A stretch of DNA of 49,684 nt, from NCBI GenBank assembly GCA_027452065.1, contig DAIDHC010000001.1:1-49684 (forward strand), in the 5' to 3' direction. The stretch comes from Bryobacterales bacterium. GTDB lineage: Bacteria; Acidobacteriota; Terriglobia; Bryobacterales; Bryobacteraceae. The translations under genes were made by a program, and so were the position numbers. Below the pieces are notes generated by a model. The model was not told the DNA's origin. It saw only the letters and a list, made by a program, of their open reading frames with translations, and ran no database searches. Below, one piece after another: positions 1 to 49,684 of the stretch (its first letter is position 1; the number at the start of each line of letters is the position of its first letter).

Positions 1-844
1 CGATCACGCGGGGCTCGAGCGCCTTCTCGAGCACACGGTGTCGGGAGGGGTTTCGGGAATTTTCCTGCTGGGAACGACGGGCGAGGGGCCGTCGTTAAGC
101 TACCGTCTGCGGGCGGAACTGGTGGAGCGCGCCTGCCGGCAGGTGGCCGGGCGTGTGCCGGTGCTGGTTGCCATCAGCGACACCTCGTACACGGAGAGCG
201 TTGCTCTGGCCGAGCGGGCGGCCGAGGCTGGCGCGGATTTTCTGGTGATGGCCCCTCCCTATTATCTGATCCCTACCCAGGACGACCTGACGCGCTACAC
301 GGAGCTGCTGCACGACGCCGTTCCACTGCCGCTGTTCCTCTACAACATGCCGAGTTTGACCAAAATCCACTTCGACGCCGCTACGGTGCTGCGGCTCTCG
401 GAGTTGCCGGGCGTGGCCGGAGTGAAGGACAGCTCCGGCGACCTCCGCTATCTGGAGGCCATCCTTGAGATCGCCCGGCAGCGGATCGATTTCGCTGTGC
501 TGGTGGGTGCGCAGCGGCTGCTGTTGAGCGCGATGCGCGCCGGGGCTTCCGGCGGCGTATGCGGCGGAGCCAATCTGGTGCCGCATCTGTTCGTGAATTT
601 CTACCGGGCCGCGGCGGCGGGCAACTGGCCGGACGCCGAGGTTCTGCAGCAGAGCATCGACGCGCTCGACCGCGCGTTGCTTTTCGGCGGCGAGCCGTCG
701 AGCACTTACGTCCGCAGTCTGAAGGCGGCGCTGGCGATGCGGGACATCTGTAGCGCACTGCCGGCGCTTCCTCTATCGCCGCTCCCCTCGGGAGAACTCG
801 ACCGAATCCGGAACGCCATGGCGCTGGCGGGAGTGGACGGCTGA
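1..844 (+). CDS. DapA/KDG-aldolase family lyase, 5' end cut by window edge
   Basis: Class I aldolase of the dihydrodipicolinate synthase superfamily, which forms a Schiff base between a lysine and a 2-oxo acid substrate. The reading frame is open to base 2, and the residues before the first in-window GTG (DHAGLERLLEHT) look like the normal family N-terminus, so the gene begins upstream. Visible marks are the substrate-binding loop GTTGEGPSL, the catalytic tyrosine in LFLYNMP and the Schiff-base lysine in GVKDSSGD. The next gene is an IclR regulator on the same strand, which favours a sugar-acid or hydroxyproline-type catabolic lyase over lysine-biosynthetic DapA. Substrate cannot be read from the sequence. 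Confidence 0.88.
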   Translation, partial: DHAGLERLLEHTVSGGVSGIFLLGTTGEGPSLSYRLRAELVERACRQVAGRVPVLVAISDTSYTESVALAERAAEAGADFLVMAPPYYLIPTQDDLTRYTELLHDAVPLPLFLYNMPSLTKIHFDAATVLRLSELPGVAGVKDSSGDLRYLEAILEIARQRIDFAVLVGAQRLLLSAMRAGASGGVCGGANLVPHLFVNFYRAAAAGNWPDAEVLQQSIDALDRALLFGGEPSSTYVRSLKAALAMRDICSALPALPLSPLPSGELDRIRNAMALAGVDG

Positions 845-899
845 GCGCCCCCGCTCACTTTTTGGGACAATCGAGAACGATCGAAAAGCCCTGTCCGCC

Positions 900-1739
900 A
901 TGCCCAAACATCCCAGCGCCGCTGCGAACCTCAAAAGACCCGGCCGGACCTCAATAGTCAAGAGGCCCGATCAATATTTCTCCCGCGCCGTCGGGAAAGC
1001 GTTAGACGCGCTCGCTTTCATCGGGCAGAGTCCTCAGCCGGTGTCGTTGAATGAAATCTCTCGTTTCCTGGACCTTACCAAGGCCTCGGCCTTCCGCATT
1101 GTCCATACGCTCGAAGCACTGGGCTACCTTGCCAAGTCCCCGAACGCGCAGTATTCGGTCCGGGGCCGGACGCTGGCGCACGTTTCAACGCGGGCGGTAA
1201 ACGACATGCTGCGCGTTGGCTCGGAGGTGCTGGAGAGACTCAGTCTCGAGTTCCGGGAAACGGCGAGTCTGGCGGCGCTGTTTGAGAATCACATCGAGGT
1301 GATCGCGGTGGTGGAAAGTCCTCAGATGATCCGCATGGGCAACACGGTGGGCCGCATCGTGCCGCCGCACGCCAGTTCACTGGGCAAGGCGATCACCGCC
1401 TTCCAGCCGCCGGAGGTGCGCGACAAGCTTCTCCGCAGCTACGGCACCGCACCGATTACGCCGACAACGCTGACCGACGAAATCGCGCTGCGGGCCGAGT
1501 TTTCGCGCATTCAGGAAGCCGGCTATGCGGAGGACCGCGAAGAAAGCGTGGCCGGCGGCTGGTGCTTTGCGGCGCCGGTGCTGGGCGAGGGCGGCGCGGC
1601 GATCGGCTCCGTGAGCCTGTCGATGCCGGTGCTGCGGTTGCCTGTTGACGGCCTGCAGCGTAATATTGTGGCCGCGGTGAAGCGCGCCGCCACCGAGATC
1701 CAGGCCAAGTGCACGGGCGGGGCCGCGGAGGCGAAGTAA
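900..1739 (+). CDS. IclR family transcriptional regulator
   Basis: A 279-residue repressor/activator of the IclR family. An N-terminal winged helix-turn-helix (about residues 25-85, with ISRFLDLTKASAFRIVHTLE as the recognition region) is followed by the ligand-binding IclR domain (about 95-270). That domain contains HASSLGKAITA and the SVAGGWCFAAPV stretch typical of the effector pocket. IclR proteins commonly control neighbouring carbon-catabolic genes; the adjacent DapA-like lyase, 55 bases upstream on the same strand, is the obvious candidate target (inference). A GACAAT hexamer sits in the gap but about 20 bases from the start codon. Confidence 0.93.
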   Translation: MPKHPSAAANLKRPGRTSIVKRPDQYFSRAVGKALDALAFIGQSPQPVSLNEISRFLDLTKASAFRIVHTLEALGYLAKSPNAQYSVRGRTLAHVSTRAVNDMLRVGSEVLERLSLEFRETASLAALFENHIEVIAVVESPQMIRMGNTVGRIVPPHASSLGKAITAFQPPEVRDKLLRSYGTAPITPTTLTDEIALRAEFSRIQEAGYAEDREESVAGGWCFAAPVLGEGGAAIGSVSLSMPVLRLPVDGLQRNIVAAVKRAATEIQAKCTGGAAEAK

Positions 1740-1796
1740 ACGCCGGCGCGGCCTCGGCCGTTAAGGCGCGATTCGGTGCGGAACAGCCTGCCCTGT

Positions 1797-1802
1797 TACA
1801 AT
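1797..1802 (+). promoter_or_regulatory. -10 box TACAAT of accC, 9 bases before the ATG
   Basis: TACAAT is followed by nine bases and then the ATG at 1812. A start point 7-9 bases after the box would put the RNA 5' end at or next to the start codon. No Shine-Dalgarno sequence and no clear -35 box are visible. Confidence 0.5.
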
Positions 1803-1811
1803 CGCGTCTTC

Positions 1812-3311
1812 ATGTTCCGGAAAGTTCTGGTTGCCAATCGGGGGGAGATCGCGATCCGGCTGATCCGGGCGTTGCGCGAGATGGACATCGCCAGCGCCGC
1901 CGTGTTCTCCGACGCCGATCGCGACGCGCTCCACGTCCGGATGGCCGATGAAGCGCTGCCGATCGGGCCAGCGGCATCGGCGGAGAGCTATCTGCATGTG
2001 GGCAGAATCCTGGAGGCCGCGCGCCGCTGCGGCGCCGACGCGATTCATCCCGGTTACGGATTCCTGAGCGAGAACGCGGATTTCGCCGCGGCGTGTGAGG
2101 AGGCCCGAGTCTGCTTCATCGGCCCCCCGGCCTCCGCCATCCGGAAGCTCGGATCCAAGATCGAAGCCCGGCGTCTCGCCGTCGAGGCGGGCGTTCCGGT
2201 GGTGCCGGGCGCGGGTGAGCCGCTGGCAGAGGCGGCGCAAGCCCGCCGGATCGCGGCGGGCCTGGGCTACCCGGTGCTGCTGAAGGCCGCGGCCGGCGGG
2301 GGCGGGAAGGGCATGCGCCGGGTCGATTCCGAGAGCGATCTCGAAACGTCGATGCGCGACGCCGCCAGCGAGGCCGAGCGCTCGTTCCGGAGCGGCGAGC
2401 TGTACATGGAAAAGCTGGTTGAGGAGCCGCGGCACATTGAAATTCAGATCCTCGGCGACGGGCACGGGAATCTGATTCATTTTGGCGAGCGGGAATGCTC
2501 GCTCCAGCGCAGGCACCAGAAAGTGATCGAAGAGTGCCCCTCGCCGCTGATGGCCCGCTATCCGGAACTGCGCTACGCCATGGGCGATGCGGCGTTGAGC
2601 GTGGCGCGCGCCGCGGGCTACACAAACGCAGGCACGGCCGAGTTCCTGGTCGACAAGCATCTCAACTTTTACTTCCTCGAAATGAACACCCGGCTGCAGG
2701 TCGAGCATCCGGTGACCGAACTGGTGACCGGTCACGACCTGGTTCATCTCCAGGTCAGGATCGCCTCGGGAGAGCGCCTCCCGGTGTCACAGGCGGAGGT
2801 GACCTGGAGCGGCTCGGCCATCGAATGCCGCATTTATGCCGAGGATCCGGACACCGGCTTCCTCCCTTCGCCGGGAATGATCCGTCAACTGCGCGAACCC
2901 TCGGGGCCGGGCATCCGCCTGGACTCGGGCGTCTATCAGGGCTGGAACGTGCCGCTCGACTACGATCCGATGCTGGCGAAGCTGATCGCCTGGGGCGAGA
3001 CGCGTGAGATGGCAGCGGCCCGCCTCCGCCGTGCGCTCGCCGAGTACGTGGTGCTCGGCATCCGCAGCAATATTCCTTATTTCCGCGCCATCCTGGCCGA
3101 CGCCGAGTTTCTCGCCGGGCGTCTGCACACCGGGTTTCTGGACAATTTCGAACAACGCCGGAGCGCGGAGATCCCGGACGCGGCAATGGCGCGGATCGCC
3201 GCGCTGGCCGCGTTGCGCTTCGAGCGCGACCACGCCCGCCGGCCCGCCGCCGCGAGCGCGCCGGGCGCCGGCCGGTGGGCATCCGCCGGCCGCCAGGAGT
3301 TGCTGCGATGA
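1812..3311 (+). CDS. accC: Biotin carboxylase subunit of an acyl-CoA carboxylase
   Basis: ATP-dependent carboxylation of the biotin on a carrier protein, first half-reaction of acetyl-, propionyl- or methylcrotonyl-CoA carboxylases. The 499-residue protein has the biotin-carboxylase N-domain ([16 protein letters not shown]), the ATP-grasp with its glycine loop [10 protein letters not shown], the signature [14 protein letters not shown] and the C-terminal domain. The start at 1812 gives the canonical N-terminus; the longer frame from 1776 would add non-conserved residues. The stop overlaps the next start (ATGA), so the carrier protein is translationally coupled. No carboxyltransferase gene is nearby. 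An acyl-CoA carboxylase alpha subunit split in two fits better than the fatty-acid enzyme. Confidence 0.92.
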
Positions 3312-3760
3312 GACTGAACGCCCTGGTCGACGGCAATGAAATCGCGGTCGATGCCTCGGCGGCCGTTGAGCTGAGGGAAGTCGAGCCGGGAGTCTATCAC
3401 CTGATCGAGGGGGACCGGAGCGTGGAGGTACGGGTGGTGCGCAGCGCGGACCACTATCTGGTCGAGGTCGCGGGCCGTTCGTATTCCGTTGAGCTGTTCG
3501 ACCCGCGCGATCGCCGGAACCGGCCGGGCGCCGCGGGAGGCCACGGGCGCAGGAGCGTTGCCGCCCCGATGCCGGGCCGCGTCGTGCGCGTTCTGGTTTG
3601 CGTGGGGGATGCGGTGGAAGCCGGACAGGGGCTGCTGGTGGTGGAAGCGATGAAGATGCAAAACGAAATGAAGTCGCCCAAGGCCGGCCGGGTGATCAGC
3701 GTAGGAGCCGGGGCCGGCGATACCGTGGGCGCAGGCGACGTGCTGGTGGTGGTGGAATAA
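3308..3760 (+). CDS. Biotin carboxyl carrier protein
   Basis: Carries biotin between the carboxylase and a carboxyltransferase. It has 150 residues; the last 70 are a biotinyl/lipoyl domain with the biotinylation motif EAMKMQNE, the acceptor lysine being about residue 116. The first 75 residues are beta-rich and resemble the linker region found before the biotinyl domain in long alpha chains of propionyl-/methylcrotonyl-CoA carboxylases. The start at 3308 overlaps the accC stop by four bases; an earlier in-frame start at 3275 would lie inside accC and is less likely. Together with accC it looks like one alpha chain encoded as two genes. Confidence 0.9.
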
Positions 3761-3779
3761 GGACAGCTACCATGGAGTC

Positions 3780-4538
3780 ATGATGGCCGAAGCGGTTTGC
3801 GCGCATTGCCACGGCACGGGCTGGAAGATATCGGTGAGCGAAGGCGTCTCGTCGGCCGAGCCTTGCGAGTGCCGGGGTGAGGCTCGCAGCAAGGCACTGC
3901 TCGCCAACGCCGGCATACCGGTGAACTACACCGCGGCTTCGATCGACAACTTTGTGTTGCCCCGCGACAATCCCGCCGGCCGCGCCGCCATGGCCGACGT
4001 GGTGCTGACGGTGCGTACGTACCTGCGCGAGTACCCGGTGCTCGACCGGCCGGGGCTGTTGTTCATTGGCTCTCCGGGAACGGGAAAGACGCATTTAGCC
4101 GTGGCCGCGCTGCGCCACCTGATCCAGCGCGGCTTCGAGGGGCTCTTTTTCGACTACCAGAATCTGCTGGACCAGATCCGATCCGGTTACGACAAGGGCT
4201 CAGGCATCATCGACCGGGAAGCCTACCGCACGGCGCTCGATGCCGAGATCCTGTTGCTCGACGACCTTGGCGCCCACCGGGTGACCGATTGGGTGGAGGA
4301 CACCGTTACCTCGATCATCACCTACCGCTGCAATCACCGGAAGCCGCTGATCGCCACCACGAACCTCCGGGACCCGGAGGCCGGCGACCGCCGCGGCTCC
4401 GGCCTCGACGCCGACATCCACAGCAAGTTCTTTCTCGAGGAGCGCATCGGAATGCGGGCGCGCTCGCGTCTGTTCGAGATGTGCCGCATCGTCCGGATGC
4501 CGCAGGTGGAGGACTACCGCATCCGCCGGCGCCAGTGA
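3780..4538 (+). CDS. DnaC/IstB-like AAA+ ATPase
   Basis: A 252-residue ATPase of the helicase-loader type. The N-terminus has a cysteine cluster (CAHCHGTGW and CEC within the first 35 residues), a likely zinc knuckle. The AAA+ core has Walker A GSPGTGKTH (from residue 97), Walker B LLLDDLG (Asp161/162) and sensor-1 IATTNL. It lies 19 bases after the carrier-protein gene, so the two may share a transcript. IstB homologues of insertion sequences look similar, but no transposase or terminal repeats are present. A chromosomal DnaC/DnaI-type loader is therefore likelier; the link with a carboxylase operon is unexplained. Confidence 0.85.
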   Translation: MMAEAVCAHCHGTGWKISVSEGVSSAEPCECRGEARSKALLANAGIPVNYTAASIDNFVLPRDNPAGRAAMADVVLTVRTYLREYPVLDRPGLLFIGSPGTGKTHLAVAALRHLIQRGFEGLFFDYQNLLDQIRSGYDKGSGIIDREAYRTALDAEILLLDDLGAHRVTDWVEDTVTSIITYRCNHRKPLIATTNLRDPEAGDRRGSGLDADIHSKFFLEERIGMRARSRLFEMCRIVRMPQVEDYRIRRRQ

Positions 4539-4545
4539 CGGCGGC

Positions 4546-5061
4546 TCAACTCTGCGCGGCCACCCAGGGGTCCTCGTCCGCACTGCGGCCGTAAACGGCC
4601 GGCACGCGCCCTCCCATCGGGCGGATGTAGGTGACCAGTTCTCCCCGGTGATGTATGGCGTGATGGAGCGCAATGCTCAGGAATGTCACCGCCGGCTGTT
4701 GCAGGCGGCCGCGGAAGTCCAGAATCTTGACGAGTTGCTCCCCGCTCATCGTCTTGACGCGGGGCATTGCCGCGCCGATATGCTCGTGATACCAGGAGGC
4801 GATGGCGGCCGGCGAAGCCACATTGTCCGGGCGCTGCGGCTGCGCCGCTTCGAAACTACCGCCGGCAACTGAGTTCAGAAACCAGACCTCGGCCGCCGCC
4901 AGGTGCCATGCGAGTTCGAGCGCGCTCTTCGCCTTCGGATCGGGGCGATACTCCGTGTTGGCGTCCGGTACGGCCGCGATCACTTTCTCGGTGGTCTTCT
5001 GCTCCGCCTCCAGTTGACGGGCGGTCACGGCGCGAAGAAACTGCGCTTCTTCAGTGGTCAT
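4546..5061 (-). CDS. DinB family protein
   Basis: A 171-residue four-helix-bundle protein of the DinB/YfiT superfamily, metal-dependent enzymes often using small thiols. The three expected metal histidines are visible: one in LAWHLAAAE and two in the C-terminal helix (HHAIHHRGELVTYIRPMGG). Substrate is unknown for this branch. It converges with the DnaC-like gene (7 bases apart) and diverges from the oxidoreductase gene (63 bases). I see no reason to link it to DNA damage despite the family name. Confidence 0.88.
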   Translation of the reverse strand: MTTEEAQFLRAVTARQLEAEQKTTEKVIAAVPDANTEYRPDPKAKSALELAWHLAAAEVWFLNSVAGGSFEAAQPQRPDNVASPAAIASWYHEHIGAAMPRVKTMSGEQLVKILDFRGRLQQPAVTFLSIALHHAIHHRGELVTYIRPMGGRVPAVYGRSADEDPWVAAQS

Positions 5062-5091
5062 GGTTACTTTTTGTTCCTCCCTTTCCCGTCA

Positions 5092-5097
5092 TATTAT
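5092..5097 (+). promoter_or_regulatory. -10 box TATTAT upstream of the Gfo/Idh/MocA gene
   Basis: TATTAT lies 27 bases before the ATG at 5125. A Shine-Dalgarno AAGGAG (5110-5115) sits between them, so this gene, unlike many others here, should have a conventional short leader. The -35 region is not convincing. Confidence 0.4.
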
Positions 5098-5124
5098 AGA
5101 GCGGGGACGAAGGAGAACATTCGC

Positions 5125-6429
5125 ATGAATAGAAGATATTTTCTTATGGGCGCCGCCGCCACAGCCGGTCAATTCGCGGTGAAAGGCCTGGCCAGCCCCA
5201 ACGACACAATCCGCATTGGCTGCGTCGGCGTTCGCTCTCAGGGCCGCGCCCACCTGGCTCATTATCTGCAAATGAAGAACGTCGAGATCGCGGCCATCTG
5301 CGACATCGACGAGTCGATCCTCAACGACCGGCTCAAGATGGTGGAAGACAAGAGCGGAAAGCGCCCGGCAGCGTACACCGATATACGCAAGATGCTCGAG
5401 GACAAAACTCTCGATGCCGTGTCCATTGCGACGCCCAATCACTCGCACACGCTGCAGACCATCTGGTCGCTCCAGGCGGGAAAGGACGTCTACGTCGAGA
5501 AGCCGTGCTCGCACGACCTGTTCGAGTCGCGCCAGATTGTGGCCGCCGCGCGGAAGTACGACAAACTGGTGCAGCATGGCACCAATAGCCGCTCCGGCCC
5601 GGCCGTGCGCGAGGCCATCGAGCAGATCAACAACGGGCTCATCGGCGACGTGTACATGGCGCGCGGCCTTTGCTACAAGTGGCGAGACACGATCGGGCGC
5701 GCCCCGGTAGAGCCCATCCCGCCCGGCGTCCACTACGATCTCTGGCTCGGCCCCGCGCCCGAGCATGACTTCACCCGGAACCGGTTTCATTACAACTGGC
5801 ACTGGTTCTGGGATTACGGCAACGGCGACCTCGGCAATCAGGGCATTCACGAAATGGACATCTGCCGCTGGGGGCTGGGCGTCAAGTATCCAACCAAGAT
5901 CAGCGCCATGGGCGGGCATTTCATGTTCGACGACGATCAGCAGACCCCGAACACGCTGACGGCGACCTACGAGTTCCACGACGGCGGCAAGCAGAAGCAC
6001 CTTGTGTTCGAGGTCCGGCACTGGATCACCAACCACGAAGCCGGCATTGACGAAGATCGCAAGAACGATCCCAATACCGTCGGCAACATTTTCTACGGCT
6101 CCAAAGGCTACCTCGCCGTCGAGTGGTACGAGAGCTACAAGACGTGGCTTGGCAAGGATCAGACGCCCGGCCCATCGAAGAAGGAGCCGGGAAATAACTG
6201 GGCGAACTTTATCGAGGCCTTGCGCGCGCGAGACGGCTCGAAGCTCAACGCGCCGATCGAGGAAGGAGCCCTGTCGGCGAACCTCGTGCATATGGCGAAT
6301 ATCTCCTATCGCCTGGGCCGTTCGTTGAGCTTCGATTCGGAGAAATTCGAGTTCACCGGCGACGCCGAAGCCAACGCCATGATGAAGCGCCAGTACCGCA
6401 AGCCGTTCGTAGTCCCCGACGAGGTGTAA
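5125..6429 (+). CDS. Tat-exported Gfo/Idh/MocA family oxidoreductase
   Basis: NAD(P)-binding sugar or inositol oxidoreductase of 434 residues. It begins with a twin-arginine-type signal (NRRYFLMGAAATAG), so the folded enzyme is probably exported with its cofactor. The Rossmann fold follows (IRIGCVGVRSQGRAHL), then ATPNHSH and the EKPCSHD motif with the conserved lysine. The start is fixed by AAGGAG eight to nine bases upstream and by the signal peptide; the longer open frame from 4903 runs antisense over the DinB gene. Tat-targeted members are abundant in Acidobacteria and Planctomycetes. Substrate is not deducible. Confidence 0.92.
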   Translation: MNRRYFLMGAAATAGQFAVKGLASPNDTIRIGCVGVRSQGRAHLAHYLQMKNVEIAAICDIDESILNDRLKMVEDKSGKRPAAYTDIRKMLEDKTLDAVSIATPNHSHTLQTIWSLQAGKDVYVEKPCSHDLFESRQIVAAARKYDKLVQHGTNSRSGPAVREAIEQINNGLIGDVYMARGLCYKWRDTIGRAPVEPIPPGVHYDLWLGPAPEHDFTRNRFHYNWHWFWDYGNGDLGNQGIHEMDICRWGLGVKYPTKISAMGGHFMFDDDQQTPNTLTATYEFHDGGKQKHLVFEVRHWITNHEAGIDEDRKNDPNTVGNIFYGSKGYLAVEWYESYKTWLGKDQTPGPSKKEPGNNWANFIEALRARDGSKLNAPIEEGALSANLVHMANISYRLGRSLSFDSEKFEFTGDAEANAMMKRQYRKPFVVPDEV

Positions 6430-6447
6430 AGCGGCGCGGCCGCCGGG

Positions 6448-6475
6448 AACGCCCCGGTTCGCGGACCGGGGCGTT
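6448..6475. terminator. 11-bp perfect hairpin between two + strand genes
   Basis: AACGCCCCGGT (6448-6458) pairs perfectly with ACCGGGGCGTT (6465-6475) across a six-base loop, starting 18 bases after the oxidoreductase stop. There is no T-run on either side, so intrinsic termination is uncertain; it may instead protect the mRNA 3' end. Confidence 0.4.
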
Positions 6476-6504
6476 ACGATGGAGTCGGAGAACACCCTTC
6501 GACC

Positions 6505-7701
6505 ATGACCCCCACGCGGACCGATCCCCTCGCCTTTCTCACCGGACAACTGGACGCTCTGCGAGCAGCCGGCTCGTTCCAGCGTCTCCGGGTGCTCGAG
6601 TCGGCCTGCGATCCCGTATCGCGGTTCGACGGCCACGAGGTGATCAATCTGGCGAGCAACAATTACCTGGGCCTCGCCAATCATCCCAAGCTGCGCGAGG
6701 CCGCCATCGACGCCATCAAGCACTATGGCGTCGGCTCCGGCGCCGTGCGGACCATTTCGGGCACCATGCGCCTGCACATGGAACTTGAGGAGCGGATCGC
6801 GGCCTTTAAGAACGTCGAGGCCTGCGTCGTGTTTCAGTCGGGCTTCACCGCCAACGCGGGCACGGTCTCGGCGATTCTGACCGCCTCGGACCATATCGTC
6901 TCCGATGCCCTCAACCACGCCAGTATCATCGATGGCTGCCGCCTGTCGCGGGCCAAGATCCATGTGTTTCCACACAAGGACGCGGGCGCGGCCGAAGAGA
7001 AGCTGAAGGCGCTCGACGGCGTGCCGGGCCGCAAGCTGCTTATCAGCGACGGTGTTTTCTCGATGGACGGAGACATCGGGCCGTTGCCGGACCTGGTGGC
7101 AGTCGCCGAACGCTACGGCGCCATCATGATGGTGGACGACGCGCATTCCTCCGGCGTTCTGGGCCGCAACGGCAGGGGCACCGTCGATCACTTCGGGCTT
7201 CATGGGCGGGTGGACATTCAGGTGGGAACGCTGTCCAAGGCGGTCGGCGTTCTCGGCGGCTACGTCTGCGGCTCGCGGGATCTGATCGACTTCCTCTACC
7301 ATCGCGCCCGGCCATTCCTTTTCTCGACGTCTCACCCTCCTTCGGTCGCCGCGGCCTGTCTGGCCGCCTTCGACATTCTGGAGAACGAGCCGGAACGGAT
7401 TGACGCGCTGTGGAACAACACGCGCCGCTTTAAAGCCTCGCTACGGGACGCCGGCTTCGACACCGGCGAAAGCCAGACGCCCATTACACCGATCATCGTT
7501 GGAGACGCGGCCCTGGCCCACGCGTTCTCTCGCGCCCTTTTCGACAACGGACTTCTCGCCACCGGGATCGGCTATCCCACGGTGCCCGAGGGCCGGGCGC
7601 GCATTCGCACGATCGTGACCGCAGCGCACACCGCCGGCCAATTGGACCGGGCCGCCGGCATCATCGCCAGCGTCGCCCGGCAGATGAGAATTCTGCCGTA
7701 G
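6505..7701 (+). CDS. kbl: Glycine C-acetyltransferase / 8-amino-7-oxononanoate synthase family enzyme
   Basis: PLP-dependent alpha-oxoamine synthase of 398 residues, joining an amino acid to an acyl-CoA with loss of CoA. Visible marks: INLASNNYLGL near the N-terminus, GVGSGAVRTISGT, the PLP-stacking region DALNHASIIDGCRL, cofactor Asp and His in VDDAHSSG, and the Schiff-base lysine (residue 245) in TLSKAVGVLGGY. The NNYLGL...GAVRTISGT pattern resembles Kbl (threonine catabolism) more than BioF. No threonine dehydrogenase and no biotin genes are adjacent, so BioF-like or other activity remains possible. Confidence 0.85.
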   Translation: MTPTRTDPLAFLTGQLDALRAAGSFQRLRVLESACDPVSRFDGHEVINLASNNYLGLANHPKLREAAIDAIKHYGVGSGAVRTISGTMRLHMELEERIAAFKNVEACVVFQSGFTANAGTVSAILTASDHIVSDALNHASIIDGCRLSRAKIHVFPHKDAGAAEEKLKALDGVPGRKLLISDGVFSMDGDIGPLPDLVAVAERYGAIMMVDDAHSSGVLGRNGRGTVDHFGLHGRVDIQVGTLSKAVGVLGGYVCGSRDLIDFLYHRARPFLFSTSHPPSVAAACLAAFDILENEPERIDALWNNTRRFKASLRDAGFDTGESQTPITPIIVGDAALAHAFSRALFDNGLLATGIGYPTVPEGRARIRTIVTAAHTAGQLDRAAGIIASVARQMRILP

Positions 7702-7874
7702 ATGCAGAGGGTTAGCGCCGGATTGTCGGAATTGAAACTTGCGCCAGCCAGCCGGCATCTAATGCTAGAAGCGGCTCGGCGGATGAGCTGTGATTGTCTC
7801 TGCCTGTGGATTCGGCGGCTTTCACGGCGCCGGCCGGTTTCAGCGCTTCAGAGAGGTAGCAGTAAGGAGACTCC
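7702..7874. other. Intergenic stretch without a recognised element
   Basis: These 173 bases separate the Kbl-type gene and yjbQ. Apart from the Shine-Dalgarno AAGGAG just before the yjbQ ATG I see no convincing promoter, repeat or small gene. Confidence 0.5.
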
Positions 7875-8387
7875 ATGACATCAGGGAAGATGCAGGTAGT
7901 GGAAACAATTCCAGTCAGCGTCGAGAGCGCGCCCGCGCCGGCCGCTCCCAGCGCCGGCTTCAAGGTGTTCAGCCGGATTCTGGACTGGATCACCACGGAC
8001 CGCATGCAGTTGATCAACGTCACCGACCGCATCAACGAGATCGTGCGGAAGAGCGGCGTGCGAGAAGGCCTCGTCCATCTGCAATCGCTCCATACCACGT
8101 CCGCACTTTTTCTCGGTGAATGGCAGGACGCTCTGGTCCACGACGCCAGAACATTTTTCGAAGGGATCGTCGAACAGGACCGCTACTACCGGCACAACGA
8201 CCCGCTCTACTCCGATTGTGAACGCCGCAACGCCGACTCTCACATGCGAGGCATGCTGATGGGCCAGACTCTGAGCCTGCAGGTTCGCAACGCGGCCGTC
8301 CTCCTGGGCACGTGGCAGAGCATAGTCTTCGCCGAATTCGACGGCCCCCGCAGCCGTTCGCTCGCCGTCCAGGTCTCCGGTATTTGA
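7875..8387 (+). CDS. yjbQ: YjbQ family protein (secondary thiamine-phosphate synthase-like)
   Basis: A 170-residue member of the UPF0047/YjbQ family. Family hallmarks are LHTTSALFL, the acidic-histidine stretch RHNDPLYSDC, NADSHMRGMLMG and GTWQSIVFAEFDGPR near the end. The family has weak thiamine-phosphate synthase activity in some members, but its main role is unsettled. The first ~30 residues are extra relative to the usual ~140-residue family and rich in Ala/Pro. AAGGAG directly precedes the start. No thiamine genes are nearby. Confidence 0.9.
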   Translation: MTSGKMQVVETIPVSVESAPAPAAPSAGFKVFSRILDWITTDRMQLINVTDRINEIVRKSGVREGLVHLQSLHTTSALFLGEWQDALVHDARTFFEGIVEQDRYYRHNDPLYSDCERRNADSHMRGMLMGQTLSLQVRNAAVLLGTWQSIVFAEFDGPRSRSLAVQVSGI

Positions 8388-8437
8388 TAGCTACCGCGCT
8401 CCTGCTAGTCTTGCTGTAGGGGCTTGGCCCCGGCCGA

Positions 8438-8863
8438 ATGGAAAAGCTGTTCACGATCGAAGAAGCCGAGGCGCTGCTTCCGGAGCTCGAACCGATGGTG
8501 CGCGAGTTGATGGCTCTCCGGGCCGAGAGCGACCTGATCGAACGTCAAGGCCGGGATCGCGTGAATCGCATCACTGCCAGCGGCGGATCGTTCGTCGACC
8601 ACGCTCCCTTCCTCGAAGCGCGCCGGGGGCTGGCTTCCTCCGCCGCCCGTCTGCAGGCCCTCATGGGCATCATCGAAGGCCGCGGCGTGTTGTTGAAGGA
8701 CCTGGATCGCGGCCTTCTCGACTTTCCCGCGCTCTACCACGGCGAGCGTGTCCTGCTGTGCTGGATGCTCGGCGAGCCCCGAATCGATCACTGGCACCGC
8801 GTCGAGGACGGCTTCCGCGGGCGCCGGCCGGTCGGCGAGGACTTCCGAAAACGCCCGATCTGA
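8438..8863 (+). CDS. DUF2203 family protein
   Basis: A 141-residue protein of unknown function with the DUF2203 pattern: an N-terminal FTIEEAEALLPELEPMVREL helix, a central basic helical hairpin, and the C-terminal motif LLDFPALYHGERVLLCWMLG followed by IDHWHRVEDGFRGRRPV. It probably forms a small helical bundle with a conserved Trp/His/Glu surface. It sits 50 bases after yjbQ on the same strand and could share its transcript. No catalytic residues can be assigned. Confidence 0.85.
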   Translation: MEKLFTIEEAEALLPELEPMVRELMALRAESDLIERQGRDRVNRITASGGSFVDHAPFLEARRGLASSAARLQALMGIIEGRGVLLKDLDRGLLDFPALYHGERVLLCWMLGEPRIDHWHRVEDGFRGRRPVGEDFRKRPI

Positions 8864-8886
8864 CGTCCTCATTGCGCGGCCGGCAA

Positions 8887-8916
8887 TTGACACTTGCCTT
8901 TCGCGCTCACTACACT
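8887..8916 (+). promoter_or_regulatory. Sigma-70-type promoter TTGACA-N18-TACACT
   Basis: A consensus -35 box TTGACA (8887-8892) and TACACT (8911-8916) separated by 18 bases. It is the clearest two-box promoter in the window and would drive the DUF507 and ribokinase genes with a leader of about 80 bases. Confidence 0.65.
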
Positions 8917-8967
8917 GAAAATCATAGCGGCTGATCGTTGTTGCAGGTAATTCCACACAGCCTGATT

Positions 8968-8987
8968 TTTGCGCTCATTTGCGCTCA
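8968..8987 (+). repeat. Perfect tandem 10-mer TTTGCGCTCA x2 in a leader
   Basis: Two adjacent identical copies, 8968-8977 and 8978-8987. Related copies are TTTCGCGCTCA inside the promoter spacer (about 8899-8909) and TTTTCGCTCA (about 8993-9002) just before the start codon. Confidence 0.8.
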
Positions 8988-9005
8988 GGAGCTTTTCGCT
9001 CACGG

Positions 9006-9593
9006 ATGCTTCTCGCCAGAGAATTAATCGGCTATCTTGCTCGGCAGGTCGTTAGCGGCCTGTCCCCGAAGTATCTTGAAACGCACAATCCCCAGGCCGC
9101 CGCCGATCTCATCGCCGCCGTCATTGAGGAAGAACTCCAGGTGGAGGACCGGCTCAACGAAGAAGTGCGCGATCTGTTGAGCGAGTACAGCGACTACATG
9201 CGGCGCGAAGGCGTCAGCTATCAGGACATGTTTCGTAAGATCAAGAACACCCTGATCAGCCAGCGCAAGGTCATCCGGGCCGCGGGCCGGGACACCGGCG
9301 ATCAGATGAAACTTTCGCGGGACAAGATCAACGAGTTGTCCCACAAAGCGGTGGCGGCCCTTCGCCGCGGGCGCGAATTCCGCTTGAAAAAAGACCCCAA
9401 CGAGATCCGCCTCGAAATCGTCCGCATCCTTACCGAACTCCTGGTCACCGAGGAGAAAGTCGACCGGGCCGCCCGGGCCAAGATCCGCACCCAGAAGCGC
9501 GAGATCACGGAAGGCACCGAGGAGTGGGATCTGCTGCACCGCCGTTATTACGCCGAGGAGTTGAAGAAGCTCGGCATCGACATGGCGCGATGA
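9006..9593 (+). CDS. DUF507 family protein
   Basis: A 195-residue helical, charged protein made of two DUF507-like halves: residues 1-90 (MLLARELIGYLARQVV onward) and about 100-195 (KLSRDKINELSHKAVAAL onward), each ending in a region of repeated Glu/Arg helices. The ATG at 9006 is preferred over a TTG at 8979, with AGGAG at 8987-8991. The family is widespread in delta-proteobacteria and Acidobacteria with no known function. The stop overlaps the ribokinase start (ATGA), so the two are co-translated; the pairing may be coincidental. Confidence 0.85.
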   Translation: MLLARELIGYLARQVVSGLSPKYLETHNPQAAADLIAAVIEEELQVEDRLNEEVRDLLSEYSDYMRREGVSYQDMFRKIKNTLISQRKVIRAAGRDTGDQMKLSRDKINELSHKAVAALRRGREFRLKKDPNEIRLEIVRILTELLVTEEKVDRAARAKIRTQKREITEGTEEWDLLHRRYYAEELKKLGIDMAR

Positions 9594-10528
9594 AGCCCGC
9601 GCTCGCGGTCATTGGCAGCCTCAACATGGATTTTGTGGTTTCGGTGGGGCACCTCCCGGCGCCCGGAGAAACCGTCCTCGGCTCCGGCTTCCGCATGATC
9701 CCCGGCGGTAAGGGCGCCAACCAGGCGTGCGCGGCCGGAAAACTCGGCGGCGGCGCGATGGCCGTCCGGATGGTCGGGCGCTGCGGCTATGACCTGTTCG
9801 CCGACCATCTCAAGGCCAGCCTATCGGCCGCCGGCGTGGATGTCTCCTTCGTCCACGCGGTGCGCTCTTTGCCCACGGGCGTCGCTCTGATCACCGTGGA
9901 CCCGGCCGGCCAGAACTCCATCGTCGTGGCATCGGGCGCCAACATGGCGCTCACGGCATCGGATGCCGAGGCGATGCGGCCTGCCCTTCACGGCGCCTCA
10001 TATGCGCTGTTGCAGTTGGAAACGCCGCTCGACGCTGTGGCCGCCGTCCTCGCCATGGCCGCCGAAGAGGGCGTGCGCACCATTCTCGATCCCGCTCCGG
10101 CGCGCGCGCTGCCGCGGGACCTGCTCGCCCGCGTCGACATCCTTACTCCGAACGAGTCCGAGGCCTGCACCCTGCTCGGACTGGCGCCGGCGCGCATCTC
10201 CATCGAGGAAGCCTCCGCCGTATCCGAAGCCCTACTGGCGCTCGGCCCGCGCGCAGTGATTCTAAAACTCGGGCACCAGGGCGCCTTCTTCCGCGATGGG
10301 GCCACCGAGCATTTCCAACCCGGCTTCCGTGTCGATGCCGTGGATACGACGGCCGCCGGCGATACTTTCAACGGAGCCCTGGCGGTTGCGCTGGCCGAGT
10401 CCCGCCCGATGTGCGACGCCCTGCTCTTCGCCGCGGCTGCCGCCGCCATTTCCGTCACCCGGGACGGCGCGCAAACCTCCATGCCCTCGCGCGAACAGGT
10501 TGATGAGTTTCTGGCTCTCGGCGCCTGA
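9590..10528 (+). CDS. rbsK: Ribokinase (PfkB family)
   Basis: ATP-dependent phosphorylation of ribose, or of another sugar in this broad family. The 312-residue protein starts VIGSLNMDFVV, has the substrate-binding GGKGANQACAAG, ITPNE-like LTPNESEA and the catalytic anion-hole/aspartate motif DTTAAGDTFNGA near residue 250. The start at 9590 overlaps the DUF507 stop by four bases. Its 3' third is overlapped on the opposite strand by the reading frame of the membrane protein that ends at 10262. Confidence 0.9.
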   Translation: MKPALAVIGSLNMDFVVSVGHLPAPGETVLGSGFRMIPGGKGANQACAAGKLGGGAMAVRMVGRCGYDLFADHLKASLSAAGVDVSFVHAVRSLPTGVALITVDPAGQNSIVVASGANMALTASDAEAMRPALHGASYALLQLETPLDAVAAVLAMAAEEGVRTILDPAPARALPRDLLARVDILTPNESEACTLLGLAPARISIEEASAVSEALLALGPRAVILKLGHQGAFFRDGATEHFQPGFRVDAVDTTAAGDTFNGALAVALAESRPMCDALLFAAAAAAISVTRDGAQTSMPSREQVDEFLALGA

Positions 10529-12187
10529 AGTCTCCGGTTCGGACGCGCTCAGCCGATAGACGGCATAAGTGCGATTTGAGAAGACCGGCTCCCAGCCGGC
10601 CGGCATCCGCGGCCCCTCCAAAACCACGTAGTCAATCCCCATGGCCCGGAAGCGCGCGGCGTCTCCGGGCGAAAAGTCGCGCGTCATCACCGCCTGCCAA
10701 CGCCGCCACCATTCGAACGCCAGATCGCGATAGTAGTTCACCTGTCCGCCGGATTTCCAGTCGACGTAGACGCAGCGCGCCGCCTCGGCCCGGAAAATAC
10801 CGGGCTGCAGCCCGTGGCCGGCGCCGGGAAAGGCGAAAACGGCGTCCGCGGGCGTCTGCTGCCGCGCGAACCCGGCGAGCGAAGCAAGTTCCGGCGTCCA
10901 CAGGCGCGGGTAGTTCTCCACCCGGCCGACGAACGGAATCACCAGGAAACAGCCCACAGCCAGCGTCGCCAGCGCCGGAACCGCCCACCTTGTCCCGCAC
11001 CGGCTCAGCAGCCATCCCGCCGGCGCCGCCAGCGCGAGCGCCACCACGCCGCGCCGCAGCAGGAGCGCGCTGTCGGCCCCCGCCGTTCCCCACCACGCCA
11101 GCAGGGACCCCTGCTGAGGGATCAGAAATACGATCCACAACCACGCGGCGGACTCCGCGAACCGGCGCTTCTCTCCCGCCCGCACCGCCGCCACCGCGCT
11201 CATCAACACCGCCGCCAGCGCCGTAAACAGGACAGCCCGGGCGGGTTGAAGCTGCGGAATCAGTCTCCACTTCAGCACGTCGAGCAGCACAAAGGACAAC
11301 GGAACGCTGAGCAGGCCGATGGTGGCCAGACCGCCCACAAACCACGACGCGGGCCCCCGCATTCGCGCGCGGAACAGCGCTCCCACTGCGATCATCCACA
11401 GCAGGGCATGCTGCCACAGCGTCGCCGCGCTCCACAGCGACACCCAGTCGTAGGAGGCGCGCAAACGCTGTAAGGCCTCCAGTTGCGGATCGAGCGTTCC
11501 CCAGAAGGCTTGCGGCGCGCTCTGCCCAGGCTGAAGCCTGGCCGCCACGGCCAGGACGACAGCGGCTGCGATTACCGGCGCCACCAACCGCCCGTCGCGC
11601 CGGATCAGCGCCCAAAGCGCCAGCACTGCCAGCAACGGCAGAGTCGTTGGCGGATGATACAGGAACGCCGCCCCCGCCGCCGCTCCTGCCGCCAGGCTCC
11701 GCCCGGACGCCATCAACCCCAGCGCCAGCAGGATCAACCCCACGGCGAATCCACGCGGCACCGGCTCGTACTCGATCGTCAACACGGCCGGTCCCACAAT
11801 CACCGCGCCCAGAGAAGCCCACGCCGCCACCAGCATTGCCCGGTAACCCTGGACACTCAGAGCCACCGCCAGAAGGTAGAGCCCCAGGACGCCGGCGGCG
11901 CGGAACACGAACTGCTCGGCGGTCAAAACGCCCTGCCAGGAAGCATGCGTCAGGCTTTTCAGCGCGATCGCCGACTCGTCGTACAGCGTGAAGCTGAGAT
12001 GTGGTTTGGTGGCACTGAGATCCCGTGCCAGCAGGGAGGGATCCATGATGTGCTCGAACATCGGCACGTAAATCTGCGTGTCCGATTGCAGATACGTGCG
12101 CCCGGGGAAGTGAAACGTCAGCAGTGTGACGATCAAGACGCCGGCGGCGACTGCCGCCCGGGAGAGTCGTTCCTCGGCGCCTGTCAT
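10262..12187 (-). CDS. Polytopic membrane protein, GT-C glycosyltransferase-like, with an unusual C-terminal tail
   Basis: A 641-residue frame with roughly ten hydrophobic segments after an N-terminal helix. The first outer loop (SDTQIYVPMFEHIMD) is acidic, as in GT-C enzymes that use lipid-linked sugars. A soluble C-terminal part (FAFPGAGHGLQP to FSNRTYAVYRL) resembles the last domain of such proteins. After YAVYRL, near 10550, about 95 further residues follow that are Gly/Arg-rich and lie mostly antisense to ribokinase. A one-base shift there meets TGA at once, so the true end may be near 10548. It starts 10 bases after the TPR gene and probably shares its transcript. No donor or acceptor can be named. 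Confidence 0.75.
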   Translation of the reverse strand: MTGAEERLSRAAVAAGVLIVTLLTFHFPGRTYLQSDTQIYVPMFEHIMDPSLLARDLSATKPHLSFTLYDESAIALKSLTHASWQGVLTAEQFVFRAAGVLGLYLLAVALSVQGYRAMLVAAWASLGAVIVGPAVLTIEYEPVPRGFAVGLILLALGLMASGRSLAAGAAAGAAFLYHPPTTLPLLAVLALWALIRRDGRLVAPVIAAAVVLAVAARLQPGQSAPQAFWGTLDPQLEALQRLRASYDWVSLWSAATLWQHALLWMIAVGALFRARMRGPASWFVGGLATIGLLSVPLSFVLLDVLKWRLIPQLQPARAVLFTALAAVLMSAVAAVRAGEKRRFAESAAWLWIVFLIPQQGSLLAWWGTAGADSALLLRRGVVALALAAPAGWLLSRCGTRWAVPALATLAVGCFLVIPFVGRVENYPRLWTPELASLAGFARQQTPADAVFAFPGAGHGLQPGIFRAEAARCVYVDWKSGGQVNYYRDLAFEWWRRWQAVMTRDFSPGDAARFRAMGIDYVVLEGPRMPAGWEPVFSNRTYAVYRLSASEPETSGAESQKLINLFARGHGGLRAVPGDGNGGGSRGEEQGVAHRAGLGQRNRQGSVESIAGGRRIHGIDTEAGLEMLGGPIAEEGALVPEF

Positions 12188-12197
12188 GCGGAAACCG

Positions 12198-12884
12198 TCA
12201 TGAACGCGGCGTTTTCTCCAGTTGCTGCCTGGCCCAAAGCCGGTTGGGATTCAGCTCCAGCGCCCTCTCGAAGGCCTGGCGGGCCTCGGTCGGCCGGCTC
12301 GCCTTGCGCAACGCCACACCGAGCCACAAATAGGCTTCGGAGGATCGGGGGTCGAGTTCGATGGCCTTCTGAAAATCGTGCAACGCCGTGTCCACCCCGC
12401 CTCCGAAAGCCGGCGGAAGGTAGAAATATCCGATGCCGTGGCTGATGTAGGCCAAGGGGGATTTCGGATCGAGCTCGATCGCCCGGTTCACGCCCGCCAT
12501 CGCGCACTTCCCGTATTTCAACGCCGCCAGGCCGTTGCCCGATATGGCCTGCCCGCACAGCGTCCCCAAGATTCTCTGGTACTCGGCCGAATCCGCTTTC
12601 AACGCCACCGCCCGCTCCGCAGCCGCAATTCCACTCTCGGCCGCACTGAAGGCGCCGCTCCGGTCATGGAGTTCCTGCGCCACCTCGGCCACATAGGATT
12701 CGGCCACCGCCGCCTCGTACTGCAGACTCGCGTCGGCCGGATTCTTCCGTGCCTTTTCGGCGCGCTCGGCGGCAATCCGTTCGAGCGCCGCCCGGTCCTG
12801 CCGGTCCCGTGCTTGAATCAGATCCGTCTCCCGATCGGCCCAGGCCGCCATCGGCAGCAAGGCAAGAACAGCCAAAATACGCAT
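12198..12884 (-). CDS. Secreted TPR protein
   Basis: A 228-residue protein with a short signal peptide (MRILAVLALLPMAAWA) and tetratricopeptide repeats. The two C-terminal repeats are clear (ALHDFQKAIELDPRSSEAYL and ARQAFERALELNPNRLWARQ); earlier helices are degenerate. TPRs mediate protein contacts, here probably in the periplasm. It is the first gene of a likely two-gene unit with the GT-C-like membrane protein. Transcription probably begins at or beside the ATG (TAAAAT box nine bases upstream). No partner can be identified. Confidence 0.85.
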   Translation of the reverse strand: MRILAVLALLPMAAWADRETDLIQARDRQDRAALERIAAERAEKARKNPADASLQYEAAVAESYVAEVAQELHDRSGAFSAAESGIAAAERAVALKADSAEYQRILGTLCGQAISGNGLAALKYGKCAMAGVNRAIELDPKSPLAYISHGIGYFYLPPAFGGGVDTALHDFQKAIELDPRSSEAYLWLGVALRKASRPTEARQAFERALELNPNRLWARQQLEKTPRS

Positions 12885-12893
12885 GCTGATTTG

Positions 12894-12899
12894 ATTTTA
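12894..12899 (-). promoter_or_regulatory. -10 box TAAAAT of the TPR gene, 9 bases before the ATG
   Basis: Complement of ATTTTA; nine bases (CAAATCAGC) separate it from the start codon, the same spacing as at accC and the PP2C gene. Confidence 0.5.
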
Positions 12900-12996
12900 C
12901 CGGCAGAGAAAAAGTTTCGCCCGCGTCGATGGGCGCGCCCGCGGCCGGGCGGACGGAGAACCCCGGTCCCGGCGCAGGCCCGGATCCGATGCCCGC

Positions 12997-13446
12997 TCAG
13001 ACCGGGTAGGCGCCCGCGATGTACTCGTTCAGATGGCGGATGGTCTGGCGCTGTGACTGAATCACCCAGTTCACAAGATCGCCCAGCGAGACGACGCCCG
13101 AAAGTGCGCCGTTCTCGATCACCGCCAGATGCCGCAAGCGGTGGGTCGTCATCACGAGCATGCAGTCCTCCACGGTCGATTCCGGCGTTACGGTGAAGGA
13201 AACTTCAGCCATAATCTCGGCTACCGGGGTCTCCCGCGAGGCTTTGCCCTTCAGGATCACCTTTCGCGCGTAGTCGCGCTCCGAGATCATCCCCACCAGC
13301 GTTTCACCTGCCAGCACCGGCAGCGCCCCGATTTCTTTTTCGGCCATTAATTCCAGCGCGTCGTACACGGTCATGTCCGGAGTCGCCGTCCAAACCCGCC
13401 CACTCTTTTCCTTCATGAGGGGCCGGATTGTTTCCATCAGTTCCAT
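12997..13446 (-). CDS. CBS-domain pair protein
   Basis: A 149-residue protein made almost only of two CBS domains (about residues 14-65 and 80-130), which together bind adenine nucleotides or related ligands as an energy or stress sensor. Visible CBS marks: TVYDALELMAEKEIGALPV with MISERDYARKV, and TVEDCMLVMTTHRLRHLAV with GVVSLGDLVNWV. The ERD tripeptide is common in stand-alone bacterial CBS proteins. I chose the second ATG because AGGAGG (13455-13460) lies eight bases before it, whereas it is only two bases from the first ATG at 13452. Confidence 0.88.
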   Translation of the reverse strand: MELMETIRPLMKEKSGRVWTATPDMTVYDALELMAEKEIGALPVLAGETLVGMISERDYARKVILKGKASRETPVAEIMAEVSFTVTPESTVEDCMLVMTTHRLRHLAVIENGALSGVVSLGDLVNWVIQSQRQTIRHLNEYIAGAYPV

Positions 13447-13515
13447 CTGCATTCCCTCCTTCGATGGAATAGTGCCCCGATGATAACCCCAAGCGGGGCT
13501 GTAGACAAGGAAATT

Positions 13516-13530
13516 CCGCGCCCGGCGCGG
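13516..13530 (-). terminator. GC-rich hairpin after the MFS gene
   Basis: CCGCGCC C GGCGCGG forms a 7-bp inverted repeat immediately after the MFS stop, followed on the minus strand by AATTTCC. The T-run is weak, so intrinsic termination is only possible. Confidence 0.3.
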
Positions 13531-13531
13531 G

Positions 13532-14737
13532 CTAAAGCGCGGCGATTTTCCGGTGCGCTACCAGAAAATAGCAGCCCAGCACGCCCAAAAGCAGCCCGTT
13601 CCAGGTGAGCACCGCCGGCGCCGTCAGGCGCTGCGAAATGATGCCCACCGCCAGGCTCCCGATCGGCATGCCTCCCCGGAACGCCAACGTGTACACGCTC
13701 ATCACGCGGCCCCGCATCCGGTCCTCGGTGAGAATTTGTACGAGCGAGCTGATCAGCGAGAAGACACCGATCAGGGATGCGCCGCAGAGAAAAATCAGAG
13801 CGCAGCTCAGCACCAGATTGCTCGACTGCGAAAAGCCCGCGATGAGCAGCCCCAGCGCGATCAACAACCCCAACGCCACAGTTCCTTGATGCTTCAGCCG
13901 CCCCGCGCTCGCCACCACCAACGCTCCGCAAACCGATCCGGCGCCGGAGAAGCACAGCAGCATCGTGAAAGTCTCCGAACCGCGGTGGAACACCTCCCGG
14001 GCGAAGACGGGCAGAAAAACCAGCAGCGGCACGCTGAGCAGCGTCATCGAAAATGCCAGGCCGATCAGCGACCCCATCGCCGCATGCGTGCGCACGAACG
14101 ACAGCCCCTGCTTCATGCTCGCCAGCATCGTTTCGGTCGTCGGCTTGGGCCGGAATCGCGTCCGGATGATCAGCAGCGAGATGATCACCGCCACGAAAGA
14201 AACGCCGTTCAGCCCGAAGCACCACGCCGCCCCCAGCGTCTTCAGCGCGATTCCGCCTAACATCGGCCCGATAATCCGCGCCAGGTTGAACTGAATCGAA
14301 TTCAGCGCGATCGCGTTCTGAAGGTCCTTCGTCTCCACCAGCGTCGGAATCAGCGCCTGATAGGCCGGTCCGCCGAACGACTGCGCCGTTCCGACAATGA
14401 ACGAAAGTGTCAGAATATGCCAGATCTTCACCGTGTGCGTGGCAAACAGCGCCGCCAGCGTGAACGCGCATGTCAACTGCACCACCTGCGAGGCCAACAG
14501 CAGCTTGCGGCGCTCGATCCGGTCGGCGAAAACGCCGCCCACGAGGGAGAACAGAAATATCGGAATCTGGGCGAGAAACGAATCCAGCCCCAGCAGAAAC
14601 GTCGAGCCGGTGAGCTGGAACACCAGCCAAGCCTGCGCCAACTGCTGCATCCAGGTGCCGATGCTCGACGTGCAGGCGCCGAACCACATCACCCGAAAGT
14701 CCCGGTATTGAAATGCCTTGAAGGTGCGCTCGATCAA
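13532..14737 (-). CDS. MFS transporter (MFS_3 / EntS-like)
   Basis: A 401-residue major-facilitator transporter with about 12 hydrophobic segments, in the exporter branch that includes EntS-type siderophore and drug exporters. The start FQYRDFRVMWFGACTSSIGTWMQQLAQAWLV is typical for the branch, and the loop-2 motif FADRIERRKLLL is the family motif A. The substrate cannot be told. It follows the VOC-domain gene by 14 bases, so the pair may form an operon, perhaps resistance and efflux (inference). Confidence 0.9.
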   Translation of the reverse strand: MIERTFKAFQYRDFRVMWFGACTSSIGTWMQQLAQAWLVFQLTGSTFLLGLDSFLAQIPIFLFSLVGGVFADRIERRKLLLASQVVQLTCAFTLAALFATHTVKIWHILTLSFIVGTAQSFGGPAYQALIPTLVETKDLQNAIALNSIQFNLARIIGPMLGGIALKTLGAAWCFGLNGVSFVAVIISLLIIRTRFRPKPTTETMLASMKQGLSFVRTHAAMGSLIGLAFSMTLLSVPLLVFLPVFAREVFHRGSETFTMLLCFSGAGSVCGALVVASAGRLKHQGTVALGLLIALGLLIAGFSQSSNLVLSCALIFLCGASLIGVFSLISSLVQILTEDRMRGRVMSVYTLAFRGGMPIGSLAVGIISQRLTAPAVLTWNGLLLGVLGCYFLVAHRKIAAL

Positions 14738-14751
14738 ACTTCGGTCGCCTC

Positions 14752-15126
14752 TCAGGGAAGCGGTTGTGCTCTCTCGATCAGATGCAGAATGTTCCCGTCG
14801 GCGTCCTCGAAAAATACCAGCCGGTTGCCCTGATTCTCATAGGGCTCGCCCAGCAGCTTCACTCCCTGCTCGCGAAGCGCTGCCAAGGCCCGATCGAAGT
14901 CGTCAACCGCGATGGCCAGGTGGCGGATGCCCGGAGTCCTCATCGCCTGCGGCGTCCGGTCCCCTTGCGAAGGAATGATTTCGATCATCGTGCCGTTGGC
15001 GGCCCGCACGAAAAAATTCCCGTCGTATTCGAAGTTGATTCGAAACTGCAGATGCCGCGCGTACCAATCCGCCAACACCTTCGGGTTCGGCGACGCGATC
15101 GCAGTGTGCTCCAAGCCCTGAAACAT
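14752..15126 (-). CDS. VOC / glyoxalase-like domain protein
   Basis: A 124-residue vicinal-oxygen-chelate protein with paired beta-alpha-beta-beta-beta modules. It begins FQGLEHTAIASPNPKVLADWY and the second half has GIRHLAIAVDDFDRALAALR and the C-terminal FFEDADGNILHLIER. The metal ligands of the fold are visible as His7, a Glu in MIEII, His in RHLAIAV and Glu in LIER, so it may bind a divalent metal. Members include glyoxalases, dioxygenases and thiol transferases; which one is not clear. The start at 15126 gives the standard N-terminus, and a TACCAT box lies seven bases upstream. Confidence 0.85.
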   Translation of the reverse strand: MFQGLEHTAIASPNPKVLADWYARHLQFRINFEYDGNFFVRAANGTMIEIIPSQGDRTPQAMRTPGIRHLAIAVDDFDRALAALREQGVKLLGEPYENQGNRLVFFEDADGNILHLIERAQPLP

Positions 15127-15320
15127 GACTCTGATGGTAACAGAGCCGGACGCCATAACAACGGAGTCCTCCGGAGCCAATCGAATGTGCCCCCATTGCC
15201 GCCTCCATACCACAAGTCGATTGCTTGTAGTAGTGTGCCATACGCACCACTGGAACGTTGTGCTTCCTGTACGCATCCATATACATGGAGCAGGAAATAA
15301 GAAGAAATTGGAGGAAGTTT
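15127..15320. other. Divergent intergenic region between VOC and FecR genes
   Basis: It holds the TACCAT box for the VOC gene (15134-15139, minus strand) and a short inverted repeat ACAAG (15212-15216) / CTTGT (15224-15228). The Shine-Dalgarno GGAGG of the FecR gene is at 15310-15315. No clear two-box promoter for the FecR gene was found. Confidence 0.45.
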
Positions 15321-16316
15321 ATGAAAATGCTCTCAAAAATTGCTATCTGGGCGGCGGCGACCGCCCTTGCCGGAACGCCTTTTCTGCTGGCCGACAATCC
15401 CCCCATGCCGGCTCCGGGCACCATCAATTACGTTGAAGGCCAGGCGGTGATGGATGGTCAGGATCTTTCGCCAAAATCGGTCGGGTCGGCCAGCCTGGAC
15501 GCGCGCCACGTCATAGAAACGAAGGATGGTAACGTCGAGCTGCTTCTGACACCGGGCGTATTTTTGCGTCTCGGTAACAACAGCGAAGTGCGGATGATCT
15601 CGCCCGGCCTCGCCGACACGAAAGTCGAACTGCTCTCGGGCACGGCGATGCTCGAGGTTTCCGAAATCTTTCGGGAAAACAACATCGGCGTCGTCGTGAA
15701 CGGGTCAACCACGCGCGTGCTCAGCGTGGGGCTGTACGAGTTCACAGCCGACCAGCCTTCGGTCAACGTCATTGAGGGCAAGGCGATCGTCTACAACGGC
15801 GACGCCCACCTGATCCTGAAGAAGGGCCATCGCGCCGCGCTCGGCCAGGTCTCGAGTCTGAGCGCCGCCAGGATCGATAAGAATGCGATCGACAGCGATC
15901 CGCTGTATCTTTGGAGCAAACTCCGCAGCGAGTATCAATCCGAGGCGAACGTAGATGCCGCGCGGGACGTTGTCGCCGGCGGCGACTGGTATGGAGCCGG
16001 CTGGTACTGGGACCCGTTCTGGGATTTCTACGCCTTCATGCCGGGTGACGGCATCATGTACAGCCCCTTCGGCTGGGGCTACTTCTCCCCCGGCTGGGTC
16101 GGCTACGCGCCGGTTTCCTACTATCCCTACCGTGCCAATCAAGGGCGTGGTTACGCCGGCCGCACCATGGCTCGCGGCGGCGCATTCAATGGCGGACGCG
16201 GTTACGCCCGCCCGGCCATGGCCGCTCCCCGCATGGGCGGCTTCGGCGGAGGCGGCATGCGCGGCGGCTTTGGCGGCGGCGGTTTCCACGGCGGCGGCAT
16301 GGCCCGCGGACGATAA
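15321..16316 (+). CDS. Secreted FecR-domain protein with aromatic and Gly-rich tail
   Basis: A 331-residue exported protein: signal peptide (about 1-25), a FecR-like beta domain (about 35-200, with VELLSGTAMLEVSEI and VNVIEGKAIVYNGD), a short linker, an aromatic segment (WYGAGWYWDPFWDFYAF, SPFGWGYFSPGW) and a C-terminus of about 60 residues rich in Gly, Arg, Met and Ala. Unlike classical FecR there is no anti-sigma domain and no inner-membrane helix, so iron signalling is unlikely. An envelope or surface structural role fits better (inference). GGAGG precedes the ATG by about six bases and a strong terminator follows the stop. Confidence 0.85.
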   Translation: MKMLSKIAIWAAATALAGTPFLLADNPPMPAPGTINYVEGQAVMDGQDLSPKSVGSASLDARHVIETKDGNVELLLTPGVFLRLGNNSEVRMISPGLADTKVELLSGTAMLEVSEIFRENNIGVVVNGSTTRVLSVGLYEFTADQPSVNVIEGKAIVYNGDAHLILKKGHRAALGQVSSLSAARIDKNAIDSDPLYLWSKLRSEYQSEANVDAARDVVAGGDWYGAGWYWDPFWDFYAFMPGDGIMYSPFGWGYFSPGWVGYAPVSYYPYRANQGRGYAGRTMARGGAFNGGRGYARPAMAAPRMGGFGGGGMRGGFGGGGFHGGGMARGR

Positions 16317-16332
16317 GTTAACTCCTTCCGGC

Positions 16333-16359
16333 AGCCGGCCTTCGGGCCGGCTTTTTTTT
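16333..16359 (+). terminator. Rho-independent terminator after the FecR gene
   Basis: AGCCGGCC (16333-16340), TTCG tetraloop, GGCCGGC-T (16345-16352), then an uninterrupted run of eight T to 16359. Textbook intrinsic terminator on the + strand. Confidence 0.92.
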
Positions 16360-16455
16360 CGCCCCGGGGAGACATGATTTCTGCTCATGCCCCATCACGG
16401 GAAATCGTTGGATCAGTTGCCCGTCCCGCCTCCATACTCGAGTCAGAGGTTCACC

Positions 16456-17034
16456 ATGCAATCCGATTCTTATCGATCCGGCCGTCTGCTGGCCGCCGCT
16501 GTCACGCTTTTCGCCGCCTCCCTCGCGGCGCCCGCCTCCTCGCTTCCGGCAAGGCCCTCCGCCGCTCCCGCCGGCGCGCCCGTCCTCGCTCACCTGTCTC
16601 TCGGTGATCTGACCGTTCAGAGCATCCTGGTCCGCCATGCCGGCCGTCAGACGTTCCTTTATCTCCAGCAGGTCTCTTCCGGCGACATGACCATCGTGAA
16701 CGTCACCGATCCCCGTGCTCCGGCCATATCCGGGCAGTTCCACATGCCCCGGCCGTCCCCGTCCGGGCGTCTCGAAACCCTCGGCCTGAATGGCGCCGTC
16801 ATCGCCGTCGCCGCCACTCCGGCCTCGCCCACCTCTCTCGACGTCATCGATCTCTCTGACCCGGCGAATCCACGAGTGGTCCGCAGCTTTGACAATGTCA
16901 CCGCCTACGCACCCGAGCCCGGGCGGGACCTCCTCTACGTTGTCAACAACGCCGGCCTCTGGATTGTCAAGCCTGCCCAGCCTCCCCAGGATCTCGGTGT
17001 CCAGGCGTGGGAAGACTTCGTGGCTGCCCCCTGA
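16456..17034 (+). CDS. Short secreted LVIVD-like beta-propeller fragment
   Basis: A 192-residue exported protein with a signal peptide (about 1-32, ending PASSLPA). It has two or three repeats of the type found in LVIVD/choice-of-anchor propellers: LQQVSSGDMTIVNVTDPRAP, SLDVIDLSDPANPRVVRSF, then LYVVNNAGLWIVKPAQ. A full propeller would need about twice the length, so this is either a truncated family member or a domain that assembles with a partner. AGAGG lies five bases before the ATG. Function unknown. Confidence 0.7.
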   Translation: MQSDSYRSGRLLAAAVTLFAASLAAPASSLPARPSAAPAGAPVLAHLSLGDLTVQSILVRHAGRQTFLYLQQVSSGDMTIVNVTDPRAPAISGQFHMPRPSPSGRLETLGLNGAVIAVAATPASPTSLDVIDLSDPANPRVVRSFDNVTAYAPEPGRDLLYVVNNAGLWIVKPAQPPQDLGVQAWEDFVAAP

Positions 17035-17097
17035 CCGCGGCCCCGGCTGCGCTTTGCAATTTGGCCCGCCGCGCCCTCCCATGGCAGTCTGGAAGGA

Positions 17098-17877
17098 ATG
17101 CCTCCGCTTGACTTCCTGCACGCCGCCGTCGCTTTCGCCGCCGCCTTCGTGGCCGGCGCCATCAACTCGGTGGCCGGCGGCGGCACGCTCGTCTCCTTCC
17201 CTACCCTCATCTGGCTCGGCCTTTCCTCGGTCACCGCCAACGCCACCAGCACCGTCGCGATCTGGCCCGGCGCCGTCTCCAGCATGTTCGGCTACCGCCG
17301 CGAGGTTCGCTCCACGCCCCCGCGCCTGGTTCTGCTCGTGCTACCCAGTATCGCCGGGGGCATCGCCGGAGCCCTGTTGCTGCGCCGGACCCCGCCCGCC
17401 CTGTTCGACGCTCTGGTCCCGTTCCTCATCCTCTTCGCGACATTTCTCTTCATGGCTCAGGACCCCGTCCAACGCCGCATGAAGCGCATCCATGCCGCCC
17501 ATCAGTCTCCCTCGTGGCTCGCCGGAGCCGGTATATTCCAGTTCTTTGTCGGCCTTTACGGCGGCTACTTTGGCGCCGGCATCGGCATATTGATGCTCGC
17601 CGCCCTCAGTATTCTCGGCCTCACCGACATCCACCAGATGAACGGCCTCAAGAATTTCTTCGGGCTCTCCATCAACGGCATCGCCGCCCTGTACTTCGTC
17701 TGGTCCGGAATGGTCTACTGGCCCGACGTCCTCATCATGGCGATCGGCGCCATCGCCGGCGGCTATCTCGGTGCCGGCGCCGCCCGCCGCATCGGACGCT
17801 CCGCCGTCCGCCGCATCGTCATCGGCATCGGCTTCGCCATGGCCCTCTCGCTATTCGTCAAGTTCCTCCGGAGCTGA
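17098..17877 (+). CDS. TauE/SafE (TSUP) family membrane transporter
   Basis: A 259-residue transporter with about eight hydrophobic segments and two internally related halves, as usual for the sulfite-exporter TauE/SafE family. The N-terminal AGAINSVAGGGTLVSFPTL and the second-half FQFFVGLYGGYFGAGIGILMLAAL are the family's two signature stretches. Members move sulfite, sulfoacetate or other small organic anions. No sulfur genes are adjacent, so the substrate is open. GGAAGG directly precedes the ATG. Confidence 0.9.
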   Translation: MPPLDFLHAAVAFAAAFVAGAINSVAGGGTLVSFPTLIWLGLSSVTANATSTVAIWPGAVSSMFGYRREVRSTPPRLVLLVLPSIAGGIAGALLLRRTPPALFDALVPFLILFATFLFMAQDPVQRRMKRIHAAHQSPSWLAGAGIFQFFVGLYGGYFGAGIGILMLAALSILGLTDIHQMNGLKNFFGLSINGIAALYFVWSGMVYWPDVLIMAIGAIAGGYLGAGAARRIGRSAVRRIVIGIGFAMALSLFVKFLRS

Positions 17878-18014
17878 TCCTTCCCGGACCCGGAAAACTT
17901 GTGTCACCCGTTCGCTCCGAGCTACACTTTCCCCAAAGTTAGAAAATCATCCAAAAACGGCAGCGCGGAGCGGTGCTGCTGCGCGGCTTGCCCGCACACG
18001 GAGATACTTTTTTT

Positions 18015-18896
18015 ATGTCGTCCGCCTCGCCTTCTTCCTACGAATCCTCATCGCCTCTCGAGAGCCATCTACTCACCGCCTATCGCACCGATGTCCGTGA
18101 TGTCTATCCGGAGATCGTTCCGGCGCCGGCCGATCGCGATTGGATGGAGCGCACCGGCAGCGGCGGAGGGGGCTGGGCCAATCGCTGTCTCCCGCTTCGC
18201 ATCGCCAACCAGCACGGCTGGTTTATTCTCAACGACGCCGATTTCGAAGTCGTCTGGGGCGGCAAGAACGACATCGGCAATCTCCGCATCAGTTACGCCA
18301 ACTCCGCGCCCACGCTCGCCGAAAGCATGTTCGGCTACGGCATCCTCACCTTCGTTCTGCCCTATGTCTTCCGCACGCCGCCCGGCTTCAATCTGCTCGC
18401 CCGCGGTCCGGCCAATCTCTGGAAAGACGGCGCCGCGCCGCTCGAAGGGATCATCGAAACCGACTGGCTTCCCTATTCCTTCACCATGAACTGGGCGCTC
18501 ACCCGGCGTTTGAAGAGGGTCGAGTTCAAAAAAGGCGAGCCGATTTGTATGATCGTGCCCGTTCGCCGCTACGAAGTCGAGAGATTTTCCCCGGAAATCC
18601 GCGGCATCGAGGCGAACGCCGATCTCAAGGCCGGCTATAGCGCCTGGCATAACGCCCGCCTGAAAGCCGTCGAGCGCGCCGGCACCGTCCATGGGCACGA
18701 AGTGGTCAAGCAGCAGGGCCACTACATACGGGGCGAGGATCACGGCGGCGCCCGCGCCGCCAGCCATCAGGTGAAACTGCAGGTGAAAAAATTCGAAGAT
18801 CTCGATCCGCTTCCGCCGCCCTCGCTCGCATCCGCCGCGGCTCCCGGGCTCCGGCCCGGTCTGCTGAAGCGGCTTTTCGGCCGGCGCGGATCGTAG
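18015..18896 (+). CDS. DUF6065-like protein of unknown function
   Basis: A 293-residue soluble protein I place, by memory of the pattern, in DUF6065: DRDWMERTGSGGGGWANRCL, PLRIANQHGWFILND, FEVVWGG, then TIPY-like LPYVFRTPPGFNLLARGPANL and a C-terminal basic tail. The GFNLLARGP segment and the acidic/aromatic pockets suggest a beta-rich small-molecule binder or oxygenase-like fold, but no catalytic set is certain. The ATG at 18015 has GGAG about 12 bases upstream; the ATG-like start at 17973 would add non-conserved residues. It converges with the aldo/keto reductase, 22 bases apart. Confidence 0.65.
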   Translation: MSSASPSSYESSSPLESHLLTAYRTDVRDVYPEIVPAPADRDWMERTGSGGGGWANRCLPLRIANQHGWFILNDADFEVVWGGKNDIGNLRISYANSAPTLAESMFGYGILTFVLPYVFRTPPGFNLLARGPANLWKDGAAPLEGIIETDWLPYSFTMNWALTRRLKRVEFKKGEPICMIVPVRRYEVERFSPEIRGIEANADLKAGYSAWHNARLKAVERAGTVHGHEVVKQQGHYIRGEDHGGARAASHQVKLQVKKFEDLDPLPPPSLASAAAPGLRPGLLKRLFGRRGS

Positions 18897-18911
18897 CGCG
18901 CCGGCCGCGCT
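18895..18911. terminator. Small hairpin between convergent genes
   Basis: AGCGCG-CCGGC-CGCGCT: a 6-bp stem lying across the DUF6065-like stop and facing the aldo/keto reductase stop. No T-run follows; a bidirectional terminator is possible. Confidence 0.3.
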
Positions 18912-18918
18912 CGCCTCT

Positions 18919-19902
18919 TCAGGAGTGCCCAAGAACCTTGTGCGGCTGGTAGGGCTCCGCCAATTGCTCCAGTTCCTCCGCGGTCAGATTCAGGCTGAGC
19001 GCCGCCACCGCGTCGTCCAGATGGCGCATCTTGCTCGCCCCGATGATCGGCGCCGTTACGCCCGGTTGCTGCAGCACCCACGCCAGCGCCACCTGCGCCT
19101 GCGATACGCCTCGCCGCGCCGCGATCTCACTCACCCTCTCCACCACCGCGAAGTCCGAGTCCTGGTAATACATGCCCTTGGCGTAATCGTCGGTCCTGGC
19201 CCGCAGCGTCTCGGCGTAGTCCTGCTTCCGGCGATTTCCGGCCAGAAATCCGCGCGCCAGCGGGCTCCACGGAATCAGCCCGATGCCCTCTTCCCGGCAC
19301 AGCGGATTCATTTCCCGCTCCTCTTCCCGGTACACCAGGTTGTAGTGATTCTGCATGGTGACGAATCGCGACAGCCCCAACCGCTCGGAGGTCTCCAGCA
19401 TCTTGGCGAACTGCCAGGCGAACATCGACGACGCTCCGATGTACAGCGCCTTCCCCATCTTCACCACGTCGTCCAGAGCCTCCAGCGTCTCCTCGATCGG
19501 CGTCTCGTAATCAAACCGGTGAATCTGGTACAGGTCCACATAATCGGTTCCCAGCCTTCGAAGGCTGTCGTCGATGGCGTGCATGATGTGTTTCCGCGAC
19601 AGGCCTTTCTGGTTCGGGTCGTCGCCCATTGCATTGAACACCTTCGTCGCGATCACCACCCGGTCGCGCGGCGGCCCGAACTCGCGCAGCGCCCGCCCCG
19701 TGATTTCCTCGCTGACGCCTACCGAATACATATCCGCGGTGTCGAAAAAATTGATGCCCAGCTCGACGGCGCGCCGGAAGAACGGCTTGCTCTCCTCCTC
19801 CTCCAGCACCCATTCCCGCCACTTCTTCGACCCGTAGGTCATCGTTCCAAAGCAGATTCGCGAAACCTTCAGGCCTGTCCGGCCCAGCCGCACGTATTCC
19901 AT
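18919..19902 (-). CDS. Aldo/keto reductase
   Basis: NADP-dependent carbonyl reductase of 327 residues with a TIM barrel. The catalytic tetrad is visible: Asp and Tyr in FFDTADMYSVG, Lys in VIATKVF, and His in YQIHRFDY. The NADP-phosphate pocket appears as GLIPWSPLARGFLAG and the C-terminal VTAPIIGASKMRHLDDAV. It resembles the YajO/YhdN branch. GGGAG precedes the ATG, and a small secreted-protein gene lies 37 bases upstream on the same strand. Natural substrate unknown. Confidence 0.93.
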   Translation of the reverse strand: MEYVRLGRTGLKVSRICFGTMTYGSKKWREWVLEEEESKPFFRRAVELGINFFDTADMYSVGVSEEITGRALREFGPPRDRVVIATKVFNAMGDDPNQKGLSRKHIMHAIDDSLRRLGTDYVDLYQIHRFDYETPIEETLEALDDVVKMGKALYIGASSMFAWQFAKMLETSERLGLSRFVTMQNHYNLVYREEEREMNPLCREEGIGLIPWSPLARGFLAGNRRKQDYAETLRARTDDYAKGMYYQDSDFAVVERVSEIAARRGVSQAQVALAWVLQQPGVTAPIIGASKMRHLDDAVAALSLNLTAEELEQLAEPYQPHKVLGHS

Positions 19903-19939
19903 TGTTCTCCCGCCGTCGTTATGAAATGTCTAAGTAAAC

Positions 19940-20425
19940 TCAATACACCGCAAAACAGAATGCCACATTCGAATCACTGGGCGACAGCGAATACTCGCCC
20001 GGATCGAGCGTCTCGTACGCCTCCACCCGGTACAGCGTGTCGCCGATCTGCGTAATGTCGAGCCGCAGGGGCCGCGCCACGTTTTTGCGCTTCTTGCCGC
20101 CGGCGATCGCCACCTCGCGATTCGACCCGTTGACTTCGAGTTTATAAAGTTGCAGCGATCCTGGCTGAATCCTGGACGCCTGGAACAGAAAGATCGGCTC
20201 GGCCATCGGCGTCTTCACCGGCGAAGCTGCCCCCGCGATCACAAACACCGTCCCGTCCTTCCGGTCTTCTTCCTTGGCCTCGGTCACCTCGGTGGCGATC
20301 AAATGATCGGCCTCTTGCAAGTACGGAATGTCCGGCTTGGGAGGCTTCGGGCCGGAGTACTGTTGCTGTCCCCGCCCCGCCGGCGCCCAAGCCAATGCCA
20401 GCGCCAGAAACCCTCTCCGTTCCAT
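19940..20425 (-). CDS. Small exported protein of unknown function
   Basis: A 161-residue protein with an N-terminal MERRGFLALALAWAPAGRG, a short Tat-like or Sec signal, followed by a beta-rich domain (LIATEVTEAKEEDRKDG, FLFQASRIQPGSLQLYKL, DITQIGDTLYRVEAYETL). I do not recognise a family. The start at 20425 is supported by the signal and by a TACAAT box eight bases upstream; an earlier start at 20512 would add residues encoded upstream of the likely RNA 5' end. The downstream aldo/keto reductase may share its transcript. Confidence 0.6.
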   Translation of the reverse strand: MERRGFLALALAWAPAGRGQQQYSGPKPPKPDIPYLQEADHLIATEVTEAKEEDRKDGTVFVIAGAASPVKTPMAEPIFLFQASRIQPGSLQLYKLEVNGSNREVAIAGGKKRKNVARPLRLDITQIGDTLYRVEAYETLDPGEYSLSPSDSNVAFCFAVY

Positions 20426-20433
20426 ACTCCCGT

Positions 20434-20439
20434 ATTGTA
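20434..20439 (-). promoter_or_regulatory. -10 box TACAAT, 8 bases before the ATG of the small exported protein
   Basis: Complement of ATTGTA. Eight bases separate it from the start codon at 20425. A GGGAG lies within the gap but only one base from the ATG, too close to serve as a ribosome binding site. Confidence 0.5.
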
Positions 20440-20568
20440 ATCGCGCCCCGGCCCGTCTGCGAGCTTCCCGGAACGGTTTGCCCGTGCGCCGGAACCCGCA
20501 AACCGCTAGCATCGAGTGAGCACGCCCGCGGCGGCAGCCGACATCTTCAACACGCGAATGGAGGATAT

Positions 20569-22170
20569 ATGGACCGGCAACTTCGGACGAGGTTCCTGGT
20601 GCTCACGGCATTCTCGCTGATGACTTTTCCTGCCCCGCCCGTTTCCGGCGCCGACAAGCCGCTCGCCGTGGCGCCTTCAAAGATGCCGCGCGTCGCCGCC
20701 GTGGATCCCCGCTTTCAGTCGTTCAACGTCGAGATGGTCGAAGTCACCGGCGGCCGCTTCTGGGCGCCCTATAACGCTCAAGCCGAATCCGCCGCTCACG
20801 TGCCCGCCAACAACCTGTCGGCGCCGGCCGTCGCTCCCTCGGCGTTTCGGATGCGGCCACCGATCGATCTGGCCAATCCGCGTCTCCGGAAGCTCGCCTC
20901 CGCCCTCGGGCCGGTCTACATTCGTGTCAGCGGCACCTGGGCCAACTCCACCTATTTCCACGATTCCGATCAACCCGCTCCGGCAACTCCGCCGCCCGGC
21001 TTCGGCGGCGTCCTCACGCGCGACCAATGGCGCGGCGTCGTCGAATTCGCGCGTGCCGTTGATGCCCGCATCGTCACATCCTTCGCCATCAGCGCCGGAG
21101 TGCGCGACTCCAACGGCGTCTGGACCCCGGATCAGGCGCGCCGCTTTCTCGCCTTCACCAAATCCATCGGCGGGAGCATCGCGGCCGCCGAGTTCTTCAA
21201 CGAGCCCTCTTTCGCCTCCATGGGCGGAGCGCCGAAAGGCTACGATGCCGCAGCCTACGGCCGTGATTTTTCCGTCTTCCGCTCCTTTGCCCGCCAATAT
21301 GCCCCGGACATGACCATCCTCGGCCCGGGCTCGGTCGGCGAGGTCAGCCTGGCCGGCGATGCTAAATCTGGCCCAGCGTTCCCTATGCTTCATACCGCCG
21401 ACATGCTCGCCGCCTCCGGCCGCGGGCTCGACGCGTTCTCCTACCACTTCTACGGGGCGGTTTCCCAACGCTGCGCTGCTATGCAAGGCGCGGCGCAAAG
21501 CTCGCCCGGCACCGCACTGTCCGAGGACTGGCTTGGCCGCACCGAGCGCGACGAAGAATTTTACTCCGCCCTGCGCGACCGCTTTGAGCCCGGCAAGCCT
21601 ATCTGGCTCACCGAAACCGGCGAGTCGGCATGCGGCGGCAATCCCTGGGCCTCCACATTCATTGACAGCTTTCGCTATCTGAACCAACTCGGTGCGCTCG
21701 CCAAGCGCGGCGTTCAGGTCGTCGCCCACAACACTTTGGCCGCCAGCGACTACGCGTTGCTCGATGAGGCCACGCTCACCCCGCGCCCCAACTACTGGTC
21801 GGCGTTGTTGTGGCGCAGGCTGATGGGCGCCACCGTGCTCGATGCCGGCCCATCGCCCTCGCCGCATCTTCATCTCTACGCCCACTGCCTGGCCGGACAT
21901 GCCGGAGGCGTCGCGCTACTCGCCATCAACGCCGATCGCACCGCCTCGCACGCGCTTGCACTGCCGGACGATTCCACCCGCTACACCCTGTCCGCCCACG
22001 ACCTCCTCGACCGCACCGTTCAATTGAACGGCAACGACCTCGCCCTCGGAGCCGGCGATTCTCTCCCCGGACTCCCCGGAAACCCCGCGCCCGCCGGCCC
22101 TGTCGAGTTCGCCCCTGGCACCATCACGTTCCTCGCCATCCCGGCCGCCGGCAATGCCGCCTGCCGCTAA
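20569..22170 (+). CDS. Secreted GH79-like glycoside hydrolase
   Basis: A 533-residue exported clan GH-A enzyme resembling heparanase/beta-glucuronidase (GH79). Signal peptide about 1-27. The TIM barrel shows GPVYIRVSGTWANSTYF, the acid/base glutamate after asparagine in AEFFNEPSF (Glu212), SYHFYGAVS, and the likely nucleophile Glu349 in IWLTETGES. A C-terminal beta-sandwich completes the usual architecture. It would cleave uronic-acid-containing or related polysaccharides outside the cell. GGAGG lies 4-8 bases before the ATG. Its stop shares bases with the aguA stop on the other strand. Confidence 0.8.
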   Translation: MDRQLRTRFLVLTAFSLMTFPAPPVSGADKPLAVAPSKMPRVAAVDPRFQSFNVEMVEVTGGRFWAPYNAQAESAAHVPANNLSAPAVAPSAFRMRPPIDLANPRLRKLASALGPVYIRVSGTWANSTYFHDSDQPAPATPPPGFGGVLTRDQWRGVVEFARAVDARIVTSFAISAGVRDSNGVWTPDQARRFLAFTKSIGGSIAAAEFFNEPSFASMGGAPKGYDAAAYGRDFSVFRSFARQYAPDMTILGPGSVGEVSLAGDAKSGPAFPMLHTADMLAASGRGLDAFSYHFYGAVSQRCAAMQGAAQSSPGTALSEDWLGRTERDEEFYSALRDRFEPGKPIWLTETGESACGGNPWASTFIDSFRYLNQLGALAKRGVQVVAHNTLAASDYALLDEATLTPRPNYWSALLWRRLMGATVLDAGPSPSPHLHLYAHCLAGHAGGVALLAINADRTASHALALPDDSTRYTLSAHDLLDRTVQLNGNDLALGAGDSLPGLPGNPAPAGPVEFAPGTITFLAIPAAGNAACR

Positions 22171-23216
22171 CCGCCCGTGTCCGCCCGCGGCTGCTGCTGC
22201 GTCATGCAGTGCAGCGTCCCCAGTCCCAGCACCAGGTCGCCGCAGTAAATTCCGGTGACCTCGCGCTCCGGAAACAGCCGCGCCAGTGCGTTCAGCGCCT
22301 CGCGATCCTTCGCGTCGTTGAACACCGGCACGAGCACCGTCCCGTTGGCAATGTAAAAATTGGCGTAGCTGGCCGGCAGGCGCTGGCCGTTGAAATACAC
22401 CGGCTCCGGCATGGGCAGCGTCACCACGCGGTACCCGGTCTTCTTCAGCCGCTCCAGGTTCTCTCGCAGCGGCTCGTAGTTGGCGTCGCCGCGATCTTTC
22501 TCCACCACCGTCACCACCGTGTCTGCACTCACAAACCGCGCCAGGTCGTCCACGTGCCCGTGCGTGTCGTCTCCCGCGATGCCCCGGTTCAACCACACCA
22601 CGCGATCCACACCCAGGTAATCCGACATCGCCCGCTCCAATTCTTCCCGGCTCGCCCCCGGATTGCGCGCCTGCACCTGGCTCAGCAAACACTCCTCGGT
22701 GGTCAATAGCGCGCCGTGGCCGTTGACGTCGATGCTGCCGCCCTCCAGTACCAAAGCCGGTTCCCACCGCTCCATGCCCAGCCTCTCAGCCAGCCACGCC
22801 GTCACCGCGTTGTCGCGCTTGTGATTCGGATACTTCGCCCAGCCGTTGAAGATCCAATCCGTCATCCCTACGCGCCCCGCGCCGTCTTTGACGAAGATCG
22901 GACAATAGTCGCGCGTCCAGCTCCGGTCCGTCGCGCGCCGGTAAAATTCCACGGCCGCCATCTCCGCCCCGGCTTTGGCGAGAACCCTCCGGGCTCTTCG
23001 CTCCTCGCTCTCGTCCCGCACCAGAATGCGCACTTTTTCGACCCGTGAAAGCCGCCGCGCCACTTCGCCGTACACCCAGGGCACGGGCCCGAATTTCCCC
23101 GGCCAGTCGCTCGCCTCGTGCGGCCATGCCAGCCACGTCGCCTCATGCGGCTCCCACTCGGCCGGCATCCGGTAGCCCGCCCGACGCGGCGCCGGCTTCC
23201 GTTTCAGGCCAGCCAT
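22167..23216 (-). CDS. aguA: Agmatine deiminase
   Basis: Converts agmatine to N-carbamoylputrescine and ammonia, the first of two steps from agmatine to putrescine. The 349-residue protein starts AGYRMPAEWEPHEATWLAWP, contains GGSIDVNGHGALLTTEECLL, the catalytic His in GDDTHGHVDDLARFV and the nucleophilic Cys near the end in GTLHCMTQQQP. It follows aguB with a 13-base overlap, so the two are co-translated and complete the pathway. Confidence 0.96.
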   Translation of the reverse strand: MAGLKRKPAPRRAGYRMPAEWEPHEATWLAWPHEASDWPGKFGPVPWVYGEVARRLSRVEKVRILVRDESEERRARRVLAKAGAEMAAVEFYRRATDRSWTRDYCPIFVKDGAGRVGMTDWIFNGWAKYPNHKRDNAVTAWLAERLGMERWEPALVLEGGSIDVNGHGALLTTEECLLSQVQARNPGASREELERAMSDYLGVDRVVWLNRGIAGDDTHGHVDDLARFVSADTVVTVVEKDRGDANYEPLRENLERLKKTGYRVVTLPMPEPVYFNGQRLPASYANFYIANGTVLVPVFNDAKDREALNALARLFPEREVTGIYCGDLVLGLGTLHCMTQQQPRADTGG

Positions 23217-24088
23217 CGATTCGTGATCCCGCCATAGGCGTCAATTCGCCGGTCCCGCAGAAACGGCCAGTTCCGCCGCACCTCCTCGGTGCGCGCCGGA
23301 TCGCATTCCACCACCAGGATCTCCTCCGCCTCCGTGCCCGCCTTGGCCACGATCTGCCCGAAAGGATCGGCCACAAACGACGATCCCCAAAACTCGAGGC
23401 CTGACTCCGCGGTGCCCTCATACCCGACCCGGTTCACCGCCGCCACGTACACCCCGTTGGCAATCGCGTGCGCCCGCTGGATCGTCGTCCAGGCGTCCAC
23501 TTGCGCCGCGCCGAACTCGCTCTTCTCGTCGGGATGCCACCCGATCGCGGTCGGATAAAACAAAATGTCCGCCCCTTGCAGCGCCGTCAGCCGCGCCCCC
23601 TCCGGATACCACTGGTCCCAACACACCAGCACCCCGATCTGCGCGTGCTCGGTGTCGAAGTTCAAAAAACCAAGATCGCCCGGCGTGAAGTAATATTTTT
23701 CGTAATAAAGCGGATCGTCCGGGATGTGCATCTTGCGGTACAGCCCGAGAATCGCGCCGTCCGCTCCGACCACCGCCGCCGTGTTGTGATACAGCCCCGC
23801 CGCCCGCCGCTCAAACAACGACGCAATTACCGTGATCCCCGCCTCCTTCGCCACCTTGCCCACGACCGCGGTCGTCGGCCCCGGTATCGGCTCGGCCAGC
23901 TCGAACAATTCCGCCTTCTCCTCGCGGCAAAAGTATTGCGACCGGAACAACTCCTGCAGGCACACGATCTCGGCCCCCCGCCGGGCCGCCTCCCGGATGC
24001 GTTCCACCGCCTTTTCCAGGTTCGCCGCCGGATCGGGCGAACAGCTCATCTGAACTAGCCCGATTGAAAACTTCTTCCCACGCGCCAT
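23204..24088 (-). CDS. aguB: N-carbamoylputrescine amidase
   Basis: Nitrilase-superfamily hydrolase of 294 residues that releases putrescine, CO2 and ammonia. The Glu-Lys-Cys triad is visible in IVCLQELFRSQYFC (Glu), LYRKMHIPDDPLYYEKYYF (Lys) and IGVLVCWDQWYPEGAR (Cys). YEKYYFTPGD and ATAIGWHPDE-like TAIGWHPDEK are typical of AguB. I chose the ATG at 24088 over 24106 because a GACAAT box lies at 24097-24102, downstream of or over the earlier start. First gene of the aguB-aguA pair. Confidence 0.95.
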   Translation of the reverse strand: MARGKKFSIGLVQMSCSPDPAANLEKAVERIREAARRGAEIVCLQELFRSQYFCREEKAELFELAEPIPGPTTAVVGKVAKEAGITVIASLFERRAAGLYHNTAAVVGADGAILGLYRKMHIPDDPLYYEKYYFTPGDLGFLNFDTEHAQIGVLVCWDQWYPEGARLTALQGADILFYPTAIGWHPDEKSEFGAAQVDAWTTIQRAHAIANGVYVAAVNRVGYEGTAESGLEFWGSSFVADPFGQIVAKAGTEAEEILVVECDPARTEEVRRNWPFLRDRRIDAYGGITNRWLA

Positions 24089-24096
24089 AAGCCGAC

Positions 24097-24102
24097 ATTG
24101 TC
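24097..24102 (-). promoter_or_regulatory. -10-like GACAAT, 8 bases before the aguB ATG
   Basis: Complement of ATTGTC. Eight bases separate it from the start codon at 24088; no Shine-Dalgarno sequence lies between. Confidence 0.4.
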
Positions 24103-24130
24103 CCATGCCGCCGCCGCGCGCCCGTATGCG

Positions 24131-24865
24131 TCACATGCGCAGGCCGCCATTCACCGCCAGCGTGTGCCCGGTAATATAGCCGGCCTCCTCGCTGGCCAGA
24201 AATCGCACCGCCGCCGCCACTTCCTCCGCCGTCCCCACTCGGCGCAGCGGAATCGCCGCTGTCATCTTCTCCTTCACCTCCGCAGGCAGTCCCTCCGTCA
24301 TGTCCGTCGCAATGTATCCGGGCGCCACCGCGTTCACCGTGATGCTCCGGCTGGCCATCTCCTGCGCCAGCGATTTGGTCAACCCGATCAGCCCCGCCTT
24401 CGACGCCGCATAGTTGGCCTGGCCCGCGTTTCCTCCCTCGCCCACCACCGACGAAATGTTGATGATCCGGCCCCAGCGCTCGCGCATCATACCGGGCAGC
24501 ACCTGCTGGATCATCAAAAACGCCCCGGTCAGATTCGTCGTCAGAACCATGTCCCAGTCCGCCCTTTTCATGCGTACCGCCAGCCCGTCCTTGGTCACGC
24601 CGGCGTTGTTCACCAGAATGTCCACCTTCCCGAACTCCTTGGCGATTCGCGCCGCCGCCGCCTGAATCGACTCCGCGCTCGCCAGATCCACCGCCGCCGG
24701 GAAGGCTTCGTGGCCTTCGCTTCGCAACGACGCCGCCAGTTCCTCGAGCGCCGCCTCGTTCCGCGCCGCTATCGCCACCCGCGCTCCGGCCTTCGCCAGC
24801 GCCACCGCGCAAGCCCGCCCGATGCCCCGGCTGGCTCCCGTTATCAATGCCGTTCTCTGTTGCAT
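24131..24865 (-). CDS. fabG: 3-oxoacyl-ACP reductase FabG (SDR)
   Basis: NADPH-dependent short-chain dehydrogenase of 244 residues. Cofactor loop TGASRGIGRA, NNAG in LVNNAGVTKDGL, the catalytic Ser in NISSVVGEGGNAGQ with YAASKAG supplying Tyr and Lys, and the C-terminal GYITGHTLAVNGGLRM are all canonical for FabG. A TACTAT box at 24882-24887 would place the RNA 5' end after the two leading ATGs at 24883/24880, so the ATG at 24865 is the better start. The rest of the fatty-acid genes are not here; other SDR roles are possible. Confidence 0.88.
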   Translation of the reverse strand: MQQRTALITGASRGIGRACAVALAKAGARVAIAARNEAALEELAASLRSEGHEAFPAAVDLASAESIQAAAARIAKEFGKVDILVNNAGVTKDGLAVRMKRADWDMVLTTNLTGAFLMIQQVLPGMMRERWGRIINISSVVGEGGNAGQANYAASKAGLIGLTKSLAQEMASRSITVNAVAPGYIATDMTEGLPAEVKEKMTAAIPLRRVGTAEEVAAAVRFLASEEAGYITGHTLAVNGGLRM

Positions 24866-24881
24866 GCTTTTGTGTTCCATC

Positions 24882-24887
24882 ATAGTA
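24882..24887 (-). promoter_or_regulatory. -10 box TACTAT upstream of fabG
   Basis: Complement of ATAGTA, 16 bases before the ATG at 24865. It overlaps the first of two alternative upstream ATG codons and argues against their use. Confidence 0.4.
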
Positions 24888-24918
24888 AACGAGGCCGCCG
24901 CTGCCGGTCTCTTCTCTT

Positions 24919-26367
24919 ATGGCCTATAGCGATCTTCGCGACTTCATCCGCGTCCTCGAAAAAAATCGCGAGTTGAAGCGCATCCCCTTCGAGGTGGACC
25001 CGTACCTGGAAATCACCGGGTTCGCCGACCGCGCCGTCAAGTCCGGCGGCCCCGCCCTGCTGTTTGAAAAGCCCAAGGGCTCCCCGGTTCCCGTTCTCAT
25101 CAACGCCTTCGCCTCCATGCGCCGCATGGAGCTCGCTCTCCAGGTCGACTCGGTTGACGAGGTCGCCGCCCGCATCTCCGAGTTTCTGCAGATGCGCATG
25201 CCCGAGGGCCTCGTCGGGAAGCTGAAAATGCTCCCGAAACTCGCCGAAATGGGCGCTTTTTTCCCAAAAATTGTCTCCAAAGGCCCCTGTAAGGACGTCA
25301 TTCTCACCGACGACTTCTCTCTCGACCGCCTGCCCATCCTCCATTGCTGGCCCGAAGACGGCGGCCGCTACATCACCCTCCCCATGGTCTTCACCCGCAA
25401 TCCGGATACCGGCAAGCGGAACTGCGGCATGTACCGGATGCAGATCTACGACGCTCGCACCACCGGCATGCACTGGCAGACCCACAAACAGGGCGCCGAG
25501 CATTACCGCCGCCTCCTGGCCGAAGGCAAGCAGGCCCGCATGCCCGTCGCCGTCGCCCTGGGCGCCGACCCGGCAACGATGTATTCCGCCATCCTCCCTC
25601 TGCCCCCGGATCTCGACGAAATGATGATCGCCGGCTTTCTCCGCGGCAAGCCCGTCGAGATGGTCAAGTGCGAAACCTGCGACCTGGAAGTACCCGCTCA
25701 GGCGGAAATCGTCCTCGAAGGCTACGTCGAGCTCGGCGAGAGCCGCCGCGAGGGCCCTTTCGGCGACCACACCGGTTTTTATTCCCTCGAAGACGACTAC
25801 CCGGTCTTCCACGTCACCTGTGTGACGCATCGCGATCGGCCCATCTATCCGGCCACCATCGTCGGGCCCCCGCCGATGGAGGATTTCTTTATGGGCAAGG
25901 CCATCGAGCGCATCTTCCTGCCCCTGATGCGCCTTCAGTTGCCCGAAGTGCGCGACATCTGCCTGCCCGCCGAGGGCGTCTTCCATAACCTCATTCTCGT
26001 CTCCATCCGCAAGTCGTATCCGCTGCAGGCGCGCAAAGTGATGCACGCCATCTGGGGTCTCGGCCAGGCCATGTTCAGCAAGGTCATCGTCGTCGTTGAC
26101 GAAGATGTCGACGTGCAAAACGTTCGCGAGGTCGCCTGGCGCGCACTGAACAACATCGATCCCCAGCGCGACATCGAGTTCGTCCTCGGTCCCGTCGATT
26201 CGCTCGATCACGCCAGCCGCCTCCCGAACGCCGGTTCGAAAATGGGCATCGACGCCACCCGGAAGTGGAAGGAGGAGGGTTTCACGCGGCCCTGGCCCGG
26301 CGTCATCCGCATGGACCCCGAAGTCTCGCGGCGCGTCGAAGCGCTCTGGAAAAAGGCCGGTCTGTAA
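24919..26367 (+). CDS. UbiD family decarboxylase
   Basis: Prenylated-FMN-dependent (de)carboxylase of 482 residues, close to the usual UbiD length. N-terminal DLRDFIRVLEKNRELKRI, the cofactor-binding region GMYRMQIYD with HWQTHKQGAEHY, and the catalytic segment ESRREGPFGDHTGFYS with conserved Arg/Glu residues are characteristic. Substrates in the family include 4-hydroxybenzoate derivatives, futalosine-pathway menaquinone intermediates and aromatic acids. Neither the flavin prenyltransferase UbiX nor quinone genes occur in the window, so the role is undetermined. It diverges from fabG and ends three bases before the convergent propeller gene. Confidence 0.93.
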   Translation: MAYSDLRDFIRVLEKNRELKRIPFEVDPYLEITGFADRAVKSGGPALLFEKPKGSPVPVLINAFASMRRMELALQVDSVDEVAARISEFLQMRMPEGLVGKLKMLPKLAEMGAFFPKIVSKGPCKDVILTDDFSLDRLPILHCWPEDGGRYITLPMVFTRNPDTGKRNCGMYRMQIYDARTTGMHWQTHKQGAEHYRRLLAEGKQARMPVAVALGADPATMYSAILPLPPDLDEMMIAGFLRGKPVEMVKCETCDLEVPAQAEIVLEGYVELGESRREGPFGDHTGFYSLEDDYPVFHVTCVTHRDRPIYPATIVGPPPMEDFFMGKAIERIFLPLMRLQLPEVRDICLPAEGVFHNLILVSIRKSYPLQARKVMHAIWGLGQAMFSKVIVVVDEDVDVQNVREVAWRALNNIDPQRDIEFVLGPVDSLDHASRLPNAGSKMGIDATRKWKEEGFTRPWPGVIRMDPEVSRRVEALWKKAGL

Positions 26368-26370
26368 AGG

Positions 26371-28701
26371 TTACTTCACGGCCATCGTTACCGTGTTCCG
26401 CCCCCCGGTAGTTCCTACCGTCACGCTCACGGGAACGGTCGCTCCCGGGCCCGCATTGGCCGGCACTTGCGCGTTCACCTGCGTCAGCCCCAGAATCAGC
26501 CCCGGCGCCGCCCCCTGGTAGGTGACCACCGCCGGCAGGCCTCCGATCGTCACCGACACCGGCAGCGCCGTCACCGGCTCGCTCGCCAGCGGCCCCAGCG
26601 CCCCGTCCGTCCCCGCCGGCGTATACAGCCCCGTGCCGGTAAGGTAGATCGACACCGTCGAGCCGCGCGCCGCCGGGTTCGCCGGCGAGTTGCGGCTCAT
26701 GCCCGGATTGTTCAGAATCGCCCCCTGCCCGCTGCCGGAGGAATCCTGCGCGAACACGGCCGGCGACACCGTCACCACCGCCAGCTTGGCCGTATAAGAC
26801 GAGCCGTCCGCCGCCGTCACCGTCATCTCCGTCGTGCCCTTCCCCGCCACTTCAAACGGAACCACCGCGTTCACTTGCCCCGCCGCCGCGTACAGCAACG
26901 GCGCCGCAACGCCGTCGAAGCTCACCTTCACTCCGCCCAGGCTCGTGCCGAACAGCCCTCCCGTGGGCGCCGCCGCCACAGGCGCCGCCGGACCGATTCC
27001 GTACCCGAAGATCGTAATCAGCTCTCCCGGGGCCACCGGCCCGCTGCCGAAGCTGGCCGCGCTCACCACCGTCGCGATTCCCGGCACGCTCGCCAGCAGT
27101 CCGTACACCGCCACCTGCCCAGAACCCGTCGGCGCATACACCTTGCCGTTCGCCACCGTCGGATTAGCAAATTTCGTAAACTGCCCGAGCGTGTCGCGCG
27201 CGCCGCTCTGGTCGCTGTTCCACAACTCCGTCGCCACATTGTCGGCCGAAAACGCGTGCAGCGTTCCGGGCGACGGCGCATTGCCGTTCGCCGCCGAGGT
27301 CGCCCACAAAATCCCGGTGCCCGGCGCCCCGCCGTTGGACGACACGGTCATGCCGCTGAACGGCATCGCATTCTGAGCCGTTGAGTTCACCGCTGCCGGC
27401 GTCGTCTCGAACTTCCCGTTGCTGAACCGGTAGGATCGCAGCGTCTCCGTATACGGCCATACGTACAGCATCGGTCCGCCGGGATTATCCCAATACGCGG
27501 TATTGAAGACGAAAAACCCTTCGTAGCGTCCCGCCTGGCTGATCGTCGGGTCCACCACCGGAAAGCTCTGCACCGTCTGGGTGTCCGAGGCCACCTCCTC
27601 GCCCAGGTTCCCCCGGTCAAGCAAAAACAGCTCCCCCTCCTTGCCCACCGCGTAAAGCAGGTTCGTCCGCGGCATCAGCACCGGCCCGCTCGACCCCAGG
27701 TCCGTGTCATTGTCGTTCAAATCCACGAACTCACTGGGCGTGAACCAGTCCGCCGTGGCCGGGTTCCCGTTCGAGGTCAGCCGCAGCACGCTCTCCCCCC
27801 AGGCCGGACGGTTGGGATTGTAGGTCCCGTTCCCCGTCGAAAGGTAGATGTCCTGCCCGTCGCTGGCCAGGCCGCGTCCGCCCGCCCAGATCGACGCTCC
27901 CCCATCGCTCGGCGTCGTGCAGAACACCGAGGTCTGCTGCTGGACGTTGGCCGCGTTGTATCCCAAAACCCACCCGTGCCATGGCCCGTAGTCGCCATGG
28001 GACCCGAACCCTACGTACACCGTTCCGTTCAACAACAGCAGCGCCGGCCGCTGCAAATGGTCTCCCGGCACAAACGCCAGTTGCCCATTCACCGGCGTGT
28101 CCTTGCCGCCCCAGCCCGTCCCGGTCACCGTCGCCTCGATGGCTGCCGGCCCATTCATCTTCTCGGCGCCCGTTGCCAGGTCGAGTGCATGCAGCGTATA
28201 TGCGTAGCTGCCGCCCGATCCCGTGTAGGTGACCGCATACAGCGTTTGCGTCGCCGCGTCGATTACCGGCGTGCTCAGAATTCCGATCTCGTTCAGAATG
28301 TCGCTGAACGGCCCCACCACCGGATCGACAAAGTCCGCCGGGTTCACCGGCGAGCCCAGGTGCGCCGACCACAGCGGCGCCGTCCCGGTGCGCGCATCCG
28401 CGTCAAAAGCGTACACGCTGTCGTGCATTGTCGCGATAAACACCACGTTCAGCGTCCCTTTGCCCGGAATCGCCAGCGCCGGCACATAGAGCGGCTGGGC
28501 GTACACCTCGCCATCCACCGAATAGCCGAACACCTTGCCGAACTGGCGCGGGTTGACGTTATCCCCCGTCAGAATCCCCTCGTTGAGATCCCCATTGGTG
28601 CGCTCCGGGCCGTAGTTGGCCGTCAGAACGCTCTGGCCGGCCGCACCAAGAGCCCCGGCCAATAAAAGGGCAAGGAAGAAAAAGCGTTTCCTCATAGACA
28701 T
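26371..28701 (-). CDS. Secreted PQQ-like beta-propeller protein with C-terminal TIGR03437 domain
   Basis: A 776-residue exported protein. Signal peptide about 1-22, then about 500 residues of propeller blades with PQQ-like repeats (YAQPLYVPALAIPGKGTLNV, NTLYAVTYTGSG-like, NLLYAVGKEGELFLLDRG). The C-terminal ~235 residues start AASFGSGPVAPGELITIFG and contain VSFDGVAAPLLYAAAGQVNAVV and VSIYLTGTGLYTP. This is the TIGR03437 domain, found mainly in Solibacter-type Acidobacteria and probably an outer-surface or adhesion module. Either of two ATGs (28701, 28695) may be used; no Shine-Dalgarno is visible. Confidence 0.88.
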   Translation of the reverse strand: MSMRKRFFFLALLLAGALGAAGQSVLTANYGPERTNGDLNEGILTGDNVNPRQFGKVFGYSVDGEVYAQPLYVPALAIPGKGTLNVVFIATMHDSVYAFDADARTGTAPLWSAHLGSPVNPADFVDPVVGPFSDILNEIGILSTPVIDAATQTLYAVTYTGSGGSYAYTLHALDLATGAEKMNGPAAIEATVTGTGWGGKDTPVNGQLAFVPGDHLQRPALLLLNGTVYVGFGSHGDYGPWHGWVLGYNAANVQQQTSVFCTTPSDGGASIWAGGRGLASDGQDIYLSTGNGTYNPNRPAWGESVLRLTSNGNPATADWFTPSEFVDLNDNDTDLGSSGPVLMPRTNLLYAVGKEGELFLLDRGNLGEEVASDTQTVQSFPVVDPTISQAGRYEGFFVFNTAYWDNPGGPMLYVWPYTETLRSYRFSNGKFETTPAAVNSTAQNAMPFSGMTVSSNGGAPGTGILWATSAANGNAPSPGTLHAFSADNVATELWNSDQSGARDTLGQFTKFANPTVANGKVYAPTGSGQVAVYGLLASVPGIATVVSAASFGSGPVAPGELITIFGYGIGPAAPVAAAPTGGLFGTSLGGVKVSFDGVAAPLLYAAAGQVNAVVPFEVAGKGTTEMTVTAADGSSYTAKLAVVTVSPAVFAQDSSGSGQGAILNNPGMSRNSPANPAARGSTVSIYLTGTGLYTPAGTDGALGPLASEPVTALPVSVTIGGLPAVVTYQGAAPGLILGLTQVNAQVPANAGPGATVPVSVTVGTTGGRNTVTMAVK

Positions 28702-28883
28702 GACATTGGGAGTGAAGAGAACATGGATTTCGCTGCTTCGAGCCGGAATTCCTCAGGGTAACCCGCGATGCCCCCGCAATGCACATCGGCTTGGGAGGAA
28801 CCCGGGGCGCAGCCATCGTCCCCGCAGCCCGGCAGCTCAGAGTGCCTCTCCAAACCGGCAATGCTAAAATAGTTATCTGGTAC
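28702..28883. other. Divergent leader region before tRNA-His
   Basis: Contains a possible -10 TAAAAT for the tRNA at 28864-28869, 15 bases before the mature tRNA. Read on the minus strand it is the leader of the propeller gene, with several short inverted repeats (CGGGG/CCCCG, CGATG/CATCG). I could not match it to a known riboswitch. Confidence 0.4.
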
Positions 28884-28961
28884 GGCGGCTGTAGCTCAGT
28901 TGGTAGTAGCGCCAGATTGTGGTTCTGGATGTCGTGGGTTCAAATCCCACCAGCCGCCCCA
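28884..28961 (+). tRNA. tRNA-His (GTG)
   Basis: Cloverleaf drawn by hand. G-1 at 28884 pairs with C73 (28958), the histidine identity pair. Acceptor 28885-28891 (GCGGCTG) pairs with CAGCCGC (28951-28957), and CCA is encoded (28959-28961). The anticodon stem is CCAGA/TCTGG with loop TTGTGGT and anticodon GTG at 28919-28921. The T-arm is GTGGG-TTCAAAT-CCCAC. The D-arm is odd: GCTC faces TAGC instead of GAGC because of an extra T, leaving three pairs and a nine-base loop. Confidence 0.95.
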
Positions 28962-29062
28962 GCCTCCCTCGGCGCATAAAAATCAGCGTTTTCACTCTGG
29001 CCCTTTTCCCCCTTCCCCTATTGGTGCCCCACCGTCTGAGCGGCGCATGAAATCCCTTGTGT

Positions 29063-29068
29063 TATCAT
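29063..29068 (+). promoter_or_regulatory. -10 box TATCAT, 10 bases before the SSS symporter ATG
   Basis: Ten bases without a Shine-Dalgarno sequence separate it from the start codon at 29079. Confidence 0.4.
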
Positions 29069-29078
29069 CCGCTCTTCC

Positions 29079-30557
29079 ATGCACCGGCTGGATTTCGCGG
29101 TCATTGCTGTCTATCTTCTGGGCATCACTTGGTTCGGCGCCCGCTTTCGCCGTACCCAGCACAACCTGCGCGATTATTTCCTCGGCGGCCGCTCGAGTCC
29201 CTGGTGGGCCATCGCCCTCTCTATCGTCTCGGCCGAAACCAGCACCCTCACCGTCATCGGCACCCCCGCCCTGGCCTTTCTGGGCAACTTCGCCTTCCTT
29301 CAGCTTGTCCTCGGCTATCTCCTCGCCCGCATCGTCATCTCCACCATCTTTCTCCCGCTCTATTTTCGCGGCGAGATCTTCACCGCCTATGAACTGATGC
29401 GCCGCCGCTTCGGCGAGCGCATCCGCCGCCTGACCGCCGGAGCCTTCCTCATCCTCCGCGCTCTGGCCGAGGGCGTTCGGGTATTCGCGTTGTCGCTCAT
29501 CGTGGCCATCGTTCTCGGCCCCCTTTACCAGCGATGGCTGAATCCGGGCGCCGCCGAACTTGCCAGCCTGCTCATGATCGTGGCCCTAACGCTTTTCTAC
29601 ACCTTCGAGGGCGGCCTCACCGCCGTCATCTGGACCGACGTCGTCCAGATGATCCTCTACGTCGCCGGAGCCGCGCTCAGCTTCGCCATCATCCTCCACC
29701 GGATCCCCGGCGGGTGGCAGGAGGCCGTCCGCACCGCCGCCGCGGCCGGCAAGTTCCACGTCTTCGACTTCCGCTTTTCCCCCTCCCTGGCCTTCTTCGC
29801 CCGTCCTTACAGCTTCTGGGGTGGCCTGATCGGCGGCTGCTTCCTCACCACCGCCAGCCACGGCACCGAACAGCTCATGGTCCAACGCCTCCTCGCCGCC
29901 GGCAGCCAGCGCGAAAGCCGGCTCGCCCTGTTCTCCAGTTGGATCGTCATCTTCTTTCAGTTCTCCCTGTTTCTGGCCATCGGAGCCCTGCTGTTTGTCT
30001 TCTATCGCGACACCGGCGCCGCCGCCCCGCAGCCGGCCGACCGCATTTATCCTCAGTTCGTCTGGAACTATCTCCCGCCGGGCGCCGCCGGCCTGGTGAT
30101 CGCCTCGATCCTCGCCGCCGGAATGTCGAATCTGTCGGCGGCCCTCAACGCCCTGGCCTCCACCACGATCATCGACTTCGTCCGTCCGGCCCTCGGTTTC
30201 CGCCTCACGGACGCCCGCGTGCTATCGCTGGCCCGTCTTGCCACGCTCGGCTGGGGCCTGCTGCTGGTCCTGATCGGCCTCCTCGCCCGCCACTGGGGTT
30301 CGGTCCTCGAAGCCGGCCTTTCCATCGCCTCTATCCTCTACGGCGGCCTTCTCGGCGTATTTCTGCTCGGCTCGCTCACTACCCGCGTCTCGGAATCCGC
30401 CGCCGTCGCCGGCATGGCCGCCGGCCTCGCCGCTACCGTAGCATTGAAACTGTTCACCCCCGTCGCTTTCACCTGGTACGTCCTGGCCGGATCGGCCGCT
30501 ACCTTCGCCACCGGCCTGTTCGCGTCACTCTTTTTCAAGGACCAGATTTCGGAATGA
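29079..30557 (+). CDS. Sodium:solute symporter (SSS family)
   Basis: A 492-residue transporter with about 13 hydrophobic segments, driven by sodium. N-terminal DFAVIAVYLLGITWFGARF and RDYFLGGRSSPWWAIALSIVSAETSTLTVIGTPALAF form the sodium-binding and unwound first-helix region typical of SSS proteins. WTDVVQMILYVAGAAL and GMSNLSAALNALASTTIIDF are further family marks. Substrate is unknown (sugars, amino acids and organic acids all occur). The stop overlaps the next permease start by four bases (ATGA), so the two transporters are co-translated. Confidence 0.92.
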   Translation: MHRLDFAVIAVYLLGITWFGARFRRTQHNLRDYFLGGRSSPWWAIALSIVSAETSTLTVIGTPALAFLGNFAFLQLVLGYLLARIVISTIFLPLYFRGEIFTAYELMRRRFGERIRRLTAGAFLILRALAEGVRVFALSLIVAIVLGPLYQRWLNPGAAELASLLMIVALTLFYTFEGGLTAVIWTDVVQMILYVAGAALSFAIILHRIPGGWQEAVRTAAAAGKFHVFDFRFSPSLAFFARPYSFWGGLIGGCFLTTASHGTEQLMVQRLLAAGSQRESRLALFSSWIVIFFQFSLFLAIGALLFVFYRDTGAAAPQPADRIYPQFVWNYLPPGAAGLVIASILAAGMSNLSAALNALASTTIIDFVRPALGFRLTDARVLSLARLATLGWGLLLVLIGLLARHWGSVLEAGLSIASILYGGLLGVFLLGSLTTRVSESAAVAGMAAGLAATVALKLFTPVAFTWYVLAGSAATFATGLFASLFFKDQISE

Positions 30558-31966
30558 CACCCTCCACCGACCGCCTGAAACGCGAACTCGGCCTCTCCAG
30601 CGCCGCCTCCATCGTCGTCGGCACCGTTATCGGCAGCGGCATCTTCCTCGTTCCCAAGACGATGGCCCTCAATGTCGGAACGCCCTGGCGTGTCTTCCTC
30701 GTCTGGATCTTCGGCGGCCTGCTGTCAATGGCCGGCGCCCTCACCTATGCCGAGCTTGCCGCCGCCATGCCCCAGGCCGGCGGCGAGTATATTTACCTTC
30801 GCGAAGCCTACGGCCCCTGGATCGCCTATCTCTACGGCTGGATGCAGCTCTGGGTGGGCAAAGCCGGCTCCATTGCCACGCTCGCCACGGGATTTTTTCT
30901 TTATCTGGCGAATTTCCACCCCGCTCTCGAAAAGGTCTGGATCGTCACTCCGCTCCCGTTCGGCGAATCCGGCCGGCCTCTCGATATTCGCTACGGCCAG
31001 CTCATGGCCATTGCGGTCATTCTTTTCCTCTCCGCCCTCAACCACTTCGGAGCGCGCCTCGGCGGCGGCGTTCAGGTGGTCGTCACCGTGGTCAAGGTAT
31101 CGCTCATTTTGGCGATTATCGCCGTGGGATTCTTCGGCGGGCAGGGCTCGGCGCCCAATTTTCACTCCTCTACGCCCGCTTTAGGCGGCTTTGCCGGATT
31201 TTTCGCCGCCCTTGTCGCCGCTTTGTGGGCCTACGATGGCTGGAACAACGTCAGCATGGTCTCCTCGGAAATCCAGAATCCCCAGCGCAATCTCCCCCTG
31301 GCCCTCATCCTCGGTACCCTCGCCGTCGTCGCCATTTACGTCACCATCAACGCCGCCTATTTCTTCGTACTCCCCACACCCGTCGTTGCCCACACTGACC
31401 GCGTGGCCAGTGAAATGGTTCGCCGCGTCCTCGGCGGCTGGGGCGCCAACGCCGTCAGCGTCGCGGCGATGATCTCCATCTTCGCCGCCCTGAATGGCTC
31501 CATCCTTACCGGCTCCCGCGTCCCTTACGCCATGGCCATCGACGGCCAGTTCTTCCGCGCCATCGGCCGCGTCCACCCCCGCTGGCACACCCCCAGCGCC
31601 TCCATCGCCCTGCTGGGCATCTGGTCCTCCATTCTCGTGCTCAGCGGCCGCTACGATCAGCTCTTCACTTACGTCATTTTCGCCAGCGCGATTTTTTATG
31701 CACTCGCCGCCTCCGCGGTCATCGTCCTTCGCCGCAAGCGGCCCGACCTCCCTAGGCCCTACCGCGTGCTGGGCTATCCCTATCTCCCCTTGATGTTTAT
31801 TGCGGCGCTTGTCTGCCTTATCCTCTCCACTCTGGTCAAATCTCCCCGCGAATCTTTTCTCGGTTTGGGCATAATCGCGGCGGGCTTGCCCCTTTATTTT
31901 CATTGGAAACACCGCCGTACCTGGGAAAACCGCCCCCCGCTGCCCCGTACTCCCGCCTGCAAGTAG
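30554..31966 (+). CDS. APC superfamily amino acid permease
   Basis: A 470-residue permease with about 12 hydrophobic segments. The first helix has SIVVGTVIGSGIFLVP with the Gly-Ser-Gly-Ile-Phe substrate-binding break, followed by GGLLSMAGALTYAELAAAMPQAGGEY, both hallmarks of the APC family (LAT-type exchanger branch). AALWAYDGWNNVSMVSSEIQNPQRNLP in helix 6 is also standard. It is coupled to the upstream symporter, which suggests uptake of related compounds. The open frame extends upstream to 29534 only as a shadow of the symporter. Confidence 0.93.
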   Translation: MTPSTDRLKRELGLSSAASIVVGTVIGSGIFLVPKTMALNVGTPWRVFLVWIFGGLLSMAGALTYAELAAAMPQAGGEYIYLREAYGPWIAYLYGWMQLWVGKAGSIATLATGFFLYLANFHPALEKVWIVTPLPFGESGRPLDIRYGQLMAIAVILFLSALNHFGARLGGGVQVVVTVVKVSLILAIIAVGFFGGQGSAPNFHSSTPALGGFAGFFAALVAALWAYDGWNNVSMVSSEIQNPQRNLPLALILGTLAVVAIYVTINAAYFFVLPTPVVAHTDRVASEMVRRVLGGWGANAVSVAAMISIFAALNGSILTGSRVPYAMAIDGQFFRAIGRVHPRWHTPSASIALLGIWSSILVLSGRYDQLFTYVIFASAIFYALAASAVIVLRRKRPDLPRPYRVLGYPYLPLMFIAALVCLILSTLVKSPRESFLGLGIIAAGLPLYFHWKHRRTWENRPPLPRTPACK

Positions 31967-31986
31967 TACCCGATTGACATAGCCCG

Positions 31987-32004
31987 TGTTCGGAATTCCG
32001 AACA
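31987..32004. promoter_or_regulatory. Perfect 18-bp palindrome, probable operator
   Basis: TGTTCGGAATTCCGAACA is its own reverse complement. It lies eight bases after a consensus -35 box TTGACA (31974-31979), over the spacer and expected -10 position, where a dimeric regulator would block or help RNA polymerase. Confidence 0.6.
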
Positions 32005-32032
32005 GCCTACTTGAATTTCATGGCGAAATGGA

Positions 32033-32056
32033 GTACAACTGCTGGTACAAGTGCTG
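32033..32056 (+). repeat. Tandem 12-bp repeat between the two palindromic sites
   Basis: GTACAACTGCTG (32033-32044) is followed directly by GTACAAGTGCTG (32045-32056), 11 of 12 identical. A further ATACAAG follows at 32059-32065. TGC-TATACA (32055-32063) resembles an extended -10 promoter. Confidence 0.75.
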
Positions 32057-32072
32057 CTATACAAGGGACCCA

Positions 32073-32090
32073 TGTTCGCGTTTCCGAACT
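32073..32090. promoter_or_regulatory. Second, imperfect copy of the palindromic site
   Basis: TGTTCGCGTTTCCGAACT matches the perfect palindrome at 14 of 18 positions and keeps both outer half-sites GTTCG and CCGAAC. The centres are 86 bases apart. It lies about where transcription from TATACA would start. Confidence 0.5.
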
Positions 32091-32133
32091 AAGGTCGCCT
32101 CGAACACGATCAAGAAGCGGAAGGGCAATTGGG

Positions 32134-32355
32134 ATGGATGTCATAAAGATGCTCGCCGAATTACGCCAGGAGCGAGAACAAATTGAAGAGGCGATTCTCA
32201 GTCTGGAGCGCCTCGCCCGGGGACGCGGCAAGCGGCGGGGCCGGCCGCCATCATGGCTTTCGGAGGTCAAACGGCGGGGGCGTCCGCCGGGAAGTAAGAA
32301 CAAATCCAAGGGCGATGCCAAAGCCCTAGTGGGCAGCAAGGCCGCCGTTGCCTAG
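32134..32355 (+). CDS. Small AT-hook-like DNA-binding protein
   Basis: A 73-residue basic protein. Residues 1-30 (MDVIKMLAELRQEREQIEEA onward) form an amphipathic, charged helix able to pair as a coiled coil. Two AT-hook-like cores follow, KRRGRPPSW and KRRGRPPGSKNK, which bind the minor groove of AT-rich DNA. Small proteins of this plan recur in Acidobacteria (from memory). The ATG at 32134 is chosen because it begins the conserved helix; frames from 32011 or 32020 would add a non-conserved leader. The upstream region holds two palindromic sites and a tandem repeat. Role unknown: nucleoid protein or small regulator. Confidence 0.7.
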   Translation: MDVIKMLAELRQEREQIEEAILSLERLARGRGKRRGRPPSWLSEVKRRGRPPGSKNKSKGDAKALVGSKAAVA

Positions 32356-32385
32356 CCGCCCCAGCCTGTCCGATCAGTTCGGGCT

Positions 32386-34746
32386 CTAACGCGATCCGCC
32401 CGCCGGATAGAGAAGATACTTGTCTCTCCGCTGCAGGTACTGCTGCAGCGGATCGGCCAGGTTTGTCAATATCTCTTCGGCGCTTGCCTTCCCCTCGAGC
32501 CGCTCGATCGTCGCCGCGTTTCCAATCAGCTTCCGGCTTGCCTCCCAATCCACCTTGCCCGGATACAGCTCGCGCAGCGCACAGACCAGTTGGATACCAA
32601 ATTTCACGCTGTCAAAACGGTCCCGGTCCGTAATCACAAAGCGCACTCCTTCGATCCACTCGCCCTTGAAGTTCGACGCCGCCGGCCGGAACCGCGTCGG
32701 ATAAACACGAACGCCTTGCAGGAACCGGGCGTTCAAATACGCCGCCAGTTCCCGGCCATGAATCCAGGCCGCCCCGATTTGCTCAAACGGCGCGTCCGTG
32801 CCCCTGCCCACCGAATAATTCCTCGCCCCCTCGAACATCGCCAAACCCGGATACAGAAGCGCAGCGTTCAGGCTTTTCATGTTCGGCGACGGGTCCGTCC
32901 AGTTCAACCCTGTCGAGTCGAACCAGTCGCCCCGCTCCCATCCTTCCATCGGAATCACGCGCAGGTCCACCTTGAGCTTCCGCTCGCCCTTTACATAGCC
33001 TGCCATCTCGCCCAGAGTCATCCCATGCCTTACCGGCACGTCGGCGCATCCGACAAACGACTCGAGCGCCGCATCGAGCATCGGCCCCTCGGCGTGCACG
33101 CCGGTGATCGGGTTCGGCCGGTCCAGAACATAAAACGGCAGCCCCCTGCGCCCGGCTTCTTCGAGCGAGTAAATCATTGTGCACGAATACGTGTAGAATC
33201 GCGCGCCGACGTCCTGAATATCGAACACCAGCGTGTCGACCCCCTTCAGCATCGCGTCGGTGGGCCGCTTCGTGGTCCCCTGAAACAGGCTATAAACCGG
33301 AATTCCCGTCGCCTGGTCGCGGTCGTTGGCGATGTCCGGCCGGTCTTCCTCGCCCTTCATTCCGTGCTCCGGCGAAAAGATCGCCTTCACGTCCACGCCT
33401 GCCGCCCGCATCACGTCCACGTTGCGCCGCCCGTCCCGGCTCAGCCCGGTGTGGTTGGTGATCAGCCCCACGTGCTTGCCCACCAGGGGCTCGAAGTTTT
33501 TCGCCGCCAGCACGTCCAGCCCGGTCAACACCTCCGCGTTCCGGTCAATCGTCCGCCGCGCTCCCGGTCCGGCGAGCGTCTCGTTGTAGCTGGTCAGGCT
33601 CACCCCGGCCCGCGTGTATCCATAAGCCGCGGCGACGATCGTCGCGACCCTCGTTCGCAATGAAATGATCGATGTGTTCCGGTGAGGGTGCACAGCGTTG
33701 GTCAGCAGGATCAGGTACGTGCCGCTCGCCGGGTCCAGCCAGATGTCGGTGCCGGTGAAGCCGGTGTGCCCGTAGGAGCCGATCGGAAACAGCTCTCCCC
33801 GGTTACTGGAAAACGGCGAGTCGATGTCCCAGCCGAAGCCCCGCATAATGGGCTGGCCGGCCGGCGTCTGCGGGCTGGTGAATTTCTCCACCACATTCGC
33901 GGCCAGGATCCGCTTCCCCCCGTATTCGCCCCGGTCGAGCAGCATTTGCGCATACCGCGCCATGTCCTCTCCGGTCGAAAACAACCCCGCGTGCCCCGCC
34001 ACGCCTCCCATGAATCGCGATGTCTCGTCGTGCACAACTCCCCGCAACGGCAGCTTCGTCTCCGGATCGATCTCGGTGGGCGCAATCCGGGCGCGCAGTC
34101 TCAGCGGCGGCCGGAACATCGTGTCCTGCATTCCCAGCGGCTGATATATAAGCTGGGTGGCGAACTCGTCCAGCGTCTCGCCGCTCAGCCTTCGCACAAT
34201 CTCGCCGAGGAGAATGAAGTTGATGTCGCTGTATGTGAAGTGAAGCCCCGGCGGGTTGGCCGGCTTGTCCACCAGCGCCTTCCCGATGCCGGTTTCATAG
34301 CCGCTCCAGGCCGGCTTCAGGTCCAGGTCCGGGCGCAGTCCGGAAAAGTGCGTCATCAGGTCCCGCAGTGTAATGTCGCTCTTGCCACCCTGAAACTCGG
34401 GCAAATAATCCGTCACGCGGTCATTGGCGCGGATCTTGCCCTCCTCGAACAGCTTCATCAGGCACGGTGTCGTCGCCGTCACCTTGGTCAGCGACGCCAT
34501 GTCGAAGATCGTATCCAGGGTCATCGGCTCGCGCGCCGGCACCAGCGCGCGCCATCCGTAGGCCTTTTTGTAAACAATCCGCCCGCCGTGGCCCACCACC
34601 AGCACCGCGCCCGGCATCCGCTTTTCGGCGATCGCCTGCTCGATGGCGGCGTCGGCCGACTTCTCCATTCCCGCCAGATCCTGCGCCAGCGCTCCCGCCG
34701 AGCACACAAGCACCGCCAATGCCCACCGCGCCGCCGCTTTCCTCAT
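32386..34746 (-). CDS. Fusion of serine beta-lactamase-like and NamZ (DUF1343) domains
   Basis: A 786-residue exported protein (signal peptide 1-21, ending ALAQ). Residues about 25-385 are a class-C beta-lactamase/esterase-like domain with SLTK (Ser85, Lys88), TYSD (Tyr172) and GHTG (His327-Gly329), so all three active-site motifs are present. Residues about 405-784 are DUF1343, the exo-beta-N-acetylmuramidase NamZ family (GH171), with VGLITNHTGLSRDGRR, FSPEHGMKGEED and FDIQDVGARFYTYSCTM. Both halves point to cell-wall fragments as substrate: amide/ester hydrolysis and release of MurNAc. Its start overlaps the pterin dehydratase stop (ATGA). Confidence 0.9.
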   Translation of the reverse strand: MRKAAARWALAVLVCSAGALAQDLAGMEKSADAAIEQAIAEKRMPGAVLVVGHGGRIVYKKAYGWRALVPAREPMTLDTIFDMASLTKVTATTPCLMKLFEEGKIRANDRVTDYLPEFQGGKSDITLRDLMTHFSGLRPDLDLKPAWSGYETGIGKALVDKPANPPGLHFTYSDINFILLGEIVRRLSGETLDEFATQLIYQPLGMQDTMFRPPLRLRARIAPTEIDPETKLPLRGVVHDETSRFMGGVAGHAGLFSTGEDMARYAQMLLDRGEYGGKRILAANVVEKFTSPQTPAGQPIMRGFGWDIDSPFSSNRGELFPIGSYGHTGFTGTDIWLDPASGTYLILLTNAVHPHRNTSIISLRTRVATIVAAAYGYTRAGVSLTSYNETLAGPGARRTIDRNAEVLTGLDVLAAKNFEPLVGKHVGLITNHTGLSRDGRRNVDVMRAAGVDVKAIFSPEHGMKGEEDRPDIANDRDQATGIPVYSLFQGTTKRPTDAMLKGVDTLVFDIQDVGARFYTYSCTMIYSLEEAGRRGLPFYVLDRPNPITGVHAEGPMLDAALESFVGCADVPVRHGMTLGEMAGYVKGERKLKVDLRVIPMEGWERGDWFDSTGLNWTDPSPNMKSLNAALLYPGLAMFEGARNYSVGRGTDAPFEQIGAAWIHGRELAAYLNARFLQGVRVYPTRFRPAASNFKGEWIEGVRFVITDRDRFDSVKFGIQLVCALRELYPGKVDWEASRKLIGNAATIERLEGKASAEEILTNLADPLQQYLQRRDKYLLYPAGGSR

Positions 34747-35033
34747 TGCATCCGCACCGCGATCGCGTCCAGCGCCTTGGCCAGTTCCACGTCCTTCGAA
34801 GTGATTCCACCGGAGTCGTGCGTCGTCAGGTCCACCCTCACGCGGTTGTAAACGTTGAACCACTCGGGGTGGTGATTCCGCTTCTCGATCCCGATCGCCG
34901 CCGTCGCCATGAATCCGAACGCGTGAATGAAGTCGGGGAACTGGTAGTCCCGGTGCAGCTTGCCGTTCTCCACTTTCCATCCCGGCAGTTCCCGCAGCGC
35001 GGTCGCGATGTCCGCCTCGCTCAGCTTTTGCAT
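34743..35033 (-). CDS. phhB: Pterin-4a-carbinolamine dehydratase
   Basis: A 96-residue enzyme that dehydrates 4a-hydroxytetrahydropterin; some homologues are moonlighting or molybdopterin-related. The family signature IEKRNHHPEWFNVYNRVRV with its two active-site histidines, then DLTTHDSGGIT, is intact, as is the N-terminal LPGWKVENGKLHRDYQF. The ATG at 35033 gives normal family length. No aromatic amino acid hydroxylase is present. The stop overlaps the next gene by four bases. Confidence 0.94.
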   Translation of the reverse strand: MQKLSEADIATALRELPGWKVENGKLHRDYQFPDFIHAFGFMATAAIGIEKRNHHPEWFNVYNRVRVDLTTHDSGGITSKDVELAKALDAIAVRMQ

Positions 35034-35040
35034 GTCCTTT

Positions 35041-35046
35041 ATCTTA
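35041..35046 (-). promoter_or_regulatory. -10-like TAAGAT, 7 bases before the pterin dehydratase ATG
   Basis: Complement of ATCTTA. Seven bases (AAAGGAC) lie between it and the ATG; these could also act as a weak Shine-Dalgarno on a longer transcript. Confidence 0.35.
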
Positions 35047-35082
35047 ATGCCCCATGCCGCCGCCGGCTGCCGCGGCCCGGTC

Positions 35083-36759
35083 TCAGCCCGGATAGGGATA
35101 ACCCTGCTCCAACACCCGATCGAGCTCGGCGTCGTGCCCGTAAATGTCCTCGAAGAAGCAAACATCTCCGCTGTCGCGCACTACCGCCGTTCCATAGACG
35201 ATCAACACGGGAATCGGCTGCTTCAGATTCACCTGCAGCGGCGCGTCGCCGTCCATCGCCGCCTGAATGCGCTCCGGCGTCCACTCGGGCCGGTCCCGCA
35301 GCACCCATTCGGCCAACTCGAACGGCTTCTCCACCCGAATGCAGCCGTGGCTGAAGTCCCTCCTGGAACGCGAGAACAAAGCCTGTGCCGGCGTCCCATG
35401 CAGGTACACGTCGTGCGAGTTTGGGAAGATGAACTTCACCGCGCCGAGTGCGTTTTTCGGCCCCGGCACCTGGCGGACCCACCAGCGTCCGCTTCGCAGG
35501 AGCGCCAGCATCCGGTCGTCCACCGGCGCCTCCACCACGCCTCCGTGCTCGTCCATCACCTCGTAGCCGTTCTTTGCCAGATACGCACTGTCTTTTTTGA
35601 TGTCGGGAACAAGCTCGGCTCGTGTAATCTTCGGCGGCACGTTCCAGTAAGGACGGAAAATCAGATACGTCATGTCGCTGGCAAATACCGGCGTCTGATG
35701 ACGGTAGGCCTTGCCGGCGATCACCTTCATCTCCAGCTCCACGTGAAAACCGGCGTCGACGGCGCGCAGCCGGAATTCGGGAAGGTTCACCACAATCGGC
35801 GGCCGCGCGAACTCCTGAGGCACCCATCGCCAGCGCTCCAGCGTCAGCTCCATCTGACGCACTCTCGCGCTCAGCGGCGTTTCCATCTGCTTCCACGTTC
35901 CCCGGTCGATGACGCCGGTGGCCGCCAGCCCATGCCGGTCCTGAAAGTGCTTGACAGCCTTCACGAGCGCGCCCCGGTAGATCGTCGATCCGGTGTCGTC
36001 TCCGGCCCCGCCCTCCAGATCTCCCACCAGACGCAGCCTGCCGGCCATCCAAGCCAGCCCTTCAAACCGCATGCCGGGCTTTACCGCGGTCTTCCAGGCC
36101 GGCGCCGGCCCCGGGCCGGTCCCGGCGGCCAGCGCGCGGTAACGCCGCAGCGCCGCCTCAGTCCTCCGGTATGCGGGAAACGAGGGCTCCACCTCGTCGA
36201 TCGCCGCACGCACTTCGCCGCTGTTCACGAAGTTCCGCCGCAGCAGCGCCGCCAGGTCGTATTTCTTGTTCTCGATATTGAAGCCGAAGTCGAAGTGCCG
36301 CGGATTCACCTTGCCGATATGCAGGTCCGAGATGAACCGCATCAGGCAAACCGTCAACGCCAGATCGAAGTGCGCCACGCCGGCCGCCTCCGGCTGCGGC
36401 GCCGCCGGCCGCAGCTTCGTCAGCCGCCCGGCCCATCGTGACGCATCGTAGTCTTCCGGGTTCAAACCCCTGTCCCCGGCGTCTGCGAAAGCTTCGATCG
36501 CCGCCCGCGCCTGCGGGGTCGCCGCTCCTTCCCTCACCCAGGCCGGTGAGTAGTCGGGCTCGTAGAAATTGCGCACTTGATTGCGATAGTCGGAGAAGTC
36601 GGGCCAGCGCAGGCCCTCCATGCGCCCCGATTCCACCATCGCCCGCAGCGGTTCCCCGGATTCTCCGCCGGCGGCGCCCGCTACCGCCAGACAACACAGC
36701 ACCAATCGAATTCCCGCTCCGATGCCCGCTCTTCGCGTACGGCCGCCTTCCGCCGTCAG
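35083..36759 (-). CDS. L,D-transpeptidase (YcbB/LdtD-like), start codon uncertain
   Basis: Periplasmic enzyme making 3-3 peptidoglycan crosslinks. From the position given (a CTG overlapping the PP2C stop) it would have 558 residues: a signal peptide (RTRRAGIGAGIRLVLCCLAV), a YcbB-type scaffold domain with YSPAWVREG, a peptidoglycan-binding helix bundle (ALVKAVKHFQDRHGLAATGV), and a YkuD catalytic domain with HGTPA and SHGCIRV, the nucleophile being about Cys473. Ordinary starts (TTG 36705, GTG 36702, ATG 36639) would remove the positive residues of the signal peptide or all of it. Follows the PP2C gene directly. Confidence 0.88.
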   Translation of the reverse strand: MTAEGGRTRRAGIGAGIRLVLCCLAVAGAAGGESGEPLRAMVESGRMEGLRWPDFSDYRNQVRNFYEPDYSPAWVREGAATPQARAAIEAFADAGDRGLNPEDYDASRWAGRLTKLRPAAPQPEAAGVAHFDLALTVCLMRFISDLHIGKVNPRHFDFGFNIENKKYDLAALLRRNFVNSGEVRAAIDEVEPSFPAYRRTEAALRRYRALAAGTGPGPAPAWKTAVKPGMRFEGLAWMAGRLRLVGDLEGGAGDDTGSTIYRGALVKAVKHFQDRHGLAATGVIDRGTWKQMETPLSARVRQMELTLERWRWVPQEFARPPIVVNLPEFRLRAVDAGFHVELEMKVIAGKAYRHQTPVFASDMTYLIFRPYWNVPPKITRAELVPDIKKDSAYLAKNGYEVMDEHGGVVEAPVDDRMLALLRSGRWWVRQVPGPKNALGAVKFIFPNSHDVYLHGTPAQALFSRSRRDFSHGCIRVEKPFELAEWVLRDRPEWTPERIQAAMDGDAPLQVNLKQPIPVLIVYGTAVVRDSGDVCFFEDIYGHDAELDRVLEQGYPYPG

Positions 36760-37469
36760 GCTTCTGTCCAGCGCAACAGGATGATCGTAATGTTGTCGGG
36801 TCCGCCCGCTCTTTTGGCGGCCTCGATCAGCGCCCGGCACTTGGTCTCCAGGTCCCCGCCTGTACCCAGTTCGGCCGCAATCCTCGCCTCCGGCACGACC
36901 CCGTGCAGTCCATCGCTGCACAGAAGAACCTGTGTGCCATGCCGCGGCCTGAGCGAATACAGATGCACGCGGAGCTGATTGCTCAGCCCGATGGCCATCG
37001 TCAGCATGTGACGCATCGGATGCGTGCGCAGGCTCTCGTCGTTCATTCCCAGCCGCCGCCCCACCTCGTTCACCCAGGTCTGGTCCTCGGTGATCGCCAG
37101 CAGCTTCCCGCTGTCGAACAGGTACGCCCGGCTGTCGCCTACACTCGCCACCAGCAGGTCGGTGCCCCGCGCCATGGCCGCAATCAGGGTAGTCCCCATT
37201 CCGTCCAGGCTTGCGTCGGCCGCCGCCGCTGCCATCACCTTTCGGTTGGCTTCTTCAAAGGCCGGCCGCAGCCCGTCCTCGGCGCCGTCCTGCACCCGGG
37301 TGAGCGATTCCAGCAGCGAATCGATAGCCATCCTCGAGGCGCGTTCGCCCGCCTGCGCACCCCCCATGCCGTCGGCCAGAATGAAGAGCCCGTTCTCTCC
37401 GACATAGAAGGCGTCCTCGTTGTTTTCGCGAACACAACCCTGGTCCGAGATGCCGTATGCCTGCCACAT
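36756..37469 (-). CDS. PP2C-type protein phosphatase (Stp-like)
   Basis: Metal-dependent Ser/Thr phosphatase of 237 residues, normally the counterpart of Hanks-type kinases. All PP2C metal motifs are present: VRENNEDAF, FILADGMGG, GDSRAYLF, LLCSDGLHGVV and GGPDNITIILLRW. The ATG at 37469 is preferred: a perfect TATAAT box ends nine bases before it and an in-frame GTG at 37475 lies inside that gap. Situated between an L,D-transpeptidase and a CsgG-like/TPR gene; control of wall synthesis is a reasonable guess. No kinase is in the window. Confidence 0.94.
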   Translation of the reverse strand: MWQAYGISDQGCVRENNEDAFYVGENGLFILADGMGGAQAGERASRMAIDSLLESLTRVQDGAEDGLRPAFEEANRKVMAAAAADASLDGMGTTLIAAMARGTDLLVASVGDSRAYLFDSGKLLAITEDQTWVNEVGRRLGMNDESLRTHPMRHMLTMAIGLSNQLRVHLYSLRPRHGTQVLLCSDGLHGVVPEARIAAELGTGGDLETKCRALIEAAKRAGGPDNITIILLRWTEA

Positions 37470-37478
37470 GGTCACACG

Positions 37479-37484
37479 ATTATA
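37479..37484 (-). promoter_or_regulatory. Consensus -10 TATAAT, 9 bases before the PP2C ATG
   Basis: Complement of ATTATA. Nine bases (CGTGTGACC) separate it from the ATG at 37469, with no Shine-Dalgarno sequence. No -35 box of note. Confidence 0.6.
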
Positions 37485-37522
37485 GAACGATTGGGCTCCG
37501 CGCCCTCCGGCGGCCGCCCGTA

Positions 37523-38749
37523 CTACGGCTTCGCCTTCGGTTGAAAGACTTCCTTGAGCTGCTTGTAGGCGCTCTCCTCAAAGTTTGTCTTGATGCGCTC
37601 GATGCCCTCCAATTCCCGTTCGCCGGGACGCGGGCCGTTACCCGCCTTGCTTCGTTCCAGCAGCAGCGCTGCCTCGCGGTCGCCGGGGTCCCTTCCGAGC
37701 GTCTCCTGAAACATCTTCGCCGCTCCGCTAAAATCGCCCGCCTTCCATAGCGAATATCCGGTATTGAACAGATACACCGGATCGGTCTCGTCGCCCTGCA
37801 GCGCCTTGCGGAAATTGCTCAGCGCCTCAGGCCGGTTCCGCCGGGACTGCGCCGCCCCCAGGTCGTTGAATACCTCGCTGAGCGGCACCGCCAGCGCGAC
37901 CTCGCTCAACGCCTGCTCAGCCGCCGCATAGTCGCCCAACTCGTAACGCGACAGGCCCAGCAGAAACTTCGCCTCATGTGAGTGTGAGTCGTCCGGCGTC
38001 ACCTTCGCCAGCCACTCGGCCGCCGGCTGGTACTGCTGCTGATTCCAGTTCAGCCGGCCCAGCTCGAAGCTGGCCTGAGAAAACCCCGGGTCCAGACGCA
38101 CCGCCTGCGCGAACAGTTTCTGTTTGTCCGAGCCGGAATGCGCCAACAGCCCGCGAATGTAGCTCTCCAGCGCATCGACCCGGATGCGCGGATGTTGTTT
38201 ACGAAACTCCGCCTCGTCCGGAGCCGATTCCGGCGACACGATCTGGATGGCCTGCCACGCCATGTGGCGTTGCAGCGCCGCCAGGTCCTCAAGCGCACCC
38301 ACCTCGCTGAAGGCGCTGCCTTCCTTCATTTCCTTCAGGTTCAGAATCCGCGCCGACAGTTTCAGCGTGCCCCTCGTCCTGCCTTTTACATCCTTCGGCC
38401 GTCCATCCACCGTCAGTTCCGGCGGGGGCGGCGTCAGATCCAACGAACCATACAGAACCTTGTCGGCGGCCAAAAGTTGGCCCAGTTTCACCACCGAGGC
38501 CAGCGTCAGTTGCGCATAGGGCCGTAGCCCCAATCGCCGGTAGGCTTCCTCGCGATCCTCCCGGTCCAGCACCACCAGCCGCCCCGACGCCGCCGCCTCC
38601 CGCACCGTCTCGGCCACGCTCTCCCCGATCCAGTCGAGATTCGGGCTATGGGAAAGGTTGAACAAAGGAAGTACAAGAAACGTCTCGGCCCGTCCCGCCG
38701 CGCCCCCACTCAGGACGGAGCAAAGAAGCAAACTAGCAAAAAACCGCAT
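37523..38749 (-). CDS. Secreted protein with CsgG/FlgO-like domain and TPR repeats
   Basis: A 408-residue exported protein. Signal peptide about 1-22 (MRFFASLLLCSVLSGG). Residues 25-180 resemble the CsgG/TolB-N type alpha-beta domain (FLVLPLFNLSHSPNLDWIGE, LVVLDREDREEAYRRLG, LAADKVLYGSLDL, KLSARILNLKEM), seen in many proteins that assemble on the outer membrane. Residues 200-380 hold TPR-like helices (AQAVRLDPGFSQASFELGRL, FRKALQGDETDPVYLFNTGY, MFQETLGRDPGDREAALLL). No catalytic site. It precedes the PP2C gene on the same strand, but a promoter lies between them. Confidence 0.7.
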   Translation of the reverse strand: MRFFASLLLCSVLSGGAAGRAETFLVLPLFNLSHSPNLDWIGESVAETVREAAASGRLVVLDREDREEAYRRLGLRPYAQLTLASVVKLGQLLAADKVLYGSLDLTPPPPELTVDGRPKDVKGRTRGTLKLSARILNLKEMKEGSAFSEVGALEDLAALQRHMAWQAIQIVSPESAPDEAEFRKQHPRIRVDALESYIRGLLAHSGSDKQKLFAQAVRLDPGFSQASFELGRLNWNQQQYQPAAEWLAKVTPDDSHSHEAKFLLGLSRYELGDYAAAEQALSEVALAVPLSEVFNDLGAAQSRRNRPEALSNFRKALQGDETDPVYLFNTGYSLWKAGDFSGAAKMFQETLGRDPGDREAALLLERSKAGNGPRPGERELEGIERIKTNFEESAYKQLKEVFQPKAKP

Positions 38750-38805
38750 CTTTACCCAGGATAACCGCTCCCCGCCGGCCCCCGCTCCCTCCGGCCCCGC
38801 ACCGC

Positions 38806-38840
38806 AAAAAGAGGGCGGGATGCCGTCACGCATCCCGCCC
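38806..38840 (-). terminator. Rho-independent terminator of the small secreted-protein gene
   Basis: On the minus strand GGGCGGGATG pairs perfectly with CATCCCGCCC (10 bp, 38813-38840) across an eight-base loop and is followed by TCTTTTT (A-run at 38806-38810 on the + strand). It lies 48 bases after the stop at 38888. Confidence 0.88.
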
Positions 38841-38887
38841 GTAGTGGGGAGATTTGAACCTTGCGGAGTCGCCGTGTCCCGGCGTAT

Positions 38888-39211
38888 TTAGTTGGCGCCG
38901 AACACCAGCTTCGTATTCGTGCCCGCCATCCGGATCTCGCTCAGATGCATGCCGCCGCCGGCGTTGTCGTACTTGAAGATCGTCGACTGATACTTCTTCG
39001 GCGCCTTCTCCACTTTCACCGGCGACTCGGCGGTCACCTTCCCGTGTTTGAAGATGGCCTTTTCACCATCCACCCGGATCTGATAGCTGCCGGCCGCCAG
39101 CCGCGTACCGTTTAATGTCGTGTCCTGGAGCAGTTGCACATTGTAGGTCTCGGCCGCGCCTGCCAGCGCCAGGGCGAGAACGGAAAATCCCAACACCAAT
39201 TTCTTGATCAT
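38888..39211 (-). CDS. Small secreted protein of unknown function
   Basis: A 107-residue protein with a signal peptide (MIKKLVLGFSVLALALAGAA) and a compact beta-rich domain: TTLNGTRLAAGSYQIRVDGE, VKVEKAPKKYQSTIFKYD, ending KLVFGAN. Similar short exported proteins with GTxLxAGxYxI are very common in Acidobacteria; they are probably envelope-associated and have no known role. A good Shine-Dalgarno GAAGGAG lies eight bases before the ATG. It has its own strong terminator, suggesting a separately and perhaps highly expressed transcript. Confidence 0.8.
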   Translation of the reverse strand: MIKKLVLGFSVLALALAGAAETYNVQLLQDTTLNGTRLAAGSYQIRVDGEKAIFKHGKVTAESPVKVEKAPKKYQSTIFKYDNAGGGMHLSEIRMAGTNTKLVFGAN

Positions 39212-39401
39212 GCTGAAAACTCCTTCGGGGAATTTCTTAACTTCACACTCTTCCATACGACTCATATCCGGATTGGTTCCATGCACATACAAGAATTTCT
39301 GCTGTCCCGAACTGCGACAATCCGGACACTGAAATGCCCGAAAATGGGATTACAAATCAGTCTCCCTCCGCCCTGCCTTCCGCCGGAGTACACTCAGGAC
39401 C
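39212..39401. other. Divergent intergenic region with a long-spaced inverted repeat
   Basis: Holds the 9-bp inverted repeat TCCGGATTG (39267-39275) / CAATCCGGA (39318-39326), separated by 42 bases, and the TACACT box of the aldehyde dehydrogenase gene (39389-39394). Base composition is less GC-rich than the flanking genes. Confidence 0.5.
39389..39394 (+). promoter_or_regulatory. -10 box TACACT, 7 bases before the aldehyde dehydrogenase ATG
   Basis: Seven bases (CAGGACC) separate it from the ATG at 39402. CAGGA could be a weak ribosome binding site only if transcription starts further upstream. Confidence 0.4.
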
Positions 39402-40823
39402 ATGACGCCCGCCGCCGGCCCCGCTCCCTCCGTCTCCGACTCCCTCTCCGCTCTGTTTGAAGCCCAACGCCAGGCCTTCCTCCGCAATCCGTTTCCGTCC
39501 CCTGCCGAACGCCGCCGCCACCTGGACTCCGTCATCTCCTCGCTGCTGGACCGCCAACGCGATTTCGCCGCCGCGATAGACGCCGATTTCGGCGGCCGCT
39601 CGCTCCGGGAAGTTCAATTCAGCGAAGTCTTCGTCTCCCTCGCCTCTCTGCGCTACGCCCGCCGCCGGCTCGGCTCCTGGATGCGCCCCCGTCCCGCTTC
39701 GGTCGATCCGGCGCTTCAGCCCGCCCGCGCCTTCGTGCTGCCCCAACCGGCCGGCGTAGTCGGGATCATCTCTCCCTGGAACTATCCGCTATTTCTTTCG
39801 CTCGGCCCGCTGGCCGGAGCGCTTGCCGCCGGAAATCGCGTCATGATCAAGCCCTCCGAATTCACCCCGGCCACCTCGGCGCTGCTGGCCGAAGTTCTGG
39901 GCTCGCTGTTCCGGCCCGATCACGTTCATGTGGTCAACGGCGGCGCCGATCGGGGCGTCGAATTCGCCGCCTTACCCTGGAACCATCTCCTTTTCACCGG
40001 TTCGACCGCGGTGGGCCGCCAAGTCATGCGCGCCGCAGCGGAACACCTTACTCCGGTCACGCTCGAGCTGGGCGGCAAGTCTCCCGCCATCCTTGCTCCC
40101 GACGCCGATCCCCGCCGCGCCGCCGCCTCCATCATTTATGGAAAGCTGCTGAATGCCGGCCAGACCTGCGTTGCCCCGGACTACGTTCTCGTCCCCGGCG
40201 CGGCGCTCCGCGAATTCGCCGGCGCCGCTCTCGCGGCTGCCGAGCATTACTATCCCGCCGCCGCCTCGAACGCCGACTACACCTCAATCCTCAATCTCCA
40301 CCACGCCGGCAGGCTTTTCGACTACATCGAGGAGGGGCGCTCCGCCGGTGTCGAAATGCTTCCCGGCCCGTTGCCCTCCTCACCAACCCGGCGCCTCCCG
40401 CTCATCCTCGCGCTCAACCCGCCGCCTTCGCTGCGCCTCATGAACGAAGAGATCTTCGGACCCGTTCTCCCGCTTGTTCCCTACTCCTCGCTTGAGGAAG
40501 CCCTGGCCTTCGTCAACGCCCGCCCGCGGCCGCTCGCTCTCTATCTGTTCTCCTCGGACCGCTCCACCATCCGCCGCGTTCAACAGGGCACCGTGTCCGG
40601 CGCCTTCTCGCTCAACGAAACCATCCTCCACTGCGCCGTCGAGTCGCTCCCGTTCGGCGGCGCCGGGCCCAGCGGCATCGGCAGCTACCACGGCCGCGCC
40701 GGCTTCGACGCGTTCAGCCAGCTTAAGCCCGTCTTCCTCCGCCGCTGGCCCGCTTTCTCCTCCGCCCTCCGGCCCCCCTACGGCGCTCTCCACGCCTTCG
40801 CTGCGCGCCTGCTTCTCCGCTGA
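39402..40823 (+). CDS. Aldehyde dehydrogenase, coniferyl-aldehyde-dehydrogenase-like
   Basis: NAD(P)-dependent oxidation of an aldehyde to an acid; 473 residues. Family marks: GIISPWNYPLFLSLGPL, NRVMIKPSEFTP, the catalytic Glu in VTLELGGKSPAIL and nucleophile Cys in NAGQTCVAPDYVLV, then NEEIFGPVLPLVPY. The TCVAPDYV form and the short overall length place it with the coniferyl aldehyde/fatty aldehyde (class 3) group. The C-terminus (FAARLLLR) lacks a clear membrane anchor. Substrate not determined. Confidence 0.92.
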   Translation: MTPAAGPAPSVSDSLSALFEAQRQAFLRNPFPSPAERRRHLDSVISSLLDRQRDFAAAIDADFGGRSLREVQFSEVFVSLASLRYARRRLGSWMRPRPASVDPALQPARAFVLPQPAGVVGIISPWNYPLFLSLGPLAGALAAGNRVMIKPSEFTPATSALLAEVLGSLFRPDHVHVVNGGADRGVEFAALPWNHLLFTGSTAVGRQVMRAAAEHLTPVTLELGGKSPAILAPDADPRRAAASIIYGKLLNAGQTCVAPDYVLVPGAALREFAGAALAAAEHYYPAAASNADYTSILNLHHAGRLFDYIEEGRSAGVEMLPGPLPSSPTRRLPLILALNPPPSLRLMNEEIFGPVLPLVPYSSLEEALAFVNARPRPLALYLFSSDRSTIRRVQQGTVSGAFSLNETILHCAVESLPFGGAGPSGIGSYHGRAGFDAFSQLKPVFLRRWPAFSSALRPPYGALHAFAARLLLR

Positions 40824-40875
40824 ACGGGTACCAGCCGCGGAAAGAAGTTAAACTAGAGCGGGTAGCTTCACATTT

Positions 40876-43800
40876 ATGGCGTCTCCCATCCCAGCGGATG
40901 ACTTGGAGCGGTCCCAGTCTCTACGCGGACTCCGATTCTTCGACAGCTCCCATGAGGAGGCCCTTCACCGCGCCGTCCGTCTTGCGCGGGAGTATTTCCG
41001 GGCACCCATCGCGCTGGTATCGCTGGCCGGCGATGGCCGCCAATCGCTCGCGTGCAGCCAGGGCTGGCCGCTCCCCGAACATAGCGGCGAACTGTCTTTC
41101 TGCGACCAGGTCGTGCTGTCGTCCGATGCGTTGATCGTGCTCGACGCCTCCGGCGATCCTCGCTTCCTCGGCAATCCCGCCGTCGCCGGCCCCCCGCGTA
41201 TCCGCTTCGTCGCCGGCGTACCTTTGTTCGCCGGCTCCCGGCGCGCCGGCGCCTTCTGCATTCTCGACACCGCACCCCGGGATGCCTTCCCGGCCGACGA
41301 GGCCGCCCGCCTCGGCGACTTCGCGGCTCTGCTGTCCCGTGAAATCGAACTCATGGGAATCTTCAGCCGCCTCGCCGCGGCCGAGGAGGATGCCAGCCGC
41401 AGCGACGCCGAGTACCGCGGCATCTTCCTCAACTCACCCTACGGCATCTATCGCACCACTGTCGACGGGCTCGTGCTCATGGCCAACCCCGCCTTTCTCG
41501 CCATGCTGGGTATCGAATCCGCCGACCAGATTACCGGCCGCAACCTCGAAGCAGAAGGCCTGATTCGCGACCGCGCGCGCTTCCGCGAACAGCTTCTTCG
41601 CGATGGCGCCGTCGACTGCTTCGAAACCGTCTGGCTTGCCCGCGACGGCCACGAGGTCCCGGTCCGCGAATGCGCCCGCGCCGTCCGTTCGGCCTCCGGT
41701 CAGATCCTCTACCTGGAAGGCACCGTCGAGGATGTCTCCGCCCGCCGCTACGCCGAGTTCGAGAGCCGCGAAGCCCGCTCGCTGGTCGAGAAGATTATCC
41801 TCACCATCCCGGCCCTTCTTTACGTTATCGAGATTCCCAGCCACCGCTGCCTTTACATCAACGCTCAGATTTTCGAGTTCCTCGGCTACAGTCCTTCCGA
41901 TCTCGAGCGTTCGAACGACGTTCTGCTCTCCTTCGCCCATCCCGACGACGTCGAGCGCCTGCGTGCCCACCACGCCGCCTTCACCGGCCTCGGCGATGGC
42001 GAGAGCCGGGAGATCGAGTATCGCGCGCGCCATCGCAACGGCGAATGGAAATGGCTTCGCAGCCGCGAAACCATCTTCTCGCGCGACTCCCACGGCCGTC
42101 CCACTCAGATCCTCGGCGCCGCCATGGAGTTCACCGGCGTGCGCAAGATGGAGGAGCGGCTCCAGCGTCAGGAAGAGCGCTGGCAGTTGGCCATCGCCGC
42201 CAACAACGATGGACTCTTCGACTGGGACCTCCATACGAACCAAGTCTTCCGGTCCGTCCGCTGCCTGGAAATCCTCGGACGGCCCGGCATGCCCGAGTCG
42301 ATTGATGGCGACGGCTGGTTCGACTTCATGCACCCGGAGGACCGCGCCTCCGTCGACCAGTGCCTCGCCCAATACCTTTCCCGCCAGGCCCATGCCTGCG
42401 CCCCCGAGTTCCGTATCCTCCATCCCAACGGCGACCAGCGTTGGCTGCACCTGCGCGCCATCGCCCAGTGGGATGAACAAGGGCGCCCCATTCGCCTGGT
42501 CGGCTCGCTCAGCGACATCACGTCCCGCAAGCGCACGGAGATTGCCCTCCGTCTCCAGGCGCAATGGCTGGCCGACGCCCGCGACAAAGCCGAGGCCGCA
42601 ACCCGCGCCAAGAGCGCCTTTCTGGCCACCATGAGCCATGAGATCCGCACCCCGATCAACGCCGTTGTCGGGATGACCGGCTTGCTGCTCGATACCCTCC
42701 TCAGCCGCCATCAACAGGAGTACGTCGAAACCATCCGCAGTTCCGGCGAAACCCTGCTCGCCCTCATCGAGGACATTCTCGATTTCTCGAAGATCGAAGC
42801 CGGCCGCCTCGAACTTGTCCTGGCCGATTTCGACCTCCCCTCGCTTGCCGAGGAGGCCCTCGAGCTTGTCGCCGGCCAAGCCCAGGCCAAGGACCTCGAA
42901 CTCATCGCCTCGCTTGATCCCGCACTTCCCGCTCACGTCCTCGGCGACGCCGGCCGCATCCGCCAGGTGCTTCTCAACCTGCTCGGCAACGCCGTCAAGT
43001 TCACCAGCGCCGGCGAGGTCGTCCTCCGCGCCCGCGCCCGCCCGGACCCCTCCGGCCGGGTCATCCTCCGTTTTGAAGTCGCCGACACCGGCATCGGCGT
43101 CGCTCCCGAAGCCCAGGGCCGTCTGTTCGACGCCTTTACCCAGGCCGACTCCTCCACCACCCGCCGTTACGGTGGCACCGGCCTTGGTCTGGCCATCTCC
43201 AAGCAACTCGTCGAGCTCATGGGCGGCGTCATCGGCATCGAAAGTGCCCCCGGCGTCGGCTCCTGTTTCTGGTTCGAAGTCCCCGTCACCGCGACCCCCG
43301 TCACCAGCGAAACGCCCGGCCTCGATCTCACCGGCCGTACCGCGCTCGTCGTCGAAGACCACCCTACTGCGCTCCGCGTTCTGTCCACGCGCCTGGAAAC
43401 CCTCGGCTGCGCGGTCGCCGGCGCCACATCGCCCGAGGCCGCACTCTCCATCCTCACCTCGGCGCCGCTGCCGGATTTCGCAATCCTCGATTTCGAGCTG
43501 CCCGGTATGGACGGCCGCGAGCTGTCCTACGAGATCCACAATCTTCCGCGCGCCGAATCACTCCCGGTCATCATCGCCACCAACCGCGACAACCACCGTC
43601 TGCTCGCCGAGACTCTTCCGCCCGGAGTCTACGCCATTCTCTCCAAGCCCATTCGCCGCGTCGCCCTGCGAGACGCTGTGCGCCGCGCCCTTCGCATCGG
43701 CTCAGCGTCCGTATCCCGCTCCCCCGTCGCACGAACTTCTCCCGCCGGTCCCCGGATTCTGCTGGCCGAGGACAACCCTACCAATCAGCGCGTCGCCGTG

Positions 43801-44124
43801 CTGATGCTCGAACGCCTCGGCTACTCGATCGATCTGGCCGCTACAGGCAAGGCCGCAGTCGAAGCCTGGAGGCGCGGCTCCTACCCCCTCATCCTCATGG
43901 ACTGCCAGATGCCCGAGCTCGATGGTGTCGAGGCAACCCGCGAGATCCGCCGCCTCGAAGGCCCCGGCCGCCGCACCATCATCATCGCCCTCACCGCCAA
44001 CGCCCAGTTCGAGGACCGCCAGCGCTGCGAAGCCGCCGGCATGGACGACTACCTGGTCAAACCCGTCCGCACCGAGCTGCTCAAAAGCAAGCTCGAACAC
44101 TGGATTGCCCACGCCTCACTTTGA
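40876..44124 (+). CDS. Hybrid histidine kinase: GAF - PAS x3 - HisKA - HATPase - REC - REC
   Basis: A 1082-residue soluble sensor kinase with no membrane segment. Domains in order: GAF (about 25-160), PAS 1 (175-290), PAS 2 (305-420), PAS 3 (430-550), HisKA with phosphorylated His588 in [14 protein letters not shown], HATPase (about 690-810, [27 protein letters not shown]), REC 1 with Asp872 in [12 protein letters not shown], and REC 2 with Asp1009 in [12 protein letters not shown]. Both receiver aspartates are present. No output regulator or Hpt protein is adjacent, so the target is unknown. A TAAACT box lies at 40849-40854. Confidence 0.95.
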
Positions 44125-44910
44125 CTCGCTCCCCCGCTTCCGCCCCCAGTCGAACCGCCGCCCCAGAATCATTTTCACGAGCAGATGATCCGTCCCCCGC
44201 GTCATCCCCACGCCCACGCCGAAGTTGAATTCCCATTCCGGGGAAAAATTCAAATTGATCACCGGCACCAGTTGCTGCTGCTGCTCGTACAACGCATCGA
44301 AGCCTGTGATCGGCCCCAGCGAGCCGTAATACTCCAGCCCGACGTTCACCAATTTTGTGACGTCGTAGCCGGCGGAAAAATTCGGCGAAAACACCAGCCC
44401 CTGCGACACGCTGTAGCCGTGGAACGACCGGTCGAGCGTCGGGTTGAATGAGAGATACCAGTGTCCGATCTGCTTGTCGATGATCGGACGAATCTCGAGC
44501 GTCCAGGTGTCCGGCGAATACGCCGCCCTCTGGTAACCGAACTCGGCTGAAAGACTCACACCGACCGGCCAGTGCCACGATTCCGGCACCCGTACCCTGG
44601 GGCGGATATGATCACCCACCCAGTTCCACCCGTACGTCGAATCGGCACTGGTGAAGATGTAAAATCCGGTTTCGAACCAGTCGTTCCAGCCGTGCGTAAT
44701 CTCGAGCGTCTCATGCAGCGCATGTTCGGTCGGCAGCACTCCGTCGAGGATCGTCTTGCTGCCCTCGAAAGTGAAATTGCTGTGCAACTCCACCATCGTG
44801 TCGCCCGCCGGCACTGTCTCGGCGCCGTACACCTGAATCTCGTAATTGTCCTGCGCCGCCGCTGCTCCCGCCATAGCTAGTCCGATAGCCAACACATGGA
44901 TTCCCTTCAT
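44116..44910 (-). CDS. Exported beta-barrel-like protein
   Basis: A 264-residue exported protein: signal peptide (MKGIHVLAIGLAMAGAAAA), then alternating aromatic/polar strands typical of an outer-membrane barrel (TMVELHSNFTFEG, WNDWFETGFYIFTSADS, SVSLAEFGYQ-like, KLVNVGLEYYGSLG, EWEFNFGVGVGMT) and a final strand ending in basic residues rather than the classical C-terminal Phe. No family name is assigned with confidence. The start at 44910 is set by the signal peptide. The last nine bases overlap the 3' end of the hybrid kinase gene. Confidence 0.72.
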   Translation of the reverse strand: MKGIHVLAIGLAMAGAAAAQDNYEIQVYGAETVPAGDTMVELHSNFTFEGSKTILDGVLPTEHALHETLEITHGWNDWFETGFYIFTSADSTYGWNWVGDHIRPRVRVPESWHWPVGVSLSAEFGYQRAAYSPDTWTLEIRPIIDKQIGHWYLSFNPTLDRSFHGYSVSQGLVFSPNFSAGYDVTKLVNVGLEYYGSLGPITGFDALYEQQQQLVPVINLNFSPEWEFNFGVGVGMTRGTDHLLVKMILGRRFDWGRKRGSESK

Positions 44911-45101
44911 GTAAAGACTTATGATGCTCCTGGTCTCCGCAAGGTAACCCCCGATTCTAACCTGCTCCGTTTTATTCCCGCCCGCCTCGTTCCCGCGCCG
45001 CTGAATCCGGGTCAACGCTCGCTGCAACCAAACCCACCGTTCATCGCTCCCTCACGATCCGCTTCTGCTGTCTCGGTCGCGCCGCCGGCCTCCGCCGTCG
45101 C

Positions 45102-45107
45102 TACAAT
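45102..45107 (+). promoter_or_regulatory. -10 box TACAAT of the ETR1-like kinase
   Basis: Lies 35 bases before the ATG at 45143, with a GGGAGG ribosome binding site (45129-45134) in between. It sits in the 232-base divergent region shared with the barrel gene. Confidence 0.5.
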
Positions 45108-45142
45108 CGTGTCTGTAGCTGAATCCGCGGGAGGTGCTTCTG

Positions 45143-46390
45143 ATGTCCCAAGTCGATTCTGTGCGTCGTTCCGTCCCTCTCATCCCCCTCCGACTTCGGT
45201 TTCACAGCCTCTGGATCGTCCCGGCCGCCTGTGTCGGCATCTTCCTGTCGCCCGCCGCGCGTGGGCTTCTCCTGTCGGAAAATTTTCTTCCCCACGTTTT
45301 TTGCTATCGCTCCAATACCGGACTCATCGCTCTCCACGCCATCTCCGACTTGCTGATTTTTCTTTCCTACGTCACCATCTCTGTCTCCCTCATCTACTTT
45401 GAGCGCCGCATCGACCCCAACCTCCGCTTGCCCTGGCTGTTCCGGGCCTTCAGCGCCTTCATCGTCGCCTGCGGCTTCACTCACCTGATGGAAGTCATCG
45501 TCCTCTGGGACCCGCTGTACTGGCTCGCCGGAGGTGTCAAGCTCGCCACCGCCGCCGCCTCCGTCGGCACGGCCGTCGCCTTCCCTCTCGCCATGCCCCG
45601 CATATTCGCGCTCATTGCCGACGCCCATCTGTCGGAGATTCGCGGCCGCCGCCTCGAAATCGCCAACGCCGAGCTCGAACTCCGCAACATTGAAGTCGAG
45701 CGCGTCAATCGCGAGCGTGCAGAGTTCTTCACTCGCATGAGCCACGAGTTCCGCACTCCGCTCAACGCCATCTCCGGCTTTTCCGATCTGCTCGCCGAGT
45801 CCGGCAGTGGCCTCGATGAGCGCCGGCGCCGCTTCGTCACGCGGATCCAGGACGCGGCCCGCCATCTCCTCTCGCTTATTGAGGACATTCTCGACTTTTC
45901 CCGCGTGGACACCGGCCATATCGATCTCTCGCGCGAGCCGCTCGACATCTCCGGCGCCCTTGCCGACGCCCTGTCGACCATCGCTCCCCTGGCCGCCGCC
46001 AAATCCATCCGCCTCTCCTCGCCCCCCTCAGACCCGCTTCTGGTCCTCGCCGACCGCCTCCGGCTCCGCCAGATCCTCTACAACCTGCTCGCCAACGCAG
46101 TTAAGTTCACTCCCGACGGCGGCGAGATCCGCATGGAGGCTTCCTCCGTCCCCGGTTTTGCCGTCGTCGCCGTCTCCGACAGTGGTATCGGAATCTCCGC
46201 AGCCGACCAGACCTATATCTTCGAACCCTACTGCCGCGTGGCCTCGGGCGCTCCCGAGGGTGCCGGCCTCGGACTCGCCATCACCCGCCGCCTCGTCGAA
46301 GCTCACGGCGGCTCCATCCACGTCATGAGCGCGCCGGGGCAGGGAAGCCGCTTCACCTTCACTCTCCCTCTCGCCGGCGAGTCCCCCTGA
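45143..46390 (+). CDS. Histidine kinase with ETR1-type ethylene/copper-binding membrane domain
   Basis: A 415-residue membrane kinase. After an extra N-terminal membrane helix (about 21-45) comes the three-helix domain of plant ethylene receptors and their bacterial relatives. The residues known to matter in ETR1 are all here with near-identical spacing: Asp69 and Tyr76 ([10 protein letters not shown]) and Ile107, Cys110 and His114 (FIVACGFTH), corresponding to Asp25, Tyr32, Ile62, Cys65 and His69. Then a helix, HisKA with His201 in [14 protein letters not shown], and HATPase ([28 protein letters not shown]). GGGAGG lies eight bases before the ATG; no GAF and no receiver. Confidence 0.93.
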
Positions 46391-46524
46391 TCTCGCTGCC
46401 GCTTCATTTTTCACCCGCTCTCATGAACCGATTTGCAATCGAAAATCACTCAGTGCTGGAATACCCTGAGCAATTTGGGAGCCCGCGGCCTGTCCCGATG
46501 CTCCCGGGAAAGAAGGTCAGTCAC

Positions 46525-48006
46525 GTGCCCTGGAAACCGCGCCCGTCCCGAACCATACTTTTTTTCCTGGCGGCCGCTCCCGCCTTCGCCGCCGCACCGG
46601 CAAAACTCGACGTCGCGGCGAGTTCCCGCACTCTCGTTGCCGGCCAGACACTGCGCTTGCGCATCACTCTGCTCGACGCCGCCGATCACCCGGCCCCCGC
46701 GCCCCGGCCATTTCCCGTGCAGCTTCAGTTGCGCACGCCTTCGAACGCCGTCGTCCCGCTTTCCTCCGGCACAATTCCCGCCGGCCAGAGCTCGCTCGAC
46801 ATGTCCGCGCCTTTGCGTGATGCCGGCCTGGTCTATGTCTGGGCCCGCAATCCGGAACTCCTCCCCGGCGGCCAGTTCGTCAACGTCCGTCCGCCATCCG
46901 GCGCGTCCGCTTCGGCCGCCCATTCTCAACTCAAGCCGATTCCGGTCCGCGCAGCGCCTCCTGCCGCCGCCGCATCGGCCCCCGCGCCTCCTCCGCCGCC
47001 CCGGCCCACGATCGAACGCGCCCCAGCCAGTGTCGACTCGGCCATCGATGCCGACACGGCGGGGGTGAAAAAGAAGGTCGTCCGCGCCGAAGTGTCTGCC
47101 CCCGCTCCGCCGCCCTCCATGCTGCCCGCGATCACCCTCCGCTACAGCCCACAGCGCGACCTGCTTGCAAACGGCTCCGATCCCGCCGCTGTTGAGGCCT
47201 TCCTCGTCGGCGATGTCTCTGCCGCTCCGGCCGACATCCGGCTCACGCTTTTCGACAGCACCAACAGCCTCAAACCGGCCCCGCTCGTCATCCCTGCCGG
47301 CCAGTCGGCAGGACGCTCCACAATCACCTCCAGCCAGCCCGGCGCGGTAACGATCGAGTTTCTCGGCAGCAACCCGCGAGTGGAATTTCAGGGCGGCAAG
47401 ACCCTCAGCGTCCGCTTTGTACCTCCCATCTCAAGAGTGTCACTCCAGGCCAGCCCGCCCCGCATTTCGCTCGTCGACACCGCCGAGCTGATCGTCAGCC
47501 TCGCTGACGCCGAAGGCCGCAATTGGGTCACCGACTCCAAGCGCCCCATCTCTCTGTACATCACTTCCGGCCGCGGCCAGATTACCCGGCAGGACATTGA
47601 GATTCCCGCCGGACAGTTCGAGACCCGGGCGCGCTTCGTGCCCGAATGGCCGGGTGTCGTCAGCGTCTCCGCCGCAACTCCCAACCTGCTCACCGTCAAC
47701 GTGCCCTTGAGCGTCACCTGGCCGCTTGCCCTCTTATTTTGCTCCGCCCTCGGCGGCATGATCGGCGGCTTCCTGTCCAAGCAAACCCGGAAACGCGGCG
47801 ACAAGTGGCGTGTTCCCACCGGCCTGTTCACGGGTTTTCTCTTCTACTGGGCGTGCATCTTTCTCGGCGTGAGCGCGCTGCTCGGACCCGCGGTTCTCAA
47901 TCCCCTCAGCGCTCTCGCCGTCTCCGCGGTCGGCGGCTGGCTGCAGACCGAAGTCTTCACCATCGTCGGCGATTTGCTCCGTCCCCGCGCTGCCGCCGGC
48001 GCCTGA
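46525..48006 (+). CDS. Ig-like-domain protein with C-terminal membrane anchor
   Basis: A 493-residue exported protein I cannot assign to a named family. Signal peptide (PWKPRPSRTILFFLAAAPAFAAAP), Ig-like domain 1 (about 25-135, LVAGQTLRLRITLLDAADHP), a Pro/Ala-rich linker, domain 2 (about 200-305, with AIPAGQS-type turns), domain 3 (about 310-400, RVSLQASPPRISLVDTAELI), and a C-terminal membrane region of three to four helices with GGMIGGFLSKQTRKRG and AVSAVGGWLQTEVFTIVGDLL. The GTG at 46525 has AAGAAGG eight bases upstream and precedes the signal; an ATG at 46423 or 46498 would lengthen it. Soluble part probably faces the periplasm. Confidence 0.68.
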   Translation: MPWKPRPSRTILFFLAAAPAFAAAPAKLDVAASSRTLVAGQTLRLRITLLDAADHPAPAPRPFPVQLQLRTPSNAVVPLSSGTIPAGQSSLDMSAPLRDAGLVYVWARNPELLPGGQFVNVRPPSGASASAAHSQLKPIPVRAAPPAAAASAPAPPPPPRPTIERAPASVDSAIDADTAGVKKKVVRAEVSAPAPPPSMLPAITLRYSPQRDLLANGSDPAAVEAFLVGDVSAAPADIRLTLFDSTNSLKPAPLVIPAGQSAGRSTITSSQPGAVTIEFLGSNPRVEFQGGKTLSVRFVPPISRVSLQASPPRISLVDTAELIVSLADAEGRNWVTDSKRPISLYITSGRGQITRQDIEIPAGQFETRARFVPEWPGVVSVSAATPNLLTVNVPLSVTWPLALLFCSALGGMIGGFLSKQTRKRGDKWRVPTGLFTGFLFYWACIFLGVSALLGPAVLNPLSALAVSAVGGWLQTEVFTIVGDLLRPRAAAGA

Positions 48007-48019
48007 GGCCCGCCGCCCA

Positions 48020-48904
48020 TCACGTGGCCGTTGCTTCTCCCGGCTTGCGCCCCGCCGCGCGTATGTTCACAAACCGGTTGAGAGTGTCGAACCAGAACGG
48101 CGCTCCCAACGACACCGCGCAAATCGTCAGTATCCATCCCAGCACCCGCTCGGTCCACGCCAGCGCGCTCCACCGGTTCTCGCCCTGCCAGCCGATCAAC
48201 TCGCCCAACTGCGCCAGCTCGGCGTCGCTTACCTTCGCGGCCGTCCCCTGCTGCGTTACCCTCGATTGCACCAGCGTCTCCGCCGCGCCCCGCAGCGCCG
48301 GCTCTGTCCACAGCTTCCGCGCCAGTTGAATCGTATCCGCATTCGTCAGAATGGTCAGCAGAGACGCTACAACGAGCGTCCAGACCTGGGTCCGCCGCTT
48401 GTAGGCCGCCGAGACCCGGTCCATCGAATCATTGAACCAGCCTTCAATCGCCGCCTGCGCCCGGCCCAGGTCCCCGTTGACGTTCTGGATCAGTGCCAGC
48501 AGCGTCTTCTTCACATTTCCATCCGGAAGATTTTTGATGCCGGACTCCAGATCGGCGAACGATATGCTGCCCGGATGATCCGACGTCGCCAGGTCCATGA
48601 TCACGCTGGCAAAGCTCCGCGCCGTCACATACGCGGGGTGGTTGCCGCCATGCATCAGCGACTGGATCAGCGGGTGCGCGTAAAACGTGTCTACCAGCTT
48701 CACCACCGCTCCCGTCCCCGGTTGCGGCGGCCCGTTCTGGCCCTCCAGCAGCCGCCGCAGCCCCGTCTCCAACGAGCCCGCCCGCGCCTTCAGTACCGCC
48801 GCGATCCACTCATTGGCCGCTGTGCAGAAGATCGCCAGCAGCAGGTACACCAGCGCCAGCCCCACCGCCATTTCCAGAATCGTCGAACCCAGCAGTCCGT
48901 TCAT
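48020..48904 (-). CDS. Membrane protein of unknown function
   Basis: A 294-residue protein with an N-terminal membrane helix (ILEMAVGLALVYLLLAIFCTAANEWI), a long soluble helical part (LKARAGSLETGLRRLLEG, DTFYAHPLIQSLMHGGNHPAYVT, RSFASVIMDLATSD), a second helix pair near residues 165-190 and 250-275 (VWTLVVASLLTILTNADTIQ, VLGWILTICAVSLGAPFWFD). I recall relatives with YLLLSLICTAVNEW...FYAHPLI across many bacteria, none with a known function. It lies 21 bases after the lysozyme gene, on the same strand, and converges with the Ig-like protein gene. Confidence 0.72.
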   Translation of the reverse strand: MNGLLGSTILEMAVGLALVYLLLAIFCTAANEWIAAVLKARAGSLETGLRRLLEGQNGPPQPGTGAVVKLVDTFYAHPLIQSLMHGGNHPAYVTARSFASVIMDLATSDHPGSISFADLESGIKNLPDGNVKKTLLALIQNVNGDLGRAQAAIEGWFNDSMDRVSAAYKRRTQVWTLVVASLLTILTNADTIQLARKLWTEPALRGAAETLVQSRVTQQGTAAKVSDAELAQLGELIGWQGENRWSALAWTERVLGWILTICAVSLGAPFWFDTLNRFVNIRAAGRKPGEATAT

Positions 48905-48925
48905 TCTCGCCCCGCTCCCGACACA

Positions 48926-49480
48926 CTATCCCGCCGCCGCCGACGTTGCCTGCCGGAACAGATTCGCGGTCTCCTGGTTTCGCGCGTCGCTGATCCCCAG
49001 CCGGTGGCACTGCGCCGCCGCCGTCGCCCAGTCTCCCGCATCCACCGCGTTCAGCATCGCCGGAAACTTCATCAATCCGCCCAGCCCCAGGTTGAACGCC
49101 ATGTCGAACAGCGCCTCTTGCACCGTTTCCGGATAGCTGTCCCAGCGCGGCAGCGTACGCCGGAGCTGCGCCTCGAACGAGACGACGTCCGCCTGAACCA
49201 GCGCCTCGATGTCCGCGTCGCCCATGCGGCATTGCGTCAGGCTCGCGTAAGCCGCTGCCACCATGCCCTTCGGCGCCGCGCTCACCGCCCCGTAGTCCGC
49301 CGTCACCGCTTCAGTCCCCGCCGGCGCTCCGCCCACCTGCCATGCAAGCGCCGCGGCTGCACCCGCGCTCGGCATCGCATGGCCAACCCCCACCGTTACC
49401 TCGCCTCCCGTACATTTGTACATGTACGGAATTGACCCTTCGTATGTGCGCAGCCTCGCTGCGACCGCCGCCTGGTCCAT
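48926..49480 (-). CDS. T4-type lysozyme (GH24) with Asp-to-Cys substitution
   Basis: A 184-residue muramidase-like protein of the T4 lysozyme family without a signal peptide. The active-site region LRTYEGSIPYMYKCTGGEVT aligns with T4 lysozyme with no gap: Glu14 (T4 Glu11), Cys23 (T4 Asp20), Thr29 (T4 Thr26), then VGVGH. The C-terminal lobe has VQEALFDMAFNLGLGG, the usual GH24 helix. A ~25-residue Ala/Gly-rich insertion follows GHAMPS. T4 lysozyme D20C is known to stay active, so this is not clearly a dead enzyme. AGGAGG lies six bases before the chosen ATG. No holin or phage genes are nearby. Confidence 0.85.
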   Translation of the reverse strand: MDQAAVAARLRTYEGSIPYMYKCTGGEVTVGVGHAMPSAGAAAALAWQVGGAPAGTEAVTADYGAVSAAPKGMVAAAYASLTQCRMGDADIEALVQADVVSFEAQLRRTLPRWDSYPETVQEALFDMAFNLGLGGLMKFPAMLNAVDAGDWATAAAQCHRLGISDARNQETANLFRQATSAAAG

Positions 49481-49519
49481 ATCGAGCCTCCTCAGCCCCA
49501 CCCAGACTCCGAGCTTTCG

Positions 49520-49684
49520 TCACAGTGTCTTCAGATATTCGAGTAGATCATCCTTCTGCCCCGGCGGCAAGTCCGTGCCGTACCGGTGTCCCGCGTTGCT
49601 GTTGCCCGGCGCCGCCGTGTCTACCCGGAACCCGGCCTTTTCCGCCTCCGGACCATCGGAGATGAACCCCACGTTTACCGGATC
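49520..49684 (-). CDS. C-terminal end of a RoxA-like cytochrome, 5' part outside window
   Basis: The last 54 codons of a gene that begins beyond the window; the stop is at 49520-49522. The residues GNSNAGHRYGTDLPPGQKDD and LLEYLKTL are the usual ending of RoxA-like and related di-haem c-type cytochromes (rubber oxygenase-like or peroxidase-like). The haem motifs lie outside the window, so this rests on the ending only. It is 39 bases upstream of the lysozyme gene on the same strand. Confidence 0.55.
   Translation of the reverse strand, partial: DPVNVGFISDGPEAEKAGFRVDTAAPGNSNAGHRYGTDLPPGQKDDLLEYLKTL

Follow-up and report, generated by a model that had tools for sequence, protein, structure and literature searches.

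A putative copper-carrying sensor kinase with an ETR1_N domain in a bryobacteral acidobacterium belongs to a clade lacking Pro36

Introduction

Does a histidine kinase of a soil acidobacterium, whose membrane domain resembles that of the plant receptor ETR1, sense ethylene? The question is raised by a gene in the window, i.e., the 49,684-nucleotide stretch of Bryobacterales contig DAIDHC010000001.1 analysed here, for which a sequence-only reading had proposed a complete ETR1-type site for ethylene and copper. Ethylene binding by ETR1 requires seven residues, with Ile35, Pro36, Ile62, Cys65 and His69 named among them (PMC6586836). In Arabidopsis ETR1 (AtETR1), copper needs Cys65, and binding needs Asp25 and Cys65 (PMC11819568). 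No paper on ethylene-receptor homologs as histidine kinases of Acidobacteria was found among the open-access papers searched.

Gene and genomic setting

The open reading frame is as the sequence-only reading had drawn it, with an ATG start and a plausible ribosome-binding sequence, and its carrier is indeed an acidobacterium, of the bryobacteral lineage. A PF25487 search identified it as the sole ETR1_N gene of the 5.3 Mb source assembly.

45130..45135, + strand: GGAGGT, Shine-Dalgarno-like, 7 nt 5' of the ATG (sequence)
45143..46390, + strand: sensor histidine kinase gene of the ETR1_N type lacking Pro36, 415 aa (open reading frame and Pfam)

The 5' side of the gene is occupied by a GAF-PAS hybrid kinase (40876-44124, + strand) and by a reverse-strand gene without a Pfam match (44116-44910). 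The hybrid kinase is a large upstream protein with GAF, several PAS, HisKA, HATPase_c and two receiver domains. On the 3' side, a + strand gene of no confident family (46423-48006) begins 32 nt past the kinase stop. No response regulator adjoining the kinase gene was seen in the window, and no neighbour gene recurred among the loci of the clade described below, apart from the kinase itself; the kinase is therefore regarded as an orphan. Conserved gene neighbours were accordingly dropped as a clue to function. Elsewhere in the window, an open reading frame on the - strand (48926-49501) resembles, by eye, a phage-type lysozyme (YEGSIPYMYKCTGGEVTVGVGH).

Domain architecture and kinase core

The PF25487 (ETR1_N) match scores 103.5 bits (cut-off 27), covers residues 61-156 and profile positions 2-96 of 97, and is far above chance. 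The curated cut-off is thus passed over the full length of the profile, which supports the homology to the ETR1 ethylene/copper domain that had been read from the letters. The arrangement of the domain also fits the family, with three membrane helices, Asp69 in helix 1 and Cys110 and His114 in helix 2. The protein had been described as a simple kinase, and Pfam gives only HisKA and HATPase_c beside ETR1_N, with no GAF, PAS or receiver domain in the 415 aa. The motifs of a HisKA-type sensor kinase are present (His201, N box at 314, DSGIGI at 346 and GAGLGLAI at 373), and the HisKA/HATPase kinase is apparently intact, as judged from these motifs.

45323..45610, + strand: ETR1_N (PF25487) match (Pfam)
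45716..45916, + strand: HisKA domain, residues 192-258, with phospho-acceptor His201 (Pfam and motif)
46052..46375, + strand: HATPase_c, residues 304-411, with N, G1 (DSGIG) and G2 (GAGLGL) boxes (Pfam and motifs)

Predicted structure

Structure prediction had been proposed as a check, and an AlphaFold2 model was built with 54 aligned relatives. The resulting prediction is confident (mean pLDDT 87.6) and places one additional helix, H0, before the three-helix domain, in agreement with the single extra N-terminal helix of the sequence-only reading. The modelled helices are H0 (17-34), H1 (59-89), H2 (97-122) and H3 (126-194), the last running unbroken into the signalling helix.

45191..45244, + strand: additional membrane helix H0 at the N terminus, residues 17-34, as in most members of the clade lacking Pro36 (AlphaFold2, clade comparison)
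45290..45304, + strand: PHxxC motif (Pro50, His51, Cys54) ahead of helix 1 (near-invariant in the bacterial ETR1_N alignment)
45317..45409, + strand: helix 1, residues 59-89, with Asp69, Tyr76 and Ile79 (AlphaFold2, alignment)
45380..45382, + strand: Ser80 codon TCT at the ETR1 Pro36 position, on the helix face shared with Asp69 and Tyr76 (sequence, helix wheel)
45431..45508, + strand: helix 2, residues 97-122, with Ile107 and with Cys110 and His114, the predicted Cu(I) ligands (AlphaFold2, alignment)
45518..45622, + strand: membrane part of helix 3, residues 126-160, with Lys133, Ser140 and Pro152, continuing to the signalling helix (AlphaFold2, alignment)

Among solved structures, the sensor-domain profile matched no PDB chain, and Foldseek returned generic helical bundles only (Z < 10).

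The putative ethylene/copper site

Asp69, Tyr76, Ile107, Cys110 and His114 occur with the spacings of 7, 3 and 4 that had been reported, but the description of the site as complete does not hold, as it had covered five of the seven ETR1 residues. The full set of counterparts is Asp69 (Asp25), Tyr76 (Tyr32), Ile79 (Ile35), Ser80 (Pro36), Ile107 (Ile62), Cys110 (Cys65) and His114 (His69). Hence six of the seven residues that mark an ETR1-type receptor are kept, and Pro36 is replaced by Ser80. Tyr32 is reportedly the seventh required residue of ETR1, according to work by Wang in 2006. Further counterparts are Lys133 (Lys91), Ser140 (Ser98) and Pro152 (Pro110). The distance from Asp69 to Cys110 is 41, against 40 in ETR1, and the loop between helices 1 and 2 is one residue longer.

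A Pro36Leu substitution in tomato Never-ripe (NR) impairs ethylene perception (PMC7285140). Because Pro36 is essential in ETR1 and this substitution is harmful in tomato, ethylene binding by the Ser80 protein is not to be assumed. On a helix wheel, Ser80 lies 20 degrees from Asp69 and 40 degrees from Tyr76, and therefore on the copper-facing side. With its hydroxyl on that side of helix 1, the protein probably binds its ligand with an affinity or specificity unlike that of the plant and Azospirillum receptors. A sequencing error behind Ser80 was rejected, since the protein also bears other marks of the clade.

The PHxxC motif is conserved both in and out of the clade (Cys in 126/128 rows, His in 119/126), and could form a disulfide or serve as a further metal-binding site. 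One cysteine in this region has been remarked upon in cyanobacteria (PMC6682694).

A clade lacking Pro36

A phylogeny had also been proposed as a check, with placement outside the ethylene-binding group named as the result that would speak against an ETR1-type receptor. An IQ-TREE analysis was carried out on 130 domains picked for intact Asp25, Tyr32, Cys65 and His69, with column 36 removed (131 columns) and bootstrap values incompletely settled; Ile35, Ile62, Lys91, Ser98 and Thr101 were not criteria. AtETR1 (on a long branch) and AzoEtr1 of Azospirillum brasilense (L147) were included, and SynEtr1, GeiEtr1 and GeiEtr2 were left out. The kinase falls inside a 45-row clade at 99/93 with 35 Ser, 10 Ala or Phe and no Pro at position 36, while AtETR1, AzoEtr1 and 72 of the 73 Pro36 rows lie outside. 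Within the clade it belongs to a five-row acidobacterial subclade at 96/90 (with L082, L083, L087 and L016). The tree thus sets the kinase apart from both reference receptors and comes near the contrary placement, but an approximately unbiased (AU) test in which only the query was taken from the clade was not significant (p = 0.29), so that the query may still lie outside it.

The residues that were not used to choose rows are nonetheless conserved throughout the clade: Ile35, Ile62, Ser98 and Thr101 each in 45/45 rows and Lys91 in 44/45. Other traits go with the clade. At a hydrophobicity mark of 1.6, and counting only rows with enough sequence, the extra N-terminal hydrophobic helix was called in 33/42 clade rows versus 2/39 outside, and the Asp25-Cys65 spacing of 41 is found in 54/65 Ser36 domains versus 8/160 Pro36 domains. 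The query has all three features (Ser80, H0 at 17-34 and a spacing of 41), together with the further clade marks Ala102 (ETR1 Gln57), Val77 (ETR1 Phe33) and Pro148. Four Ser36 rows (L059, L208, L212 and L272) fall amid Pro36 rows, so Ser36 also arose separately. A Phe36 group from Acidobacteriota and Rhodanobacteraceae (L017, L018, L029, L030 and L140) has a spacing of 44 and, for the rows entered in the tree, is nested within the clade.

Clade members come from at least nine phyla, with records from Acidobacteriota, Verrucomicrobiota, Cyanobacteriota, Nitrospirota, Pseudomonadota, Elusimicrobiota, Gemmatimonadota, Planctomycetota, Myxococcota and Binatota. Their output modules differ and comprise HisKA, HisKA_3, PAS-histidine kinase, hybrid histidine kinase and a GGDEF-EAL protein (L016). 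The last, from an acidobacterium of the host's class (L016:1348-3282), carries ETR1_N, PAS, GGDEF and the start of EAL; from its domain content, it is possibly a gas-controlled cyclic-di-GMP enzyme. No earlier description of such a clade or subtype was found among the open-access papers searched, though key papers may have noticed it before. To our knowledge, no member has been assayed.

Frequency and distribution

Frequencies were taken only from PF25487 censuses of Acidobacteriota, Cyanobacteria, Pseudomonadota and Verrucomicrobiota, because the peptide C[GA][AFG]TH[LFV][ML]EV, used in a contig scan that added 65 loci, favours the clade. Among the 204 census domains with all site columns (matches retrieved in part, above all in cyanobacteria), Pro36 is the least conserved of the seven residues, at 77% versus 90-94%. 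Where Asp25, Tyr32, Cys65 and His69 are intact (163 domains), position 36 holds 140 Pro, 14 Ser, 6 Ala, 2 Phe and 1 Gly. Clearly degenerate sites are seen in a minority of the family. Some sites of the cyanobacterial set are altered as well, for example with Cys65 changed to Tyr in L283 and to Gly in L285. Up to nine ETR1_N genes per genome occur in cyanobacteria (G784, G754 and G780).

Acidobacterial ETR1_N proteins are not rare, being present in 51/257 genomes of the host's order. Lys91 is a residue linked to receptor output; in one Bryobacteraceae group (L007, L079 and L080), the seven residues are intact and Lys91 is changed to Asn. One of three other genomes of the host genus has an ETR1_N gene, of the Pro36 type (L002), and the Bryobacteraceae Ser36 proteins L006, L066 and L076 are not the nearest kin of the query in the tree. 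This genus distribution and tree kinship point to a patchy inheritance of the kinase, probably involving horizontal transfer. A Pro36 domain and a clade member occur together in the genomes of Microseira (G650) and Methylocapsa (G651), which fits separate roles.

Comparison with known systems

The kinase shares with Arabidopsis ETR1 the three-helix ETR1_N domain, the counterparts of Asp25, Tyr32, Ile35, Ile62, Cys65, His69, Lys91, Ser98 and Pro110, and the histidine kinase core. It differs in having Ser for Pro36, one more loop residue and the extra N-terminal helix, and it lacks the GAF and receiver domains of ETR1, a subfamily 1 receptor that lies outside the clade. Plant subfamily 2 receptors (ETR2, EIN4 and ERS2) likewise have a supplemental hydrophobic N-terminal helix ahead of the three-helix domain (PMC5285503), but they reportedly keep the seven residues, and homology of their helix with H0 is not implied.

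AzoEtr1, a bacterial ETR1_N sensor kinase with the Cys/His copper site, has demonstrated 14C-ethylene binding (PMC11819568). Unlike the query, it lies outside the clade, has all seven residues, contains a PAS domain and is encoded by a gene that overlaps one for a response regulator; the query has no such neighbour. The cyanobacterial SynEtr1 (slr1212) and GeiEtr1/2 are also bacterial kinases with an ethylene-binding domain, but all three are reported to retain the seven residues, and SynEtr1 has a cyanobacteriochrome domain. The nearest relatives, L082 (Acidobacteria gp1, 56%) and L083 (Acidobacteriaceae MAG, 50%), share Ser36, the extra helix and the spacing of 41. L082 has two receiver domains and L083 a HisKA_3 core, neither of which is found in the query.

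Proposed mechanism and alternatives

The kinase is likely to be an orphan four-helix membrane sensor whose ETR1_N domain, of the distinct clade lacking Pro36, makes it a Cu(I)-carrying gas sensor. The domain family, the site residues, the clade, the extra helix and the intact kinase motifs are observed, and the copper, the gas ligand, the direction of signalling and the partner are what we infer. Going by the conserved ligand residues, the protein very probably binds Cu(I), which Cys110 and His114, with Asp69 close by, would hold within the helix bundle. This Cu(I) would in turn bind a small pi-acceptor gas. Ethylene is the first candidate and is about as likely as not to be a physiological ligand. 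Motion could then be relayed via helix 3 (Lys133, Ser140 and Pro152) to the continuous signalling helix, whose movement would alter autophosphorylation at His201, and output would be carried by a response regulator encoded elsewhere. In ecological terms, the kinase might respond to plant ethylene.

It is possible, though we doubt it, that Ser80 is neutral and that the protein is a canonical receptor, binding as ETR1 does and responding to ethylene from plants or soil. Of the seven essential residues, six are retained, as is Lys91; Pro36 is the least conserved of them in the unbiased sample, and Ser is tolerated in the Pro36 branches, since L059, L208/L212 and L272 have the rest of the site intact. 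However, the essential role of Pro36 in ETR1 and the harm done to tomato perception by Pro36Leu speak against neutrality, the characterised proteins (the AtETR1 family, SynEtr1, AzoEtr1 and GeiEtr1/2) reportedly keep all seven, and the clade is separate, with another helix number and loop. These joint changes of pocket residue, loop and helix number beside invariant copper ligands would instead suit a clade that senses another small Cu(I) ligand (e.g., CO, acetylene or an alkene other than ethylene) or the availability of copper itself. The co-occurring members in Microseira and Methylocapsa suggest separate jobs, and clade records from peat, groundwater, cyanobacterial and soil sources do not single out plants. 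We hold this, too, to be somewhat unlikely; such ligands are conjectural, and the gene neighbours are uninformative.

That the sensor domain binds no ligand and merely anchors and dimerises the kinase is very improbable. One essential residue is altered and a minority of the family has clearly decayed sites, but Ile35, Ile62 and Ser98 are invariant in the clade, and Lys91 nearly so, though they were not selected for; moreover, the clade covers at least nine phyla and the kinase motifs appear intact. The orphan Cu(I)-carrying gas sensor is the reading we prefer.

Implications

Bacterial 'ethylene receptors' are now named by homology and by seven residues of one plant protein. The clade lacking Pro36 is a natural monophyletic group that keeps six of these residues and shows correlated structural changes. 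It thus bears on whether Pro36 sets ethylene specificity and on how reliably ethylene sensing is assigned to soil bacteria. A bolder proposal, which we hold to be somewhat unlikely, is that the clade, with members in at least nine bacterial phyla, represents a sensor type of its own, in which the ETR1 copper site serves a ligand other than ethylene. If so, the window protein would detect a gas or metal signal new to this fold.
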